Part shown: positions 1 through 64,000 of the stretch, piece by piece | How positions within the stretch are numbered: position 1 is the first letter of the stretch | How the letters are laid out: every line of letters starts with the position of its first letter | Source of the DNA: Oscillospiraceae bacterium | Lineage (GTDB): Bacteria; Bacillota; Clostridia; Oscillospirales; CAG-272 | NCBI GenBank assembly: GCA_015064885.1 | Contig: SVRJ01000004.1 | Location: forward strand, 18,623 to 82,622 | Direction: 5' to 3' | DNA length: 64,000 nt | The notes under the pieces: generated by a model | What the model was told of the DNA's origin: nothing | Seen by the model: only the letters and a program-made list of their open reading frames with translations | Databases searched by the model: none | Translations under genes and position numbers: made by a program

Positions 1-23
1 CTGCATATGTGAAAAGAGTGTAT

Positions 24-50
24 AAAAAACGGCGGGAGCAAGCCCCCGCC
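24..50 (-). terminator. Rho-independent terminator downstream of the radC-like gene
   Basis: Read on the minus strand, a GGCGGG/CCCGCC stem is followed directly by GTTTTTT. It lies about 110 bases past the stop of the RadC-like gene and probably ends the minus-strand transporter transcript. The stretch between stop and stem shows no ORF I would support. Confidence 0.6.
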
Positions 51-163
51 CTACGTTGTATAGATATTTTTTCTGTATTTATCGCCAGTTCCGCATTTAT
101 TTAACAAATGCACAGGGCTATGCCCATACCCCTATCTTATTTCTCCGATAAGGGCATCAGCCA

Positions 164-889
164 TTAATTCTCAGCCGTTTTTATTTTTTTGGGGATCATA
201 TCAATTATCCGAACGTCCTCATAATATTCTGCGGAATGCTCAAGGAAATGGCAATTAATTTTACCGTTGCCTTGCGAAAGGATAACGTGCTCTATCAAAG
301 TCGATCTCGAAAATGCCAAAAGCTTTTTTATATCACTGTGTATATAAATATCCGCTTCCGACGGTGTACTGTCTCCGAACGGGTGCGAATGTATTATTAC
401 AAATGCGTTTTCGCTGTTTTCCTTCAAGACCGAATAAAGCTCGTCAAGATTCATATAGCAAAAATCCAATAACGCACCGTCGCTTTCGTACACCGCGCTG
501 CAATAGGAATCCGGGCCTATTTTGAATATGAGCAGTTTTTCGAGATCATGCATACCAAAACAAGCCCACGCATATTCTATCACGTCGCGAAGCACGGTGA
601 CCTTTCTTCTCACACGGTAAAGAGAACTCTTTTGAGATCCGACCGATCGCTTATCCATCATATAGAGCAGTTTGAACAAGGCCTTTGTTTTCAAACAGCC
701 GTAATCCTCATACCGATTTACAAAACGGTACGCAGCCGTGAATACATCTTCAGTGGTGTTCGCTGTTGAAAGCAGCTTTTCGGCGATTCTTTCGGAGTCT
801 GAAGCGGAAGCTATACGGCATACCTCAAAGACCAGCTCCTTATCCTCGTCTTCCGTTTCAAGCATATTTCTTATCTCTTCTTTTGTCAT
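164..889 (-). CDS. RadC-like JAB/MPN (JAMM) domain protein
   Basis: A 241-residue protein whose C-terminal half (about 115-235) is a JAB/MPN domain of the RadC type. The JAMM zinc motif is visible as HSHPFGDSTPSEAD, with the two histidines at 167 and 169 and the aspartate at 180. RadC proteins are common in bacteria; despite the name their role in DNA repair is unproven, and JAMM enzymes are metal-dependent isopeptidases elsewhere. The N-terminal half lacks the usual RadC helix-hairpin-helix sequence (GPRALSDAELLA-like) and is instead a divergent helical segment, so this is a RadC relative rather than an orthologue. The gene starts 33 bases after the ABC ATPase stop with no terminator between, so it may be co-transcribed. 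I see no clear Shine-Dalgarno sequence before this ATG. Confidence 0.8.
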   Translation of the reverse strand: MTKEEIRNMLETEDEDKELVFEVCRIASASDSERIAEKLLSTANTTEDVFTAAYRFVNRYEDYGCLKTKALFKLLYMMDKRSVGSQKSSLYRVRRKVTVLRDVIEYAWACFGMHDLEKLLIFKIGPDSYCSAVYESDGALLDFCYMNLDELYSVLKENSENAFVIIHSHPFGDSTPSEADIYIHSDIKKLLAFSRSTLIEHVILSQGNGKINCHFLEHSAEYYEDVRIIDMIPKKIKTAEN

Positions 890-922
890 AACAGATGAAG
901 TAATCGTTTATTCAAAGCAACG

Positions 923-1738
923 TCAACCGAGCAGAGCCCTGTCATTTGCAAACTCTTCACCGCTCGCCTCCGAGAATTTTGCGAGAAGCATTTCAACTGT
1001 GAGGTTCTTCTTCTCCTCACCTCTTACGTCGTATATGATCCTTCCGTTATTCATCATGATAAGTCTGTTTCCGTGAGTTATGGCGTCACGCATATTATGT
1101 GTTACCATAAGAGCGGTAAGATCGTTTTCGTTTATAAGCTTATCTGTTATTTCGAGTACCTTTGCAGCGGTCTTGGGGTCGAGAGCAGCGGTGTGCTCGT
1201 CAAGAAGAAGGAGCTTCGGTTTCTGTAAAGTTGCCATGAGAAGGGTAAGAGCCTGCCGCTGTCCGCCCGAAAGCAGACCGACCTTTGCGGTCATTCTGTC
1301 CTCAAGTCCGAGATCGAGTATCTTAAGCTGCTCGTAAAAGCTCTTTCTCTCATCAGAGGTAATGCTCCACTTAAGCGATCTGAGCTTTCCTCTTCTTGCG
1401 GCAATGGCAAGGTTTTCTTCTATCTGCATATTGGCGGCTGTTCCCGTCATGGGATCCTGGAAGACACGGCCGATGTATTTTGCTCTTTTGTGCTCCGGAG
1501 TCTTTTCAACGCTTACTCCGTCAATAACGATATCTCCGTTATCAATCGGCCAAACTCCGGCGATCGCATTGAGCATAGTTGACTTTCCGGCACCGTTACC
1601 GCCGATCACGGTAACAAAGTCACCGTCTTCAAGGTCAAGAGAAATATCGTTCAGAGCCACCTTCTCGTTGACGGTTCCGGGATAAAAGACTTTACGCACG
1701 TTGCGTAGAGAAAGCTTAACTTCAGAAGATTCAGTCAT
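923..1738 (-). CDS. ABC transporter ATP-binding protein, TrpZ/LivF-like
   Basis: A 271-residue nucleotide-binding subunit of an ABC importer. Walker A is GGNGAGKST near residues 46-54, the signature is LSGGQRQ near 156-162, and Walker B is LLLLDEHTAALD near 176-186. It should hydrolyse ATP on the cytoplasmic face to drive uptake through the adjacent permease. Its start overlaps the permease stop by 8 bases and is preceded by GGAGG, typical of translational coupling. Together with the DUF534-type receptor and LivH-like permease the module matches the TrpXYZ family of putative aromatic amino acid importers. The substrate is inferred only from that family and the upstream T-box. Confidence 0.92.
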   Translation of the reverse strand: MTESSEVKLSLRNVRKVFYPGTVNEKVALNDISLDLEDGDFVTVIGGNGAGKSTMLNAIAGVWPIDNGDIVIDGVSVEKTPEHKRAKYIGRVFQDPMTGTAANMQIEENLAIAARRGKLRSLKWSITSDERKSFYEQLKILDLGLEDRMTAKVGLLSGGQRQALTLLMATLQKPKLLLLDEHTAALDPKTAAKVLEITDKLINENDLTALMVTHNMRDAITHGNRLIMMNNGRIIYDVRGEEKKNLTVEMLLAKFSEASGEEFANDRALLG

Positions 1739-2642
1739 TTCTCTTTACCTCCTTTTTCTTTGTTTTAACAAACTTATTTTTAAAGTCTGATCCGAAGTTG
1801 GAGATGCAAAGAGCAACTACAACCACGAAAGCAGTCATGATCTTTACGTCGTCGGTATCCATATCGAGATAGAGAACTACGGCTACAACTATTCTGTAGA
1901 TCAACGCGCCCGTAACTATTCCCGTCATCATGACGAAGAAATTCTTTGCTTTGGAGAAGATAGCCTCACCTATTATTATAGAAGCAAGCCCTATAACTAT
2001 GGCACCGACACCCATTGTAATATTCGCAAAATTCTGATACTGGCAAAGGAAAGCCCCCGAAAGAGCGATAAATCCGTTTGAGAGGGAGAGTCCGATTATC
2101 TTGGTAAGGTCAGTATCTATACCCTGAGCGCGGCACATCTTACCGTTTATACCCGTTGCACGTATGCTCGCGCCGAGTTCTGTGCCGAAGAACCAATAGA
2201 GAACTATCATGATGATAATGCAAACGATCCCGCCGAGAATGAGGGAGGTATACATTTTGTTCAAGGGAAGAAGACCTGTAAGAACGGTATATACCGTAGA
2301 GTTATTCATAAGCTGAATATTGGCGGTTCCCATGATGTGAAGGTTAACAGAGAAAAGTGCCGTCATAGTAAGGATTCCGGCAAGTATCGGAGGTATCTTA
2401 AGCTTTGTGTGGAGCACGCCCGTAACGATTCCCGCAATACAACCTGCCAAAAATGCTATAACAAGTGCAAGAAAAGGATCAAGATCTTTGCTTATAAGCA
2501 TAGCCGCAACCGAAGCGCCGAGAGTAAAGGTGCCTTCACATGAAAGATCGGCAAAGTCAAGAATTCTGTATGAGATGTACACTCCAAGTGCAAGTATCGC
2601 CCAAATAAATCCTTGTGACGCTCCTTTTAACAAGAAATCCAT
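1731..2642 (-). CDS. ABC transporter permease, TrpY/LivH-like
   Basis: A 303-residue integral membrane protein with about eight to nine hydrophobic segments, in the branched-chain-type permease family (BPD_transp_2). It starts FLLKGASQGFIWAILALGVYISYRI, a typical first helix, and ends in a lysine-rich cytoplasmic tail (KTKKKEVKRND). It would form the membrane channel for the substrate delivered by the lipoprotein encoded upstream. An AAAGGAA ribosome binding site precedes the ATG. A hairpin in the 85-base gap after the receptor gene may lower permease expression relative to the receptor, as is common in such operons. Confidence 0.9.
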   Translation of the reverse strand: MDFLLKGASQGFIWAILALGVYISYRILDFADLSCEGTFTLGASVAAMLISKDLDPFLALVIAFLAGCIAGIVTGVLHTKLKIPPILAGILTMTALFSVNLHIMGTANIQLMNNSTVYTVLTGLLPLNKMYTSLILGGIVCIIIMIVLYWFFGTELGASIRATGINGKMCRAQGIDTDLTKIIGLSLSNGFIALSGAFLCQYQNFANITMGVGAIVIGLASIIIGEAIFSKAKNFFVMMTGIVTGALIYRIVVAVVLYLDMDTDDVKIMTAFVVVVALCISNFGSDFKNKFVKTKKKEVKRND

Positions 2643-2672
2643 AATATAAATGTTCCTTTCAAAAACTCATTT

Positions 2673-2701
2673 GAGGGTTGCGGAAAATATCCGCAGCCCT
2701 C
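2673..2701 (-). terminator. Intra-operon hairpin between receptor and permease genes
   Basis: On the minus strand GAGGGCTGCGGA pairs with TTCCGCAACCCTC around a four-base loop, followed by AAATGAGTTTTT. The U run is displaced, so this is more likely a leaky terminator or an mRNA-stabilising hairpin that favours the receptor transcript than a full stop. Confidence 0.5.
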
Positions 2702-2727
2702 ATATATTTATTTTTATCCGTACCGTA

Positions 2728-3768
2728 TTATTCGCCGATATTTGTGGAATGTACAAGCGCGGATGCGTTTGCGAGAAGGTTATCCGTAGGAATGTAGATG
2801 GCGTCAACGCCTTCCTTAACGAGAGCAGCCAAAGCGCTTTCGATATCGTTCATATCTACTATTCCCTTTTCAACGTAGGTATATCCCTTGCTATCGCAAT
2901 GAGTCTTACCCATATTGACCTGCATTACAGAGTTTGTCTCGGCAGACGTGTAGAGGAATCCTATCTTTACGTTATCCTTACCGAGAAGCTCTGCGATAAG
3001 ATCGATCTGCTTTTCAACGGGGTTCATATCCGTAACACCGGTTACGTTCTTGCCGGGGGCATCAAGAGACGCTACGAGTCCTGCATCAACGGGATCTGTA
3101 ACCGCGTTGAAGACTACCGGTATCTTATTCTCCGCGGTTGCCGTAACAGCTGCCTGCGAGGAGGATGTTGCTATCGTGTATATAAGATTTACGTTCTGAG
3201 AAACAAATGTATCTGCTATAGTGATATTGTTTGCTTCGTCTCCGTTTGCGTTCTTATCGAGGATGGCGACCTTCTTGCCGGCGGCGTTCATACGTACCGA
3301 AAGCTGATCCTGGAATCCTTCGTTTGCCTTATCGAGAGCAATGTGCTGAACGAGCTGGAGAATACCTACCGTATAGTCCGCACCGCTGCTTACGATCGCG
3401 GAATCAACACGTGCGACCTTCTGAGCGCCCGAGCCCGTAGCCTTGGAAGAAACAGATTCGGGGATCGTAAAGCCTATAGCCTCGGCAACTGTCTTGTTTA
3501 CACTGAGAGCGGGATTGGGGTCGTTCTGAACCTTCATGGTTGCAGGGTCTGCTCCGTTGAGAAGAATGTCAGCCGCCATGTCGCCGGCCTTAATTCCGAG
3601 ACTGTAATAGTCAACGCCGTACGTTGCTATTCCGCAAAGGTCGTTCATACCCGTTTCTCCGCATACGATAGGGATCATGGGAGCCTTAGAGGCGCAGGAC
3701 GTAAAAGCCATAGCAGAGGATATGATCATAATTACTGCCATTACAAGTGATAAAATTTTCTTTTTCAT
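2728..3768 (-). CDS. ABC transporter substrate-binding lipoprotein, TrpX family
   Basis: The ORF track starts at 3933, but the good start is the ATG at 3768: it is preceded by AAAGGAGT at proper spacing and opens a lipoprotein signal (MKKKILSLVMAVIMI..., lipobox FTSC with Cys at about residue 25). The extra upstream ORF residues are translation of the T-box leader. The 346-residue mature protein is an ABC_sub_bind (DUF534, TrpX-like) receptor with two Rossmann-like lobes, e.g. KIGFLYTSAETNS and EGVDAIYIPTDNLL near the C-terminus. It should capture a small molecule outside the membrane for the downstream permease and ATPase. The family includes the proposed tryptophan transporter TrpXYZ; here the leader hints at another amino acid, perhaps tyrosine. 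Confidence 0.9.
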   Translation of the reverse strand: MKKKILSLVMAVIMIISSAMAFTSCASKAPMIPIVCGETGMNDLCGIATYGVDYYSLGIKAGDMAADILLNGADPATMKVQNDPNPALSVNKTVAEAIGFTIPESVSSKATGSGAQKVARVDSAIVSSGADYTVGILQLVQHIALDKANEGFQDQLSVRMNAAGKKVAILDKNANGDEANNITIADTFVSQNVNLIYTIATSSSQAAVTATAENKIPVVFNAVTDPVDAGLVASLDAPGKNVTGVTDMNPVEKQIDLIAELLGKDNVKIGFLYTSAETNSVMQVNMGKTHCDSKGYTYVEKGIVDMNDIESALAALVKEGVDAIYIPTDNLLANASALVHSTNIGE

Positions 3769-3840
3769 AATAGATACTCCTTTGAGCTTGTGATATATTT
3801 CCGGATCGGCATATGCCGTAATGGACTGATTTGATGATAA

Positions 3841-4126
3841 AAAAACAAAAAGTCTCCATAGTCCACCCATAGATGGACTACAGAGACGATATTTTATATA
3901 CCGCGTTACCACTCTGTTTTTCTTCTGCCTCACAGCAGAAAACTTACGAGGTCTCCAACCTCACCGCTTACGGGCGGATATCCGTGACGGTCTACACACC
4001 CATAAAGGGCTTCTCCCGTCAAGCTCAGAGACTGTACCTCGCGGAATCCGACGTTCGGCTCGCATCAACCGCCGACTTTCTGTGCGTCAAAAGACCGCTA
4101 ACGTTTCTCTTCATAGCCTTTTTGAT
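3841..4126 (-). promoter_or_regulatory. T-box riboswitch leader of the ABC importer operon
   Basis: Minus-strand RNA with all T-box parts: an AG-bulge/distal-loop segment (CAGAAAGTCGGCGGTTGATG), the T-box itself (AGAGTGGTAACGCGG at 3901-3915), an antiterminator partner CGTCTCTG, and a strong terminator GTCTC-N2-TAGTCCA/TGGACTA-N2-GAGAC followed by TTTTTGTTTTTT (3841-3887). CGTCTCTG is shared between antiterminator and terminator, as expected. The bulge reads UGGU, which fits a tRNA with discriminator A. Stem I pairs as AGAGA/TCTCT and GCGG/CCGC, leaving a 3' specifier-loop strand GAGGTACAG; TAC (Tyr) is my best specifier guess, not a firm one. Uncharged tRNA would allow read-through into the importer genes. 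Confidence 0.93.
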
Positions 4127-4132
4127 GCAAAG

Positions 4133-4161
4133 ATTATAGCAGATAAATGTTGATTTTTCAA
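4133..4161 (-). promoter_or_regulatory. Promoter of the T-box leader
   Basis: On the minus strand TTGAAA and TATAAT are 17 bases apart, placing the transcription start just ahead of stem I of the T-box. Confidence 0.65.
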
Positions 4162-4230
4162 GGCTATTTTATTAACATTCAGAAAACATTGGGCATTTTA
4201 CCCGATTTTTTTGATTGTTTTTCGCAAAAT

Positions 4231-5178
4231 TCAAACGATTCGGTTCCTTTTTTCTCCTATCGCAAACGACTCGATATTTTTCGCTATCTCCTCTATGCAG
4301 CGGTTTCTCGCCTCGTATGCGCCCCATGCCATGTGCGGAGTAAGGCAGACGTTTTGCATATCTTTTATCGGGTAGAACGGGTGGTCTGCGGGCATCGGCT
4401 CTGTAGAATACACGTCGCAGCCGAGGAAGCCTATCTTTCCGGAAAGCACAGCGTCTGCGAGTGCCTGCTCGTCGGTCACTTTTCCTCTTGCAACGTTTAC
4501 AAGTATTACCCCGTCCTTCATGAGGGCGATAATATCACCGTTTATCATTTTTTCGGTAGAGGCGTTCAGAGGAACGTGAAGACTTATTATATCAGAGGTG
4601 CGGGCAAGCTCCTCAAGACTTACACAGTCCACACCTTCAACGGGTGTTCTTTTGCAAATCTTTATTTTACATCCGAGAGCTCTTGCCACGTCGGAAACCC
4701 TTCTGCCTATTCCGCCGTATCCGACAATTCCCCACGTCTTTCCGCAAAGCTCGTGATATACGGGCGTAAGGATATTCTGCACGTTGCCCTCCGTATATCT
4801 TCCGCTTGCAACAGACTCTCTGTATGCCCGAAGATTTACAGAGGCGGAAAGCACCATCGCAAGCGTAAGCTGAGAGACCGATTCGGATGAATATCCCGGA
4901 ACGTTACACAGAGCTATACCGTGTGCCTTGCAGTATTCGGTGTCTACGTTATCATATCCTGTTGCCGCAACGCATATCAGAGAAAGCCGGTCGAGCTTTG
5001 AGAGTATATCGGCGGTAAGCTTTACCTTGTTCATAACACAGACGTCGCTGTCCGAAAGTCTGGAAACCACCTCCGCGGGAGGTGTGATATCGTATACGTC
5101 TGGTGAGGCTATCATTGCGATCGGACTAAGGTCGATGTCCTCTCCGAGAGTAGCTTTGTCAAGTACAGTTATCTTCAT
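4231..5178 (-). CDS. D-2-hydroxyacid dehydrogenase, glycerate dehydrogenase/HprA-like
   Basis: A 315-residue NAD-dependent dehydrogenase of the D-isomer-specific 2-hydroxyacid family. The start is set at the internal ATG (5178), which has GGAG 8 bases upstream; the nine extra ORF residues are unlikely. The dinucleotide fold motif is GYGGIGRR, and the catalytic triad is visible as Arg in NVARGKV, Glu in YSTEPMP and His in TPHMAWG. The HMAWG form and the EARNRCIEEIAKNIESF tail resemble hydroxypyruvate reductase/glycerate dehydrogenase more than lactate dehydrogenase. It would interconvert a 2-keto and a D-2-hydroxy acid in the cytoplasm. It is monocistronic with its own promoter; the exact substrate cannot be read from sequence. 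Confidence 0.88.
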   Translation of the reverse strand: MKITVLDKATLGEDIDLSPIAMIASPDVYDITPPAEVVSRLSDSDVCVMNKVKLTADILSKLDRLSLICVAATGYDNVDTEYCKAHGIALCNVPGYSSESVSQLTLAMVLSASVNLRAYRESVASGRYTEGNVQNILTPVYHELCGKTWGIVGYGGIGRRVSDVARALGCKIKICKRTPVEGVDCVSLEELARTSDIISLHVPLNASTEKMINGDIIALMKDGVILVNVARGKVTDEQALADAVLSGKIGFLGCDVYSTEPMPADHPFYPIKDMQNVCLTPHMAWGAYEARNRCIEEIAKNIESFAIGEKRNRIV

Positions 5179-5215
5179 ATATCGGTTCTCCGCATTATTC
5201 TGCATTTTTGTTTAT

Positions 5216-5244
5216 ATTATATCACCATTTTAGCTTTTTGTCAA
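5216..5244 (-). promoter_or_regulatory. Promoter of the hydroxyacid dehydrogenase gene
   Basis: Consensus TTGACA-17-TATAAT on the minus strand, about 38 bases before the chosen ATG. Confidence 0.8.
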
Positions 5245-5337
5245 TAAACATACGTATTTTTCATCTTATGCGAGAGCGACTGCGACTTATTGCGCTTTTT
5301 TTCACAGAAAGGAAACTTATTTTTACAAATTACTATA

Positions 5338-5366
5338 TTGACAAGCGGGCGGACGTATGATATAAT
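5338..5366 (+). promoter_or_regulatory. Promoter of the dockerin protein gene
   Basis: Perfect TTGACA and TATAAT separated by 17 bases, 64 bases ahead of the ATG. The divergent dehydrogenase promoter lies about 100 bases to the left. Confidence 0.85.
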
Positions 5367-5429
5367 TATTGTGTATATACTTTTTATTGTTGTGTAAATT
5401 TAATTTCCCCAAAAGGAACTGATATCCAA

Positions 5430-7211
5430 ATGTTGAATATAAAAAATGAAAATGCGGTAAAGAAGATCTTCGTTTCTTCACTGTCTTTGTTTCTGATATT
5501 ATGCTTTTTTGCCGTCCTCATTCCCCAGCCGGCGTCGGCGGCACCCGTCATCGGCACTTACCTCGTCACCGATTCCGTACGTCTTCGCAAGGGACCGAGC
5601 ACTTCGTACGAGGTCGTAAACAACACCCTTATCCCAAAGAACTCCACAATAATCATTGAGGAATTCACAGAGGATTATTCGTGGGGCAGGACCTCATACA
5701 GCGGCAACACCGGGTGGGTCGCTATGGCATATCTCGAAAAGATCGAGGACGACACCACGATAACGGGTAAGACCGGAGAAGAGATCTGTGCAGAGATAAC
5801 CGCTGCGTATAAAGCTATGCGCAAAAAATTCGGACGCTCCTATTCGGGCTGGTGCGGACAGTACGTAAAGGATATGCTCAATCAGCTTAAAATAGGACTC
5901 TACGGAAGCGGAAGTCTTAACGGAAACAAGTGGATGTCCACACTCGTAGATAACGCGGTAACTCCGTACGGCTACAAGCAGGTAAAATACTACGGTGAAA
6001 ATTGCCTTCAGGATATCATTGATGCAAACGGCGGCATTGCATACAATATAGTTCTCTCGTTCAATATTCAGAGCGGACAGTTTGCAAAGTACGGTCACGT
6101 TCTCTTCATCAACGCCATTATCGACGGGAAGGTCTACTATTCGGAAAGCTATTCCACGTCACGCGGAGCAGAGGGTGCTCCGCAGGTAAACACTCTTGCT
6201 AACTTCCTTCGCTACTACAGAAGCTTTCAGATAATCGGCGCAATACATATGACTCAGGGAACCTATCTCAAGCCCGTAAGCGGAACAAAGATAGAAAACA
6301 TCGCGTCATCAAAGTCGATCACGGTAGAAAACAAAAATGATTCGAGCGATTTTGAAGGAGCGGCGATCCAGGTATACTCATCTCTCGGATTCTCGTCGAG
6401 ACAGGCCTTCCACTTTGAAAAAGCTACAGATACGGGAATATTCAAGATACGTCCCGAGTCGTCATCCTCACGCGTTCTTTCCGCCAAAGATCCAAGCTCC
6501 CCCGAAGAAAGTGCGGTGGTTCTATCCACCTATACGGGGCATGCGTCACAAGAGTGGTACTTCCAGCTTATCGACGCTTCAAATTACAGATACGTAATAC
6601 GCCTGAGATCGAATCCCGACTACGTGCTTACCGCCGATTCCACGGGAGATTACGCCTCGGTAAGTATTCAGAAATATGCCTCGGGTAACACCCGTCAGCT
6701 CTGGAAGGTGCCGACAAGCCAGGACCTCTCTTGCCTTGTCGAAAAGATAAGCATCTCACCCTCCAAAACAGACCTTGCCACAGACAGCTCACTCAAATTA
6801 ACCGCAACTGTCTTCCCCTCTTTTGCAAAGAACGCACAGGTAGTCTGGTCATCAGACGATCCCTCGGTAGTTACGGTTCAGGGAGGAACGGTATTCGGAA
6901 AATCCAAGGGAACTGCGATCGTACGGGCAAAGCTCGCGGACGGAAGCCTGTTTGCCGTATGCGTTATCACGGTAAAGGATGAGCTTACACTCCTCGGAGA
7001 CGCAAACAAGGACCACGCGGTAACTCTTCTCGATTACAACACGGTCGCAAGATATATAAACGGTGACACCTCGGCGTCTATGATAAATATAGAAAACGCA
7101 GATATAAACCGCGACGGAAAAATAGACTCCGCCGACCTTGAGGAATATGAAAAATACTTCAGCGGAAACACTGATTGTATTCTCTACAAGGAACACGGCA
7201 GAGTGAACTGA
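5430..7211 (+). CDS. Secreted multidomain protein: SH3b, CHAP-like, ricin-type, Big2, dockerin
   Basis: A 593-residue exported protein. Visible in order: signal peptide (about 1-37, cleavage near PASAAP); bacterial SH3 domain (about 44-104, LRKGPSTSYEVV...GWVAMAYLE); a papain-like cysteine region (about 117-278) with WCGQYV and YGHVLFINAI as the candidate Cys and His of a CHAP-type amidase or peptidase; a ricin-like lectin region (about 290-425); an Ig-like Big2 domain (about 433-517, VWSSDDPSVVTV); and a type I dockerin (about 520-580) with two calcium loops (DANKDHAVTLLD, ADINRDGKIDSADL). SH3b plus CHAP suggests binding and cutting of peptidoglycan or peptides; the dockerin implies attachment to a cohesin scaffold encoded elsewhere. 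The short tail after the dockerin is unremarkable. The combination of wall-active and dockerin modules is less common than glycosidase-dockerin. Confidence 0.88.
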   Translation: MLNIKNENAVKKIFVSSLSLFLILCFFAVLIPQPASAAPVIGTYLVTDSVRLRKGPSTSYEVVNNTLIPKNSTIIIEEFTEDYSWGRTSYSGNTGWVAMAYLEKIEDDTTITGKTGEEICAEITAAYKAMRKKFGRSYSGWCGQYVKDMLNQLKIGLYGSGSLNGNKWMSTLVDNAVTPYGYKQVKYYGENCLQDIIDANGGIAYNIVLSFNIQSGQFAKYGHVLFINAIIDGKVYYSESYSTSRGAEGAPQVNTLANFLRYYRSFQIIGAIHMTQGTYLKPVSGTKIENIASSKSITVENKNDSSDFEGAAIQVYSSLGFSSRQAFHFEKATDTGIFKIRPESSSSRVLSAKDPSSPEESAVVLSTYTGHASQEWYFQLIDASNYRYVIRLRSNPDYVLTADSTGDYASVSIQKYASGNTRQLWKVPTSQDLSCLVEKISISPSKTDLATDSSLKLTATVFPSFAKNAQVVWSSDDPSVVTVQGGTVFGKSKGTAIVRAKLADGSLFAVCVITVKDELTLLGDANKDHAVTLLDYNTVARYINGDTSASMINIENADINRDGKIDSADLEEYEKYFSGNTDCILYKEHGRVN

Positions 7212-7221
7212 TAAATAAAAT

Positions 7222-7271
7222 AAAGGCTACCCCGAATACGAGCTTATGAATGTATCCGGGTAGCCTTTTTT
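7222..7271. terminator. Bidirectional terminator between convergent genes
   Basis: AAGGCTACCC and GGGTAGCCTTTTTT form a strong stem serving the plus-strand dockerin gene; on the minus strand the same stem is followed by TTTATTTTATTT and can serve the amidase gene. Confidence 0.85.
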
Positions 7272-7315
7272 GTCGCATTGAAACAAATATCTTGTCTATC
7301 TCATTCAAAGCTTAC

Positions 7316-8143
7316 TTATTCAAAATAAGAATCTATTCCGTTCGCTATTCCGTCGACTATTTTTCTTCTGTATTCATCGGTTGCCATAAGCTCGTCTTCT
7401 TCGATATTCGACATATAGCCCATTTCCACTATCGTAACGGGTATACGGCACCAATTTATTCCCGTCATTGTGTCTGTTCCGTATATTCCGCGGTTGAGCG
7501 CCCCGGTAGATGCGCAAAGGCTATCGACTATTATTTTTGAGAGGCGGCGGCTTTCACCGATGATACCCGCAGAGAGAAATTCATTCGCAAACGTAGGCGC
7601 ACACGTAAGTGCTCCTTTTACTTTCGGATCGGAAGAACCGTTTGCGTGTATTCGTACGAATATATCCGCTCCGCTTTCGTTTGCTGTTATTGCCCTTTTC
7701 GCATTGCTTATCGGACAATCGTGAGTTTCTCTTATCATTACGACCTTGTATCCACGTAATAGAAGCTCCTCCTTAAGCATAAGCGACACCTCAAGAGTAA
7801 GGACGTATTCAGGAATACCCGTAGAAACGCCGCGTGTTCCGCTTGAGAGCTTTGCTTTAAGCACGCTTGAACCGGGGCCGTTCGGCTCTTTTTCCGGAAT
7901 TCCCTTTTGCTGGTGTCCCGCATCTATACACACGCAGTATCCGTTTTCATATCCGGTGGTTTCTTCAGCTGAACTGTTTACGGTGTCGGAGGTGTGTAAA
8001 GTCTCGGGCTTCGCAGTATCGCTCTGCTCATCCGAGCTTACCGGATCTGTGTTTTCGGTCTTCTCTTTCCCGGGGCTGCAGCTTTGAAGCAATATGAGGG
8101 TCAGAATTATGAACAAAATCAATATACGCAGAGATATTTTCAT
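7316..8143 (-). CDS. N-acetylmuramoyl-L-alanine amidase (Amidase_3), lipoprotein
   Basis: A 275-residue zinc amidase expected to cleave the amide bond between MurNAc and the stem peptide. It begins with a hydrophobic export signal ending in a lipobox (LLQSC), then an acidic, Ser/Thr-rich linker (about 25-68), then the Amidase_3 fold. Zinc and catalytic residues are visible in CIDAGHQ, PISNAKRA...VRIHAN and the C-terminal VEMGYMSN. Length and order resemble CwlD-like or AmiC-like enzymes but with a membrane-anchoring lipid instead of cell-wall-binding repeats. It converges on the dockerin gene. The likely site of action is the outer face of the membrane or the wall. Confidence 0.9.
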   Translation of the reverse strand: MKISLRILILFIILTLILLQSCSPGKEKTENTDPVSSDEQSDTAKPETLHTSDTVNSSAEETTGYENGYCVCIDAGHQQKGIPEKEPNGPGSSVLKAKLSSGTRGVSTGIPEYVLTLEVSLMLKEELLLRGYKVVMIRETHDCPISNAKRAITANESGADIFVRIHANGSSDPKVKGALTCAPTFANEFLSAGIIGESRRLSKIIVDSLCASTGALNRGIYGTDTMTGINWCRIPVTIVEMGYMSNIEEDELMATDEYRRKIVDGIANGIDSYFE

Positions 8144-8253
8144 CTTCTTTTGATATTCCTTTTATCTTTTTTACTATTATAACGCACGATATCGCCAAAG
8201 AATACAAAAAAATATTAACAAAAAGAGAAAAATAAAAAATCTCAAAAAAACTA

Positions 8254-8282
8254 TTGCAAAACAAAAGGTTTTGTGGTATAAT
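8254..8282 (+). promoter_or_regulatory. Promoter of the SRP RNA and dnaX unit
   Basis: TTGCAA and TATAAT are 17 bases apart. Two small hairpins (GTGAGTATATGCTCAC, CACGGTGTCAAGCCGTG) lie between the expected start and the mature SRP RNA and may be removed by processing. Confidence 0.75.
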
Positions 8283-8324
8283 ATATATGTGAGTATATGC
8301 TCACACGGTGTCAAGCCGTGAAAT

Positions 8325-8599
8325 AAGGCCATACCAGCCGGGGAATTAGCGGAGCCCTGTACCTGAAATCCGCTACAGCAGGGGTTGATTCCTCTTCTGA
8401 GGGTCGATTCTTTACGGTCCGAGGCATATTTGTTTGTGTTGAGAGATGGGTCTTGCGCAATTAGGCTCTGTGAACCATGTCAGGTGGGAGACCAAGCAGC
8501 ATTAAGCGGATAACCTGATGTGCCGCGAGGGTGCCTGTTTTGAGCAAACGGTATGTTTCCGCGTAGGGAAAACATTCGATTTAGAGGTGTATGGTCTTA
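8325..8599 (+). ncRNA. ffs: Signal recognition particle RNA, large bacterial form
   Basis: About 275 nt. The 5' AAGGCCATACCA pairs with 3' TGTATGGTCTT to close the molecule. The S domain is unmistakable: GAACCATGTCAGG, a UGG-GAGA-CCA hairpin, then AAGCAGCATTAAG and GATGTGCCGCGAGGGTGCCTG. The 5' region (GGGGAATTAGCGGAGCCCTGTACCTG) is the Alu domain, so this is the Bacillus/Clostridium long type rather than the short 4.5S type. The apical tetraloop is GAGA in place of the usual GGAA; both are GNRA. With Ffh it targets nascent membrane proteins; the receptor gene ftsY is at 51 kb in this window. No terminator separates it from dnaX. Confidence 0.96.
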
Positions 8600-8636
8600 T
8601 TTTGCGGCTTGATTTTATTATGTAAAGGTGGTAGCT

Positions 8637-10220
8637 ATGCAAAAAGCTTTATACAGAAAATACCGATCAAAAAATTTTGACGAGGTATACGGTCAGGAGC
8701 ATATAACGAGCGTTCTGAAATATGAATGCGCATCGGGAAACATTTCCCATGCGTATCTTTTCTGCGGTTCGAGAGGAACCGGAAAGACCTCATGTGCAAA
8801 GATACTTGCCAAGGCTGCCAACTGCCTTGATCCGATCGACGGAAATCCATGCGGTGTCTGCGACGCCTGCCGCTCTATAGACGAGGGGTTTGCTACAGAC
8901 GTTCTCGAGATGGACGCTGCGTCGAACAACGGTGTAGACAATATACGCGACATACGTGACGAGGTGATCTTTGCTCCGAGTGTGCTTAAGTACCGAGTAT
9001 ATATAATCGACGAGGTACATATGCTTTCGGCAAGTGCTTTCAACGCACTTCTCAAAACTCTCGAAGAGCCTCCCGCACACTGTATATTCATTCTCGCAAC
9101 GACAGAGCTTCACAAGCTTCCGTCCACCATCATATCAAGATGTCAGCGATTTGATTTCCGACGTATTTCTATCGAAAACATATCTAAGAGGCTTCACTAT
9201 ATTGCAGAACACGAGGGATTCTCTATTGAGCCTTCGGCGGCATTCAGCATAGCGAGATACGCCGCGGGCGGAATGAGAGACGCAATTTCTCTGTTTGAGC
9301 TCTGTGCTTCGACGAGCAAGGACATAACTCTCGAGGTGGTTGAATCGGTCATAGGCTCAAGCGGTCGTGACACGGTCGAAAAGCTTATTCACTCTATCTG
9401 TGAAAAAAACTATGAGGAGATATTTTCTACAGTCCACAATACGGTAATGAGTTCAAAGGAGCTTAACGTTCTCTGGCAGGAGCTCATGGACTATTACAGG
9501 GATATGCTCATTTTCAAATACGCGAGCGATCCGGCGAAATATCTCGATCTTACAGACGTTCAGATGAAGTCGCTTAAAGAAAACGCGCAAAGCTTTACAA
9601 AGGCCGACCTTCTTTTCCAAAGCGGACTTGTAGGCGATGCGTACCTTGAGATGTTGAGATCTCCCGCGTCAAAAAGATCGATCGCGGAGCTCACGCTGAT
9701 ACGCATCTGCGATTCTGCTCTCAACACGTCATACGAGTCTCTTCTCAAAAGAATTGAACTGCTTGAAAACAAGTTGTCCGAGCTTTCCTTCTCGGGTATC
9801 GGCATTTCACCCGCCCCCGTCAAAGAAGTAAAAAAAGAAGAGAGCCCCAAAGAAGCGGTTCCCGAGCCAAAGCCTGAGCCAAATCCCGAAGCAAAGTCTC
9901 CCGTAAAGACGTCACCCGAGACCAAGGAAGAGATCAAGCGGGTAAGATTCAGACAGGCGGCCGAGCTTACAGAAAGAATAAAGACGGAAAACGATTTTAT
10001 GCTCGCATCATTTCTTGAAAACTGCAAAATATTCCGCGAGGGAGATACGGGCTTCGTCTTCACGGTGAACGATTCATTCACCGAGGGCAGAATAAATGCA
10101 AGCCGGGAGAAGATAGCGAGAAACCTTTCTCCTCTTATCGGCAAGGCGGTATCCGCAGATGACGTCAAGGTCGCTGTGGGAAGCACCTCTGACGGTGACG
10201 ATCCCTTTGAAGAGATATAA
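8637..10220 (+). CDS. dnaX: DNA polymerase III subunit gamma/tau
   Basis: A 527-residue clamp-loader ATPase. The ORF track starts at a GTG (8628) that lies inside the ribosome binding site AAAGGTGG; the ATG at 8637 is the sensible start. The N-terminal AAA+ module has Walker A GSRGTGKTS, a four-cysteine zinc site (CLDPIDGNPCGVCDAC), Walker B VYIIDEVHML and the sensor region ISRCQRFDFRRIS. After about residue 380 comes a proline/glutamate-rich linker (SPKEAVPEPKPEPNPEAK) and a short C-terminal tau-like domain. It loads the beta clamp and holds the replicase together. The order SRP RNA-dnaX-ybaB-recR is conserved in Firmicutes. Confidence 0.97.
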   Translation: MQKALYRKYRSKNFDEVYGQEHITSVLKYECASGNISHAYLFCGSRGTGKTSCAKILAKAANCLDPIDGNPCGVCDACRSIDEGFATDVLEMDAASNNGVDNIRDIRDEVIFAPSVLKYRVYIIDEVHMLSASAFNALLKTLEEPPAHCIFILATTELHKLPSTIISRCQRFDFRRISIENISKRLHYIAEHEGFSIEPSAAFSIARYAAGGMRDAISLFELCASTSKDITLEVVESVIGSSGRDTVEKLIHSICEKNYEEIFSTVHNTVMSSKELNVLWQELMDYYRDMLIFKYASDPAKYLDLTDVQMKSLKENAQSFTKADLLFQSGLVGDAYLEMLRSPASKRSIAELTLIRICDSALNTSYESLLKRIELLENKLSELSFSGIGISPAPVKEVKKEESPKEAVPEPKPEPNPEAKSPVKTSPETKEEIKRVRFRQAAELTERIKTENDFMLASFLENCKIFREGDTGFVFTVNDSFTEGRINASREKIARNLSPLIGKAVSADDVKVAVGSTSDGDDPFEEI

Positions 10221-10284
10221 TTACAGCAATGCTGTTACAGACAATAAACACAAATACAAATAAAGTCCGAAAGGAAAATTAAAA

Positions 10285-10641
10285 ATGAAAGCAAGAATAC
10301 CCAAAGGTATGGGCGGCGGCCCCCAGAATATGAACGCAATGATCAGACAGGCACAGAAGCTTCAGGAGGACATGGCTGCTCTTCAGGAGGATCTCAACTC
10401 CAGAGAATACGACGTTGCTGCGGGAGGCGGCATGGTCGAGGTCAAGATCACCGGAACAAAAGAGATACTTGAAATAAAGGTAAAGCCCGAAATAGTCGAT
10501 CCCGACGATATAGAAACGCTTGAGGACATTCTCGTTGCAGCGGTAAACGAGGCTATAAAGCGCGTTGACGAGACTAATACGGCCGAGATGGATAAGCTCA
10601 CAGCGGCAAGCGGTATGCCTAATATTCCCGGAATGTTCTGA
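10285..10641 (+). CDS. ybaB: YbaB/EbfC family nucleoid-associated protein
   Basis: A 118-residue small DNA-binding protein of the YbaB/EbfC family, slightly longer than usual because of a glycine-rich N-terminus (KGMGGGPQNMNAMIRQAQKLQEDM). The core strand-helix region EVKITGTKEILEIKVKPE and VAAVNEAIKR is typical. Family members form tweezer-like dimers that bind DNA and often sit between dnaX and recR, as here. AAAGGAAAA precedes the ATG and recR begins one base after its stop region, so the two are probably co-translated. Confidence 0.95.
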   Translation: MKARIPKGMGGGPQNMNAMIRQAQKLQEDMAALQEDLNSREYDVAAGGGMVEVKITGTKEILEIKVKPEIVDPDDIETLEDILVAAVNEAIKRVDETNTAEMDKLTAASGMPNIPGMF

Positions 10642-10642
10642 T

Positions 10643-11242
10643 ATGTACGGAACGATAGAATCTCTTGACAGACTTATAGAAAAATTCGCTTCTCTTCCCG
10701 GTGTAGGCAAAAAAACAGCCGAAAGGCTTGCGTACGGTCTTATTATGTCATCCGAGGAAAACGTAAGATCATTCTCTGACGCCATGCTCAAGGCTAAGGA
10801 AAATATACACCTCTGCCCCGTATGTCAATCGCTCACAGACAAGGAGCTGTGCTCGGTATGTGCAAACGAGGCGCGCGATCATTCGGTAATATGCGTGGTG
10901 GAAGATCCGAAGGTAGTCCTCTCTCTCGAAAAAGTAAGACAGTTTTCGGGAGTCTATCACGTTCTTCACGGATCTATTTCACCTACGCACGGAATAACTC
11001 CGGACAAGCTCAAAATATCAGAGCTGACCGAAAGAGTCGCCAAAGGAGGAATACGCGAGGTAATACTTGCAACAAACGCCACCTTCTCGGGCGATACCAC
11101 TGCTCTTTACATATCACAGCTTCTTAAGGAATACGACGTCAAGATAACGAGACTTGCTTACGGTATTCCCGTAGGAGCAGATCTTGAATACGCCGATTCG
11201 ATAACACTTCTCAAGGCTCTTGAGGGGCGCCGCGAATTTTGA
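10643..11242 (+). CDS. recR: Recombination protein RecR
   Basis: A 199-residue RecR. The true start is the ATG at 10643 (MYGTIESLDRLIEKF), not the track start at 10565 inside ybaB. It shows the helix-hairpin-helix LPGVGKKTAERLAY, a C4 zinc finger (CPVCQSLTDKELCSVC), and the Toprim domain (VICVVEDPKVV...YHVLHGSISP). RecR acts with RecF and RecO to load RecA at gaps. The length matches the family. A terminator follows within ten bases, closing the dnaX operon. Confidence 0.97.
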   Translation: MYGTIESLDRLIEKFASLPGVGKKTAERLAYGLIMSSEENVRSFSDAMLKAKENIHLCPVCQSLTDKELCSVCANEARDHSVICVVEDPKVVLSLEKVRQFSGVYHVLHGSISPTHGITPDKLKISELTERVAKGGIREVILATNATFSGDTTALYISQLLKEYDVKITRLAYGIPVGADLEYADSITLLKALEGRREF

Positions 11243-11246
11243 CCTT

Positions 11247-11276
11247 ACGGGACGCTCTATGAACGTCCCGTTTTTT
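11247..11276 (+). terminator. Terminator of the dnaX-ybaB-recR operon
   Basis: ACGGGACG pairs with CGTCCCGT around a nine-base loop, followed by TTTTT. Confidence 0.9.
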
Positions 11277-11330
11277 GTAACTGTTTTTTATTATTGATTT
11301 TTTATTACTGAAATTTGAAAGGAATCTGCT

Positions 11331-12395
11331 ATGAGTACTGAAAACAAACTCAATCTCGGTATCGCTTATCATGGCAACCGCATGCCTCATCACGCAAGAG
11401 AAGACCTTATCTCTATTGCAAGAAACGGCTTTGACACGGTGGTACATATGCTTTCGCACACAGACTGGGACAGGCACAAGCTCGTTATGAAGGATATCGT
11501 ATCAATGTCCGAGCAGTTCGGACTTGACGTATGGGTGGATAACTGGGGACTCGGAGGCCCTCCGGGTGACAAATCGCATTTCCTCGCTTATTATCCGGAG
11601 GCGCACGCACGGTTTTCCGACGGAACGCTCGCTCCCGTACACGCATGTCTCAACAGTCCCGAATTCAGAAAATTCACCTATGATTGGATAGACGCCGTAA
11701 GATTCATCGGCGGAAAGACAATATTCTGGGATGAGCCTCATCTTCCGACGAAGAAGGTTGACGGCAAGGTCTACTACGCTTGCACATGCGACAGATGTAA
11801 GAAGCTCTTTGAGGAAAGATACAACAGACCTATGCCCGAAATTGCTGACGAGGACGTTATAAAATTCGGTGTTGACTCTGTAGTGGATTACTTTAAGGAC
11901 GTTACCGCTTACAGTGCTTCCTTCGGAATAAAGAATATCGTTTGCGTTATGCTGGGAACCTACGGCATGAGCCTTTCCGCGGCAGACGCAATATGCACTA
12001 TCCCCACTATGCAGTCTATCGGCTCCGACCCGTACTGGCTCAAGTGGAAAAAGGGCAATCCCGATTTTGACGTTTACGATTTCGTATATAACGGAACAAA
12101 GGAAAACCTCGACCTTTGCGAACGCTTCGGCAAGGAGCACAACATCTGGATACAGACCTACAGTACACCGAAGGGCGAGGAGGATGATATAATCCTCGCG
12201 GCAGAGGCTGCATACGACGCAGGCGCGAGAACGATCCTCGCATGGGGATATTACGGAAGCGAATCAAACGACTACGGGGCAAAAAACCCGGAGGTAACGT
12301 GGGCAAGGACCTGCGACGCGTTCGCGCGTCTGCGCAACAGACACAGGGACGAGCTTCTTGCGGCGGCAAGAAAGAAAAAAGGAATAATTGTTTGA
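11331..12395 (+). CDS. Unrecognised TIM-barrel-like protein
   Basis: A 354-residue cytoplasmic-looking protein without signal peptide; AAAGGAATCTGCT precedes the ATG. I do not recognise the family. Features suggesting a TIM-barrel glycoside hydrolase or related enzyme are the early GIAYHGNRMPHHAREDLISIARNGFDTVVHM, DVWVDNWGLGG, GGKTIFWDEPHLP (a candidate acidic residue at a strand end), NIWIQTYSTPKG and ARTILAWGYYGSESNDYG. A pair of cysteines (ACTCDRCKKLF near 150-160) could hold a metal. It is followed 19 bases later by a DUF4886 gene and then a HAD phosphatase, so it may act on a small sugar-like substrate, but that is inference. Confidence 0.7.
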   Translation: MSTENKLNLGIAYHGNRMPHHAREDLISIARNGFDTVVHMLSHTDWDRHKLVMKDIVSMSEQFGLDVWVDNWGLGGPPGDKSHFLAYYPEAHARFSDGTLAPVHACLNSPEFRKFTYDWIDAVRFIGGKTIFWDEPHLPTKKVDGKVYYACTCDRCKKLFEERYNRPMPEIADEDVIKFGVDSVVDYFKDVTAYSASFGIKNIVCVMLGTYGMSLSAADAICTIPTMQSIGSDPYWLKWKKGNPDFDVYDFVYNGTKENLDLCERFGKEHNIWIQTYSTPKGEEDDIILAAEAAYDAGARTILAWGYYGSESNDYGAKNPEVTWARTCDAFARLRNRHRDELLAAARKKKGIIV

Positions 12396-12414
12396 TACAC
12401 GGGAGGAAAATGCT

Positions 12415-13158
12415 ATGACAAAGATACTTATGATAGGAAACAGCTTCGGTCAGGACTCTCTCCGCTATCTTTACGGAATATACCGTGCGGCAGGAAAAGA
12501 TGCAAAGATAGTAAACCTGTATATCGGCGGCTGTTCGCTTTACAGACACTACAGAAATATGCTCAGCGAGGAGAAAGCATACTCGTATGAGATAAACGGT
12601 CACGTAACAGGGCTTTTCGTCTCTCTGAAAGAAACTCTTCTTTCCGACGAATGGGATTACGTGGTCATGCAACAGTGCAGTCCGGACAGCGGAGACTGGG
12701 ATTCTTATCTTCCCTATCTTCCCGAGCTTTACGCATACGTCAAAAAGCTCTGTCCGCCCGCAAAGGTATGTATAAACAAGACGTGGACCTTTGCACACGG
12801 ATGTCCGAGATTCGGAAAGACGGCATTCACGTGTCCGGAAGAAATGTTCCCCGCTCTCAGCGAAGCGTATAACAAGGCGGTAAAGCTTATCGGTGCGGAT
12901 CTGCTTATCCCGAGCGGAGATGCTATGATGAAGCTTTATCAGATATACGGAGAAGACATATACCGCGACGGCTTCCATGCAAACAAGCTCTACACAAGAT
13001 ATATGCTCGGCTGCGTATGGTATATGGCTATAACCAAAAAGAGTATAGAGGGCAATACCTTCCGCGATTTTGACGGTGAGATAGACGAGGAGCATATAGC
13101 AAACGCTCAGAGATGTGCTATCGAAGCGGTAAAGGAAGCCGGCCTTCTGAGGGATTAA
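12415..13158 (+). CDS. DUF4886 domain protein, SGNH-hydrolase-like
   Basis: A 247-residue protein starting at the ATG after GGGAGGAAAATGCT; the track start at 12388 overlaps the preceding gene and is less likely. The opening KILMIGNSFGQDSLRYLYGI has the GNSF block expected of DUF4886, a family related to SGNH/GDSL esterases. The block DYVVMQQCSPDSGDW and the C-terminal DGFHANKLYTRYMLG (Asp/His) could complete a Ser-Asp-His arrangement. No export signal is seen, so it is probably cytoplasmic, acting on an intracellular ester or sugar. It sits in an apparent operon with the upstream TIM-barrel-like gene and the downstream HAD phosphatase. Confidence 0.82.
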   Translation: MTKILMIGNSFGQDSLRYLYGIYRAAGKDAKIVNLYIGGCSLYRHYRNMLSEEKAYSYEINGHVTGLFVSLKETLLSDEWDYVVMQQCSPDSGDWDSYLPYLPELYAYVKKLCPPAKVCINKTWTFAHGCPRFGKTAFTCPEEMFPALSEAYNKAVKLIGADLLIPSGDAMMKLYQIYGEDIYRDGFHANKLYTRYMLGCVWYMAITKKSIEGNTFRDFDGEIDEEHIANAQRCAIEAVKEAGLLRD

Positions 13159-13162
13159 GCAT

Positions 13163-13816
13163 ATGCAGGATTACAAATATATTCTGTTTGATCTTGACGG
13201 AACGGTAATAGACTCAAGTCCCGGTATCACCAACTCATGCATGTATGCCCTGAGAAAAATGGGAATTGAGCCTCCGAAGCGAGAGGAGTTGTATTGCTTT
13301 ATAGGACCTCCGCTGACAGAAAGCTTTTCAAAATACTACGGTATGAGTGACGACGAGGCAACTCAGGCGGTAGCCTTCTACAGAGAATACTACAAGGATA
13401 CCGGAATTTTTGAGATAACACCCTATCCGGGTATTGAGGAGCTGTTTGCCTCTCTCACAAAAAGCGAAAAAAAGGTCGTACTCGCAACGTCAAAGCCCGA
13501 GCTTTTTGCAAAGAGGATAATCGAGCATCTCGGCTTTGACAAGTATTTCTCCTTTATTGCGGGAAGCCTGTTTGACAAATCGCGTGAGAAAAAGGCGGAC
13601 GTCATCCGTTACGCTCTTGACTCGCTTGGCGTTACCGATATTTCCGAATGCTTAATGGTCGGAGACAGAGAGCACGATATAAAAGGAGCCGCAGCGCTCG
13701 GGATGGACGCATGCGGAGTTCTTCACGGCTTCGGCTCGATAGAAGAATTTAAGGAATGTAACGCAAAATATATCGTAAAAGACTCTTTTGAGCTTCTCGA
13801 TATGCTTACAAAATAA
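13163..13816 (+). CDS. HAD-superfamily hydrolase, phosphoglycolate phosphatase-like
   Basis: A 217-residue HAD phosphatase. Motif I is FDLDGTVIDS (nucleophile Asp at about 11), motif II lies around VVLATSKPE, the conserved lysine in KKADVIRYA, and motif III is MVGDREHDIKGA. The four-helix cap between motifs I and II places it in HAD subfamily IA with phosphoglycolate phosphatase and PpaX-like enzymes. Many members are broad phosphatases, so the substrate is not predicted. It starts four bases after the DUF4886 stop and ends the three-gene unit. Confidence 0.9.
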   Translation: MQDYKYILFDLDGTVIDSSPGITNSCMYALRKMGIEPPKREELYCFIGPPLTESFSKYYGMSDDEATQAVAFYREYYKDTGIFEITPYPGIEELFASLTKSEKKVVLATSKPELFAKRIIEHLGFDKYFSFIAGSLFDKSREKKADVIRYALDSLGVTDISECLMVGDREHDIKGAAALGMDACGVLHGFGSIEEFKECNAKYIVKDSFELLDMLTK

Positions 13817-13821
13817 AATAT

Positions 13822-13867
13822 AGGGCTGTCTCACTTTCCGCTATGGCAGCCCTTAGTCTGTTTTCAC
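13822..13867 (+). terminator. Weak terminator after the HAD gene
   Basis: AGGGCTG and CAGCCCT form a seven-base stem with an 18-base loop; the T-rich tract (TAGTCTGTTTT) is imperfect. Confidence 0.4.
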
Positions 13868-13973
13868 GGTTAAAAGCCGTCGTTTTGGACAAACCGGAAA
13901 TTCTTTTTCTTTAACCATCGGTTTTCAATACATTCCGCAACTCTCGGTTGTCAAAAAATCACCTTTTGGGTGC

Positions 13974-14002
13974 TTGCAATTTGTCTTTGATTGTGTTATA
14001 CT
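13974..14002 (+). promoter_or_regulatory. Promoter of the HTH-ADP-ribosylglycohydrolase gene
   Basis: TTGCAA and TATACT are 17 bases apart, 41 bases before the ATG. Confidence 0.65.
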
Positions 14003-14043
14003 TATTATAGTGATACAAAACGGCACTAAAAGGAGGTTTTTGT

Positions 14044-15621
14044 ATGTCAATAGATACTGCGATAAGGAAAATAAGAACAGCTGCAAAAATGTCTCAGGAG
14101 CAGTTTGCGTCCGTATTCGGCGTTTCGCGTCAGTCGGTCCAAAAGTGGGAGAGCGGAGAATCTGTTCCGGAGATCGGAAAGATAATAAAAATAGCAAAAT
14201 ATTTTGACGTTTCCGCCGACACCCTTCTCTTTGACAGTGACACGAGAATAACCGAGGAGCTTTCATCTTCAAAGGATATAAAGCCGAAATATGCCAACAT
14301 AAGCGATTGGGAGATGTATTCCGCGAATCTGATGACAGAATACGCTCAGTCTATCGAAGAGGGCCTCGACGTTGAAAGATACAAGGATATTTTCGAGGCG
14401 GTATCCCGTCTTCCCAAGGGGGAAATAAAAAAGAGATTCGGTAACATAATATTCGATATAGTTCTGAATGCCGACACGGCAGAGGGATACAAATACACAG
14501 AGCCGTCCGAGCTTGAAAGAATAAAATGCCTCAGAAAAGGAAACGTGAAAAAACGGGAAAAGCCCGAAAAAAGCATTCTCGAGGATAAGATATACGGTGC
14601 GTGGCTCGGAAGGATATGCGGATGTCTTCTCGGAAAGACGGTGGAGGGTATACGTACCAACGAGCTTGTTCCCTTCCTCAAGGAGACGGGTAATTATCCT
14701 ATGCACAGATACATTATGCGTTCGGAGGTAACCGACGAGATGTGCGAGAGATACAAATACAGATTTGCAAAGAGGTGCTATGCCGACACCTGCAACGGAA
14801 TGCCGGTTGACGACGACACGAATTACACGGTAATGGCACAGCTGATAGTAGAAAAATGCGGAAGAAATTTCACACCGTACGACGTCTCTCGCGCATGGCT
14901 GAAGTATCAGGGTAAGGACGCCTACTGCACTGCTGAAAGAGTCGCATATAAGAACTTTGTAAACGGATACGAGCCTCCCGAGTCCGCAAAATACATGAAT
15001 CCTTACCGCGAGTGGATCGGTGCACAGATACGCGGAGACTATTTCGGATATATAAATCCGGGAGACCCAGAAGCAGCGGCCGATATGGCGTTCAGAGACG
15101 CTTGTATCTCACACGTAAAAAACGGAATATACGGTGAAATGTTTGTCTCCGCAATGATAGCGGGTGCCGCCGTAACGAGCGATATTGAGGAGATAATAGA
15201 GATAGGTCTCGGTGAAATACCGCATACGTCAAGGCTCTACGAAAGCGTTACGTCGGTACTTAACGAATACAGAAGAGGTGTTACCGCGGAGGAGTGTTTT
15301 GGAAACATCCATGAAAAATGGAACGAGTACACAACTCACGGCTGGTGCCATACGATATCAAACGCCATGATAGTTACTGCAGCCCTGCTTTACGGAGGCG
15401 GAGACTACGGAAGATCTGTATGTATGGCAGTAGAAACAGGTTTTGACACAGACTGCAACGGTGCGACTGTCGGTTCTGTTCTCGGAATGGCCCTCGGAAG
15501 CGCATGCATCTCGGACGAGTGGTCAAGGCCTATAAACGATACCCTTTACACCTCAATTTTCGGGGTAGACAAGCTGAGCATAAAGGAATGCGCGAGAAAA
15601 ACTCTCGCACACGTTGAATAA
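14044..15621 (+). CDS. Fusion of XRE-type HTH and ADP-ribosylglycohydrolase
   Basis: A 525-residue protein with a strong AAAGGAGG ribosome binding site. Residues 1-66 are a Cro/C1-type HTH (MSQEQFASVFGVSRQSVQKWESGESVPE). A helical linker (about 80-175) leads to an ADP-ribosylglycohydrolase domain (about 178-520). The linker's conserved-looking block is GAWLGRICGCLLGKTVEGI; the metal-binding residues are visible as VDDDTNYT near 255-262 and GFDTDCNGATVGSVLG near 460-475. The DraG/ARH family removes ADP-ribose from proteins or hydrolyses related N-glycosides, in some branches on ADP-ribosylated DNA or nucleosides. Joined to a DNA-binding domain, it could be a metabolite-sensing repressor or act on DNA-linked targets. 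The reading frame is continuous, so the fusion is not an annotation artefact. Confidence 0.9.
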   Translation: MSIDTAIRKIRTAAKMSQEQFASVFGVSRQSVQKWESGESVPEIGKIIKIAKYFDVSADTLLFDSDTRITEELSSSKDIKPKYANISDWEMYSANLMTEYAQSIEEGLDVERYKDIFEAVSRLPKGEIKKRFGNIIFDIVLNADTAEGYKYTEPSELERIKCLRKGNVKKREKPEKSILEDKIYGAWLGRICGCLLGKTVEGIRTNELVPFLKETGNYPMHRYIMRSEVTDEMCERYKYRFAKRCYADTCNGMPVDDDTNYTVMAQLIVEKCGRNFTPYDVSRAWLKYQGKDAYCTAERVAYKNFVNGYEPPESAKYMNPYREWIGAQIRGDYFGYINPGDPEAAADMAFRDACISHVKNGIYGEMFVSAMIAGAAVTSDIEEIIEIGLGEIPHTSRLYESVTSVLNEYRRGVTAEECFGNIHEKWNEYTTHGWCHTISNAMIVTAALLYGGGDYGRSVCMAVETGFDTDCNGATVGSVLGMALGSACISDEWSRPINDTLYTSIFGVDKLSIKECARKTLAHVE

Positions 15622-15972
15622 AGAAACGGCGGATCCGTTCCCTCTGCATTCTTAGCGAAGAAATGGGCTTCACAAAAACTTCGGCAGAGAACTTGTTTTC
15701 TCTGCCGATTTGTGATATAATGGTGGTAGCGTAAAAGCCCCCTCACGGAGGGAGGCTTAGGTCGTGCAGCCTTAGGGGTATGGGCTTTGCCCGAAGCTAT
15801 CGTTGCTTGCAACGCCGTAATACAAAGGCGAAACTGGCGATAAAACAGAACGATAAATAAGAATTTGACGGTCAAATCCACTCTACCAACGGTTTACTTC
15901 TCCTCACTAAACCAACGGTGGGTGTACTTTATGTGATATAGCAGTTATACTGTATGCGAAAGGAGGTCGCCT
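15622..15972. other. Hairpin-rich intergenic stretch with an orphan promoter
   Basis: About 350 bases without a supported ORF. Visible: an inverted repeat CGGCAGAGAA/TTCTCTGCCG (15682-15707) that overlaps the -35 of a promoter-like TTGTTT-17-TATAAT (15693-15721); then AAGCCCCCTCACGGAGGGAGGCTT, GGGCTTTGCCC, CGTTGCTTGCAACG and CGCCGTAATACAAAGGCG as consecutive hairpins; then the palindrome ATTTGACGGTCAAAT (15863-15877). The hairpin chain resembles dispersed repeats common in gut Clostridia, or a small structured RNA starting near 15728. Confidence 0.5.
15885..15919 (+). repeat. Direct repeat ACCAACGGT, two copies
   Basis: ACCAACGGT occurs at 15885-15893 and 15911-15919, 26 bases apart, upstream of the HTH/zinc-ribbon gene. 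The spacing is near two to three helical turns, which would suit a regulator binding its own promoter; this is inference. Confidence 0.5.
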
Positions 15973-16581
15973 ATGGATCAATTGAAAATAGGAAAATTTA
16001 TTGCCGATTGCAGAAAACGGAAAAACTTAACGCAAATGCAGTTGGCAGAAAAACTCGGTATCACCGACAAAGCAATATCTAAATGGGAGCGAGGCATCGC
16101 AATGCCGGATTCCTCGATCATGCTTGAACTCTGTGATATTCTCAGCATCAGTGTAAATGAATTATTAAGTGGGGAGAAAATCAGTATGGAAAACAACAAT
16201 CAAAAAAACGAACAGCTTTTGCTTGATATGGCGAAAGAATTAGAGAGAAAAAATAAAACAATTTGGTCTTCTATGTGGGCATTTATGATCGTAAGTATGA
16301 CGGCCCTGTTTGCCGGTATCTTAATTGCTGCATTTTTGATACCCGAAGGGATATGGCAACTCGTTACAATTCTTGGGAGTTGCATTGTATTTTTGATACC
16401 GTGCTTCTATGCATTAAAGCTTGAGGTAAGTGTAGGTGCTTACAAGTGCAAAAATTGCGGTTGCGAAATAGTGCCTACTTATAAAGAAGCAATGAATGCA
16501 ATGCACATGGGATTTACCCGTTATTTAAAGTGTCCGAATTGCAACAAACGTACTTGGTGCAAAAAAGTAATAAAGAAATAA
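15973..16581 (+). CDS. XRE-type HTH regulator with membrane segments and zinc ribbon
   Basis: A 202-residue protein. Residues 1-66 are a Cro/C1 HTH (KNLTQMQLAEKLGITDKAISKWERG). Two membrane segments follow (about 100-122 and 125-147), then a cytoplasmic-type C-terminal zinc ribbon (CKNCGCE ... CPNCNKRTWC). Membrane-tethered XRE regulators with this plan are frequent in Firmicutes, but their signals are mostly unknown. AAAGGAGGT precedes the ATG. Codons are visibly more AT-rich and use TTA, TTG and AAA more than the flanking genes, and the upstream DNA is repeat-laden; together these suggest recent acquisition. Confidence 0.85.
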   Translation: MDQLKIGKFIADCRKRKNLTQMQLAEKLGITDKAISKWERGIAMPDSSIMLELCDILSISVNELLSGEKISMENNNQKNEQLLLDMAKELERKNKTIWSSMWAFMIVSMTALFAGILIAAFLIPEGIWQLVTILGSCIVFLIPCFYALKLEVSVGAYKCKNCGCEIVPTYKEAMNAMHMGFTRYLKCPNCNKRTWCKKVIKK

Positions 16582-16632
16582 GATTTCAAATTGAGAGAGC
16601 GTCAAATTCCAATTTATCGAACAAAATAACCG

Positions 16633-16661
16633 AACCCCGACAGATGTCGGGGTTATTTATT
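16633..16661 (+). terminator. Terminator after the HTH/zinc-ribbon gene
   Basis: AACCCCGA and TCGGGGTT form a perfect stem with a six-base loop followed by ATTTATTT. Confidence 0.8.
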
Positions 16662-16745
16662 TGTTTACAGCGGAGCAATTATTAAACAACCGTACATAAT
16701 TCTCTGTTAATTTTGCACGCCCTTCGATCCGCCTTTATTTTTTTG

Positions 16746-17783
16746 TTACGTTTCTTCCGAGTCGGTTTCCTCGGTATCCTCGGGGGAGTTTGTTTCCTCG
16801 GGGGCTGTCGTCTTCTTTGACTGCTCCTTTATATAGTCGTCATAGTATTCTTCCGCTCCCTCGTGAAGAGGAACACACATATTCTTCCACATTGTCTCGG
16901 GAAGAAGCTCCTCTGCCTTGTCGTGCATAAGGAGGAAGGTATCCTCGGCAAGCCGCTTTGTCATATTGTATACGACGTCCTCGTCTACCGAATTTGAAAC
17001 GAGAAGGGTCGCATACAGACCTACCGTAATGAGATCACCTTTCAGAACCGAATAATTATTTTTCTTTACAGTACAAGGAATAAAATACGGATTATCCTCG
17101 CATGCATCCGCTAAAACGTCGTCGGGAAGAGAGAGAAGATTGAATTTTGCAGACGCTGCAAGATCCTTAATCGTAGAGGAAGGAACTCCTGATATAAGTA
17201 TAAGTGCATCGATCTCTCCGTTCTTATACGCCTCGACAGAGCCCGCAACGGTCAAGTTGACCTTTTCATATTCGGTAACACCACATGCTGCCATCAGACT
17301 CTCTGATACCGCCTCGTTAGCACTTCCCTTCTCACCGACAGCGATCCTGCATCCCGAAAGCATTCCCACAGAGGTAATGCGCTCGCCCGCAACGATGTAT
17401 ACGGCTTCAAGGTAAAGATGCGCTATAGCGGAAAATCCTTTTTTCATACTGCCCTTATAGCATCCCGTACCGTTCAGTGCAAAATAGGCTATATCGTTAC
17501 GTACGATAGCAAGGGCTGCTTCTCCGGATGAGAGAGCATCTATATTCTGTTTATATCCGGAGCTTGATCTTACCTGTATATCAGCTCTGAATTTCGTCTT
17601 GTCCTTATCGCCTTTCGTATCCTCATTTTCTTTGAAGAGCTCGGATATCGAATTTCCGAGGTTATAGTAGGTACCTCTTTCTCCTCCGGTATACATCACG
17701 TACGTCGGAAGATCGGCACAGGAGGAAAGTATCGTAAGGATAAGAACGGAAAGTATTATAAACACGGCGGTTTTTTTCATCAT
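16746..17783 (-). CDS. TAXI-family TRAP transporter solute receptor, lipoprotein
   Basis: A 345-residue lipoprotein. The ATG at 17783 follows GGAGG at good spacing; the longer track start is not supported. The signal peptide ends in LTILSSC. The mature part has the TAXI hallmark YTGGERGTYYNLGNSISELF, then ALAIVRNDIAYFA and the family pattern through GMLSGCRIAVGEKGS. TAXI proteins hand a carboxylate or amino-acid-like solute to a TRAP permease in the membrane. The final 35 residues are a disordered Glu/Thr/Pro tail ending in TEETDSEET, unusual for the family. No TRAP permease gene is adjacent here, so either it is encoded elsewhere or the receptor has a sensory role. Confidence 0.88.
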   Translation of the reverse strand: MMKKTAVFIILSVLILTILSSCADLPTYVMYTGGERGTYYNLGNSISELFKENEDTKGDKDKTKFRADIQVRSSSGYKQNIDALSSGEAALAIVRNDIAYFALNGTGCYKGSMKKGFSAIAHLYLEAVYIVAGERITSVGMLSGCRIAVGEKGSANEAVSESLMAACGVTEYEKVNLTVAGSVEAYKNGEIDALILISGVPSSTIKDLAASAKFNLLSLPDDVLADACEDNPYFIPCTVKKNNYSVLKGDLITVGLYATLLVSNSVDEDVVYNMTKRLAEDTFLLMHDKAEELLPETMWKNMCVPLHEGAEEYYDDYIKEQSKKTTAPEETNSPEDTEETDSEET

Positions 17784-17823
17784 AAGATCAAGCCTCCGAC
17801 CTGAAAATTCATAGTTATATTTT

Positions 17824-17852
17824 ATTATACAACTTTTTTGCCGCGTATGCAA
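17824..17852 (-). promoter_or_regulatory. Promoter of the TAXI receptor gene
   Basis: TTGCAT-17-TATAAT on the minus strand. Confidence 0.65.
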
Positions 17853-17933
17853 GTCTTTTTTTGCGATTTAATATTTTTTTTACACTTCGTTTAGCACAAG
17901 AACGATTCATTTGAAGTAAAATCGGATAACTTA

Positions 17934-17962
17934 TTGACAAAAAGGGGGTTATGTGATATAAT
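17934..17962 (+). promoter_or_regulatory. Promoter of the EEP-family gene
   Basis: Consensus TTGACA-17-TATAAT ending 38 bases before the ATG. Confidence 0.85.
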
Positions 17963-18000
17963 AATACTCAACAAACTACTTCTCAAAGGAGAAACTGAAA

Positions 18001-18762
18001 ATGAAAATCAAGGTAATGACATTTAATCTTCGTACAGATACACCCGTAGACGGTATCAATAAGTTCACTGAACGAGTAGACCGCGTTAAAGAGGTAATAA
18101 TGAACGAGGATCCCGATCTTATAGGATTTCAGGAAGCCAAGGACAGCATGCGCGAATGGCTTCGCAACACGCTTTCCGACTACTGCATTTTCGGCTGCGG
18201 AAGAGACAAAAACTACTATGGAGAATCAACTGTTATTGCGGTAAAGAAGAATAAGTTTGAAGTAATCTCAATGGACAACTTCTGGTTATCTACAAACACC
18301 GAGCTCCCCGGAAGCAGATTCGGTATAGACCAGAGCAATTGCCCCAGAATAACCACGTGTGTAAGACTTTGCGCAAAGGAGATATCCGCTCCATTCTGGT
18401 TCTACAACACACACCTCGACCATAAGGGAAGCACGGCAAGACTTCTCGGCTCTACCGCCCTTATGCACGACATCGCGCTCCGCACAAGAGGCGAAAAGTA
18501 CGTTCTCACGGGTGATTTCAACGCCCTTCCCGACACACGCGAGATAGAATTCATCGTTAACGCAGGTGCTGCAGACGCAACAGCCACACTCGGCGGAACC
18601 TTCCACGGCTTCGGCAGACTTGAAAACAAGATAAAGATAGACTACATCTTCACAAACGCGGATTTCGATGCAAGTGAATCCTACGTTGTTGAAGATAACC
18701 CGGTTGAGGGAGTTTACATATCAGACCACAACCCCGTTTGCGGATTTATTGAGCTCAACTGA
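18001..18762 (+). CDS. Endonuclease/exonuclease/phosphatase family protein
   Basis: A 253-residue cytoplasmic member of the EEP fold (DNase I/inositol phosphatase superfamily). The metal and catalytic residues are visible: MTFNLR (Asn), IGFQEA (Glu), NTHLDHKG (His), TGDFNALPD (Asp/Asn), KIDYIF (Asp) and ISDHNPV (Asp/His). Such proteins cleave phosphodiester bonds in DNA, lipids or sugar phosphates; the substrate is not predictable, though the short form without membrane signal resembles the YafD/ElsH-type sugar-phosphate or nuclease members. AAAGGAG lies before the ATG. Its last 8 bases overlap the end of the convergent gene. Confidence 0.9.
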   Translation: MKIKVMTFNLRTDTPVDGINKFTERVDRVKEVIMNEDPDLIGFQEAKDSMREWLRNTLSDYCIFGCGRDKNYYGESTVIAVKKNKFEVISMDNFWLSTNTELPGSRFGIDQSNCPRITTCVRLCAKEISAPFWFYNTHLDHKGSTARLLGSTALMHDIALRTRGEKYVLTGDFNALPDTREIEFIVNAGAADATATLGGTFHGFGRLENKIKIDYIFTNADFDASESYVVEDNPVEGVYISDHNPVCGFIELN

Positions 18763-19156
18763 TATTCTTCTTGCCAGCCCCCTCAAGTGAGATAAAACGC
18801 ATAAGCGATTTATATTCGGCACGTTTGTTTATACGAAACACGGTCGAGCGGGATACGTACATTTTTTCCGACGCATTTTCTATTGTAAGCCCCTTGATAT
18901 AGTGCAGGAAAAAGAGCTGCTTTTCATCGCGGTCAAGATCCACCGACGCGATAAAATCCTCTATACTTCTGCACCTCTGCTTACACTCGAGATAAAATGC
19001 GTGTCTGTATTCCCGCTCGACCTTATTTATAAGATCCGCGTCCGACTCCGCCTCATACATATCGCACGCCGCCTTACACGGCATATAAGAGGACAGAAAG
19101 CTTTTCATTCTGTCGTAAGCGGGTGTCCCCTTGTAGGGGAAAGTTTTATTCTCCAA
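18755..19156 (-). CDS. Small sigma-70 region-4-like HTH protein
   Basis: About 133 residues if started at the TTG at 19156, which has GAGGGGGTG 7 bases upstream and lies 5 bases past the stop of the preceding gene. The alternative ATG at 19189 (144 residues) would overlap that gene by 29 bases. The C-terminal half DEKQLFFLHYIKGLTIENASEKMYVSRSTVFRINKRA is a sigma region-4/ArpU-like helix-turn-helix; there is no region 2, so it is not a full sigma factor. Such short proteins act as transcription regulators in phages and mobile elements. It forms an operon with the zinc-ribbon gene upstream, controlled by a promoter that overlaps a LexA-type box. Confidence 0.7.
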   Translation of the reverse strand: MENKTFPYKGTPAYDRMKSFLSSYMPCKAACDMYEAESDADLINKVEREYRHAFYLECKQRCRSIEDFIASVDLDRDEKQLFFLHYIKGLTIENASEKMYVSRSTVFRINKRAEYKSLMRFISLEGAGKKNIS

Positions 19157-19160
19157 TATG

Positions 19161-19397
19161 TTACACCCCCTCTTCATCATTGTACACATTATTCCCTATA
19201 CCGAGGTAATCGAAAAGATATTCCTCGTACGTTATGCCCAGAACCTCAAGGATCTCATACATACTCATCTCCCTGAGGCATTCAGTGCATAAAACGTTTC
19301 CGTCCACGATCCTGCAGTCGTTCGGATCGTAGATCGCACCGCCGCAACGATCGCATTCGAGCGGCATTTCGTCAAAATACTGATAAAATTCGGTCAT
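19161..19397 (-). CDS. Small zinc-ribbon-like protein of unknown function
   Basis: A 78-residue acidic protein with a four-cysteine cluster, ECDRCGGAIYDPNDCR then VLCTECLREM, resembling a treble-clef or LIM-like zinc site, followed by an amphipathic acidic helix (MYEILEVLGITYEEYLFDYLG). GGGAGG stands before the ATG. It is the first gene of a two-gene operon with the sigma-like protein. I do not recognise the family; a second small C4 protein of similar build is at 30930. Confidence 0.65.
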   Translation of the reverse strand: MTEFYQYFDEMPLECDRCGGAIYDPNDCRIVDGNVLCTECLREMSMYEILEVLGITYEEYLFDYLGIGNNVYNDEEGV

Positions 19398-19411
19398 TTG
19401 ACACCTCCCTT

Positions 19412-19440
19412 ATTATAAAAAAATTTGCACAGAGAACTTT
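19412..19440 (-). promoter_or_regulatory. Promoter of the small zinc-ribbon/sigma-like operon
   Basis: On the minus strand TATAAT (19412-19417) lies 17 bases from a poor -35 (AAAGTT, 19435-19440) that sits inside the LexA-type box at 19432-19447. Overlap of operator and -35 would give repression. Confidence 0.55.
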
Positions 19441-19447
19441 TGTTCTC
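19432..19447. promoter_or_regulatory. LexA/DinR-type SOS box 1
   Basis: GAGAACTTTTGTTCTC contains GAAC-N4-GTTC, the core of the Firmicute LexA operator, extended by matching GA/TC flanks. It covers the -35 of the minus-strand promoter. No lexA gene is in the window, so the regulator is inferred. Confidence 0.7.
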
Positions 19448-19540
19448 TTTTCGGAAAAATTATATCACAAACGCAATTGAATGTCAATACCAAAAAAGAC
19501 TTTTTTCTCTTTTTGGAATTTATCACAAACTCAGAATATC

Positions 19541-19554
19541 AGAACATATGTTCT
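19541..19554. promoter_or_regulatory. LexA/DinR-type SOS box 2
   Basis: AGAACATATGTTCT is a perfect 14-base palindrome with the GAAC-N4-GTTC core. It lies 38 bases before the ABC-F ATG, just ahead of a -10-like TATAAA at 19559, in what would be the promoter spacer. Confidence 0.7.
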
Positions 19555-19591
19555 TTAGTATAAATAGCAACAAAACAGGAGCGAGCATACG

Positions 19592-21520
19592 ATGATAAGC
19601 ATAGGAGCGGGAGATCTTTCCTTTTCCATAGGAACAAAAACAATACTCGACAGGATATCCTTTTCGCTTGAGGTCGGTGACAGACTCGGAGTCGTCGGAC
19701 TGAACGGAAGCGGAAAATCCACTCTTTTTAAATTGATAACGGGAGAATACGAAAGTACGGGCGGCTCGGTATACATTGCAAGCGGCGCTACCGTCGGCAT
19801 CCTAAAACAGAACGACGCATTTCTCAGCTGCAAGGAGAATGACACACCGCTTTCGATAATGTATTCCGCCTTCGATCATCTGATAAAGGAAGAAGAGCGA
19901 TTAAAGGAACTGGAAAAGAAAATAGAGATATACGGCAAGCACTGTCCGGAGCATATGACGAACGATTATGCCGAGGCATACAAAAGATTCTCGGACAACG
20001 GAGGTCTTCAGTTCCGCTCGCGCTGTACCTCTACCCTTCTGAAGATGGGATTTACCGAAAGTGAGATAAACGATTCCGCGGCAAAGCTGAGCGGAGGTCA
20101 GAAGACGCGCCTTGCTCTTGCCAGTCATCTGTGCACAGAGCCTGACATACTGCTTCTCGACGAGCCTACAAACCATCTTGATATAGGAACACTTTCCTGG
20201 CTTGAAGGCGTTCTCGCATCGTATAAAAAGACTCTTCTCGTTATTTCGCACGACCGTCTCTTCCTTGACCGTGTTACGAACAAGACTCTTTCCATAGAAT
20301 ACGGAAAAGCAAAGCTCTATAAGGGCAACTATACTCAGAGCCTTGCACAAAGGAAGGAGGACAGAGCGGCAGCCGAAAAGGCGTATATCCTTCAGCAAAA
20401 GGAGATCGCTCATCAGGAGGCGGTAATAGCAAAGCAAAAGCAATTCAACCGAGAGAGAAACATCAAAATGGCGGAGAGCCGGCAGAAAGCGCTTGACAGA
20501 ATGGTTCTCGTAGAAAAACCGAAGTCTGATCCCGCAAAGATGAAGCTGACCTTCAACCGATCGCTTGACGGCGGAAACGAGGTCATCATCTGCAAAAAGG
20601 TCACTGCGGGCTACGGTGACAATATTCTCTTCTCCGACCTCGACCTCCTTGTATCAAAGCAGGAAAAAGCATTTATCATCGGAGGAAACGGGTGCGGTAA
20701 GTCAACACTGATAAAAATAATTCTCTCAAAACTCATGCCTATATCGGGTAAGGTCGTTATGGGATACAACGTCCGAATAGGATACTACGATCAGGAAAAC
20801 CAAAATCTCGACGAGAGCAAGACCGTCCTTGCCGAGCTATGGGATGCCTATCCCAAAATGGCTGAAAAGGACGTGCGATCTACTCTTGCTTCCTTTCTGT
20901 TCTCTTATGCAGACACAGAAAAGCCGATCTCCGTACTCAGCGGAGGAGAACGCGCAAGGCTCACTCTTGCCAAGCTTATGCTTTCAGACAACAACTGCCT
21001 CGTTCTTGACGAGCCGACAAACCATCTCGATATAAATTCACGCGAGGTACTTGAGGATGCTCTTGAAAGATATACCGGAACCATCCTTTGCGTTTCACAC
21101 GACAGATATCTTATAAATAAGCTGGCAAGCAGGATAATAGAGATCGCGCCCAAGGGCTTCACCGTTCCCTCCATTGAATGCAAGGTCACGCCCGGTAAGG
21201 CATACGAGGAGTTCTGCGAATTCAAGGAGACAAGAGAGCGAAGCGGCATGCAAGGCGCGGAAGTGCAGATCCCCCAACGCACAGCCGGAAAGGATGACTA
21301 TCTTGCAAGCAAGCGCGATCTTGCCGAACAAAGAAAACAGCAACGGCTTATAGAAAAGCTGACAAGAGAGTCCGAGCAGCTTGAGCATGAGCTTTCCGAA
21401 ATAGAGAAAAAAATGAGCGGTGAGCTTTCCACCGATTATCATGCTTTGGCAGAGCTCTGTGAAAGGAAGGACGCCATTGAGGAGCGGTTGCTTGAGATAT
21501 ACGAGGTAATAATGAAATAA
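19592..21520 (+). CDS. ABC-F family ATPase, Uup/YdiF-like
   Basis: A 642-residue soluble protein with two ABC modules and no membrane segments. Module 1: [32 protein letters not shown]. Module 2: [36 protein letters not shown] charged linker (about 245-305, [20 protein letters not shown]) joins them, and a C-terminal coiled coil (about 560-642, [19 protein letters not shown]) is typical of Uup and related ABC-F proteins. ABC-F proteins act on ribosomes; Uup is also linked to DNA branch structures and precise transposon excision. The LexA-type box at its promoter would fit an SOS-linked role. AGGAG precedes the ATG. Confidence 0.92.
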
Positions 21521-21608
21521 AATGCACAAATATTCATCGCGATTGCATATTTATTCATTCATTTAGCTGTTTTTTTCGATAATTTTACATTTTTTTGCGA
21601 AAAGCTAT

Positions 21609-21637
21609 TGACTTATCGGCAAATTCGTATTATAATA
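21609..21637 (+). promoter_or_regulatory. Promoter of serC-serA
   Basis: TTGACT-17-TATAAT, about 125 bases before the serC ATG. The leader between contains short inverted repeats (GATCAAGAAGATC, CGCCCGCCTTGCGAGCG) but no riboswitch I can name. Confidence 0.75.
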
Positions 21638-21761
21638 TTTAGTATATTTTAAAGATTGCGTTGAAACAATGCCCGATCAAGAAGATCAGGCTCGACGCGG
21701 TACATTTAATTTTATTCGTATGAAAGGAAATCGCCCGCCTTGCGAGCGAACGGTTACACAC

Positions 21762-22847
21762 ATGAACAGAGTTTACAATTTCTCGGCAGGTCCCTCCATG
21801 CTTCCCTTGAGCGTACTTGAAAAGGCGCAGTCAGAGCTCGTTTGCTATGGCTCCTCGGGTATGAGCGTAATGGAAATGAGCCACAGATCGCCGGATTACG
21901 AAGAAATTATCAAGTCCGCAGAAGCTCTTCTCCGCAAGCTCATGAATATCCCCGACAACTACAAGGTCCTGTTCTTACAGGGTGGTGCTTCCACACAGTT
22001 CGCATCCGTTCCTCTTAATCTTCTTCCCGTAGGCGGAAAAGCTGATTACATCGTTTCGGGTCAGTTCTCCGGTAAGGCTTACAAGGAGGCAAAGAAGTAC
22101 GGTGACGTAGTGGTTGCCGCTACAAGCGAGGCTGATACGTTCTCGCACATTCCTTCGTTCGACAAAGATTCCTTCCGTAAGGATGCGGCATACGTTCACG
22201 TCTGCTACAACAACACGATCTACGGAACAAAATTTGCCTCGGTGCCCGATACGGGAGATATTCCGCTTGTTGCTGATATGTCCTCCTGCATTCTTTCGGA
22301 ACCGGTAGACGTTTCAAAGTTCGGCGTTATTTACGCAGGAGCTCAGAAGAATATGGCTCCCGCGGGCCTCACGGTCGTTATAGTCAGAGAGGATCTTCTC
22401 GGAAACGCACGTCCCGAGACACCTTCCATGCTTGACTGGAAGCTCATGGCCGACAATGATTCTATGTACAACACTCCTCCTTGCTACGCTATCTATATGG
22501 CTAAGCTCGTATACGAATGGCTTCTCGACCTCGGAGGTCTTGAGGTAATGAAGAAGATGAACGAAAAGAAGGCTGCTCTTCTTTACGACTATCTCGACAG
22601 CCAGGACTACTATAAGGCTCCGGTTCACAAGGACTCGAGATCTATGATGAACGTTACCTTTGTAACAGGCAACGCTGATCTTGACAAGAAATTCGCTTCC
22701 GAAGCAGGCAAGGCAGGACTCAAGAACCTCAAGGGTCACCGCTCTGTAGGAGGAATGAGAGCTTCCATATATAATGCAATGCCGTATGAAGGCGTTGTCG
22801 CCCTCGTTGAATTTATGAAGAAATTTGCTGAGGAAAATCAGAAATAA
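21762..22847 (+). CDS. serC: Phosphoserine aminotransferase
   Basis: A 361-residue class V PLP aminotransferase converting 3-phosphohydroxypyruvate and glutamate to phosphoserine. The start MNRVYNFSAGPSMLPLSVL is the normal SerC N-terminus, so the ATG at 21762 is preferred over 21669; its ribosome binding site is weak, and the ATG at 21720 remains possible. The PLP lysine lies in YAGAQKNMAPAGL; the phosphate-binding HRSPDYEEI and GGMRASIYNAMP blocks are present. It is followed by serA, so two of three steps from 3-phosphoglycerate to serine are made from one transcript; serB is not in the window. Confidence 0.96.
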   Translation: MNRVYNFSAGPSMLPLSVLEKAQSELVCYGSSGMSVMEMSHRSPDYEEIIKSAEALLRKLMNIPDNYKVLFLQGGASTQFASVPLNLLPVGGKADYIVSGQFSGKAYKEAKKYGDVVVAATSEADTFSHIPSFDKDSFRKDAAYVHVCYNNTIYGTKFASVPDTGDIPLVADMSSCILSEPVDVSKFGVIYAGAQKNMAPAGLTVVIVREDLLGNARPETPSMLDWKLMADNDSMYNTPPCYAIYMAKLVYEWLLDLGGLEVMKKMNEKKAALLYDYLDSQDYYKAPVHKDSRSMMNVTFVTGNADLDKKFASEAGKAGLKNLKGHRSVGGMRASIYNAMPYEGVVALVEFMKKFAEENQK

Positions 22848-22864
22848 GTAAAGGATACATCACT

Positions 22865-24028
22865 ATGAAAAACGTAAAGCTTATGAATAAAATAGCGAAG
22901 GTCGGCACCGATAAGCTCGACCCGAGCGTATACAACGTAGGAGCAGACGTTACCGGAGAGGACGCTATAATGGTCCGCTCGGCTGCGCTCCACGATCTCG
23001 AATTCGATAAAAACCTCAAGGCTATCGCAAGATGCGGTGCCGGAGTAAACAACATTCCGATAGACAGATGCTCTGAAAACGGTATAGTTGTATTCAACAC
23101 TCCGGGTGCCAACGCAAACGGAGTAAAGGAGCTTGCACTTTGTGCGCTTCTCCTTGCCGCACGCGACGTAACCGGCGGAATCGAGTGGGCTCTTACGCTC
23201 AAGGACGATCCGAATGCGGCAAAGGCCGTTGAAGCCGGAAAGAGCGCATTCGCAGGAAACGAGCTTCTCGGAAAGACTCTCGGTGTTATCGGCCTCGGTG
23301 CTATCGGTGGTCTCGTGGCAAACGCTGCCGCAAGCCTCGGTATGAACGTCATCGGCTGCGACCCGTACATAACGGTTGAAGGTGCATGGAGCCTTTCAAG
23401 TGCTGTAAAGAAGGCTGCTTCCTATGAGGACGTATACAAGGCTGCTGACTACGTTACCATCCACGTTCCCTCTACCCCCACTACCAAGAACATGATCAAT
23501 GCCGAAGCGATCGCCATGATGAAAGACGGTGTAAAGATAATCAACCTCTCCCGTGCAGATCTCGTAAATGCGGCAGACGTCAAGGCAGCTCTTGAATCGG
23601 GTAAGGTAAAGAGATACGTAACAGACTTCCCCACACCTGAAACCATCGGTGTCAAAGGAATAGTCAACATTCCTCATCTCGGTGCTTCCACAGAAGAGAG
23701 CGAGGACAACTGTGCCGTTATGGCAGCTCTTCAGCTTGATACCTTCCTCAGAACGGGTAACATCAAGAACTCGGTAAACTATCCCAACGTTTTTCTTCCC
23801 TACGGCGGACATTCGAGAATTTGCGTATTCCACAAGAACATTCCCAACATGATCTCAAGCGTAACAAGCGCAGTCTCCTCTTTCAATATCAATATTGAAA
23901 ATGCGGCTAACGCCTCCAAGGGTGATAACGCTTACACGCTTATGGAAGTATTCGGAGATATTCCCGCAGAACTCAAAGAAAAGATCGGTTCAATAGACGG
24001 CGTATCGAGAGTTAATATTATTAAATAA
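22865..24028 (+). CDS. serA: D-3-phosphoglycerate dehydrogenase
   Basis: A 387-residue NAD-dependent dehydrogenase starting serine synthesis. The catalytic domain carries CGAGVNNIP, the GVIGLGAIGG nucleotide fold, Arg in NLSRADLV and His in PHLGASTEES. The Arg-Ala-Asp-Leu form in place of the usual Arg-Gly keeps the catalytic Arg. A short C-terminal ACT-like domain (about 318-387, SSFNINIENAANASKGDNAYTLMEV) could bind serine for feedback inhibition. It is the short form without the intervening substrate-binding insert. It starts 17 bases after serC and ends at a strong terminator. Confidence 0.95.
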   Translation: MKNVKLMNKIAKVGTDKLDPSVYNVGADVTGEDAIMVRSAALHDLEFDKNLKAIARCGAGVNNIPIDRCSENGIVVFNTPGANANGVKELALCALLLAARDVTGGIEWALTLKDDPNAAKAVEAGKSAFAGNELLGKTLGVIGLGAIGGLVANAAASLGMNVIGCDPYITVEGAWSLSSAVKKAASYEDVYKAADYVTIHVPSTPTTKNMINAEAIAMMKDGVKIINLSRADLVNAADVKAALESGKVKRYVTDFPTPETIGVKGIVNIPHLGASTEESEDNCAVMAALQLDTFLRTGNIKNSVNYPNVFLPYGGHSRICVFHKNIPNMISSVTSAVSSFNINIENAANASKGDNAYTLMEVFGDIPAELKEKIGSIDGVSRVNIIK

Positions 24029-24034
24029 CAAACT

Positions 24035-24066
24035 GCGCCAAAGCATCAAACGCTTTGGCGCTTTTA
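24035..24066 (+). terminator. Terminator of serC-serA
   Basis: GCGCCAAAGC and GCTTTGGCGC pair around a seven-base loop followed by TTTTATTT. Confidence 0.9.
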
Positions 24067-24079
24067 TTTGGAGAACGGT

Positions 24080-25414
24080 ATGTGTAAAGTAAACTATTCA
24101 AAGCTCATTGACGTAAATAAGGCGTACGACGTGGCAGTAGTCGGAGGCGGCCCTGCAGGAATATGCGCGGCGGTAAGTGCCGCACGCGAGGGTGCAAACG
24201 TTATCCTCATCGAAAGACACGGTGTTCTCGGCGGAAACCTCACCGCCGGATATATAAGTCCTATTCTCGGGGCGGTTTCCGAGGGAACAATGTATGACGA
24301 GATAAGTGACCTTCTTGCAGAAAACCACAAAGGCGCACGCGAGGTCATAACGAGAAACGGCAAGGAAATACACATAGATCATGAGGAGGCCAAGCAGATA
24401 CTTACCCGTCTCGTTGCAGATAGCGGAGCAAGCTTTCTTCTTTCCACCGCACTTGCCGACATAGTAAAGTCAGACGGCGGAGACTACGTACTGCTTCTCT
24501 GCGGTCAAAGCGGTATTTTCGGTGTAAAAGCGAAAATAGTTATAGACTGCACGGGCGACGGTCTTGCCTCCTACCTTCTCGGGGCGGAAATAAAAACAGG
24601 ACGCGAAAGCGACGGAAGAGTTCAGCCATGCACAATAGAATTCGTTGTTGAAAACGTTGACGAGAGTATCGGTATTGCGGCATGGGGCGGAAGCGACCCG
24701 GTTAAAGTTCCTGCGGGCGAATTTGCAGGAATGGAATACAGAGAGCTTTGCAAGCTTAAGAACAAAGAGGGCGAGCTTCCCGAAAACGTTACTATAGTCC
24801 GTCTCCATAGGACGTTCTATGATGGTGAGCGTTCTGTAAATGCGACTCAGGTAAACGGTATAGATTCAACAGATCCGTACGACGTATCAAGAGCAGAGAC
24901 AGATCTCCGCTCTCAGATAGGCTCTATCCATCTGTTTCTGAAGAAATACGTTCCCGGTTTTGAGAACTGCACTATAAAGGGCTCTGCCTCAACTCTCGGT
25001 GTAAGAGAGTCAAGAAGAGTGTGCGGTCTTTCTTCGGTGGAGGACGCCGACGTTGAATGCGGAAACAAGAAATCAGACGTCGTTGTTCACAACGCTTGGT
25101 TCCTTATAGACATACACAACCCGTCCGGCGGAGGTCAGGCAGAGGGACACTCACAGCCGGCAAAGCCGTACGATATCCCGCTCGGTGCACTTATCCCGAG
25201 AGGGGTAAAAAATCTCCTCACGGCAGGCAGATGTATATCCGGTTCTCACCGAGCCCACGCCTCTTATCGGGTAATGTCGATCTGTATGGCTACCGGCGAA
25301 GCGGCAGGCGTCACAGCGTCTATCGCTTTGAAAAAGGGTATCCCCGTGGCGGAGGTAAACGCGACCGACGTGCAAAGCGTCCTTTCAAACAGAGGAATCA
25401 AGCTGTTTGACTGA
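24080..25414 (+). CDS. FAD-dependent oxidoreductase (FAD_oxidored family)
   Basis: A 444-residue flavoprotein. The ATG at 24080 has GGAG 6-7 bases upstream; the track start at 24068 is a TTG inside that site. The FAD fold opens with DVAVVGGGPAGICAAVSAAREGANVILIERHGVLGG, and the conserved REXR-like VRESRRVCGL and C-terminal AGRCISGSHRAHASYRVM...GEAAG blocks are those of the PF12831 family. The family includes uncharacterised secreted and cytoplasmic oxidoreductases often next to sugar-degradation genes. It lacks a signal peptide here. It lies only 14 bases after the serA terminator and could be read through from it. Confidence 0.88.
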   Translation: MCKVNYSKLIDVNKAYDVAVVGGGPAGICAAVSAAREGANVILIERHGVLGGNLTAGYISPILGAVSEGTMYDEISDLLAENHKGAREVITRNGKEIHIDHEEAKQILTRLVADSGASFLLSTALADIVKSDGGDYVLLLCGQSGIFGVKAKIVIDCTGDGLASYLLGAEIKTGRESDGRVQPCTIEFVVENVDESIGIAAWGGSDPVKVPAGEFAGMEYRELCKLKNKEGELPENVTIVRLHRTFYDGERSVNATQVNGIDSTDPYDVSRAETDLRSQIGSIHLFLKKYVPGFENCTIKGSASTLGVRESRRVCGLSSVEDADVECGNKKSDVVVHNAWFLIDIHNPSGGGQAEGHSQPAKPYDIPLGALIPRGVKNLLTAGRCISGSHRAHASYRVMSICMATGEAAGVTASIALKKGIPVAEVNATDVQSVLSNRGIKLFD

Positions 25415-25425
25415 ACTGTTTAATT

Positions 25426-25477
25426 CGAGCCTTCCGAAAGGATCATATGCTTTTCGGGAGACTCGGTTGTCTTTTTT
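25426..25477 (+). terminator. Terminator after the FAD oxidoreductase gene
   Basis: CGAGCCTTCCGAAA pairs imperfectly with TTTTCGGGAGACTCG and is followed by TTGTCTTTTTT. Confidence 0.7.
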
Positions 25478-25519
25478 AATCCTACGAAACATTTTTTAAA
25501 ATTCACAAAAATTTTTTCT

Positions 25520-25550
25520 AAAAAGGCGTAGACTTTTACGCCTTTTTCTT
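25520..25550 (+). terminator. Second hairpin ahead of the ECF sigma gene
   Basis: AAAAGGCGTA and TACGCCTTTTT form a perfect stem around GACTTT followed by CTTGAT. It lies 40 bases before the sigma gene, so it could be a back-up terminator for upstream transcription or an attenuator in the sigma leader. Confidence 0.55.
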
Positions 25551-25587
25551 GATATATATTTATGAGGGGTACCGTAAGGAGGAACGT

Positions 25588-26145
25588 ATGGACGACAGAA
25601 CAATAATAAATCTCTTCTTTGACCGTTCTGAGGACGCGATAAAAGAGCTTGACATCAAATACGGTAAGTGTTGCCATGAGCTCTCTTACTCGATAGTGGG
25701 AAACAGGCAGGATGCTGAGGAATGCGTAAACGATTCATATCTCGGCGTATGGAACGCAATACCACCCAAAAGACCTAATCCTCTGCTCGCATTCGTTTGC
25801 AAAATAGTACGCAATATCTCAATAAACAGATTTAATGCGAACAAGGCGAAAAAGAGGAACACCGAATATGATATTTCCCTTGAAGAGCTTGGCGATATAA
25901 TAGAAGATCCAAATACGTTAGAGAGCGAATACGCTGAAAAAGAAATACTCGGATACATAGAAGAATTTCTCGATATGCAAACTCAGGAAAACAGAGTGAT
26001 CTTCATTCGAAGATACTGGTTCTCCGACTCACTCGCAGATATAGGAAAATACACAAGCATGAGCAAAAAAGCCGTTGCGGCAAGACTCAGAAGAATGCGT
26101 GAAAAGCTGAAAGTATACTTGGAAGAAAGGGGTATAACCGTATGA
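25588..26145 (+). CDS. ECF-type RNA polymerase sigma factor
   Basis: A 185-residue sigma-70 family protein; the ATG at 25588 follows GTAAGGAGG. Region 2 is visible as GNRQDAEECVNDSYLGVWNAIPP...VCKIVRNISINRF and region 4 as QTQENRVIFIRRYWFSDSLADIGKYTSMSKKAVAARLRRMREKL. It would redirect RNA polymerase to a small regulon. Its stop overlaps the ATG of the next gene (ATGA), a membrane protein likely to act as its anti-sigma factor or sensor. Confidence 0.9.
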   Translation: MDDRTIINLFFDRSEDAIKELDIKYGKCCHELSYSIVGNRQDAEECVNDSYLGVWNAIPPKRPNPLLAFVCKIVRNISINRFNANKAKKRNTEYDISLEELGDIIEDPNTLESEYAEKEILGYIEEFLDMQTQENRVIFIRRYWFSDSLADIGKYTSMSKKAVAARLRRMREKLKVYLEERGITV

Positions 26146-27419
26146 CGAAAAAAGATTTTTCATTAATGCTCGGAAATATCGGCGATAAGTATATCGTCGA
26201 GGCGTACGCCTACGTTGAATCACACAAAAGAAAGTTCATATCAAAGCGGTGGATAGCGCTTGCGGCGTGTATAATTCTGATAGCGGCAGCGTTTCCCATT
26301 GGGATCATGTTACAAAACAGCGTATGGTTTGTGCCGGTCGGCACCGGGCCTATTACCACCGCGCCTACAGTGGTTACAGATCCGCCTCCTTCGCACGTAC
26401 ATGAGTGGGGAAAGTGGAGTCTTATCAGGATGGCAACGGCAAGTGAGGAAGGTCTTGAAGAAAGAGTCTGTGAATGCGGTGAAAAGGAAACCAATGCCTT
26501 CCCCTTAGGTTCTGAAGGACTCGAATACAAATTGAAAGAAAATGAAACGAACGAAATAATTATAACGGGAATAGGAACGTGTACGGATATAGAGCTTGTA
26601 ATCGGTACTTATATTGACGGATATAGAGTAACAGAGCTGGCTGAAGAAGTATTCAATGATCGCTATGACATTACTTCTGTAGAAATTCCATATAGTATTA
26701 CAAGTATAAGCAAAGGGGCGTTTTCGGGGTGCAGACGCATTAAAAAAGTTATACTTCCGGATGGACTTATACAGATAAGTGAAAAAGCGTTCAAGGATTG
26801 CTCGTCACTAATAAGTATCAAGCTGCCTGATGGTCTCAGAATATTGGGCGATAGAGCTTTCGCTTGTTGTTATGAACTAAGTAACGTCACTATACCGAAA
26901 AGCATAGAAGAAATAGGACTCAGGGCGTTCTACGAATGCTTCTCGCTGAAAAACATCAACCTCCCGTCAAGTATAAAGAAAATGGGTAACGGAATCTTTA
27001 TGAGATGTACAACTCTTAACAGCGTAACTATAGAAAACGGAATTACCGAGATCCCGACTCAGATGTTCTATCATTGCACTTCTCTAAATAACGTCATTAT
27101 TCCCGAAAGTGTAAAAGTCATTAATAATGAAGCATTTGAAGGATGCACAGTGCTTGAAAGCATAACACTCCACGACGGTATCACCTCAATAGGATCATAC
27201 GCTTTTAAAAGCTGCCCGTCACTTCATAGCATATATATACCGAGATATCTTAAAGAAATCAAACTGCAAACGTTTCACAGTTGTCAGTCTCTTAAAGACA
27301 TAACATTCAACGGCACAAAAGCAGAATGGGTGGCTATTCCGAAATCCCGTGAGTGGGAGCCATCCTTCAAAGACTACACTATCCACTGCACCGACGGTGA
27401 CATAAAGAAGGGTGAATAA
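26142..27419 (+). CDS. Membrane-anchored LRR_5 (BspA-like) protein, putative anti-sigma
   Basis: A 425-residue protein. A short cytoplasmic N-terminus (KDFSLMLGNIGDKYIVEAYAYV) resembles those of Clostridia anti-sigma proteins paired with ECF factors. One membrane segment lies near 36-57. Outside follow a proline/threonine stretch, a CxCG-type module (HEWGKWSLIRMATASEEGLEERVCECGEKET) and about nine LRR_5 repeats (155-390) of the pattern F-x-x-C-x-x-L-x-x-V-x-[IL]-P. LRR_5 modules bind proteins or host surfaces. The arrangement suggests an outside LRR sensor coupled to an inside sigma-binding tail, but the sigma binding is inferred from gene pairing. Confidence 0.8.
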   Translation: MTKKDFSLMLGNIGDKYIVEAYAYVESHKRKFISKRWIALAACIILIAAAFPIGIMLQNSVWFVPVGTGPITTAPTVVTDPPPSHVHEWGKWSLIRMATASEEGLEERVCECGEKETNAFPLGSEGLEYKLKENETNEIIITGIGTCTDIELVIGTYIDGYRVTELAEEVFNDRYDITSVEIPYSITSISKGAFSGCRRIKKVILPDGLIQISEKAFKDCSSLISIKLPDGLRILGDRAFACCYELSNVTIPKSIEEIGLRAFYECFSLKNINLPSSIKKMGNGIFMRCTTLNSVTIENGITEIPTQMFYHCTSLNNVIIPESVKVINNEAFEGCTVLESITLHDGITSIGSYAFKSCPSLHSIYIPRYLKEIKLQTFHSCQSLKDITFNGTKAEWVAIPKSREWEPSFKDYTIHCTDGDIKKGE

Positions 27420-27432
27420 AGTAACCTTTTAC

Positions 27433-27482
27433 TCTCCCCCCGAAGGCGTTATCGCCTTTGGGGGAAGCTTTTACATTTTTTT
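27433..27482 (+). terminator. Terminator of the sigma/LRR operon
   Basis: CTCCCCCCGAAGGCG and CGCCTTTGGGGGAAG pair around TTAT, with a T-rich tract (TTTTACATTTTTTTT). Confidence 0.85.
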
Positions 27483-27515
27483 TTGAAATTTCTCAAAAAA
27501 CTTTTGAAAAAGGTA

Positions 27516-27544
27516 TTGACAAACGTTTTGATTTGTGGTATAAT
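27516..27544 (+). promoter_or_regulatory. Promoter of the tRNA (CAT) gene
   Basis: Consensus TTGACA-17-TATAAT ending 19 bases before the tRNA. Confidence 0.85.
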
Positions 27545-27563
27545 ATTTAGGCGCTGAAGAGAT

Positions 27564-27640
27564 GGGCCATTAGCTCAGTTGGTTAGAGCTACCGGCTCAT
27601 AACCGGTCGGTCCGGGGTTCGAGTCCCTGATGGCCCACCA
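27564..27640 (+). tRNA. tRNA with anticodon CAT (Met, or Ile2 if lysidinylated)
   Basis: 77 nt with encoded CCA. Acceptor GGGCCAT/ATGGCCC, D arm GCTC...GAGC, anticodon arm ACCGG-CTCATAA-CCGGT, T arm CGGGG-TTCGAGT-CCCTG. The acceptor begins with G1 paired to C72, so it is not the initiator. The body resembles both elongator tRNA-Met and tRNA-Ile2; base comparison with other CAT tRNAs of the genome would decide. Confidence 0.95.
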
Positions 27641-27663
27641 AGACAAATTCCATCTTAAAGCGA

Positions 27664-27698
27664 AAAGATTGCCGAGGAATATTCCTCGGCAATCTTTT
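27664..27698 (+). terminator. Terminator of the tRNA (CAT) gene
   Basis: AAGATTGCCGAGGAAT/ATTCCTCGGCAATCTT is a perfect inverted repeat followed by TTTT. Confidence 0.9.
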
Positions 27699-27720
27699 TT
27701 ATAAAAATTTCCGCTTTCTA

Positions 27721-27749
27721 TTGACTTATTGCAAATAATGTGATATAAT
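27721..27749 (+). promoter_or_regulatory. Promoter of the mtlD-like gene
   Basis: TTGACT-17-TATAAT. A small hairpin GCCGCCTTTGTGCGGC lies in the leader before the start codon. Confidence 0.8.
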
Positions 27750-27819
27750 TTTATGTATGAATTTATTTTAATTTCAAAATATATTTATGCCGCCTTTGTG
27801 CGGCGGAACGGAGATTATT

Positions 27820-29046
27820 ATGAACGCAGTTATGTATGGTGCCGGCAATATCGGCAGAGGCTTTATAGCACAGAGATTTTATCTTTCCGGATTTCACACG
27901 ACATTTATCGACGTTAACGAAAGCGTTGTAAACGCCATAAACGAGAGAGGAAGATATCCTATTCACGTTACAAAGGGTACAAAATTTGAGGCTGAGTACG
28001 TTGAAAACGTAAGCGCCGTAAACGGCAGAGACGAGGAAGCTGTTGTAAACACAATTGCAGGCTGCGACATTATGGCTACCGCTCTCGGAGTTAACATTCT
28101 CCCCTTTGTTGCTCCTCTTATAGCAAAGGCTATTGTAAAGAGACACAAGGAATCGGGTGCTCCCCTGAACATTCTCATATGCGAAAATCTTATCGGCTCC
28201 AACGAATATCTCTGCGGGCTCGTTAAAAAATACATTCCCGAGGAGGACGAGCAGTATTTCAACGATATGGTAGGCTTTGTTTGCGTCTGCGTAGGACGTA
28301 CCGTTCCTCCCACGGCGCCCGAATTTCTCGAGGCTGATTCGCTCGCTATATGTGCCGAGCCCTACAGTGAGCTTCCGGTTGACGCCAAGGGCTTCCGTCC
28401 CGTAGGTTGTGAGTATCCGCCTATCCTCGGTCTTGTTCCCTTCTCTCCCTTCAGCTACTTCATAGAAAGAAAGCTTCTCATACACAATATGGGACACGCT
28501 CTTATGGCTTACATGGGCTGGCTCAAGGGTCATAAATTCATATTTGAGGTTGCTTGTGACGGTGAGATAAAGTATATTCTCACACGCGCTCTTCTCGAAT
28601 CCTCTCGCGCTCTTGCGGTTCGCCACGGTGCTTCTCTCGACGATACTCTCCAGTTTGTAGAAGATCTCGTCGTAAGATTCGAAAACAAGCTTCTCGTTGA
28701 CAGCCTTGACAGAGTGGGCCGTGATCCCAAGAGAAAGCTCTCTAAGAACGACAGACTCGTCGGCGCGTTCAATTGCGTTCGTGAAAGCGGAAAAATCCCC
28801 GCTCACATCGCGGTAGGCATCGCGGCGGCACTCTTGTTCGACAATCCCGAAGACGCGGCAGCGGTTGAAATTTCGACCTTCACAAAGGAAAACGGTGTAA
28901 AGGCAGCTCTTGAAAAGTACTGTGAGATAACCGCGGACGAAGACGTCGCTATGATAAGCGAATTCTACTTTATGCTTAAGGACGGCAAGCCTTTTGCGGA
29001 ATTCGTTGAAAAGCTTTCATCCTACAAGGACGCAGCTTCACACTGA
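27820..29046 (+). CDS. Mannitol-1-phosphate 5-dehydrogenase-like protein
   Basis: A 408-residue member of the mannitol dehydrogenase family. The ATG at 27820 follows GGAG at good spacing; the track start at 27787 lies in the leader hairpin. The N-terminus NAVMYGAGNIGRGFIAQ is the MtlD nucleotide fold and KLLIHNMGHALMAYMG is the conserved catalytic Lys/His block. MtlD interconverts mannitol-1-phosphate and fructose-6-phosphate with NAD. It is some 25 residues longer than typical MtlD and no mannitol PTS genes are next to it, so the polyol phosphate acted on is uncertain. asnA follows 29 bases later. Confidence 0.87.
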   Translation: MNAVMYGAGNIGRGFIAQRFYLSGFHTTFIDVNESVVNAINERGRYPIHVTKGTKFEAEYVENVSAVNGRDEEAVVNTIAGCDIMATALGVNILPFVAPLIAKAIVKRHKESGAPLNILICENLIGSNEYLCGLVKKYIPEEDEQYFNDMVGFVCVCVGRTVPPTAPEFLEADSLAICAEPYSELPVDAKGFRPVGCEYPPILGLVPFSPFSYFIERKLLIHNMGHALMAYMGWLKGHKFIFEVACDGEIKYILTRALLESSRALAVRHGASLDDTLQFVEDLVVRFENKLLVDSLDRVGRDPKRKLSKNDRLVGAFNCVRESGKIPAHIAVGIAAALLFDNPEDAAAVEISTFTKENGVKAALEKYCEITADEDVAMISEFYFMLKDGKPFAEFVEKLSSYKDAASH

Positions 29047-29075
29047 ATATTATCCTTACGAAAGGACACACTTAA

Positions 29076-30083
29076 ATGAACAAGGTTTATATCCCCGACG
29101 GTTACAAGCCGAGTCTTGATGCATATCAGACACAGAGGGCTATCGAATATATAAAACGCACGTTCCAGTCGGATTTCTCCTCCGCTCTTCACCTCAAGAG
29201 AGTTTCCGCGCCTCTTTTCGTTACCGAGGAGTCGGGACTTAACGATAATCTGAGCGGTGTCGAGCGTGCAGTATCCTTTGACGTTCCCGCAATAGGCCTT
29301 GATGCGCAGGTAGTACATTCGCTCGCAAAGTGGAAGAGACTCGCTCTGAAGCGTTACGGCTTCGGTGTCGGCGAAGGTCTTTATACAGACATGAACGCTA
29401 TCCGCAGAGACGAGGAGCTTGACAACATCCATTCGATATACGTTGACCAATGGGACTGGGAAAAGGTCATAACGAAGGAAACGAGAACTCTCGATTATCT
29501 GAGGCTGATAGTACGCGCTATCGTAAACGCGATCTGCGATACGAACGATCAGCTCCACGTAAGATTTCCGCAGTTATCAACGAAGCTCTGCAGAGAGGTA
29601 TCCTTCATAACGACGCAGGAGCTTGAGGATCTTTATCCCGACCTTACGCCCGTAGAGCGTGAGGATGCGTACCTCAAGGAGCACAAGACGGCATTTATAA
29701 TGCAGATAGGAGAGAAGCTCAGATCGGGCAAGCCGCACGGAAGCAGGGCACCGGACTATGATGACTGGCAGCTCAACGGTGACCTGCTCTTCTGGAACGA
29801 CGTTCTCGGTCACGCGCTCGAGATATCCTCAATGGGTATCCGTGTTGATGAAAAGTCTCTCGACTATCAGCTCACGGCGTCAGGACACGATGAAAGACGC
29901 GCTCTTCCCTTCCACAAAATGCTTCTCTCAGGCGAGCTTCCCCTTACTATAGGAGGCGGTATCGGTCAGTCGAGACTCTGTATGCTTATGATCGGCTGCG
30001 CTCACATCGGTGAAGTTCAGTCAAGCATATGGGACAGCGAAACTATCAGAGTTTGTGAAAAAGCGGGAGTACCGTTACTTTAA
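29076..30083 (+). CDS. asnA: Aspartate-ammonia ligase (asparagine synthetase A)
   Basis: A 335-residue AsnA, which makes asparagine from aspartate, ammonia and ATP. Clear family blocks: TQRAIEYIKRTFQ, LHLKRVSAPLFV, SGLNDNLSGVERAVSFD, AKWKRLALKRYGF, RRDEELDNIHSIYVDQWDWE and the C-terminal GGGIGQSRLCMLMI. The fold is that of class II aminoacyl-tRNA synthetases. Length matches the family. It is preceded by GAAAGGA and co-transcribed with the mtlD-like gene. Confidence 0.97.
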   Translation: MNKVYIPDGYKPSLDAYQTQRAIEYIKRTFQSDFSSALHLKRVSAPLFVTEESGLNDNLSGVERAVSFDVPAIGLDAQVVHSLAKWKRLALKRYGFGVGEGLYTDMNAIRRDEELDNIHSIYVDQWDWEKVITKETRTLDYLRLIVRAIVNAICDTNDQLHVRFPQLSTKLCREVSFITTQELEDLYPDLTPVEREDAYLKEHKTAFIMQIGEKLRSGKPHGSRAPDYDDWQLNGDLLFWNDVLGHALEISSMGIRVDEKSLDYQLTASGHDERRALPFHKMLLSGELPLTIGGGIGQSRLCMLMIGCAHIGEVQSSIWDSETIRVCEKAGVPLL

Positions 30084-30090
30084 TGAATAT

Positions 30091-30119
30091 AAAAAGCCTC
30101 GCATCGCGCGAGGCTTTTT
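30091..30119 (+). terminator. Terminator after asnA
   Basis: AAAAAGCCTCGC and GCGAGGCTTTTT pair around a short loop; it can also serve the convergent minus gene. Confidence 0.9.
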
Positions 30120-30126
30120 ACGTTTA

Positions 30127-30750
30127 TCATCTTCCGAAAAATTTTTCACCGTAATCGTTATATTGCATTTCATTATCTACGGTCTCTTTTATACCGAAAT
30201 GGCGGAAGAAATCCCGCGTATCCTGATTTGCGTGAAGCGCGCACATGGGGGTACCGTTTTTTGAAACAACGATATACCTTACCTTTGTCACCTTGCCGTT
30301 AGATATAACGTTTTGTACGAGAGCTCCTACAGAGCTTACAGAATATTTTCTTGTTTTTTTGAATATCCTCACCTCTATCGTGTCGCCACCGTCCCATATC
30401 ATATAAGAATTATACATAGCAAAGACAGATAAGGTCAGCCAAACGACACCGAGTAAACAAGGACCGCAGACGGGCAGCAGCATTATCCATGCTCCCGGCT
30501 TCATTTCGGTCACCGAAAAAACCGCAATTATGATCCATATAAGGCCTACTATACAAAAAGCAAACACTCCGAGAAGCGGGATCCTTCCCCACGGAGAGGT
30601 CGACATATGTAAATAATACTTTTTATTCGGATACGCCGGATAGAGGCTTGCATAATCGACCACGAGGGTCTTGTTGCAGTACGGGCATTTTTCTTCATCC
30701 GGGCGGATCTGTTCTCCGCAGTGCTTGCAGCTTATCATTCTTTCTTTCAT
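30127..30750 (-). CDS. Zinc-ribbon membrane protein of unknown function
   Basis: A 207-residue protein. An N-terminal zinc ribbon (CKHCGEQIRPDEEKCPYC) is followed by two membrane helices (about 60-84 and 90-113) and a cytoplasmic PH-like or DUF-type C-terminal domain (IEVRIFKKTRKYSVSSVGALVQNVI). AAAGGAG precedes the ATG. I do not recognise a named family; zinc-ribbon plus two-helix proteins of this build are usually annotated as hypothetical in Clostridia. It stands alone under its own promoter. Confidence 0.75.
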   Translation of the reverse strand: MKERMISCKHCGEQIRPDEEKCPYCNKTLVVDYASLYPAYPNKKYYLHMSTSPWGRIPLLGVFAFCIVGLIWIIIAVFSVTEMKPGAWIMLLPVCGPCLLGVVWLTLSVFAMYNSYMIWDGGDTIEVRIFKKTRKYSVSSVGALVQNVISNGKVTKVRYIVVSKNGTPMCALHANQDTRDFFRHFGIKETVDNEMQYNDYGEKFFGR

Positions 30751-30780
30751 CGGGTTTCTCCTTTCACGGGTTACGATTCA

Positions 30781-30809
30781 ATTATATCATATTTGTTTTC
30801 GCTTGTCAA
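30781..30809 (-). promoter_or_regulatory. Promoter of the zinc-ribbon membrane protein gene
   Basis: Consensus TTGACA-17-TATAAT on the minus strand. Confidence 0.8.
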
Positions 30810-30859
30810 TAGAAATACGTTTAGAAAAGAGAATTTTGGAATTCATCAGCTTATTTTGC

Positions 30860-30897
30860 AATATAAAAATCACCTGCGGTGAGGTGATTTTTATATT
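30860..30897 (-). terminator. Terminator of the GH27/small zinc protein unit
   Basis: AATATAAAAATCACCT and AGGTGATTTTTATATT form a perfect 16-base stem with a six-base loop, with U-rich bases in its 3' arm. Confidence 0.75.
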
Positions 30898-30929
30898 TTG
30901 ACGATTGGTTTTAAAGATTGCTGCAGACG

Positions 30930-31136
30930 TCATTCATCCCATGGTGAGAAAAGTTGACATCCCGATTTTCTGTAACGTATTATAAGGTTTTCAAGGTCCT
31001 CTCTCGACGCTCCGAATTTTTTCCCGAGACAATCTATACAAAGTCTCACCTCGGTATCTCTCCCGATAAGCTTTTCACAGAGACCTTCCTCATCCGGGTG
31101 CATAAGAGCACCGCATTTTTGACACGGTGTTTTCAT
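30930..31136 (-). CDS. Small four-cysteine protein of unknown function
   Basis: About 68 residues from the ATG at 31136, five bases past the GH27 stop; the longer track start at 31178 would overlap GH27 and is rejected. Cysteines lie as CQKCG (5-9), an isolated Cys near 20 (GLCEKL) and CIDC near 33-36, followed by an acidic helix (ASREDLENLIIRYRKSG). It probably binds zinc. No strong ribosome binding site is visible, so translation may be coupled to GH27. Function unknown. Confidence 0.55.
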   Translation of the reverse strand: MKTPCQKCGALMHPDEEGLCEKLIGRDTEVRLCIDCLGKKFGASREDLENLIIRYRKSGCQLFSPWDE

Positions 31137-31141
31137 GAATA

Positions 31142-32290
31142 TCAAAGCGTAACGAGTTTTGCGCGGAAGATGCGGCATGAGTGAGCCTTTACTCTTATTC
31201 TCATATCGTCACGGCGGATACCAAAGTGCTCTGTTTCACCTATTCTGTCCTCGGTAAGAAGTATCTCGGTAAGATCAACACCTACCCCGGAATGATACTG
31301 AATACCGAGATCCGGGAACGGCATTTCAAGAGTTCTGTCTGCGTCCTTGAGGTTAAAGAATGCAAGCGCAAACTCGCCGTTTTCAAGGAAGCGTATCATT
31401 ATCGGATAATCCTTGGTAGTTCCGTTTGCCTGATACAGAGGACGGCATTCAAGATCCTGATTTATTGCGATAAGGTGCTTATTCAAAAGGAGCTTTTTAC
31501 ATCCGTCATCAACGTCACGAATATCGCACCCCATCATAAGAGGAGCTCCCGAGAAGCACCAAAAGGCAAACTGTGTAGCATATTCGTCAAAGGTACAGCT
31601 GCTCTCTCTGGAGACATGTCCTTTTCCGTACATACCTACCGTGAGCATATCTATATCGTTAAAGCATCCCGGTGAGTTCGCATTCATATTGTCTATCTGA
31701 AGACGGATTATGTTTGCAAAAGACTCGTACGTATCTATAATATCACCTGTAGAGCGGTACATATGAGCGCCTATGCTTCTCATCCAGTTCCACGGTTCTC
31801 CCTTTCCCCAGTTGCAGGCGGAAAAAAGTATGTCTCGGCCGGTTGATTTGAGAGCCATACTCATGGTAAGGTATCTGTTCTTATTATTGGCATAGTTCGG
31901 AAAATTGCAGTAATCATATTTAAGAAAATCTATTCCTATCCTTGCAAAGAGGCGTGCGTCCTGATACTCATGATCGTAGCTTGACGGGAAGCCCTGGCAG
32001 GTTCTCACTCCCGCACAGGAATACATTCCGAATTTAAGTCCCTTGGAATGTATATAGTCAGCGACGTACTTCATTCCGTGAGGAAACTTTTCAGGATCTG
32101 TAACAAGGTCACCGTTCTCGTCTCTGTCCATAAGCAACCAGCAGTCATCAATAACGATATATTCGTATCCGGCGTCCTTATATCCCTGCTCAACTATAGT
32201 GTCCACAGTTTCAAGTATCATCTTCTCATTTATATCCGCACCGAAGGTGTTCCAAGTATTCCAACCCATAGGAGGTGTTCTTGCTATCAT
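31142..32290 (-). CDS. Alpha-galactosidase, GH27
   Basis: A 382-residue GH27 enzyme, cytoplasmic by lack of signal. The ATG at 32290 follows AAGGAAG. The opening TPPMGWNTWNTFGADINE and VIDDCWLL are family hallmarks; the nucleophile Asp lies in FLKYDYC and the acid/base Asp in CFNDIDMLTVG. A beta-sandwich C-terminal domain follows (about 300-382). GH27 removes terminal alpha-galactose (or alpha-GalNAc) from oligosaccharides. With GH95 and a GH110-like enzyme nearby it points to breakdown of alpha-galactosylated, fucosylated host glycans, or of plant raffinose-type sugars. Confidence 0.94.
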   Translation of the reverse strand: MIARTPPMGWNTWNTFGADINEKMILETVDTIVEQGYKDAGYEYIVIDDCWLLMDRDENGDLVTDPEKFPHGMKYVADYIHSKGLKFGMYSCAGVRTCQGFPSSYDHEYQDARLFARIGIDFLKYDYCNFPNYANNKNRYLTMSMALKSTGRDILFSACNWGKGEPWNWMRSIGAHMYRSTGDIIDTYESFANIIRLQIDNMNANSPGCFNDIDMLTVGMYGKGHVSRESSCTFDEYATQFAFWCFSGAPLMMGCDIRDVDDGCKKLLLNKHLIAINQDLECRPLYQANGTTKDYPIMIRFLENGEFALAFFNLKDADRTLEMPFPDLGIQYHSGVGVDLTEILLTEDRIGETEHFGIRRDDMRIRVKAHSCRIFRAKLVTL

Positions 32291-32333
32291 AATATTTCTT
32301 CCTTTCTTTACGGCTTTCCACCGCATTTATTAC

Positions 32334-32362
32334 ATTATAGCACAAAAAAAGACGGGTGTCAA
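32334..32362 (-). promoter_or_regulatory. Promoter of GH27
   Basis: Consensus TTGACA-17-TATAAT on the minus strand; the -35 lies inside the loop of the upstream gene's terminator. Confidence 0.8.
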
Positions 32363-32390
32363 TAACAGTTTGAAAAATCCCGTCTTTTTT
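32344..32390 (-). terminator. Terminator of the Gfo/Idh/MocA gene, overlapping the GH27 promoter
   Basis: AAAAAAGACGGG and CCCGTCTTTTTTT pair around a 22-base loop. The stem and loop contain the GH27 -35 and spacer. Confidence 0.75.
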
Positions 32391-32401
32391 ATATTTGATT
32401 T

Positions 32402-33691
32402 TCAGGTCTTTATTTTAGCAAAGGACATATCTACGTCTTTCTTCTTCCAGCCGAGTCCGAGGTAATCATTCTCCTCCCACGCCTGCCTTGCTTTTTCCAG
32501 AGCTTTATCTGTAGGCTTCCAAGGAGAAAGAGTTCTCGGGGGCATACCCGAGTCGTCCTCGCCCTCTTTTCTGAAGACCGTCCATCTGTCGTTTTCGTAC
32601 TTTTTTCTCTCCTCCTCATTTGAGAAGTCGGGAACGTCGTACGTTCTTCCGCCCTCACATGCAGATCTCCACGCGAGCATACCTATAGCTGACATCGCAC
32701 AAGCTCTGTAAACGTTAAGCCATGGCTGCTCATTTTTTCTTATCGCCTCAGCAAAGTAGTACATTACCCAGAAGTCGCCTCCACCGTGTCCCGCAGCCGA
32801 CGCAAGGTCCGCGTGCTCGGGCCAATCGGGAGAATACGTACGTGTTTTCGGCATTTCCCCTCTGTTAAAGTCCTCATGCCACACCGTCATGGAATCTGCA
32901 TTTCTATCCGTCTCGCAAGCTCCCATTGTGCAATGCAGTCTCGTGGAGCGAGAGGTGTTCCGAAAGGCTCCCTGCATGGTTCTGACGACCGCGCCGTTAT
33001 CCATCTGGCATACGATGATACCGCCCGGGTCCTGCATACGGAGCTCGTCTCCTCTGAAGGACTGATCCTTTATCTTGGGCACAAATCCGTTTACCTTTAC
33101 CGGCATTGTATTTGTTATATACATTATGGGTGCTATAGCGTGTGTGGAATAATATGTTGAGGGTATCTGATTGCGCCAATGGTATTCGCCGGGTGCGATA
33201 TCATAGGAGTACTTGCCTGTTATGGGATGTGCGTATTCGCCTTCCCCGTAAAGAAGCTCACCGAGCTCTCCCAAATCGTAAAGACGCTTCATCTCCATGC
33301 GGTTCTTTGTAAACGGGTAATTCTCCGCGATCATATAGATCATACCGGTCTCCTCGACAGCACGGCACAGCTCAACGCCCTCTGCGAGAGTTCCCATCGC
33401 GATGCACTCGGACATAACGTGTTTTCCCGCCTTCATTGCTTTTATAGCAAATTCGGCATGCTCGTGAAAGAAATTTGCAAGTATTACCGCATCGATATCG
33501 CTTTTCAGCATTTCATCATAGTCGGTAAACGTCATAAGAGTACCGTCTTTATCATATTTGCTCTTTATTATTTCAAGCTTATCCTCTCGTCTGTCGCATA
33601 CTGCGGCAAGCTCCATTCCCGTACATTCGGGCGGAGTCATAAAGGTCTTGCCTCTTCCGGTTCCGACTACTCCGTATCTTATCTTTCTCAT
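32402..33691 (-). CDS. Gfo/Idh/MocA family protein lacking the EKP lysine
   Basis: A 429-residue NAD(P)-binding protein; the ATG at 33691 sits after GGAGGACTT. The Rossmann start RYGVVGTGRGKTF and ANFFHEHAEFAIKAMKAGKHV are typical, but the usual EKP motif reads SECIAMG, so the catalytic lysine of ordinary sugar dehydrogenases is absent. Later blocks include IYMIAENYPFTKNRMEM and STYYSTHAIAPIMYI, which parallel the ENxx and xxxTHGLGP blocks of NAD-dependent glycosidases such as GH109. It may be a glycosidase or epimerase-like enzyme rather than a dehydrogenase; this is inference. It lies just upstream of GH27. Confidence 0.78.
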   Translation of the reverse strand: MRKIRYGVVGTGRGKTFMTPPECTGMELAAVCDRREDKLEIIKSKYDKDGTLMTFTDYDEMLKSDIDAVILANFFHEHAEFAIKAMKAGKHVMSECIAMGTLAEGVELCRAVEETGMIYMIAENYPFTKNRMEMKRLYDLGELGELLYGEGEYAHPITGKYSYDIAPGEYHWRNQIPSTYYSTHAIAPIMYITNTMPVKVNGFVPKIKDQSFRGDELRMQDPGGIIVCQMDNGAVVRTMQGAFRNTSRSTRLHCTMGACETDRNADSMTVWHEDFNRGEMPKTRTYSPDWPEHADLASAAGHGGGDFWVMYYFAEAIRKNEQPWLNVYRACAMSAIGMLAWRSACEGGRTYDVPDFSNEEERKKYENDRWTVFRKEGEDDSGMPPRTLSPWKPTDKALEKARQAWEENDYLGLGWKKKDVDMSFAKIKT

Positions 33692-33739
33692 AAACAAGTC
33701 CTCCATTAATTCTATCTTTGATACCGTCTATGTAGGATA

Positions 33740-34591
33740 TCACTTTGTATAAAAAAGTACTCCGAGTGTATTTGGACCGCAGTGGCTTGATATTACGCCT
33801 CCTGCCTGAGTTATAAGGATCTCCTCAAAATAACCGAGCGCCTCTATCTTTTCTTTCACCAGGTCGATGATCGCCTGCTCGCATCCCGAGTGAGTAATAA
33901 ATACTCTTTTACTGTCGGCATTCACCAGCTGCGAGGAAAGATCGTCAACGTAAGCGGAAAGAGCCACCGACATACGTCCGCGGTACTTTTTGCCTACTCC
34001 CATTTTTCCGTCCTTGACTATTATCATGGGATGAAGCTTGAGCGTATTTGCCATAATAGCGGTTATGGCAGTGCATCTTCCTCCCCTTGCAAGGAAGGTA
34101 AGCGTATCTACAACAAAGCTCGCTCTGACCTTTGCTCTGTCGGCATTGATCATGTCGACTATCTCTTCCGCGGTACGCCCTTCAAAAGCAAGCTCGGCAG
34201 CTTTTATCACCTGAAGCCCTATCCCCGTAGAAAGGTTCTCGGAATCTATAACGAATATACGGTCATAATCCTCCTGTGCACCGAGAATGCGCGGAACGTT
34301 ACACGTACTGCTCATATGTGAGGATATTCCGAAAAAGATAATATCGTCTCCGTTATCCATAAACGGCTTAAAGACCTCAAGCGTTTTTTCAAACGTAATG
34401 GCTGCGGTCTTCGGGGTGGTTTTGTTTTCGTCAGACCACCTGAATATCTCATCCGGAGTTATTTCGAGACCGTCAAAATAGCTTTTTCCGTCGAGAAGAA
34501 TACAAAGCGGAACTATGGAAATGTCATATTTTTTAATAATGTCTTCACTAAGGTCACACGTACTGTCGGCAATTATTTTTATTTTTTTCAT
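33740..34591 (-). CDS. DegV family fatty-acid-binding protein (FakB-like)
   Basis: A 283-residue DegV protein. Blocks IIADSTCDLS, TAAITFEKTLEVF, GISSHMSSTCNV and LTFLARGGRCTAITA are diagnostic. DegV/FakB proteins bind a fatty acid and present it to the kinase FakA for phosphorylation, feeding membrane lipid synthesis. No fakA is beside it. The gene precedes the Gfo/Idh/MocA gene on the minus strand with a 48-base gap, so the two could be co-transcribed. Confidence 0.93.
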   Translation of the reverse strand: MKKIKIIADSTCDLSEDIIKKYDISIVPLCILLDGKSYFDGLEITPDEIFRWSDENKTTPKTAAITFEKTLEVFKPFMDNGDDIIFFGISSHMSSTCNVPRILGAQEDYDRIFVIDSENLSTGIGLQVIKAAELAFEGRTAEEIVDMINADRAKVRASFVVDTLTFLARGGRCTAITAIMANTLKLHPMIIVKDGKMGVGKKYRGRMSVALSAYVDDLSSQLVNADSKRVFITHSGCEQAIIDLVKEKIEALGYFEEILITQAGGVISSHCGPNTLGVLFYTK

Positions 34592-34611
34592 AGCATACCT
34601 CTTATATTTTT

Positions 34612-34645
34612 AAAAAAAAGGCTGTTGAAAACAACAGCCTTTTTT
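34612..34645 (-). terminator. Terminator after the CofE-like gene
   Basis: AAGGCTGTTG and CAACAGCCTT pair around a four-base loop with an eight-base U run on the minus strand. Confidence 0.9.
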
Positions 34646-34656
34646 AATCCTTGGAA

Positions 34657-35850
34657 TTATTCTGTTGTATAATTATCAAAATATCCCTGAATATGAACGA
34701 TAGGTGTTCCCTTGTCTCCCGAACCGGACGTAAGGTCACAGAGTGAACCGATAAGGTCTGTAAGGCGTCTGGGTGTAGTTCCTTCGGATACCATCTGACC
34801 TACAAGGTTACCATCCTTCTGAGTTATCTTCTCCTTGATAGCCTCCTTGAGCGCATCGCCCGAAAGATCTGCAAAATCATTGTCTGCAAGATATTTGAGC
34901 TTCAACTCGTTGGGAGTTCCTTCGAGACCTGCCGTATATGCGGGAGAAACTACCGGGTCAGCAAGCTCCCAGATCTTACCGATGGGATCCTTGAATGCAC
35001 CGTCTCCGTACACCATTACCTCAACGAGCTTGCCTGTTGCCTCGAAAAGTCTTCTCTGTATGTCCTCAACGAGGGGCTGGCAATCTCTCGGGAAAAGCTT
35101 CACCTGATTTTCGGTAGCCTTATTGGATCCGAGAAGTCCGTAATCCTTGTTATAGCCGCTTCCGTTAACGGGAGCATTGAGGATCTCATCAAGTCCGAAT
35201 ACGCGTTCTGCACCTGCAGCCTTGAGAAGGCGCTTTGTACGGAAGCGAGTGTGTATATCGCAGTTTATTACGTTCTTTGTATAATTGAGAACGGCTCTGG
35301 GATCGTTAGCGAAAACTATCTCAGCCTCTGCTCCGCAATCACGGATAAGGCCCTCGTAATATTCAACGTAATCAACTCCGGTGAAAGGATGCTTTTCGTA
35401 TCCGAAGAGCTCGCGGTACTTTGCGAGGTCAAGAACGTCACGGTAAGGATCCACTCCCTTTTCATCCATTGCATCTATGCTTATAAGGTGGTTTCCTACC
35501 TCGTCGGATGGATATGAGAGCATAAGTACCACTTTTTTAGCGCCCTTTGCTATTCCGCGAAGGCATATAGCAAAACGGTTTCGGCTGAGTATCGGGAAGA
35601 CAACGCCTACAGTTTCACCGCCGAGCTTTTCTTTGACGTCTGCAGCTATATCTTCAACTGTAGCGTAGTTTCCCTGTGCGCGGGCCACTATAGCCTCTGT
35701 CATAGCAACGATATCGCGGTTGCGGATCTCATAGCCTTCCTCTTTGGAAGCATCGAGAATAGAATCGGTAACGATCTGTGCAAGATCATCGCCGTTTCTG
35801 ATTATAGGCGCACGAACGCCTCTTGATATGGTACCTACCATACGACTCAT
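34657..35850 (-). CDS. CofE-like coenzyme F420-0:L-glutamate ligase family protein
   Basis: A 397-residue protein of the F420 ligase family (PF01996). The N-terminal block [45 protein letters not shown] and [36 protein letters not shown] match the family fold. CofE adds glutamate to F420-0 in methanogens and actinobacteria. Clostridia do not make F420 as a rule, and this protein is longer than archaeal CofE (about 250 residues), with an extra C-terminal region ([20 protein letters not shown]). It more likely adds an amino acid to some other cofactor or substrate. AAAGGAGTGG precedes the ATG. Monocistronic. Confidence 0.85.
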
Positions 35851-36032
35851 TATAAACCACTCCTTTAATTAACTCACGTGTTCTGTGATGGGTTTGAATT
35901 TTTTTGCACAATATAGTATACCATAAAATCTTCAAAAAGTAAAGAACAATTTTAACAAAAAACTCCCTCTTGATTTTTTTTTACAAATAGTTAATCTTTT
36001 CGACGCAAGAAAAACGGTATACGCGTTTATTT

Positions 36033-36716
36033 TCAGAGTCTGAGCGTTTTGAGATAGGCTTTATGCTCTTCAGTAATTCTGAAGCTTTCGCATGCTTTTC
36101 TTATGCTCATACCATGAACGAATGGTGGGAGACGCCTCTGCTCTATATATTTCACTGCGCTTTCATACTGAAGAGCAAGTGCCGTGGCAAAGAACCACGC
36201 TGTCATCATATTGACGTAGTATTCATCGCTTATTATTCGTGCGCATCTGAGAAGGTACTCCTCCTTAAAATCCTCCCCGTCAAGGAAATGGAGCATAAGC
36301 ATCTCTTCTCCGAATCTCACCGTATAAGGGTGTACAGATGCTATCCACCCGTCAATAAGGGGCAACAGCTTCTCCTTGTTTTTTGCAAAGCATTTCGGGC
36401 GCAGGCCGTCGCACGTCGCCCAGTTATCCACATGCGGAAGGAATCTCTCGATCTCGGTTATACATCTGTCAAAGTCATTTATCTCCGAGATCAGAAATGC
36501 GTGCAGATTATTCTCGTCATAATATTCGTGCGGAAGCTCGCGAAGAAAGCTTTCATCTATTCCTTCTTTTTTCATTTTTCTTGCAAGCGCTCTGAGAGAC
36601 GGTACTCTGACACCGATCATTCTCTCAAGACTAACGGTCGGAACAAGCCTTGACTGAAATTCTCTGTATTCAGCGTCTTGCATATTTATCAGTTGTTCAT
36701 ATATAATGCTTTTCAT
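36033..36716 (-). CDS. DNA alkylation repair protein, AlkD-like
   Basis: A 227-residue HEAT-like DNA glycosylase of the AlkC/AlkD family, which removes bulky or cationic alkylated bases such as 3-methyladenine and 7-methylguanine without base flipping. Blocks IGVRVPSLRALARKMKKE, DNWATCDGLRPKCF (Trp and Asp of the active site) and VRFGEEMLMLHFLD are typical, and PFVHGMSIRKACES the usual C-terminus. It is alone, with a TTGACT-17-TATTAT promoter on the minus strand at 36746-36774. No SOS box is seen ahead of it. Confidence 0.92.
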   Translation of the reverse strand: MKSIIYEQLINMQDAEYREFQSRLVPTVSLERMIGVRVPSLRALARKMKKEGIDESFLRELPHEYYDENNLHAFLISEINDFDRCITEIERFLPHVDNWATCDGLRPKCFAKNKEKLLPLIDGWIASVHPYTVRFGEEMLMLHFLDGEDFKEEYLLRCARIISDEYYVNMMTAWFFATALALQYESAVKYIEQRRLPPFVHGMSIRKACESFRITEEHKAYLKTLRL

Positions 36717-36745
36717 ATAAACACTCCGTTTTTTACTCTGTTATT

Positions 36746-36774
36746 ATAATAACACAGACAGGATAAAAAGTCAA
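36746..36774 (-). promoter_or_regulatory. Probable promoter of the AlkD-like gene
   Basis: TTGACT-17-TATTAT on the minus strand, 30 bases before the ATG. Confidence 0.5.
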
Positions 36775-36799
36775 GCCGCTTTGAAAATATTTATATAGT

Positions 36800-36819
36800 A
36801 AAGTGCAAAAAAGCACTTT
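36800..36819. promoter_or_regulatory. Candidate operator upstream of the GH110-like gene
   Basis: AAAGTGC-AAAAAA-GCACTTT is a perfect 7-base inverted repeat five bases ahead of the -35 of the glycosidase promoter, a usual place for an activator or repressor site. Confidence 0.5.
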
Positions 36820-36824
36820 GGATA

Positions 36825-36853
36825 TTGACATTGCAAAATATAAATGCTATAAT
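36825..36853 (+). promoter_or_regulatory. Promoter of the GH110-GH95 unit
   Basis: Consensus TTGACA-17-TATAAT, 40 bases before the ATG. Confidence 0.85.
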
Positions 36854-36893
36854 TAATATATAAAATTATATACCGAAGGTAAGGATAAGCAAG

Positions 36894-38483
36894 ATGACAC
36901 TTTTAAGCTCTCCTTTTGATTCTGTAGCTCACTCTCTTGCGCTGACTTTAAAGTACGCAAAGGAAACGGGAGAAAAGGAAATATGTATTCCCAAAGGGAC
37001 CTATCACGTCTATGCGAGCGAGGCTTCCGCTCCGCCGATCTGCGTCGCAAATCACGGCCATAACGGATTTAAAGCCACCGCTCTTTCAATAGAGGCTATG
37101 AACGATATCACGGTAGACGGATCGGGAAGTGAGTTTATTCTCCACGGGCCTATGGACTTTGCGATAATAAGCAGATCAAGGAACGTAACCGTCAAAAATC
37201 TTACTGTCAGATGTGCCGACACATGCAATTTTCAAGGAAAGGTCACAGAAAGCACAGAGGAATATGTTAAAATAAAACTCGATGAACATCCCGAGCTTCA
37301 TTTCTTCGGTGATACGCTATTTCAGAAATTCAGCGACAACCAATACGAGGCTATGGGTAGAACTCTCGATTACGTCACAGAGACTATGGAGCTTCGCAGA
37401 GGCACGGGAGACGAAAATTTCGGAACGTCGATAAACAAGCTGAAAAAGGCACTTGACGGTGACGTTCTAACGATATACGGAGCAAAAAACATTCCTCCGG
37501 TAGGTGATACCATAGTCTTTACTATGTCGAGAAGGTGCAATCAGGCTTTTCTCGTATCACATTCTGAAAACGTGGTCCTCGAGAATATAATAGTGAATAC
37601 CTGCTGGGGAATGGCTTTTATCGCACAAAAATCCAAGGACGTGACGGTACGCTCATGTACGGTAACTCCGGACGCGGGCAGATACTGGTCTGCAGGTCAG
37701 GACGCGACTCATTTCGTAAACTGCCGCGGAAGAGTCATAATAGAGGACAGTCTGTTTGAAAATCAACTTGACGACGCCGTCAATCTTCACGGAATATATA
37801 CCGTCATTGCCAAGAAGGCTTCCGATTCAATACTCGTTCGCTACGGACATTTTCAGGCAAGGGGTATAGACATATATTCGGTCGGTGACAAAATTCAGAT
37901 ACTCGACAGAGAAAGTCAGCAGCCGAAGGCTTTTGCAAGAGTAAAATCTGTCGACGTTCTAAGCGCGGAATACACATCTCTGGAGTTATCTGATATCGAT
38001 GGAGAGATATGCGAAAATATGATAGTCGAAAATCTTTCGGACAAGGCTGACGCGATCATCAGAAACAACGTCATCAGAAACAACCGCGCACGCGGTATGC
38101 TGATTGCTGCCAAGGGACACATAGAGATCGTCGGTAATTATTTTCACAGCGGCGGTGCGGCAATACAGTTTGAGTCAGACCCAATGAAATGGCTTGAATG
38201 CGGATCTGTAAACGACGTAACGATAAAGAATAATTTCTTCGACGACTGCCGTCACGGTAAATGGAGCCGTGCCGTAATCGACATAAACAAGCGAAGAAAG
38301 ACGGTTGACGGCTTCTACTACCACGGAAGCATAAGAATAACAAACAACCGATTCACACAGACAAGCGTTCCCTGCGTCTGTGCAGACAACGTCAGGGATC
38401 TCGTATTTTCGGATAACGAATACGTATGCGAAACTCCTGTAGTTGCGGCACACGCCTATGTAAACCGAGAAATGTTTGAATAA
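36894..38483 (+). CDS. GH110-like alpha-1,3-galactosidase (beta-helix)
   Basis: A 529-residue right-handed parallel beta-helix protein. The first part is KEICIPKGTYHVY and ITVDGSGSEFILHG; the repeat region holds NVTVKNLTVRCAD, VVLENIIVNTCWG and VTVRSCTVTPD; and the signature LDDAVNLHG (Asp pair near 293-294) is that of GH110, whose members cleave terminal alpha-1,3-galactose, including the blood-group B epitope. No signal peptide is seen, implying intracellular action after uptake, unlike Bacteroides enzymes that are exported. It forms a unit with the downstream GH95 gene. Other beta-helix families cannot be excluded without a search. Confidence 0.82.
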   Translation: MTLLSSPFDSVAHSLALTLKYAKETGEKEICIPKGTYHVYASEASAPPICVANHGHNGFKATALSIEAMNDITVDGSGSEFILHGPMDFAIISRSRNVTVKNLTVRCADTCNFQGKVTESTEEYVKIKLDEHPELHFFGDTLFQKFSDNQYEAMGRTLDYVTETMELRRGTGDENFGTSINKLKKALDGDVLTIYGAKNIPPVGDTIVFTMSRRCNQAFLVSHSENVVLENIIVNTCWGMAFIAQKSKDVTVRSCTVTPDAGRYWSAGQDATHFVNCRGRVIIEDSLFENQLDDAVNLHGIYTVIAKKASDSILVRYGHFQARGIDIYSVGDKIQILDRESQQPKAFARVKSVDVLSAEYTSLELSDIDGEICENMIVENLSDKADAIIRNNVIRNNRARGMLIAAKGHIEIVGNYFHSGGAAIQFESDPMKWLECGSVNDVTIKNNFFDDCRHGKWSRAVIDINKRRKTVDGFYYHGSIRITNNRFTQTSVPCVCADNVRDLVFSDNEYVCETPVVAAHAYVNREMFE

Positions 38484-38508
38484 TACAGACCGCAAAGGAG
38501 ATAAAACT

Positions 38509-40803
38509 ATGGAAAACAGGCTCAGATATTCATTACCCGCAACCTGTTTTGAGGAAGCACTTCCCCTCGGTAACGGTTCGGTAGGAGCCATGGTATACGG
38601 AAAACCGGGCGTTGAAAAAATATCACTTAATCATGATACGCTCTGGTCGGGAAAGCCGAAAAGAGTAAAAAAGGAAGGCGCCTATGATGCCTATATAAAA
38701 AGTCAGGCACTTGTCCTTTCCGGCAAGGTCGAGGAAGCAGAGGCTCTTATAGAAAAAGAGTTTACGTCCGATTTTTCACAAACGTATATGCCTCTCGGAA
38801 ATCTTTATATCAGATCCGAGTGCGAGGGAGAAATAAGCGATTATTACCGTGAGCTTGACTTTGAAACGGCAGCGGTAAACGTAAGATACAAGCAAAACGG
38901 AATAGCCTTCAACAGAAAATACATTGTTTCGCATCCCGACAACTGCATTGCGGTATTCCTATCCTCCGACGCACCGTCAAGCTATACCTTCTCGGCCGAC
39001 TCTCAGCTAAAAAGTATCACTACGGCATATCAAAACATGCTGTTTTTGACAGGTGAGGCTCCTTCCAATATGCCGGCAACAGATTATACGAAAACGTCAC
39101 CGATCGAATACGACGGAAGCGGTATAAAATTTGCGGCTATAGGCGCTGTAAAAACAAACGGAAGCATTTCGTTTGAGAGATCCGAGCTTACGGTAAAGGA
39201 TGCTACCGAAGTTTATTTTACGATGTGTATTGAGACAAGCTTTGTCTCATTCGATTCGCTTCCCGTAAAGGATCATTATTATCCTTGCAGATCCCGCGTT
39301 GAAAAGCTTTCGGAGGTTCGGTTCTCCGAGATACTCAAGAGGCATACGGAGGATCACTCTTCTCTTTATTCACGTATAAAAACCGATTTCGGATTCCCTA
39401 TATCCGATAAAAATACAGATGAACGCTTAAAAGCTGAGGATAAATCGCAGGATCTCGGACTTATTGAGCTGATCTATAATTTCGGCCGTTATCTCATCAT
39501 AGCATCATCGAGAGAAGGTAGTGAGGCAACCAATCTCCAAGGTATTTGGAATGAGATGTTTATTCCTCCGTGGCAAGCAAATTACACGGTAAACATCAAT
39601 ACCCAAATGAATTACTGGCCTGTGCTTATGTGCAATCTCGCAGGACTTGATATGCCGCTTGTAGATCTGATAAAAAAGATAAGCGTCACCGGAATGGATA
39701 CGGCAAAGGAGTTTTACCGTGCAAACGGCTATTGTGCACATCATAACGTTGACATATGGGGACATTCATCACCGGTAGGGCTTCAAAGACCGAGAAGCAC
39801 ACAGTGGGCATTCTGGAACATGTCAGCGGGTTGGCTTTGCAGACATCTCTTTGAGCATTATGAATATACACTCGACAAGGATTTCCTCCGTGATACAGCT
39901 TATCCGCTCATGAAGGGTGCGGCAGAATTCTATCTTTCGGTAATGATAAAGGACGGTGAAAACTATATTGTATCTCCTTCCACATCACCCGAAAACTCAT
40001 ACAAAAATGCAGAAGGAAAACGCCTTGTGCTCGCAAAGCACACTGCAATGACACAGGCTATACTCACCGATCTTTTCACATGTATTTCAAAGTCTGCGGA
40101 TATTCTCGGCATCGATGACGACTTTGTAAAAAAGGTTCGTCAATTGCTTCCTGCCTTCAACACGTATAAAATAGGCTCGCAAGGACAGCTTCTCGAATAC
40201 GACGAAGAATATGAGGAGTTCGATATAAAGCACCGTCACACATCACATCTGTACGGTCTTTATCCGGGTGATGAGATCACTGTTGAAGGAACGCCGGAGC
40301 TTGCCGACGCATGCAGAGTTACTCTTGACCGCAGAGGCGATTTCAGCACGGGATGGGCTATGGGCTGGCGCGTATGCTTTTGGGCAAAGCTGAAGGATGG
40401 AAACAGAGCTCTCAATATCCTAAATAATCAGCTGAGATTCACAGATCCAAAAAACAGAAGCACTTGGAAAGGCGGCGGAAGCTTCCTCAATCTCTTCTGT
40501 GCGCATCCTCCATTCCAGATAGACGGAAATTTCGGTGTTTGCGCGGGAATAACGCTCATGCTTCTTCAATGTGAGGACAGCAAGATACGGATCCTGCCTG
40601 CTCTTCCGGACAAATTCACCGACGGAAGCATAAGTGGGCTTAAGGCAAAGGGTAATATCACTGTGGATATTGAGTGGAAGAATAAAAAGGCTTCACGTGT
40701 TACTCTTGAAAGTCCATACACGCAGAAGGTTACGCTCGACGTACAGGGCAAAGAAATAAAAGCTCTGCTCTTTGCTAACGAAAAGCTTGTGTTGGAGTTT
40801 TAA
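38509..40803 (+). CDS. Alpha-L-fucosidase, GH95
   Basis: A 764-residue GH95 enzyme. The ATG at 38509 follows AAAGGAGATAAAACT. The opening RYSLPATCFEEALPLGNGSVGAMVYG and LNHDTLWSG are diagnostic; catalytic residues are visible in NINTQMNYW (two Asn), STSPENSY (Glu near 495) and FQIDGNFG (Asp). GH95 cleaves alpha-1,2-linked fucose from galactose, or alpha-galactose in some members. It has no signal peptide. With GH110-like and GH27 enzymes it suggests stripping of fucose and galactose from blood-group-type glycans. It starts 25 bases after the GH110-like gene. Confidence 0.94.
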   Translation: MENRLRYSLPATCFEEALPLGNGSVGAMVYGKPGVEKISLNHDTLWSGKPKRVKKEGAYDAYIKSQALVLSGKVEEAEALIEKEFTSDFSQTYMPLGNLYIRSECEGEISDYYRELDFETAAVNVRYKQNGIAFNRKYIVSHPDNCIAVFLSSDAPSSYTFSADSQLKSITTAYQNMLFLTGEAPSNMPATDYTKTSPIEYDGSGIKFAAIGAVKTNGSISFERSELTVKDATEVYFTMCIETSFVSFDSLPVKDHYYPCRSRVEKLSEVRFSEILKRHTEDHSSLYSRIKTDFGFPISDKNTDERLKAEDKSQDLGLIELIYNFGRYLIIASSREGSEATNLQGIWNEMFIPPWQANYTVNINTQMNYWPVLMCNLAGLDMPLVDLIKKISVTGMDTAKEFYRANGYCAHHNVDIWGHSSPVGLQRPRSTQWAFWNMSAGWLCRHLFEHYEYTLDKDFLRDTAYPLMKGAAEFYLSVMIKDGENYIVSPSTSPENSYKNAEGKRLVLAKHTAMTQAILTDLFTCISKSADILGIDDDFVKKVRQLLPAFNTYKIGSQGQLLEYDEEYEEFDIKHRHTSHLYGLYPGDEITVEGTPELADACRVTLDRRGDFSTGWAMGWRVCFWAKLKDGNRALNILNNQLRFTDPKNRSTWKGGGSFLNLFCAHPPFQIDGNFGVCAGITLMLLQCEDSKIRILPALPDKFTDGSISGLKAKGNITVDIEWKNKKASRVTLESPYTQKVTLDVQGKEIKALLFANEKLVLEF

Positions 40804-40914
40804 CAGTCATAGATGTTTTAAAAAATAAATTCGCCTTCATAACTAGGTAGTTTGAAATGGCACGTGCTCTCCACACTTACATCATTACAGAAAATACTAT
40901 AACGGAGAAATAAG

Positions 40915-41988
40915 ATGGCTCACAACTTTCAAAAACAAATAGATTTTCTTCTCGAAAACGCCAATCCCTCCATCCGTCTCCGTGTAAAGAAAGAGATTCT
41001 CGGTAACATTGCAGCAGAGGAAGAAACGGATCTTATTGCTCAGATCAAAGAAGAACAGATATACAAGCTCATCGCAAGTTGTCAAAAGGAAAACGGCTGG
41101 CTTGGCAACGGCTTTCACGGACCGAACAAAGATGCCGGACCTTACGAGAACCAAGAGGTCGGCACAAAGTGGCTTGCAGAAAAGGCAGTTGGTAAGAACG
41201 ATCCCGTGCTGAAGCGTGCTATGGATGCCTTTGTGACAACCGAACTGACAGACCTTTGCTATCGTACCAAGGGCAAATATTATGACGAGTTCCGCTATGC
41301 TGCCAACGGTCAGAATCTGATTCGCTCGGCTTGTATCGCACGTGCCGGATATGAAGGTATTATTGATATCAGACCGCAGATACAGTTGGCACTTGACTCT
41401 TTTAAGCGTGTGCTTGAAGTGGATTCTATCTTGGATATCACACGCATTAAAAAGATCAGCGGCAAGGAAAAGCGTGTTTTCAACGATTACGAAAAGTGGC
41501 CTTGCTATTATCATCTTGATATTTTGGCACATACGACCTCGTGGAGAACCGAGGATAATATTAAGATTCTCGCAGAAGCCGTGAAAAAGCTGATGCGCTC
41601 TGACCGCCCCGAATGTCAAGTCGGCGGTGACAGTTGGGTAGGATACGTTCTTGGAACGGTAGGTTGCCTTAAGGAAGGATACACTCTCGGTTATGACAAG
41701 GACGGCGTTCATTATACATATCTTGACCGTGTAGAATGGCTCTGCCGTTGCGGTCTTGCAACCTATATCCCCGAACTACAAGCGGAAGTAGATCTTCTCG
41801 CCAATGCCATTGACGAAAACGGTATTTGTCGAGCCAACGTTGATGAAAATCAACTAAAAGGCATCAGCACCTACGGCGGTCAACAGCTTGAGGTCGATTG
41901 GAAAAACGATGCAAGAAAACTGTGCGATATTACGTTCCGAGTTCTCTTGATAATGCACTACACCAACGGAGGTAAATATGAGCTTTGA
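40915..41988 (+). CDS. Paralogue 1 of a three-gene cassette, function unknown
   Basis: A 357-residue soluble protein. GGAG lies before the ATG. I do not recognise the family. It shares with the two following genes an N-terminal FQKQIDFLLENANPSI block, a GW-LG-x-x-FH motif (ENGWLGNGFHG) and YYHLDILAHTTSWRTEDN, and a C-terminal CDITFRVLLIMHY. The helical spacing and repeated Trp/His blocks suggest an alpha/alpha toroid like prenyltransferase or squalene-cyclase-type repeats, but the DxDD motif of cyclases is absent. Codon use (more ATC/ATT and CGT/CGC, less ATA and AGA) differs from neighbours, suggesting a separate origin. It overlaps the next gene by 11 bases. Confidence 0.8.
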   Translation: MAHNFQKQIDFLLENANPSIRLRVKKEILGNIAAEEETDLIAQIKEEQIYKLIASCQKENGWLGNGFHGPNKDAGPYENQEVGTKWLAEKAVGKNDPVLKRAMDAFVTTELTDLCYRTKGKYYDEFRYAANGQNLIRSACIARAGYEGIIDIRPQIQLALDSFKRVLEVDSILDITRIKKISGKEKRVFNDYEKWPCYYHLDILAHTTSWRTEDNIKILAEAVKKLMRSDRPECQVGGDSWVGYVLGTVGCLKEGYTLGYDKDGVHYTYLDRVEWLCRCGLATYIPELQAEVDLLANAIDENGICRANVDENQLKGISTYGGQQLEVDWKNDARKLCDITFRVLLIMHYTNGGKYEL

Positions 41989-43093
41989 CTATCAAAAATC
42001 AATAGATTTTCTTCTTGAAAACGGCAGAGATGTGATTCAGTACCGTTTGCATAAAGACATACTCCATGATCTCACCGAAGCTGAGGAAGAACTGCTTCTT
42101 GAAAAGGTGATGCAGACACCCGAATATCAGTTGCTTTTAACTCACGTTAAGCCAAACGGATATATCGGCATCGGTATGCACTCTTGGGAGAAATTCAAAG
42201 CATCACATCTTGATGACGGAGAAAATGCCGCAAGACTCTTACATAATTACGGTATCCCCAAGGATATGCCTATCGTGCAAAATTTCGTGAAAGCCATGCG
42301 TGACGATGCGGTACTCAAGCAAGAGTTTTCGTATTACAATCCCGAAAAGGTGCGATTTGAAACACGTAGTATCGGCATCAACAGCGGCTCGTCTCTTGAC
42401 GTCACACTGTATGCTTGTCAAGCGTTGCTCGGTTATGGTGACGATCCCGAAATGCGACATTTTGTTGATGCTTCTTATAAGGCATTCGTCAGCTTGCTTG
42501 ATTACGAGTCGGCAGATGAGATCACGACCTTCAATCCGAATCTCAAGAGAAAATATAACTACCCCACCATCACGCCCGACACCTATTTCCCGTGTCAATA
42601 CCATCTTGAAACCTTGGCTGAAACGCAGAGTTGGCGCACAGAGGAAAGTATTGCCCGTCTTGCCGAAGCAATCGACCACCACGACAGAATCACAAAGGAT
42701 TTCGGCGGTTTTGCGGTAAAGATCAACGGTAAGCAGGTAGGACCCGGCTGGGCGTATATGAATCCCTTTTTTGCGCTGTCATTTCCGCAGAAAGCTCCCA
42801 ATCACAGAAAGACATTGACCGCGCTTGCAAAGGTCACAGGAGATCGAACACAAGTGGTCAGAGAATCGGTGGAAACCCTGCTTGAAATGCTGTCCGAGGA
42901 TGGCGTACTTCGTACCACGTTCACATCGTCTTATGAAAAAAGTCGTTTCAAAGACAATTTCCGCAGCGGACATCCTTATGCAGAGATCGGGCTTGAACCC
43001 GACCATAGAAAAGATACGGCGATATGGTGTGAGCTTACATTTTGGGCGGTAGAATTTTTGCATATAATTGAACGCATGAAAAAAGGAGAATGA
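41978..43093 (+). CDS. Paralogue 2 of a three-gene cassette, function unknown
   Basis: A 371-residue protein starting inside the end of paralogue 1, with GGAGGT before the ATG. Shared blocks are YQKSIDFLLENGRDVIQ, NGYIGIGMHSWEKF, YFPCQYHLETLAETQSWRTEESIARLAEAI and CELTFWAVEFLHII. It has the longest C-terminal helical region (ALAKVTGDRTQVVRESVETLLEMLSEDGVL). No signal peptide or membrane segment. The shared plan with its neighbours argues for tandem duplication followed by divergence rather than three unrelated genes, and perhaps for a hetero-complex. Confidence 0.8.
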   Translation: MSFDYQKSIDFLLENGRDVIQYRLHKDILHDLTEAEEELLLEKVMQTPEYQLLLTHVKPNGYIGIGMHSWEKFKASHLDDGENAARLLHNYGIPKDMPIVQNFVKAMRDDAVLKQEFSYYNPEKVRFETRSIGINSGSSLDVTLYACQALLGYGDDPEMRHFVDASYKAFVSLLDYESADEITTFNPNLKRKYNYPTITPDTYFPCQYHLETLAETQSWRTEESIARLAEAIDHHDRITKDFGGFAVKINGKQVGPGWAYMNPFFALSFPQKAPNHRKTLTALAKVTGDRTQVVRESVETLLEMLSEDGVLRTTFTSSYEKSRFKDNFRSGHPYAEIGLEPDHRKDTAIWCELTFWAVEFLHIIERMKKGE

Positions 43094-43096
43094 GTC

Positions 43097-44143
43097 ATGG
43101 CATATAACTTTCAAAAGCAAATAGACTTTCTCCTTGAACATGCTTGCCCAAGTATTAAATATTTGGTATATCGAGATATGCTTGATACTCCCGTGGACGA
43201 GCCTTTTATGATGGCGCTTCAGAATGAGATTTTGGCACAAACAAATACCCAAAAGCACTTGTCCGCACAGCACCCCGACGGATGGTTCGGGCACGAGCTT
43301 CACGGTATTGACGGTATGGATTGCCACATTGGTGGACTTTTGAACTTGGGCGTTGAAGCAAGCTGTCCTGCGATTCAAAAGGCGGTCACTGCGTTGTTGA
43401 CACCCGAAATCGCATCGACACACAAGAATTGGTTTCGCGGTGGTGCGGCATTGGATGCTGAGGGGCGCGGTGGCGACCGTGCCATCGTTGCCAACATCCT
43501 CGCTATGACAAAGGCTCCCGAAGATATTCCCGTTTATGCGGAAGAATTGACCTTGGCGTTTGAGCATTTGGCGGCGGTCTTGGAGTATAACTCGGTTGAC
43601 GATTTTTCTATCAGGGGCAAGAACGAGCGATACTACAAACCAAAAGCCAGATTTCCCGGTGCAAACCATATCGGCATCCTTGCCGCTACGCAGGGATGGC
43701 GTACCGAGGAAAAGATGAATACTGCAAAAGCAGCCATCAATCACGCTTACGAGATCATGAAGGACGTTGACGAATATATCACGTTCAAAAAGCCGACCGA
43801 ATTTGGCGGTGGATTTGTCGGTCCGTTCAACTATAATTGGCAAGCTCTGAAGCCTATGAACGAGGAACAGATCGTCGGTATCATCAACAGCTCCTACAAC
43901 TTCCAATTCGCATTTTGGCTCGGCGCAATTACCGGTGTTCCCGATTGGGTAAAACAGCACAACGGTACATACGAAGCTCTTGCCGATATGCTTGATCGGA
44001 ATGTTATATTCAATCAGATTCCCGAAAGCACACTAAAAGCATTCAAACAGGTGTCGGGTAAAGAGCCTAACTACCGAAAGAAGCATGCCGCAGAATGTGA
44101 CGTTACATACGCGATACTTAATGCGGTTTTAGGAAAAGTATAA
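43097..44143 (+). CDS. Paralogue 3 of a three-gene cassette, function unknown
   Basis: A 348-residue protein three bases after paralogue 2, with AAAGGAG overlapping that gene's end. Shared blocks are FQKQIDFLLEHACPSIKYL, DGWFGHELHGIDGMDCHIGG, FPGANHIGILAATQGWRTEEKM and CDVTYAILNAVLG. Its first 15 residues are nearly those of paralogue 1. The His/Asp-rich HELHGIDGMDCHIGG block could bind a metal. Function unknown. The cassette ends about 115 bases before the tRNA-Pro terminator. Confidence 0.8.
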   Translation: MAYNFQKQIDFLLEHACPSIKYLVYRDMLDTPVDEPFMMALQNEILAQTNTQKHLSAQHPDGWFGHELHGIDGMDCHIGGLLNLGVEASCPAIQKAVTALLTPEIASTHKNWFRGGAALDAEGRGGDRAIVANILAMTKAPEDIPVYAEELTLAFEHLAAVLEYNSVDDFSIRGKNERYYKPKARFPGANHIGILAATQGWRTEEKMNTAKAAINHAYEIMKDVDEYITFKKPTEFGGGFVGPFNYNWQALKPMNEEQIVGIINSSYNFQFAFWLGAITGVPDWVKQHNGTYEALADMLDRNVIFNQIPESTLKAFKQVSGKEPNYRKKHAAECDVTYAILNAVLGKV

Positions 44144-44257
44144 AAAAAGAGCAGTAAAACCGCTCTAAACAACATACGACCAAAAACGATCGGGCGTTCA
44201 CCGTTTTTGTTATGAACGCTATTTTCAATACGAATATTTTATTACTGCGTGGTTAGT

Positions 44258-44300
44258 AAAAAAGGCAGTGACTGTACCGAAACCGGATACAGTCACCGCC
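44258..44300 (-). terminator. Terminator of tRNA-Pro
   Basis: GGCGGTGACTGTA and TACAGTCACTGCC pair around a short loop, followed by TTTTTT on the minus strand. Confidence 0.9.
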
Positions 44301-44303
44301 TAT

Positions 44304-44380
44304 TGGTCGGAGTGACAGGAATTGAACCTGCGGCCTCATGGTCCCGAACCATGCGCTCTACCAAGCTGAGCCACACCCCG
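44304..44380 (-). tRNA. tRNA-Pro (CGG)
   Basis: 77 nt with encoded CCA. On the minus strand: acceptor CGGGGTG/CACTCCG, anticodon loop TTCGGGA in stem CATGG/CCATG giving CGG, T loop TTCAATT. Proline is fixed by the anticodon. Confidence 0.95.
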
Positions 44381-44397
44381 AAATATTCAGCCTTAAT

Positions 44398-44426
44398 ATT
44401 ATACCACAAACATAACGGTTTGTCAA
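44398..44426 (-). promoter_or_regulatory. Promoter of tRNA-Pro
   Basis: Consensus TTGACA-17-TATAAT on the minus strand. Confidence 0.85.
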
Positions 44427-44483
44427 GTCTTTTTTTGAAATATCCGAAATATAAATATACAAAAAGTTAACGGAGGTAATATC

Positions 44484-45425
44484 GTGGGTCTTCTCAGAAG
44501 AAACAAATATAAAAAACTCGTAAAAAAATCAGAAAAAATATTTTTGATAATAAATCCTGTCTCGGGCAAGCTGAAGGCGAGAGCTGCGCTGTTCGATATA
44601 GTTCAGACACTTTCGGAAAGCTCGGAGTTCCCCCCCACCGTTGCTATGACAGAATACAAAGGGCACGCTGAAAAGCTTGCCGCAGTAGCGGCTGCCGGCG
44701 GATACGACAGAGTCATATGCTGCGGAGGCGACGGCACTCTCAACGAGGTAATAAACGGAGTTATAAAATCAAAGAAAAAAATAAAGCTCGGCTATATACC
44801 CGCCGGCTCTACAAACGATTTTGCATCCGGAATCGGCATATCGCTTGATCTTCCCACGGCAGCAGTAAACGCGATAGAAGGTACTGACACAGAGCTTGAC
44901 GTCGGAAGCTTCAACGGAGAGAGGTTCTTCTCTTATATTGCATCCTTCGGAATTTTCACCGCAAGCTCATACACTGCGCCTCAGGAGACCAAGAACGTTC
45001 TCGGGCATTTTGCATACGTTCTTGAAGGCTTGAAGGACCTTGCCTCGGTACAGTCGATACACGTAAAATGCGAGCTCGACGGTGAGGAGATAGAAGGTGA
45101 TTATGTTTTCGGTGCTATAGCCAACACGTTTAAAATAGGCGGTATAGTAAAGCTCAGCCGTGATACGGTAAAGCTCAACGACGGTGTTTTCGAGATAGTT
45201 CTTGTCAAGAAGCCTGAAAACATAAACGATTTCAATAAGATCGGAGCAAGCGTTGCTTCATCAAACTTTGACAACGATATGTTCGTGTTCAGAAAGGCGG
45301 AAAAAATCACCGTCACTCTTCCAAATAACGTTATCTGGTCTGTTGACGGTGAACAGCAAAACACGCCCGAGGACGGAAAAACAGTCATCTCGGTAGCCAA
45401 GAGATCTATCACTCTTACAATATAA
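44484..45425 (+). CDS. Diacylglycerol kinase family lipid kinase
   Basis: A 313-residue DAGK_cat protein (DgkB/YegS type) started by GTG after CGGAGG. Motifs: INPVSGK at the start of the nucleotide region, GGDGTLNEVINGV, LGYIPAGSTNDFAS and a C-terminal VDGEQ block (WSVDGEQQNTPEDG). It would phosphorylate diacylglycerol or a related lipid, recycling it into phospholipid synthesis at the membrane. Monocistronic; it converges on rpsU. Confidence 0.93.
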   Translation: MGLLRRNKYKKLVKKSEKIFLIINPVSGKLKARAALFDIVQTLSESSEFPPTVAMTEYKGHAEKLAAVAAAGGYDRVICCGGDGTLNEVINGVIKSKKKIKLGYIPAGSTNDFASGIGISLDLPTAAVNAIEGTDTELDVGSFNGERFFSYIASFGIFTASSYTAPQETKNVLGHFAYVLEGLKDLASVQSIHVKCELDGEEIEGDYVFGAIANTFKIGGIVKLSRDTVKLNDGVFEIVLVKKPENINDFNKIGASVASSNFDNDMFVFRKAEKITVTLPNNVIWSVDGEQQNTPEDGKTVISVAKRSITLTI

Positions 45426-45436
45426 AAGCAAAAGAA

Positions 45437-45479
45437 GGGGCGTCTCTCTTATCAAACGAGACGTCCCCATTTCTTTTCT
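45437..45479 (+). terminator. Terminator after the lipid kinase gene
   Basis: GGGGCGTCTC and GAGACGTCCCC pair around an 11-base loop, followed by ATTTCTTTT. Confidence 0.85.
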
Positions 45480-45488
45480 AAAAGAAAT

Positions 45489-45509
45489 GGTCGGCTATAA
45501 AAACCGACC
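45489..45509 (-). terminator. Terminator of rpsU
   Basis: GGTCGG and CCGACC pair around a nine-base loop, followed by ATTTCTTTT on the minus strand. A third stem, CCATTTCTTTT/AAGAAATGG, bridges this and the kinase terminator. Confidence 0.75.
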
Positions 45510-45530
45510 AAAAGTAAAAATAAACTTATA

Positions 45531-45707
45531 TTATTTATACTTGCGCTTTCTTGCAGCTTCAGACTTCTTCTTGCGCTTTACACTGGGTTTTTCGTAGTGT
45601 TCTCTCTTACGAAGCTCGGTAAGAACGCCGCTTCTTGCGCACTGACGCTTAAAACGACGAAGTGCACTGTCAAGAGACTCGCCTTCTTTTACTCTAACTT
45701 CAGCCAT
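45531..45707 (-). CDS. rpsU: 30S ribosomal protein S21
   Basis: A 58-residue S21, starting [27 protein letters not shown]. The ATG at 45707 follows GGGAGG; the longer track start is leader. The basic C-terminus [20 protein letters not shown] is typical. S21 helps start translation at the 30S platform. It has its own promoter and terminator rather than sitting with dnaG and sigma as in some bacteria. Confidence 0.97.
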
Positions 45708-45750
45708 CCTGTTTCCCTCCCCTCGGTCTGAAAACAAATCTATATATATT

Positions 45751-45779
45751 ATTATACACCATTTGAGTTCGTTTGTCAA
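45751..45779 (-). promoter_or_regulatory. Promoter of rpsU
   Basis: Consensus TTGACA-17-TATAAT on the minus strand. Confidence 0.85.
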
Positions 45780-45868
45780 TAGCTTTTTTAAAACTTTTTA
45801 TATTTATTGCGTTTTTTCTTTGATGTTTTAAAGTATTCAGCCAAAAAAACGATGTAATCAGCAATTTT

Positions 45869-45905
45869 GTGCCCGAGGCAAGCAAAAACTCTCAGCCTCG
45901 GGCAC
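45869..45905. terminator. Hairpin between leuS and rpsU
   Basis: GTGCCCGAGGC and GCCTCGGGCAC are a perfect 11-base inverted repeat with a 15-base loop, just past the leuS stop. Neither strand has a good U run directly after it, so termination is likely but not classical. Confidence 0.5.
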
Positions 45906-45912
45906 AGGTCTT

Positions 45913-48348
45913 TTATCTTACTACTATGTTAACAATCTTATTGGGAACAGAGATCTCTTTGACTATAGTCTTGCCATCAATAGCTGCCGCTACTCTCTCA
46001 TCGGCTTTTGCTGCTGCTATAGCTTCTTCCTTGGGAGCATCCTTCGGAACCATTACGGTTGCCTTGAGCTTACCGTTGACCTGAACAGCGACCTCTACGG
46101 AATCGTCTGCGGTCTTTGCCTCGTCAAACGTCGGCCACGGCTCGTATGCGATGGTGTTGTCGTGACCGAGGATCTGCCAGAGCTCCTCACCGATATGAGG
46201 ACAGATACAGGACAGCATCTTGACAAGTCCCTCGGCGTATTCCTTCGGGCACTTCTCTTCCTTGTAAACTGCGTTTACGAAGATCATCATCTGAGAAATT
46301 GCGGTGTTGAACGCAAGCTTTTCAAAGTCCTCGGTGATCTTCTTTACGCTCTTGTGATAGATCTTTTCAAGTGCGGGAACTGCCTCGTTTACAATGTTCT
46401 TTTCCTCTGTGAAGAATGCCCACACACGGTTGAGGAAGCGTTTTGCACCGTCAACGCCCGAGTCGCTCCAAGGCTTGGAGACCTCAAGCGGACCCATGAA
46501 CATTTCGTAAAGGCGGAGCGTATCTGCACCGTAATCTCTTACGACGTCGCTCGGGTTAACTACGAATTCGGGGAAGCGCTTACCCATCTTGATGCCGTTT
46601 GCGCCGAGGATCATTCCCTGGTGAACGAGCTTCTTGAAGGGCTCCTTCGTGGGAGCAAGTCCCTTGTTATAGAGGTACCTGTTCCAGATTCTTGAATACA
46701 TCAGATGTCCGACCGCATGCTCCGGGCCGCCAATATAGAGGTCAACGGGCATCCAGTGCTTAAGAAGCTCCTGATTTGCAAATTCCTTATCGTTGTCGGG
46801 ATCGATATAGCGGAGGAAATACCAGCTCGATCCGGCGGATCCTGGCATTGTGGAGGTCTCTCTCTTGCCCTTAATTCCGTTCTTATCGTAATACTTCCAT
46901 TCGGTTGCGTTCTCAAGAGGTGCCTTGCCGCCCTCGCCCTTGTAGTTTTCAAGCTCGGGAAGAATAAGCGGAAGCTCCTCGTCGGGAAGAGCATAAACCG
47001 TTCCATCCTCACCGTGAACAACGGGAACGGGCTCACCCCAATAACGCTGACGCGCGAAAATCCATTCTCTGAAATGGTAATTAACAGTACGCTTTGCAAC
47101 GCCCATCTTTTCGAGCTTTTCTGTGATCGCTTCCTTTGCTTCCTCAACGGTAAGGCCGGTAAATTCCTCGGAGTTTACAAGGCGGTAGCCCTTACCGAGA
47201 TAGCCCTGCTTCTCGAACGCCTTTTCGGATACGTCAACGTGTCCGAGCTTTTCGTCACCGTCGATTACCTGGATCATATCAATGTTATGTGCTATAGCGT
47301 ATTCAAAGTCACGCTGATCGTGCGAAGGAACTGCCATAACCGCACCCGTACCGTAGCTTGCAAGCACGAAGTCACCGATGAACATACGCACTTCCTTGCC
47401 GTTTACGGGGTTGATGCAGGTAACACCCTTAAGCTCACAGCCCGACTTTGTCTTGTTGAGCTCGGTTCTGTCCATATCGTTCTTTTTAAGAGTTTCGTCG
47501 ATGTATGCCTGAACCTCTTCCTTGTTTTCGATTCTGGGCATAAGCTGCTTTACGACCTCACCGTCGGGAGCAAGCACCATGAAGGTAATACCGTAGATGG
47601 TTTCAATACAGGTTGTGAAGATAGAGAACTCACCGCCGCCAACGATGTCGAACTTGACCTCAACGCCGGTAGACTTGCCTATCCAGTTCTTCTGCATGAG
47701 CTTTGTGGATTCCGGCCAATCCATCTCGTCAAGGCCCTCAAGAAGCTCCTCTGCAAATGCGGGCTGATTGATTACCCACTGCTTCATGTTCTTTCTGACT
47801 ACCGGGAATCCGCCTCTCTCGGATTTGCCGTCGATGACCTCGTCGTTTGAAAGGACGGTACCGAGCTCCTCACACCAGTTAACAGGCATATCTATATACT
47901 GTGCATAGCCGTCAAGGTAGAGCTGCTTGAAGATCCACTGCGTCCATTTATAGAAGTCGGGATCGCTTGTCGCAATCATCTTTGACCAGTCATAGTCAAA
48001 GCCGAGCTCACGAAGCTGTGCTGAGAAGGTCTTGATATTCTCCTGAGTAAAACCGTTGGGGTGATTGCCCGTAGTTACGGCGTACTGCTCTGCGGGCAGA
48101 CCGAAGGAGTCGTAGCCCATGGGGTGAAGAACGTTATATCCCTGCATTCTCTTCATACGGGAAACGATATCGGTAGCGGTATATCCCTCGGGGTGACCTG
48201 CGTGAAGACCTACGCCCGACGGATACGGGAACATATCCAACGCATAGAATTTAGGCTTTGAGAAATCCCAGACGTCCGTTTTGAAGGTCTGATTCTCCTC
48301 CCAATATTTCTGCCATTTCTTTTCAATGGCCGAAAAATCGTATTTCAT
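45913..48348 (-). CDS. leuS: Leucyl-tRNA synthetase
   Basis: An 811-residue class I synthetase. The HIGH region reads MFPYPSGVGLHAGHPEGY, the editing domain lies in about 220-410 (with TGAVMAVPSHDQRDFEYA), and the KMSKS loop region reads GIKMGKRFPEFVVNPSD, so the motif is KMGKR. Length matches bacterial LeuRS. GGAGGATATAATT precedes the ATG. It is the last gene of the long minus-strand unit from smc. No T-box is visible before it, unlike many Firmicute leuS genes, because it follows rsfS by only 20 bases. Confidence 0.97.
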   Translation of the reverse strand: MKYDFSAIEKKWQKYWEENQTFKTDVWDFSKPKFYALDMFPYPSGVGLHAGHPEGYTATDIVSRMKRMQGYNVLHPMGYDSFGLPAEQYAVTTGNHPNGFTQENIKTFSAQLRELGFDYDWSKMIATSDPDFYKWTQWIFKQLYLDGYAQYIDMPVNWCEELGTVLSNDEVIDGKSERGGFPVVRKNMKQWVINQPAFAEELLEGLDEMDWPESTKLMQKNWIGKSTGVEVKFDIVGGGEFSIFTTCIETIYGITFMVLAPDGEVVKQLMPRIENKEEVQAYIDETLKKNDMDRTELNKTKSGCELKGVTCINPVNGKEVRMFIGDFVLASYGTGAVMAVPSHDQRDFEYAIAHNIDMIQVIDGDEKLGHVDVSEKAFEKQGYLGKGYRLVNSEEFTGLTVEEAKEAITEKLEKMGVAKRTVNYHFREWIFARQRYWGEPVPVVHGEDGTVYALPDEELPLILPELENYKGEGGKAPLENATEWKYYDKNGIKGKRETSTMPGSAGSSWYFLRYIDPDNDKEFANQELLKHWMPVDLYIGGPEHAVGHLMYSRIWNRYLYNKGLAPTKEPFKKLVHQGMILGANGIKMGKRFPEFVVNPSDVVRDYGADTLRLYEMFMGPLEVSKPWSDSGVDGAKRFLNRVWAFFTEEKNIVNEAVPALEKIYHKSVKKITEDFEKLAFNTAISQMMIFVNAVYKEEKCPKEYAEGLVKMLSCICPHIGEELWQILGHDNTIAYEPWPTFDEAKTADDSVEVAVQVNGKLKATVMVPKDAPKEEAIAAAKADERVAAAIDGKTIVKEISVPNKIVNIVVR

Positions 48349-48368
48349 AATTATATCCTCCGATGTTA

Positions 48369-48767
48369 TCAGTCAATATTTTCGTAGTCGACCTCTATAG
48401 GCTCGACGTCGGCATAAAGCTTATCGAGATTATAGAACTCTCTTGATTCTCTGTTAAATATATGAACTATGCTGCTTGAGTAGTCGAGTGCCGTCCATGC
48501 CGAGTTGTCTCTTCCCTCTCCTCTTGTCGGTGTTACTCCGAACTTTGAGGTGAAAAACTCGACCGCATCACCGAGCGAACGCACGTGAGTGGATGACGTA
48601 CCAGTCGCAAGTACGAAGTAGTCGGCGATAGACGTCTTATCATCTATTTTGATAAGCTTGATGTTTCTTGCTTTTTTTGAATAGAGTATTCTGCATATAA
48701 ACACCGCGAGCTCCTCGGGTGTAGGGTCTTCGGACAGTTTTACTCTGTTTTCATATAATTCTTCCAT
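48369..48767 (-). CDS. rsfS: Ribosome silencing factor RsfS
   Basis: A 132-residue RsfS/YbeB protein. The ATG at 48767 overlaps the yqeK stop (TAATG), with GGAGGG just ahead; the track start at 48893 is inside yqeK. Core blocks KARNIKLIKIDDKTSIADYFVLATGTSSTHVRSLGDAV and WTALDYSSSIVHIFNRESREFYNLDKLY are diagnostic. It binds L14 and blocks subunit joining when nutrients are short. Gene order nadD-yqeK-rsfS is conserved in Firmicutes. Confidence 0.96.
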   Translation of the reverse strand: MEELYENRVKLSEDPTPEELAVFICRILYSKKARNIKLIKIDDKTSIADYFVLATGTSSTHVRSLGDAVEFFTSKFGVTPTRGEGRDNSAWTALDYSSSIVHIFNRESREFYNLDKLYADVEPIEVDYENID

Positions 48768-49423
48768 TATAGTCCCTCCGTAGAGTTTATTTCTGATATT
48801 AAGGCATCCATTGCCCTTTTTGTTTTGTTTGATATTTTTTCTCCGTTTGCCGAAAGATGCTCCGAAATATATTTGAATGAGAGGAGCAAGCATCGGTCAA
48901 GGTGTTTTATTCTTTCTCTGATGCTCATTTTTTCAGCACCGTCAAAAAAGAATCGTCTGCGAACGTCTATGCATGCGTCGTATTTTCTTCCGTTTTCGAT
49001 ATAATCCGCAAGGCATATGATCTTGTCTGTGAGCGTCATTTGAACATCACCGGTTGCATGTCTGTAGACAGCATCAAGGACTGTCCTACATGAAAATTCA
49101 GGATACCTGAGCGACACGTATGTCGGTGCCGTAAACGAGTGCCACAGCTGGACCGCTTCCTCGTCTCCCTTTGGCAGGATTATTTTGTTTTCCGAGATAA
49201 AATCTCTTTGCCATTCGTCACCCTTATCCTTTGTAACGTCGTGAAGAAGGGCCGCTGCTCTGAGAAGGTATACGTCCTCTTCGCTCAGAATATCCGAATA
49301 AAGCGCGGCTATTCTCACCGCACATTCCTCGACACCGAGTATATGTCTGTATCTTTTTTCCGACACCTCATATCCAACGTTCAGTCGCAGATCGGAAAGC
49401 TTTTTTTCTTTTTCATTTGTCAT
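48767..49423 (-). CDS. yqeK: HD-domain hydrolase YqeK (Ap4A hydrolase family)
   Basis: A 218-residue HD protein. The metal motif is AALLHDVTKD near 57-66, with a first histidine in YRHILGVEEC and later HSFTAPTYV and RHATGDVQMTLTDKIICLADYIE. YqeK enzymes split diadenosine tetraphosphate symmetrically to ADP. It is preceded by nadD with a one-base gap and followed by rsfS. The C-terminal 25 residues are a small extra helix. Confidence 0.93.
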   Translation of the reverse strand: MTNEKEKKLSDLRLNVGYEVSEKRYRHILGVEECAVRIAALYSDILSEEDVYLLRAAALLHDVTKDKGDEWQRDFISENKIILPKGDEEAVQLWHSFTAPTYVSLRYPEFSCRTVLDAVYRHATGDVQMTLTDKIICLADYIENGRKYDACIDVRRRFFFDGAEKMSIRERIKHLDRCLLLSFKYISEHLSANGEKISNKTKRAMDALISEINSTEGL

Positions 49424-49424
49424 A

Positions 49425-50036
49425 TCAATTCTCCGAATCTGTAAAGAGCTGATTTTCTTTTATATAGTCTATTACCTTTTCGGGAAGATAAGCGGATACG
49501 TCATCGCCTTTTGACAGCCTTCTTCTTATCTCTGTTGAAGATATTTCTATCGGATCTGCCATGATCCTGCGAACGACCTTTCCGTATTTGCTCAGATATT
49601 CGGATATTTTCTTAACAATGAGGGCATCGTTTGCCTTGTCGTTTTCTCTTCTCATGTAGACGGGGTAGCAAAGTCTGAATATCTCCTCCGGCTCTCTCCA
49701 AGTATCGAGAGTGAGCATCATATCGGTTCCCATCAGAAGGAAGAGCCTGTTCTCTTCTCTGTAAAGTGAGCGAAGAGTATCTACCGTATAGCTCGTCCCA
49801 CCTCTTGCGATCTCGATGTCAGAGACTACAACACCGTCTATGCCTTCAAGCGCAAGCTCGCACATCTTAAGTCTGTGCCTTGAATCTATAACTCCGCTCG
49901 TCTGCTTGTGAGGAGGAATATACGTGGGAATAACGTATACGAAGTCAAGCTGCATCTGATCGAGAAAGGCTTTGAGCGCGCGTATGTGCCCGTTGTGTAT
50001 AGGAGAAAACGAGCCTCCGTATATTCCTATTCTCAT
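49425..50036 (-). CDS. nadD: Nicotinate-mononucleotide adenylyltransferase
   Basis: A 203-residue nucleotidyltransferase for NAD synthesis. IGIYGGSFSPIHNGHIRAL contains the HxGH site; the second motif ISSTEIRRRLSKG is near the C-terminus. Length and motifs match NadD. Its ATG overlaps the yhbY stop. Confidence 0.96.
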   Translation of the reverse strand: MRIGIYGGSFSPIHNGHIRALKAFLDQMQLDFVYVIPTYIPPHKQTSGVIDSRHRLKMCELALEGIDGVVVSDIEIARGGTSYTVDTLRSLYREENRLFLLMGTDMMLTLDTWREPEEIFRLCYPVYMRRENDKANDALIVKKISEYLSKYGKVVRRIMADPIEISSTEIRRRLSKGDDVSAYLPEKVIDYIKENQLFTDSEN

Positions 50037-50323
50037 TTCAGCTCTATCCTCTTATTGTTTACCGATTCGCGGTAAAGAACTACCTTTTTACCAACGACCG
50101 AAACAACGTCGGCTCCGAGCTCCTCGGAGATCTCGTCGGCCGCCTCGCGAGCCGAATAATCGCTGTTGTCCAGAACGCAAAGCTTTATAAGCTCTCTCGC
50201 TTCGAGTGCGTCTGCGACCGTGCGGAGGAGATTTTCTCCTATACCGCCCTTACCCACCTGAATTATCGCGGGCATATCGTTTGACATTGAGCGAAGTGTC
50301 GCTCTCTGCTTGCTTGTTAACAT
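50033..50323 (-). CDS. yhbY: YhbY-family RNA-binding (CRM domain) protein
   Basis: A 96-residue CRM-domain protein beginning LTSKQRATLRSMSNDMPAIIQVGKGGI, the family GxxG loop being GKGG. It binds pre-50S ribosomes. GGAG precedes the ATG. Neighbour order matches other Firmicutes. Confidence 0.95.
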   Translation of the reverse strand: MLTSKQRATLRSMSNDMPAIIQVGKGGIGENLLRTVADALEARELIKLCVLDNSDYSAREAADEISEELGADVVSVVGKKVVLYRESVNNKRIELK

Positions 50324-50334
50324 AATATTCTCCT

Positions 50335-50952
50335 TTAGTCTATCTGACCTATTCTGCGAAGCTCTCCGATAAGAACGTTTACGGCGTCGCCTCTGTGGCT
50401 TATCACGTTTTTCTCGTCTTCGGTCAGTTCTGCAAAGGTCTTGCCCTTACTGTCCACCCAGAAAAGAGGATCGTATCCGAAGCCGCCCTTTCCTCTCTCG
50501 GCCAGGAGTATTTCTCCCCTGCACACACCCTTGCACACAAACGGATCTATTCCGCTCGATTCGGGGAATATGCATGCGAGCGCGCACACGAAAGAGGCGT
50601 CTCTGTAGGACACTCCTTTAAGCTCCTCGAGAAGCTTATTATTGTTGTCCCTATCATTTCCCGTTCCCGCATATCTTGCCGAATATATACCGGGTGCACC
50701 GTCAAGTGCGTCAACGCAAAGTCCGGAATCGTCGGCAATGGCAACTATGCCCTCTCCTGCTACCGCACTTGCCTTTATAAGTGCATTTTCGCTGAAGGTC
50801 CTTCCGTTTTCAACTATATCACCCTCAAAGCCTATTTCCTTGAGAGTATATATCTTTACTTCCTTACCGAGGTGATAGAAAAACAGCTTTTCGAATTCAC
50901 CGACCTTATGGGCGTTGTTCGTGGCGAGAACTATCTTATAATCCTTAAGCAT
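50335..50952 (-). CDS. rdgB: XTP/dITP diphosphatase (RdgB/HAM1)
   Basis: A 205-residue house-cleaning pyrophosphatase that removes ITP and XTP. Motifs: VLATNNAHKVGEFE at the N-terminus, IADDSGLCVDALDGAPGIYSARYAG, GKGGFGYDPLFW and ISHRGDAV. Its ATG overlaps the ftsY stop (TAATG). Confidence 0.96.
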   Translation of the reverse strand: MLKDYKIVLATNNAHKVGEFEKLFFYHLGKEVKIYTLKEIGFEGDIVENGRTFSENALIKASAVAGEGIVAIADDSGLCVDALDGAPGIYSARYAGTGNDRDNNNKLLEELKGVSYRDASFVCALACIFPESSGIDPFVCKGVCRGEILLAERGKGGFGYDPLFWVDSKGKTFAELTEDEKNVISHRGDAVNVLIGELRRIGQID

Positions 50953-51887
50953 TATTCCTCCTCAGCCTCCGCTCCGTCATCGTTTGCGAACAAAGCGTTT
51001 GAAAACTCCGCCGCATCAAACGGCTGCATGTCGTCTATCTTTTCTCCGACACCGATAAACTTTACAGGTATACCGAGCTCCTTTTTTATAGAAAGGATAA
51101 TACCGCCCTTCGCGGTTCCGTCAAGCTTATTCAGTATAAGTCCGGTAAGATTTGCGGCATTTTTGAATTCCTTCGCCTGCATTATCGCATTCTGACCCGT
51201 AGTGGCGTCAAGCACGAGAAGGTTCTCTCTTGATGCTCCGGGATTTTCTCTGTCGATAACTCGGTTTATCTTTGCAAGCTCGTCCATTAGGTTCTTTTTA
51301 TTGTGGAGTCTGCCCGCGGTGTCTACTATAAGAACGTCGGCATTCTTATTTTTAGCATAGTTCACTGCATCGTAAACTACCGCCGCCGGGTCCGAACCCT
51401 CTGTATGCTTGATTATCTGTGCTCCCGAGCGATCGCACCATACCGAGAGCTGATCTATAGCCGCCGCGCGGAAGGTATCCGCAGCAGCCACGACTACCTT
51501 TTTTCCGTCCTTGATAAGTCTGTTTGAGATCTTGCCTATAGACGTAGTCTTACCCGCTCCGTTAACTCCTATTACGAGTATTACTGAAGGAGTACTCGAA
51601 AGATCGAGGGGCTCGCCGTCGCCTATCATTGACGCAACTATCTCCTTGAGCTCGGAGAAAGCCTCATCTCGGGTCTTGATATGCTTTTCCTTTACCGCTT
51701 CTCTTAGGGATTCGCTTATTTCGGTGGCTACCTCAAAGCCTATATCCGCGCAGATAAGTATTTCCTCAAGCTCGTCATAAAAATCGTCGTCTATCTCTTT
51801 ATTTATTCCGAACAGCTCACCGAGACCGCCGAAAAGATTTTCCTTGGTCTTGCGAAGACCGTTCTTAAGCTTGTCCAAAAATGCCAT
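50952..51887 (-). CDS. ftsY: Signal recognition particle receptor FtsY
   Basis: A 311-residue FtsY without a long acidic A domain. The ATG at 51887 (MAFLDKLKNGLRKTKENLFGG) follows AAAGGAG and overlaps the smc end by 23 bases. GTPase motifs: GVNGAGKTT, DTFRAAAIDQL, DTAGRLHNK and LNKLDGTAKGG. It docks the SRP (RNA at 8325) at the membrane. The pairing smc-ftsY is common in Firmicutes. Confidence 0.96.
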   Translation of the reverse strand: MAFLDKLKNGLRKTKENLFGGLGELFGINKEIDDDFYDELEEILICADIGFEVATEISESLREAVKEKHIKTRDEAFSELKEIVASMIGDGEPLDLSSTPSVILVIGVNGAGKTTSIGKISNRLIKDGKKVVVAAADTFRAAAIDQLSVWCDRSGAQIIKHTEGSDPAAVVYDAVNYAKNKNADVLIVDTAGRLHNKKNLMDELAKINRVIDRENPGASRENLLVLDATTGQNAIMQAKEFKNAANLTGLILNKLDGTAKGGIILSIKKELGIPVKFIGVGEKIDDMQPFDAAEFSNALFANDDGAEAEEE

Positions 51888-54800
51888 CCCACTCTTCTCC
51901 TTTTTGCTTTGATATTTCTTCCACGTTGAGAGCAAGCACCTTGGATATTCCCTTTTCGGGCATTGTTACACCGTAAAGAATATTAGCGGCATCCATTGTA
52001 CCTCTTCTGTGGGTTATAAGTATAAACTGTGTTTTTCCGGAATAGCGGCTGATATATCTTGCGAGTCTGTCTACGTTGACCTCGTCAAGTGCCGCCTCGA
52101 TCTCGTCGAGTATGCAGAACGGTGTCGGATTTACTCCGAGTATTGCAAAGAAGAGTGCTATTGCGACAAAGGACTGTTCACCGCCCGAAAGCTGAACAAG
52201 ATTCTTTATGATCTTTCCCGGAGGCGCCGCCTTTATCTCTATTCCGCTCGTCAGAACGTCGTCGGGATCAGTGAGAATAAGCTCTGCGCTTCCTCCTCCG
52301 AACAGCTCGTTGAAGGTCTTGCCGAAGTTTTCGTTTATCTTGTTGAAGGTATCTGTGAACGCAGTTCTCATTTCTTTTTCAAGCGAGGTGATTATACGGA
52401 GAAGATCCTTCTTTGACTCGGTAAGATCGTTCATCTGCTCTGAGAGCTTGTCGTATCTCGTCTTTACCTCCTCGTATTCTTCTATTGCGCTGACGTTTAC
52501 CGATCCCATGACACGAAGCTTGTTTCTGTAATCGTTCTGCGTCTTGGCGACTGCCGCTCTTTCATCCTCAGCAACAGGGGTATATCCCTGCTCGATAGCA
52601 TCTGCTCTGGTCATATTATAGTCCTCCCAGAGCTTGCCTGCGGTTCTGTCCTGCTCCTCGCGAAGCTGGGTAAGCGTATTTTCGTTGCGCATATGAGAAG
52701 CAGATATGGAGTCTCTCGCATCGTTCTTCTCTTTTATATTCGAACGAAGCTCGGACATCTTTTTATCGAACTCGGCATTTCCCTTTTCGGCGTCAAGTCT
52801 TTCGCCGTTCAGCCTTGAAAGCTCTGTTATACCCTCATCAAGCAGATCTGTCTTTTCGCGAGAAAGGTCTCGGAGTATCTCTATCTTGTTCTCAAGCTCT
52901 TCTATCCTTGCCTTCTCGGCATTGATGCCTTCGATAGCAGCGGATATCGCTTCTCTCGCATTCTCGGTATCGAGCCTTTTTATTTCAAGCTCGCTTTCGA
53001 AAACGCCTATTCCAATACGTATTTCGGTAAGCTTTTTATCGTTATCCTCTCTCGCATCATCAAGCTCGGAGAGATTTGTCTGCTCGTCAAGTCGGTATTC
53101 CTTTATTGCCTCGATCCTTTCCCTTATTTCGGAGGATCTTTCCTCAAGCTTTTCTACCTCTTCGTCATACTGCTGCTTCTTGTTTGAGATGCCTATAAGA
53201 TCCTCGTTGAGCTTTTCGATAAGTACACCGTCGGCATTTACCGAAGCGAGAAGCTTCTGGTATTCCGCCTCCTCGGCAGCACGCATACTTCCGAGAATAC
53301 GTATTCTCTCACCGAGCAACGCGTATTCGTTTTCGGCAGAGGACAACTCCTCGGATACCGACGCAAATATCTTTGACTCGGCGTCGTATTTTTTGTTGGC
53401 TTCGTCGAGAGATTCCGTGAGCTTCTTTATCTCGTCACCTCTGCTGAGGAGAGATGAGCTGTGCTTCACTGAACCGCCCGTGAACGATCCTCCGTGATTT
53501 ATCTGCTGACCGTCAAGAGTGACCGCACGCACTCTGTAACCGAGCTTTTTTGCCATATAGATCGCATTATCAATATTATCGAAGACGACTGTTCTTCCGA
53601 GCAGGCTCTCGATTATCGGCAAAAATTCGGCATCACAATCGACAAGCTCGGACGCTCGTCCGACGTATCCCCTGAACGAAGATGCCTTTTCAACCTCTTT
53701 CGGGATACTTGTCTGAGACTGCGACATGCTCGTTATCGGATAGAAGGTGGTAACACCCGCTCTCGCTTCCTTGAGTGCAAGGATAGCATTCTTGGCGGTA
53801 TTTTCGTCATCTACGACTATATGCTGGAGACTTGCTCCGAGAGAGTTTTCTATAGCTGTAAGATATTCGGATCCGACAGATATAACCGACGAGAGAGGTC
53901 CGTAGATCTTTCCCGAAAGCTTCCCTGCTTTATATTCCTTCATGATATATTTTACCGAATAGTGGTAACCCTCGAACTGCTCCTCCATACTCTTAAGAGT
54001 AGTTATACGCTGAGATAGCATATCCACGTTCAGACGAAGCTGCTTTAACGTTTCTTCGGATGAGGCGGATTCCTCCTTCAAGGAAGCAAGCCTTTCGAAA
54101 ACGCTGTCGGCATTGGTATTTTCCTTTGCTATGGCGTTATCGTATTCCTCTACAGTCTGCTTCATTGAAGCAAGCTTTTTGTTTTCGCTTTCGCTTTTGG
54201 CGTTGAAGCGATCTATCTCCTTTTTGAGAGAAACGTGTCTGTCTACGTCCGCATTTCCCGAATTACGTATAACGCTTACTCTGGCATCGTTAGCCGAAAG
54301 CTCGCTTTCAAGAGCAGAGATGTCGGCAAATGCCGTATCTATCTTTTCCTTGCTGCTCTTTATCTTTTCGGCAAGCTCATCCGCCTTTTTCAGAAGAAGG
54401 ATCTGAGTCTCACCGAGCTTTTCTCCTTCAGCCTGCTTTTGCGAAAAAGCAGCCTTTGCGTTCTCAAGGCGTTCGCGAGAAACAGCAAGCTTGCCCTCAA
54501 GGGCCGTAAGCGCTGCCCTTGACGCTCCTATAAGCTCATTTGCATGTGAGATATCGCTTTGTGCAAGCTTTATATCGTTGTCGAGCTCATGGTTAAGATT
54601 CATGCGCTCTTTTATGCTGTCGTTAAGCTTTTCGGAAAGAGCCTTTGTATTCATCATCTCTCCCGACAGAGCTTCCTCTCTGGCGGAAAGAGAATCGAGT
54701 TCCTCATTTATCGAAGCGAGCTCGAGCTCACTCATTCTGTAAGCCTGCTCCGCCTCACGTATCTTTTCACGTATTTTTTCGGTATCATAAAGCCACAGAC

Positions 54801-55488
54801 GTACGTCCGCCTCTTTCTTTATTGCGAAATACTCAACGTAGCGCTTTGCCTTTATGCTTTCTTTTTCAAGAGGACCGAGTCTGCCCTGAAGCTCAGCGAG
54901 TATGTCCGCAGCTCTCTCCATGTTGTCCTCTGTCTGCTTAAGATGTCTCTCGGCCTCATTTTTCTTGTGACGGTATTTTGCAATACCCGCAGCGTCCTCA
55001 AATATGCTTCTTCTCTCATCGTCCTTTCTGGAAATGATCTCTGCGATCTTTCCCTGTCCGATGATAGAGTATCCATCTCTTCCGACACCGGTATTCATAA
55101 ACATCTCGTATATATCACGCAAGCGGACTGCTTTTTTATTTATATAATACTCACTGTCTCCGCCCCTGAAATATTTTCTGGTTACCGTTATTTCATCGTA
55201 AGGATAATCTATTCTTCCCGCTTCCTCCGAATTGTCAAAGGTTACGGATACCTCGGCAAATCCCATAGGACGTCTGCTGTCCGCACCGCCGAATATAATA
55301 TCCTCCATCTTTGATCCGCGGATGCTTTTTGAGGATATTTCTCCGAGAACCCATCTCATAGCGTCCGAAATATTCGATTTTCCGCTTCCGTTAGGGCCTA
55401 TGATAACTGTTGCGCCCTTACCGAATTCAAGCTTGGTTCTGTCGGGGAAGGATTTGAATCCTTGCATCTCCATTGATTTTAAATACAA
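51865..55488 (-). CDS. smc: Chromosome segregation protein SMC
   Basis: A 1207-residue SMC if started at the TTG (55488), giving LYLKSMEMQGFKSFPDRTKL as in other SMCs; GAGAGGA lies 6 bases upstream. The track ATG at 55536 overlaps the preceding gene. Head motifs: GPNGSGKSN near 35 and C-terminal LSGGEQSFVAIALFFAI with ILDEIEAALDE. Long coiled coils flank a hinge (about 510-670, KLSGKIYGPLSSVI...GYVGRASELVD). It organises and segregates the nucleoid with ScpA and ScpB, which are not in the window. Confidence 0.96.
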   Translation of the reverse strand: MYLKSMEMQGFKSFPDRTKLEFGKGATVIIGPNGSGKSNISDAMRWVLGEISSKSIRGSKMEDIIFGGADSRRPMGFAEVSVTFDNSEEAGRIDYPYDEITVTRKYFRGGDSEYYINKKAVRLRDIYEMFMNTGVGRDGYSIIGQGKIAEIISRKDDERRSIFEDAAGIAKYRHKKNEAERHLKQTEDNMERAADILAELQGRLGPLEKESIKAKRYVEYFAIKKEADVRLWLYDTEKIREKIREAEQAYRMSELELASINEELDSLSAREEALSGEMMNTKALSEKLNDSIKERMNLNHELDNDIKLAQSDISHANELIGASRAALTALEGKLAVSRERLENAKAAFSQKQAEGEKLGETQILLLKKADELAEKIKSSKEKIDTAFADISALESELSANDARVSVIRNSGNADVDRHVSLKKEIDRFNAKSESENKKLASMKQTVEEYDNAIAKENTNADSVFERLASLKEESASSEETLKQLRLNVDMLSQRITTLKSMEEQFEGYHYSVKYIMKEYKAGKLSGKIYGPLSSVISVGSEYLTAIENSLGASLQHIVVDDENTAKNAILALKEARAGVTTFYPITSMSQSQTSIPKEVEKASSFRGYVGRASELVDCDAEFLPIIESLLGRTVVFDNIDNAIYMAKKLGYRVRAVTLDGQQINHGGSFTGGSVKHSSSLLSRGDEIKKLTESLDEANKKYDAESKIFASVSEELSSAENEYALLGERIRILGSMRAAEEAEYQKLLASVNADGVLIEKLNEDLIGISNKKQQYDEEVEKLEERSSEIRERIEAIKEYRLDEQTNLSELDDAREDNDKKLTEIRIGIGVFESELEIKRLDTENAREAISAAIEGINAEKARIEELENKIEILRDLSREKTDLLDEGITELSRLNGERLDAEKGNAEFDKKMSELRSNIKEKNDARDSISASHMRNENTLTQLREEQDRTAGKLWEDYNMTRADAIEQGYTPVAEDERAAVAKTQNDYRNKLRVMGSVNVSAIEEYEEVKTRYDKLSEQMNDLTESKKDLLRIITSLEKEMRTAFTDTFNKINENFGKTFNELFGGGSAELILTDPDDVLTSGIEIKAAPPGKIIKNLVQLSGGEQSFVAIALFFAILGVNPTPFCILDEIEAALDEVNVDRLARYISRYSGKTQFILITHRRGTMDAANILYGVTMPEKGISKVLALNVEEISKQKGEEWDGIFGQA

Positions 55489-55504
55489 ACGGCTATCCTC
55501 TCTT

Positions 55505-56563
55505 TCATTTGTACGATATTTTGATTTCTGTCTCAAAGCTGCGCAGATGTGCGCTTTCGAGTATTTTTATCTTTCCTATTCTGCCGCTTTTGCAGAATTC
55601 GTTGTAGAATCTTTCCTTGTTGATTTTTTTATGTCCGACCGCTTTACCCGTGCTTCCGTGTGAAACGTACACCTCGACAGACGGTATTCTCTCACGGCTG
55701 TTTTCACACAAGGATATCAGCTGCTCACGTATAAGCTTATAATAAAGCTCTCCGATGCAGAGCTCTCCGATGGCCGGGTGGACAGCTCCGCCGTACACCT
55801 CGTCCGGGTCGCGTATATCCTCATTCGAGCAGAGACCCACACGAAGAAGGGTTATATTCTCTTTTATAAGTATTTCGAGCACGTCCGACGTGCGTTTGAC
55901 AGCCTCTTCATCCGAAAGGACCGTGTATTCCCCTTTCTCCGCCATACGGCAAAGCTTGGTGGATCTGAATACAACGGTTGGATAAACTCTCGCTGCCGAG
56001 CATCCGAGAGATACGATCATTCTTGCCGTTTCGAGCTCGCTTTCCGCGCTTGCTCCCGGAAGACCTATCATCATCTGTCCCACAAGCTCAAAGCCGTACT
56101 CTTTTATAAGACGGCACGCCCTTACCGAATCGGCAGAGGTATGACCCCTTTCGCTTGCTCTGAGCACCTCATCGTCAAAGCTCTGAAGTCCGAGCTCGAT
56201 CGCACTTACCGTATATCCCCGCAGTATATCGAGTATCTCGGTATCAATATAGTCGGGACGCGTGGACATGCGAATACCGATCACTCTTCCGCCTCTGACG
56301 TATTCTTCCGCAATATTCAGGAGGGTTATCATAAGCTGTCTGTCTATTCCGGTAAACGATCCGCCGAAGAAGGCTATCTCAGCCTGCTCTCCCGCACTCA
56401 CGGTAGAAAGTGCCTCCTCTATCTCTGCTCTGACCCTTGAGGTATCGAAAGAGGAATGACCGGATATTTTCTTTTGATTACAGAACACACAGTCATGCGG
56501 GCATCCGAGGTGAGGAATGAATATCGGTATATTCTTATGCCTTACAGCGCTGTTATCTTTCAT
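55505..56563 (-). CDS. Radical SAM protein, Elp3-like
   Basis: A 352-residue radical SAM enzyme with the cluster motif CPHDCVFC at about 20-27 and the Elp3-like blocks FFGGSFTGIDRQ, RMSTRPDYID, ELGLQSFDDEVL and GQMMIGLPGAS. Unlike Elp3 there is no C-terminal acetyltransferase domain. Proteins of this type between rnc and smc are common in Clostridia; the substrate is unknown, perhaps a tRNA. It overlaps rnc by four bases (ATGA). Confidence 0.9.
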   Translation of the reverse strand: MKDNSAVRHKNIPIFIPHLGCPHDCVFCNQKKISGHSSFDTSRVRAEIEEALSTVSAGEQAEIAFFGGSFTGIDRQLMITLLNIAEEYVRGGRVIGIRMSTRPDYIDTEILDILRGYTVSAIELGLQSFDDEVLRASERGHTSADSVRACRLIKEYGFELVGQMMIGLPGASAESELETARMIVSLGCSAARVYPTVVFRSTKLCRMAEKGEYTVLSDEEAVKRTSDVLEILIKENITLLRVGLCSNEDIRDPDEVYGGAVHPAIGELCIGELYYKLIREQLISLCENSRERIPSVEVYVSHGSTGKAVGHKKINKERFYNEFCKSGRIGKIKILESAHLRSFETEIKISYK

Positions 56564-57282
56564 TTTTCATCTCCGAAAAGGACAAGTGCCTCGTATGCGG
56601 CATTTTGCTCGGCCTTTCTCTTTGAGCGGCCCTCACCGACGCCGATAACGTTGGAATTAAGTCTCGCTTCAACAGTGAAGAGCTTATTGTGTGCAGGTCC
56701 GCTTTCGTTTGTTACAACGTACTCAAGGTGCTCGTTACCCGCCTGCTGAACAAGCGTCTGCAGACGCGTTTTATAGTCTTCGACGTTTCCGCGGCTTCTT
56801 ATTACCTCTATTTCCGCCTTTACAAAAGGAAGCACAAGCTCGGATGCCACGTCAAATCCGTTTTCTCCCGCATCGAGATAAAGTGCGGCCAGAAGCGCCT
56901 CAAACGCATCCGAGGTTATAGATTTATTTGCTCTTCCGTTGTTTTTATCCTCTCCCTTTCCGAGAAAAAGATAATCGCCGAGAGATATCTCAGAGGCATA
57001 TTTCGCAAGTGCCTTTTCACATACCACCTCGGCACGCACCTTTGTCATATCCCCCTCGAGGAACTCATCGAAATTATTATACAAATAGTTGCTCACCACG
57101 ACAGAAAGCACGCTGTCACCGAGAAACTCGAGACGTTCGTTGGATTCGGTATCGTTTCCGTGCGCTCTCACCTCATTTACGTAGGAGGTGTGTGTAAGCG
57201 CAAGCGTGAGAAGCTCTTTATTTTTAAAGCTATATCCGATCCTCTCCTCAAGCAAGGAAGGATCGAGTGGCAGATTACTCAT
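56560..57282 (-). CDS. rnc: Ribonuclease III
   Basis: A 240-residue RNase III. The catalytic signature is NERLEFLGDSVLSVV; a second acidic site lies in TSDAFEALLAALYLD; and a C-terminal double-stranded RNA binding domain follows (about 165-235, DYKTRLQTLVQQAG...GEGRSKRKAEQNAAYEAL). It processes rRNA and other duplex RNA, including perhaps the SRP RNA precursor. Confidence 0.97.
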   Translation of the reverse strand: MSNLPLDPSLLEERIGYSFKNKELLTLALTHTSYVNEVRAHGNDTESNERLEFLGDSVLSVVVSNYLYNNFDEFLEGDMTKVRAEVVCEKALAKYASEISLGDYLFLGKGEDKNNGRANKSITSDAFEALLAALYLDAGENGFDVASELVLPFVKAEIEVIRSRGNVEDYKTRLQTLVQQAGNEHLEYVVTNESGPAHNKLFTVEARLNSNVIGVGEGRSKRKAEQNAAYEALVLFGDEK

Positions 57283-57315
57283 TTTTTGAAATTACCTTTC
57301 GAAGTAAAGTTGGTT

Positions 57316-58641
57316 TTAAAGATCTTTATACGTGTCTATTATTTCAAGAGCCCTCTCCGCAAGCGCATTATTTTTTGCCTGCTTTCCGCCCTTTACACGT
57401 TTGTCGAGCGGTCTTACTATACCGAAATTTGCATTCATGGGAACAAATTTTCCGACACCTCCCGTACTAACGTAGGACGCCATAGCACCTATCACCGTGG
57501 CATTGTCGAAAATAACGCTCTCCTTTCCGAGTGCCCTTCTGCACGCATTGAGCCCCGCAACAAACCCGGACGCGCACGACTCTATATATCCCTCGACACC
57601 TGTCATCTGACCGGCAAAAAACAAGTCGCGTCTGTTTTTTACCGAATAATCCGAAAGAAGGTATTCGGGAGAATTTATATACGTATTTCTGTGCATAACG
57701 CCGTATCTGAGAAATTCTGCGTTTTCAAGCCCCGGGATCATCGAAAAGACCCTTCTCTGTTCCGGGAAAGCAAGATGCGTCTGGAATCCGACAATATTGT
57801 ACATGCTTCCCTCGTTATTCTCCTTGCGAAGCTGAACGACTGCATAATAGCTCTCACCGGTGGTCGGATGCTCAAGCCCTACCGGCTTCAGCGGACCGTA
57901 TCTCAAGGTATCGTAGCCTCTCCTTGCCATGACCTCTACAGGCATACATCCTTCGAATACGGTAAGCTTCTTCTGAGATTCCCTGTCGAAATCGTGAAGC
58001 TCTGCCTCGCGCGCGGTTATAAGCTCGTTATAGAATGCGTCGTACTGCTCCTTATTCATAGGGCAATTTATATAATCCGCATCCCCTTTTCCGTATCTTG
58101 AAGCCTTGAACGCGACGTCCATATTTATGCTTTCAAAATCAACTATCGGAGCCGCGGCATCATAGAAATGGAGCCCTTCAAACCCGAGATCGTTTTTTAT
58201 ATATTCGGACATTTTATCCGAGGTAAGGGGTCCGGTAGCGATAACGCTTATTTCTCCGTCGCTTACGCGGTCTGCCTCTGCTTCGACGATCTCAATATTG
58301 GGATCGCTCTTTATCTTTTCGGTTATATATTCCGAAAATTTGACTCTGTCGACTGCAAGTGCGCCTCCCGCCGGAACCTTCGTGGCATCAGCCGCCTCCA
58401 TTATAAGAGAGCCGAGGCGCCGTAATTCTTCCTTGAGAAGTCCTATTGCGTTCGTAATATTGTCCGCTCTCAGAGAGTTAGAGCAAACGAGCTCGGCAAA
58501 GGACGGTGAGGAATGAGCGGGTGTATACTTTTTCGGCTTCATCTCGATAAGCGTTACCTTAACGCCTCTCTTTGCCGCCTGATACGCCGCCTCACAGCCT
58601 GCAAGACCCGCACCGTAAACGGTTATTCTGTTTTCGCTCAT
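57316..58641 (-). CDS. trmFO: Methylenetetrahydrofolate-tRNA m5U54 methyltransferase TrmFO
   Basis: A 441-residue FAD- and folate-dependent enzyme that makes T54 in tRNAs. ITVYGAGLAGCEAAYQAAKRGVKVTLIEM is the FAD fold, followed by FAELVCSNSLRAD with the conserved Cys, and GGLAVDR-like GGALAVDR. The C-terminal CASGFVAGLNACRRALG is typical. Its neighbours topA and dprA are standard for Firmicutes. Confidence 0.96.
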   Translation of the reverse strand: MSENRITVYGAGLAGCEAAYQAAKRGVKVTLIEMKPKKYTPAHSSPSFAELVCSNSLRADNITNAIGLLKEELRRLGSLIMEAADATKVPAGGALAVDRVKFSEYITEKIKSDPNIEIVEAEADRVSDGEISVIATGPLTSDKMSEYIKNDLGFEGLHFYDAAAPIVDFESINMDVAFKASRYGKGDADYINCPMNKEQYDAFYNELITAREAELHDFDRESQKKLTVFEGCMPVEVMARRGYDTLRYGPLKPVGLEHPTTGESYYAVVQLRKENNEGSMYNIVGFQTHLAFPEQRRVFSMIPGLENAEFLRYGVMHRNTYINSPEYLLSDYSVKNRRDLFFAGQMTGVEGYIESCASGFVAGLNACRRALGKESVIFDNATVIGAMASYVSTGGVGKFVPMNANFGIVRPLDKRVKGGKQAKNNALAERALEIIDTYKDL

Positions 58642-58674
58642 TTCCTTTGAGTATCCTTTCTCTTATTTGCTATC

Positions 58675-60939
58675 TTATTCGGTCTTTGTAGCTTCTGTTG
58701 CCTCTTTTTTAAATCCGCAGCCCTCTCTGTTACATACTATGAGAGCCTTGCCTTTCTTTCTGAAAAGCTGATCTCCGCATTTGGGACACTTTTCATTTAC
58801 GGGGATATCCCAGGACGAGAAATCACATTCGGGATATCTCGAGCAGCTGTAGAAGGTGGATTTTTTGCCCTTCTTCACTATTATAGGAGCACCGCACTTA
58901 GGGCATGCAACGTCGATCTCCTTGGTTCTCTGCTTTATAAACTTGCACTCGGGGTATCTTACGCAAGCAAAGAAGCTTCCGAATCTGCCCGTGCGCAACA
59001 CCATATCAGATCCGCACTTTTCGCATTTGAAGTCAGCGATTATCTTTTTATCAGACTGCTCCTCCTGTTCTTCGGGCTTTGTAAGCGGCTTTGTATTACG
59101 GCACTGAGGATAATTGGGACAAGCGGCGAATTTACCGAACCTGCCGTTTTTAACTATCATTCTCGAACCGCACTTATCGCATATGATATCAGTTTCTTCT
59201 ACAGGAAGCGCAACCTTTATTTCATCAGCTATCTCTTCAGCGGCGGAAAGCTCCTTCTTGAAGTCCTCCCAGAATTCTCCGACAACGTTGTCGATGCCGA
59301 CCTTTCCGTCTTCAATATCGTCAAGCTTCTCCTCCATCTCCGCGGTAAACTTATAGTCAACAATGTCCGGGAAATGCTTCAGCATTATATCCGTGGTTAT
59401 CTCTCCGAGTTTTGTGGGAACAAAACTCTTTCCCTCTCGTTCAACGTAATTACGAGCGAGAATTGTCGTTATAATGGGAGTATAGGTACTCGGACGCGCT
59501 ATTCCGGTTTCCTCAAAGAACTTTATAAGAGAGGCTTCGGTAAACCTCGGAAGCGGCTCGGTAAAGTGCTGCTGGGGATTCATCTCTCTGCACTCAAGAA
59601 GCTGTCCCTCACTGAGCGTGGGAAGCTTAATATTCTTTATTTCTTCCTCGTCAGAAGTCTTTGTACTGTCTTCCGTCTCCTCGTAAAGCGCCATATAGCC
59701 CTGGAACTTTACGTTATATCCGCTCGTTCTGAAGATATATCCGTTCGCATCAAATTCAACGCTTACGGTATCGAGCACGGCAGACTGCATCTGGCTTGCG
59801 ACAAAGCGTTCCCAGATGAGCTTGTAAAGTCTGTACTGGTCGCTTGTCAGATATTTCTTTATCTTAAGAGGCTCTACAGTGACCTTAGAGGGTCTTATCG
59901 CCTCGTGTGCGTCCTGCGCACTCTTCTTTGTTTTGTACTGGTGGGGAGTCTCGGTGAGGTATTCGCTTCCGTACTTCTTGGCAATATATCCTCTTGCACT
60001 CTCCTGCGCCTCTGCGGATATTCTGAGGGAGTCTGTTCTCATATATGTGATAAGACCCTGCATACCACCGTTTTCGGATCCGATGTTAACGCCCTCATAA
60101 AGCTCCTGAGCCACCTTCATTATTCTTTCGGATCTGAAGCCGAGCTTCTTGGATGCTTCCTGCTGCATGGTAGAAGTAGTAAATGGAGGTGCGGGGAGCT
60201 TCGATCTCTGAGCATGCTTGACAGAAACGACCTTGAATTTCTCACCGTTTACAGCCTCAAGGACAGTCCTTACGTCATCTTCGGAGGAAAGCTTTATCTT
60301 TCCGTCTGTGTTTCCGTAGAACTTTACCGTAAATGCCTTTTTACCGTCGAAGAGAACGGCATCCGCAGTCCAATACTCGGAAGGAACAAATGCACGTATT
60401 TCGTTTTCTCTCTCGACTATAACTCTTGTGGCAACAGACTGAACTCTTCCGGCGCTGAGCCCACTCTTTACCGTTTCCCAAAGGAACGGACTAAGCTTAT
60501 ATCCCACTATTCTGTCGAGTATTCTTCTCGCCTGCTGAGCGTTCACGAGGTCCATATCGATGCTTCTCGGAGTTTTGATCGCCTTTTTGATGGCGGTCTT
60601 AGTAAGCTCGTTAAATGAGGCACGGAGGGCCTTTTCGGGCGGAATACCGAGCGTCGTGGCGAGGTGCCAGCTTATTGCTTCTCCTTCGCGGTCAGGGTCG
60701 GTCGCGAGGAAGACCTTATTTGCCGCCTTTGCTTCCTTCTTGATCTCCTTTATGAGATCTCCCTTTCCTCTGATGTTTATATAGTGAGGTTCAAATCCGT
60801 TCTCCATGTCTATACCGAGCATGCTTTTGGGAAGATCTCTGATATGACCCTTTGAGGATATGACCTTATAATTCGATCCGAGATAAGAGCCTATCGTCTC
60901 AGCCTTGGACGGAGACTCAACTATAACAAGATTAGCCAT
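58675..60939 (-). CDS. topA: DNA topoisomerase I
   Basis: A 754-residue type IA topoisomerase. The ATG at 60939 (MANLVIVESPSKAETIG) is preferred to the GTG at 60951, though the ribosome binding site is weak. Toprim: LVIVESPSKA and ATDPDREGEA; the active-site Tyr lies in GLITYMRTDSLRIS. Four C-terminal C4 zinc ribbons (CDKCGSRM..., CEKCGSDM..., CPKCGAPI..., CPKCGDQL...) contact DNA. It relaxes negative supercoils. Confidence 0.97.
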   Translation of the reverse strand: MANLVIVESPSKAETIGSYLGSNYKVISSKGHIRDLPKSMLGIDMENGFEPHYINIRGKGDLIKEIKKEAKAANKVFLATDPDREGEAISWHLATTLGIPPEKALRASFNELTKTAIKKAIKTPRSIDMDLVNAQQARRILDRIVGYKLSPFLWETVKSGLSAGRVQSVATRVIVERENEIRAFVPSEYWTADAVLFDGKKAFTVKFYGNTDGKIKLSSEDDVRTVLEAVNGEKFKVVSVKHAQRSKLPAPPFTTSTMQQEASKKLGFRSERIMKVAQELYEGVNIGSENGGMQGLITYMRTDSLRISAEAQESARGYIAKKYGSEYLTETPHQYKTKKSAQDAHEAIRPSKVTVEPLKIKKYLTSDQYRLYKLIWERFVASQMQSAVLDTVSVEFDANGYIFRTSGYNVKFQGYMALYEETEDSTKTSDEEEIKNIKLPTLSEGQLLECREMNPQQHFTEPLPRFTEASLIKFFEETGIARPSTYTPIITTILARNYVEREGKSFVPTKLGEITTDIMLKHFPDIVDYKFTAEMEEKLDDIEDGKVGIDNVVGEFWEDFKKELSAAEEIADEIKVALPVEETDIICDKCGSRMIVKNGRFGKFAACPNYPQCRNTKPLTKPEEQEEQSDKKIIADFKCEKCGSDMVLRTGRFGSFFACVRYPECKFIKQRTKEIDVACPKCGAPIIVKKGKKSTFYSCSRYPECDFSSWDIPVNEKCPKCGDQLFRKKGKALIVCNREGCGFKKEATEATKTE

Positions 60940-61002
60940 ATATACGTTCACCGTAATTGCGAATCAACGCATTCCTTTCATTTTTTGGATTTCCGAAAAG
61001 CC

Positions 61003-62457
61003 TCATGACCTTCGGATGATATACACTCCTCCGACAGTCTCCTCGACCCTTCCCGTCTGGGAAAGTATCGTGAGTGCCTGAAGGGAAGCCTTTGTGGAGC
61101 ATCCGTTATGGTGCAGAACGTCCACCGTAATTTTTTCGTTTTCAGAAAGCACCTTACACACCTTTTTCATCTCGTCATCCATCACGATGCCGAAGCTCTC
61201 GCATTCTTCCACGAGCTCATTATATCCGACCGTCTTGTTTTCGGATGATACCGATCTTGTGCTTTCGTTTTTGTTTTCTTCACGTTTATCCGACGCGTCT
61301 TTCGCAGTCGGCTTTTGTTTTTCGGCAAGCTTTTTGCTTGCTTTGAACTTTGAGGTACCGTTGCTCATATACACGGAAACGGGAAAATCCGCGTTGCTTC
61401 CGCTTGCTCCGCTGCTTCTGATCGCAGACGCAGATACGTCAGAGGAAAATATCTTTTTAGCCTCAGCGTCATTTACCGGTTCTCTCGGCTTATCCGACGC
61501 TACCTTAAACTCGTCAATGGCGCGGTCGCAGATTTCCGCAGTAGCGGGTGCTTTTTTGCCTATGCGGGGATTCAGCCTTATACCGCTGATGTTCTTATAC
61601 TCGGCAAGAAGCTCCTCGCTGTTTCGGATAAGTCTTGCTCCGCCTTGTATAAGCTCGTTCGTTCCGTATGCGTTTTCAGCACTTATATTTCCCGGGAGAG
61701 CGAACACCTCTCTTCCCTCCTTGATAGCCTCACCGGCGGTTATGAGAGCTCCGCTGCCCTTAGGTGCTTCAACAACAACGGTAGTATAGCTTATTCCGCA
61801 AATTATTCTGTTTCTTTGAGGGAAGAAGCGCGGCTGAGGAGACGTACCCGGCAGATACTCACTTACTACCGCCCCTCCGCTTTTTATTATACTGTTATAC
61901 AGTGTTCTATGCTCGGGCGGATATATAACGTCCACACCGCAACCGAGAACGGCAATCGTTTTACCTCCCGCTGTGAGAGCCGCGGCATGAGTTACAGAGT
62001 CGATACCCCTTGCCATTCCGCTGACTATAACTCCTCCAACAGAAGCTATATCATAGCTCAGCTTAAAGGCACAGTATTTCCCGTAGGGAGTCATCCTTCT
62101 CGTTCCGACCGTGCTTACGCAAAATCGTTCCTTCAGCACTCGGGCATCTCCCTTTACGAAGAGGAGATAGGGCGGATTTTCTATATCCTTGAGGAAAGCG
62201 GGATAAAACTCACTGTGGTAAGGAACGGCAGCTATATTAAGCCTTGCGCACTTTTCCACCAGGCTTATGGCCTTAGTGAGATTTTTGTCCATAAGTGCCC
62301 TTACGCATCCTTCCGAAAGATACAGTGAATCAGAATCTGCCTCGAACGAATGAGCAAAAACGTCATAAGACGATTTGAATGCTTCGCAAAGCGGACGAAC
62401 ATCTTTTCTGAAGTCAAGCATTTTTATGGCAAGCCACAGATCGTATACCGTTTTCAT
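61003..62457 (-). CDS. dprA: DNA-processing protein DprA with long linker
   Basis: A 484-residue DprA, about 110-120 longer than typical. The Rossmann core is STVGTRRMTPYGKYCAF...VSGMARGIDSVTHAAAL...FPQRNRIICGISYTTVVVEAPKGSGALITA. A poorly conserved Ser/Lys/Glu-rich linker (about 310-415) leads to a C-terminal winged-helix domain (KITVDVLHHNGCSTKASLQALTILSQTGRVEE). DprA loads RecA on incoming single-stranded DNA during transformation. The next gene on the minus strand, topA, follows. Confidence 0.93.
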   Translation of the reverse strand: MKTVYDLWLAIKMLDFRKDVRPLCEAFKSSYDVFAHSFEADSDSLYLSEGCVRALMDKNLTKAISLVEKCARLNIAAVPYHSEFYPAFLKDIENPPYLLFVKGDARVLKERFCVSTVGTRRMTPYGKYCAFKLSYDIASVGGVIVSGMARGIDSVTHAAALTAGGKTIAVLGCGVDVIYPPEHRTLYNSIIKSGGAVVSEYLPGTSPQPRFFPQRNRIICGISYTTVVVEAPKGSGALITAGEAIKEGREVFALPGNISAENAYGTNELIQGGARLIRNSEELLAEYKNISGIRLNPRIGKKAPATAEICDRAIDEFKVASDKPREPVNDAEAKKIFSSDVSASAIRSSGASGSNADFPVSVYMSNGTSKFKASKKLAEKQKPTAKDASDKREENKNESTRSVSSENKTVGYNELVEECESFGIVMDDEMKKVCKVLSENEKITVDVLHHNGCSTKASLQALTILSQTGRVEETVGGVYIIRRS

Positions 62458-62507
62458 ACAATTCCCCTTTCTCTAAGTTTGAAAAGTGTTTTTGCGTCAG
62501 CGGGGAG

Positions 62508-63380
62508 TTATTTCTCCGTCTGTCTTTTCTGCTCCCACGCGCACACCGCCGCCGCAACGGCGGCATTGAGAGATTCGCATCCGGGGCCCGAATACATATC
62601 GATATAGACACATAAGTCTGCAGCAGACAGCATTCTGTCCGAAAGACCGTGCCCCTCGTTTCCTATAACGAAAACGTCATTTTCTCCGAGCTTTGCTTTT
62701 GAGAGAGCCACCGAATCCCTATAGAGCGCCGTAGCGAGTATTCTGTAGCCTTCATCCTTGAGAGCAACAAGCGCCTCTGTCAGATCCTCCTTAACGCGCA
62801 CGTCAAGGGCAAAAACCGCTCCCATAGAGCTGCGTATCACCTTTGAGGAAAGCACGTCGGCACAATCAGAGCTGAGCCAGAGTTCATCTACCCCGAACGC
62901 AATGCACGTCCTTATCACTGTACCGAGATTGCCGGGGTCTCTGAGTGATTCCGCCGCCATGATCTTTTTTCGCATATTATTGAAGGATTTTTCACGCGAA
63001 AAATTTTCTCTTCTTATTATTGTACCACTTTTTTCGGATTTGTCAAGACTTTTTGCAATACAAATTATACCTTCGGGTGCATTTTCTTCGGATATTACTG
63101 CAAACGCACTGTCTTTTATAAGGATAACACGGGCGGAAAGCTCCTCTCTCCAACCCGCGCATCTTCTGTCCATCTCAGAGAGCATCTGCTCCGACGTCTC
63201 GCTTCTGAGCAGAACGGTGTCTATTTTCACTCCGCATCTGTATGCTTCCGCAAACAGTTTTACACCGTCAAAGCGATATGCTCCTTCCTTCTTTCTTCCC
63301 TTCGGCGTAAGCAGGGAGGTAGCGTATTTTACAACATCATTCTTTCTTGAGGTTATCTCCTCAGACATAAAAACAACCAT
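62508..63380 (-). CDS. SpoU-family RNA methyltransferase (TrmH/RlmB-like)
   Basis: A 290-residue SPOUT enzyme that 2'-O-methylates rRNA or tRNA. The first third is a substrate-binding domain (SRKNDVVKYATSLLTPKGRKKEGAYRFDGVKLFAEA) and the second the trefoil-knot domain with DPGNLGTVIRTCIAFG, VIGNEGHGLSDRML and SLNAAVAAAVCAWE. The ATG at 63380 follows ACGGAG. Which nucleotide it modifies cannot be told. Confidence 0.94.
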   Translation of the reverse strand: MVVFMSEEITSRKNDVVKYATSLLTPKGRKKEGAYRFDGVKLFAEAYRCGVKIDTVLLRSETSEQMLSEMDRRCAGWREELSARVILIKDSAFAVISEENAPEGIICIAKSLDKSEKSGTIIRRENFSREKSFNNMRKKIMAAESLRDPGNLGTVIRTCIAFGVDELWLSSDCADVLSSKVIRSSMGAVFALDVRVKEDLTEALVALKDEGYRILATALYRDSVALSKAKLGENDVFVIGNEGHGLSDRMLSAADLCVYIDMYSGPGCESLNAAVAAAVCAWEQKRQTEK

Positions 63381-63424
63381 TTTGCTCTCCGTAGATCTAA
63401 AAATAAAAGCTTCTGAAAATTAAG

Positions 63425-63451
63425 AAAAACCCGGCTAATATATAACCGGGT
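63425..63451 (-). terminator. Terminator of the rpmI-rplT unit
   Basis: ACCCGG and CCGGGT pair around a 12-base loop and are followed by TTTTTC on the minus strand. Confidence 0.8.
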
Positions 63452-63458
63452 CAAAGTC

Positions 63459-63812
63459 TCAGAGGGCAGCCTTTGCCTTCTCAACGAGAGCTGCAAATGC
63501 TTCCGGATTGGAAACTGCAAGCTCAGCAAGCATCTTGCGGTTGAGGTCAATTCCTGCTTTTTTAAGACCGTTCATAAATCTTGAATAATTGATACCGTTA
63601 ACCTTTGCCTGAGCAGAGATTCTTGTTATCCAAAGACGACGGAAATCTCTCTTCTTCTGCTTACGGCCTACGAATGCGTAGTTACCGCTCTTCATAACAG
63701 CCTGCTTAGCCATCTTGAAATGCTTGCTCTTTGCACCCCAGTAGCCCTTAGCAGCCTTAAGTACCTTATTTCTTCTCTTGCGCGTCATCATTGCGCCCTT
63801 AACTCTTGCCAT
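63459..63812 (-). CDS. rplT: 50S ribosomal protein L20
   Basis: A 117-residue L20 ([36 protein letters not shown]). GGAGG precedes the ATG. It binds 23S rRNA early in assembly and in many bacteria represses its own operon. It follows rpmI, giving the usual infC-rpmI-rplT order; infC would lie past the window edge. Confidence 0.98.
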
Positions 63813-63831
63813 CTTTCTAACCTCCGTTCAA

Positions 63832-64000
63832 TTACTTCTGTATCATAGCTCTGACATTAGATGCCATAGCCTCGCTCAAAATTGCTCCGCCTCTGAGCTG
63901 TCTCTTTCTCTTAGCAGTCTTCTTGCCGAGCTTGTGACGGCGGTTTGTGTGGTTGAGCTTTACCTTACCGTTAGCGGTAACAGAAAAGCGCTTGCATGAT
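63832..64000 (-). CDS. rpmI: 50S ribosomal protein L35, 5' end outside window
   Basis: The visible 56 codons read SCKRFSVTANGKVKLNHTNR then RHKLGKKTAKRKRQLRGGA and end in SNVRAMIQK, clear L35. Translation continues past base 64000 on the minus strand, so the start is missing. It lies 20 bases upstream of rplT. Confidence 0.95.
   Translation of the reverse strand, partial: SCKRFSVTANGKVKLNHTNRRHKLGKKTAKRKRQLRGGAILSEAMASNVRAMIQK

Follow-up and report, generated by a model that had tools for sequence, protein, structure and literature searches.

A divergent promoter with LexA-type boxes beside an ABC-F gene in Clostridia, a predicted DNA-damage switch at which relatives appear to use a phage-type S24 repressor

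HdiR of lactic acid bacteria is a damage regulator of umuC built from XRE and S24 parts. The LexA/SOS regulon of Bacillus and Clostridium is marked by the box GAAC-N4-GTTY, and the section of PMC4234289 used here gives AGGAACAAATGTTTGC for lexA and GAGAACAAATGTTTGT for recA of C. difficile. In Francisella, as set out in the portion of PMC13148647 used here, the co-opted phage S24 repressor FddR drives a small divergent damage unit. The ABC-F translation factors YbiT, YheS, Uup and EttA belong by sequence to the same family as the ATPase encoded at the locus described below. To our knowledge, none of them is an SOS gene. Our search of the literature on ABC-F proteins together with LexA, with SOS and mitomycin, or with S24 repressors, which left subscription journals mostly aside, turned up no such module.

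The window, the whole 64-kb stretch of an Oscillospiraceae genome that we analysed, contains an ABC-F gene divergent from a small operon (Table 1). An earlier note on this DNA had described two GAAC-N4-GTTC boxes in a divergent spacer of 195 b. The boxes are real, palindromes of LexA-operator form (GAAC-N4-GTTC/T) within a promoter region, their cores 108 bases apart start to start; the spacer is 194 b long. The same note had placed box 1 over the -35 of the minus promoter, an overlap we dropped when the promoter scan set TTGACA at 19487 and box 1 downstream of the -10, where it lies over the expected transcription start of the minus operon. Box 2 does adjoin a TATAAA upstream of ABC-F, as had been proposed, with no good -35 there. 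The minus promoter is the only sigma-70-like site that the scan reports in 19380-19620, and the second promoter, on the ABC-F side, is probable, read by eye from the TATAAA and a weak -35 (3/6).

Table 1. Positions of the genes, boxes and promoter elements of the module in the window
Feature	Position	Strand	Details
Sigma-70 region-4-like small protein, 144 aa	18755..19189	-	Pfam PF08281, 26.1 bits (cut-off 25.7)
Small zinc-ribbon protein, 78 aa	19161..19397	-	CxxC...CxxC; first gene of minus operon
Intergenic spacer	19398-19591		194 b, between ORF 19161-19397 (-) and ABC-F ORF 19592-21520 (+)
Box 1, GAGAACTTTTGTTCTC	19432-19447		GAAC-N4-GTTC, core 19434-19445; 13 b downstream of minus-promoter -10
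Minus-operon promoter, TTGACA-17-TATAAT	19487-19459	-	sigma-70, 12/12, extended -10
Box 2, AGAACATATGTTCT	19541-19554		GAAC-N4-GTTC, core 19542-19553; directly before TATAAA 19559-19564
Probable ABC-F -10, TATAAA	19559-19564	+	by eye; absent from sigma-70 scan output
ABC-F ATPase, 642 aa, two ATP-binding domains	19592-21520	+	NCBIfam NF000355; Pfam ABC_tran x2 + ABC_tran_Xtn

The window has no other perfect GAAC-N4-GTTC site, and a count of two is at chance level (0.99 expected; at least two in 21 of 100 shuffles). This number, and the many orthologs that have no boxes, would fit chance palindromes that have no function in the source genome. That explanation is highly improbable when the arrangement of the sites is considered: two perfect sites in one such spacer have a P of about 1-2e-6 per spacer (2e-6 from the genome-wide rate, 9e-7 from the spacer's own composition), or about 0.003 under the assumption of 1500 such spacers. 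The placement relative to the promoter is also constant in seven genomes, and the site is an invariant block in five species of one genus.

Orthologs of the ABC-F protein occur in 330 of 390 family genomes at E <= 1e-100. We studied 110 loci (the 30 best of one search and the best 80 of 240), 87 of them distinct, and counted boxes in the 250 b upstream of each ABC-F. Upstream regions without an S24 gene hold five perfect boxes, in 4 of 52 loci, against 0.22 expected and a maximum of 2 in 100 shuffles. The four boxed loci come from the source genome, from G168 and G081 of genus g20, and from a g48 genome (L106, the same as G145); three more g20 genomes (G125, G205 and G019) are also boxed. All five g20 genomes sampled carry the box as an invariant block, CGAACAAATGTTCT, in variable surroundings. 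The seven boxed genomes represent three genera, and in every one of them a box lies 8-13 b downstream of the -10 of this perfect divergent promoter, which scores 12/12 in each of the four boxed loci of the set. The position of box 2 next to the ABC-F start is seen in the source genome only. Beyond the zinc-ribbon gene, as seen from the spacer, the g20 genomes have a second site, GAACATTTGTT[CT]. It precedes the sigma-like gene in three genomes; in the other two, G168 and G019, the stretch covered showed no sigma-like gene.

The search of orthologous spacers that the earlier note had suggested thus came out in two ways. The seven genomes keep the box at the same spot, but a perfect box is missing from the 250 b upstream in 83 of the 87 distinct loci, and we rejected conservation of the boxes across the family. 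The note had named missing boxes beside kept genes as what would refute it, and in part the loci show just this. Among the 83, an S24 gene takes the box's place in 35, and 48 have neither box nor S24 gene, some of them on truncated contigs.

Very probably the boxes do serve as operators, and most likely they belong to LexA. In a check of ten LexA loci for GAACN4GTTY within 350 b upstream, lexA was boxed with GAACAAATGTTT in G081, G205 and G145, all of which have a boxed ABC-F; these are the three lexA loci examined in boxed g20 and g48 genomes. It was unboxed in all six of G187, G047, G282, G102, G103 and G231, where the ABC-F is either unboxed or was not found. In G081 and G019 the g20 box also stands before an operon for an IMS (UmuC/DinB) polymerase. 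These two genomes hold 18 and 20 perfect sites, of which we fetched 7 and 8. Most of these were picked for their A+T-rich centres, so the sample is biased toward sites that look functional. Three other g20 sites were seen along the way (gene names by eye where given): in two species, a box-like GAACAAATGTTC/GAACATTTGTTC in the parB-serS interval (L173 3625, L176 2459), a box inside the start of rsmG, and, in G019, a GAACAAATGTTC box 124 b before the start of another XRE-S24 repressor gene (L180 768-779).

The source genome itself (2.29 Mb in 77 contigs, 91.5% complete) is less straightforward. It has 24 perfect sites, and of the 23 inspected (C72:14503 was left out) two are the intergenic pair in the window, 20 lie inside plausible coding ORFs, and one, C27:41719, precedes by 2 b a start codon of a gene that by eye is CCA-transferase-like. 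On the same contig, two GAACAATTGTTC palindromes lie 385 b apart within a RecG-like coding sequence, named by eye (C27:38409 and 38794; L003 3410 and 3795). A single protein of this genome has the LexA_DNA_bind domain, a LexA of wHTH and S24 parts. The earlier note had proposed finding lexA and comparing its box; the gene was found, with just GAACTTATGTAAC upstream, and the match is to be had in G081, G205 and G145 instead. GAACN4GTTY was not found upstream of the source genome's recA (L170) or dinB-like gene (L220), and recA was unboxed wherever it was checked in the family (23 loci were scanned, and we rely on G000, the source genome, and on G081, G205 and G019 alone). Among the seven genomes with an unboxed lexA, the source genome is the only one with a boxed ABC-F. 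Its LexA recognition helix departs from that of its relatives. Since its own lexA, recA and dinB have no box, the case for LexA binding in this species rests on the relatives, which for this species is the weakest point of the LexA reading.

The operators could instead serve another dimeric repressor, such as a sensor of antibiotics or ribosome stress, with the likeness to the Bacillus/Clostridium LexA box being convergent. A source genome in which we found no second LexA target, and whose LexA helix is divergent, fits this idea, as does the frequent drug induction of ABC-F resistance genes. We nevertheless consider it unlikely: the same motif stands before lexA in g20 and g48 and before the IMS polymerase operon in g20, and self-cleaving-type S24 repressors are found at the same promoter elsewhere. 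The sigma-like protein was a further candidate for owner of the boxes; we discarded it, since S24 loci without a box encode it as well.

LexA remains the preferred owner where boxes occur, and a different protein is encoded at many of the other loci. An XRE-S24 gene lies directly upstream of ABC-F, on the same strand, in 35 of the 87 distinct loci (L063 was dropped as a false match, the copy in L137 has no N-terminus, and L117, whose copy lies farther upstream, is uncounted). The gene ends 9-43 b before the ABC-F start and encodes a protein of about 200-210 aa with HTH and Peptidase_S24 domains (Pfam), classed as a phage transcriptional repressor by PHROGs. Thirteen aligned copies share an invariant A-G, which by analogy is the predicted cleavage position, the serine of GDSM and the lysine of TVKRF/TIKRF. 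Phage records matched by the protein are CI-type repressors, the best among the matches listed at 34%, and viral contigs gave one distant relative among 74 pattern matches. The divergent promoter is a perfect TTGACA-17-TATAAT in 31 of the 35 S24 loci, or 32 if one mismatch is allowed. In most of these loci a CGCATTTCCG/CGGANNTCCG-like motif sits between its -35 and -10, and this is the probable operator of the S24 repressor. The word TTCGGAAA is present in 26, and ATTTCCGA in 25, of 34 S24 upstream regions; when at least two operator-like words are required, a stricter count, 13 of 34 S24 loci qualify, as against 0 of 45 others and none of the 3 boxed loci for which 900 b was available. No perfect box occurs in any of the 35 S24 upstream regions. 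With boxes in some lineages and an S24 gene plus probable operator in others, one module seems to be governed by autoproteolytic repressors of two kinds.

The distribution of the two repressors across the family offers a lead. Of 390 genomes, 48 have an S24 protein with a match better than 1e-70; a limit of 1e-45 adds 12 g12 genomes with weaker matches, for a total of 60. A strong canonical LexA (E <= 1e-10) is present in just 182 of the 390. Strong LexA occurs in 7 of the 48 S24 genomes and 175 of the 342 others (Fisher 9e-7, a figure that ignores kinship, with incomplete genomes depressing both counts). Because related genomes are not independent, this anticorrelation is a lead only. On the ABC-F tree, from which the short L086 was omitted and in which L179 was included, the three boxed lineages do not group together (3 changes) and the S24 loci are spread (9 changes); the boxed state at ABC-F may have a single origin. 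We lean, by a small measure, toward the broader idea of a family-wide damage-induced translation module whose promoter is held by LexA or by a co-opted S24 repressor, with the repressor swapped repeatedly, the trigger kept constant, and, for some family members, a link between the swap and the loss of canonical LexA.

The ABC-F protein passes the ribosomal-protection-like model NF000355 (431.5 bits, cut-off 380) and falls far below the cut-offs of the OptrA, Vga, Msr, Lsa and Sal resistance models. It is possible, though we think it doubtful, that LexA controls the module for DNA repair proper, with the ABC-F acting on branched DNA like Uup. According to the part of PMC7470958 used here, Uup of E. 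coli binds Holliday junctions and acts together with RecG and RadD. The C-terminus of our protein has a weak match to ABC_tran_CTD (27.7 bits against a cut-off of 32). Yet the Uup model NF050005 scores 355.6 against a cut-off of 900, the ribosomal-protection-like model is passed, and the nearest solved relative by sequence is YbiT.

In the minus operon, the sigma-like protein resembles phage-type regulators (phrog_36, E 5e-11 in PHROGs), and its relatives adjoin ABC-F in other genomes. Its gene is convergent with a gene of the endonuclease/exonuclease/phosphatase family at 18001-18762 (+). The zinc-ribbon protein has no Pfam family above cut-off, and as a query it found no relative in a genome-contig collection; matches occur in 16 of 395 family genomes, the source genome included, and both CxxC pairs are kept across six aligned sequences. 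Two phage-like loci (L025 and L036) have a zinc-ribbon gene and GAACAAATGTTC sites, with a terminase-like gene nearby (by eye), which suggests that the zinc-ribbon family is also found in phages.

Our explanation of the whole is that the spacer is a bidirectional DNA-damage switch under LexA, and on the sequence evidence we hold this to be probably right. LexA, encoded by one gene in the source genome, would sit on box 1, downstream of a very strong promoter, and block the zinc-ribbon/sigma-like operon; on box 2 it would block ABC-F at that gene's promoter. We infer that RecA on single-stranded DNA would trigger LexA self-cleavage, so that both operons are expressed. For the ABC-F protein the most likely role is on ribosomes that stall in the damage response; its divergent partners, the zinc-ribbon and sigma-like proteins, probably serve as accessory transcription factors. 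In sister lineages, a phage-CI-type XRE-S24 repressor, encoded by the first gene of the ABC-F operon, would hold the same promoter. Since the same module and promoter are found there beside an S24 gene, damage control seems to have been kept and the repressor swapped. The sequences themselves establish the boxes, the promoter, the conservation and the S24 genes with their motif, from which we deduce binding by LexA, cleavage prompted by RecA, induction and the role of the ABC-F.

A damage-induced module of ABC-F, zinc-ribbon and sigma-like proteins, as the earlier note had imagined, is a well-supported prediction: relatives keep the site at the same spot or carry the gene of a self-cleaving phage-type repressor, and so the module looks damage-inducible. 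In its favour are boxes in seven genomes of three genera, a boxed lexA in two genera, and S24 genes at 35 of 87 loci; against it are the 83 loci where no perfect box occurs and a source genome in which no second LexA target turned up. Should the prediction hold, these Clostridia would answer DNA damage by inducing a ribosome factor of the ABC-F family, and SOS and translation would be tied together. The family would then also offer a natural example of one promoter at which the repressor has been replaced, LexA versus phage-type S24, and such a case tests how damage networks are rebuilt after LexA loss.

The module can be set beside several described systems. HdiR shares the XRE and S24 architecture of the repressor in the sister lineages, and its targets are different. 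The unit resembles that of FddR in joining a phage-like S24 repressor and a divergent gene into something self-contained, as far as the part of PMC13148647 used here describes it. The S24 gene here is instead co-oriented with ABC-F, the operator is different, and the source window has LexA-type boxes in place of any S24 gene. With the Bacillus/Clostridium SOS regulon the module shares the box itself, and the C. difficile boxes quoted above from part of PMC4234289 resemble those at lexA in g20 and g48; it differs in that recA is unboxed where checked in this family, and in that the target is an ABC-F/zinc-ribbon/sigma-like module.
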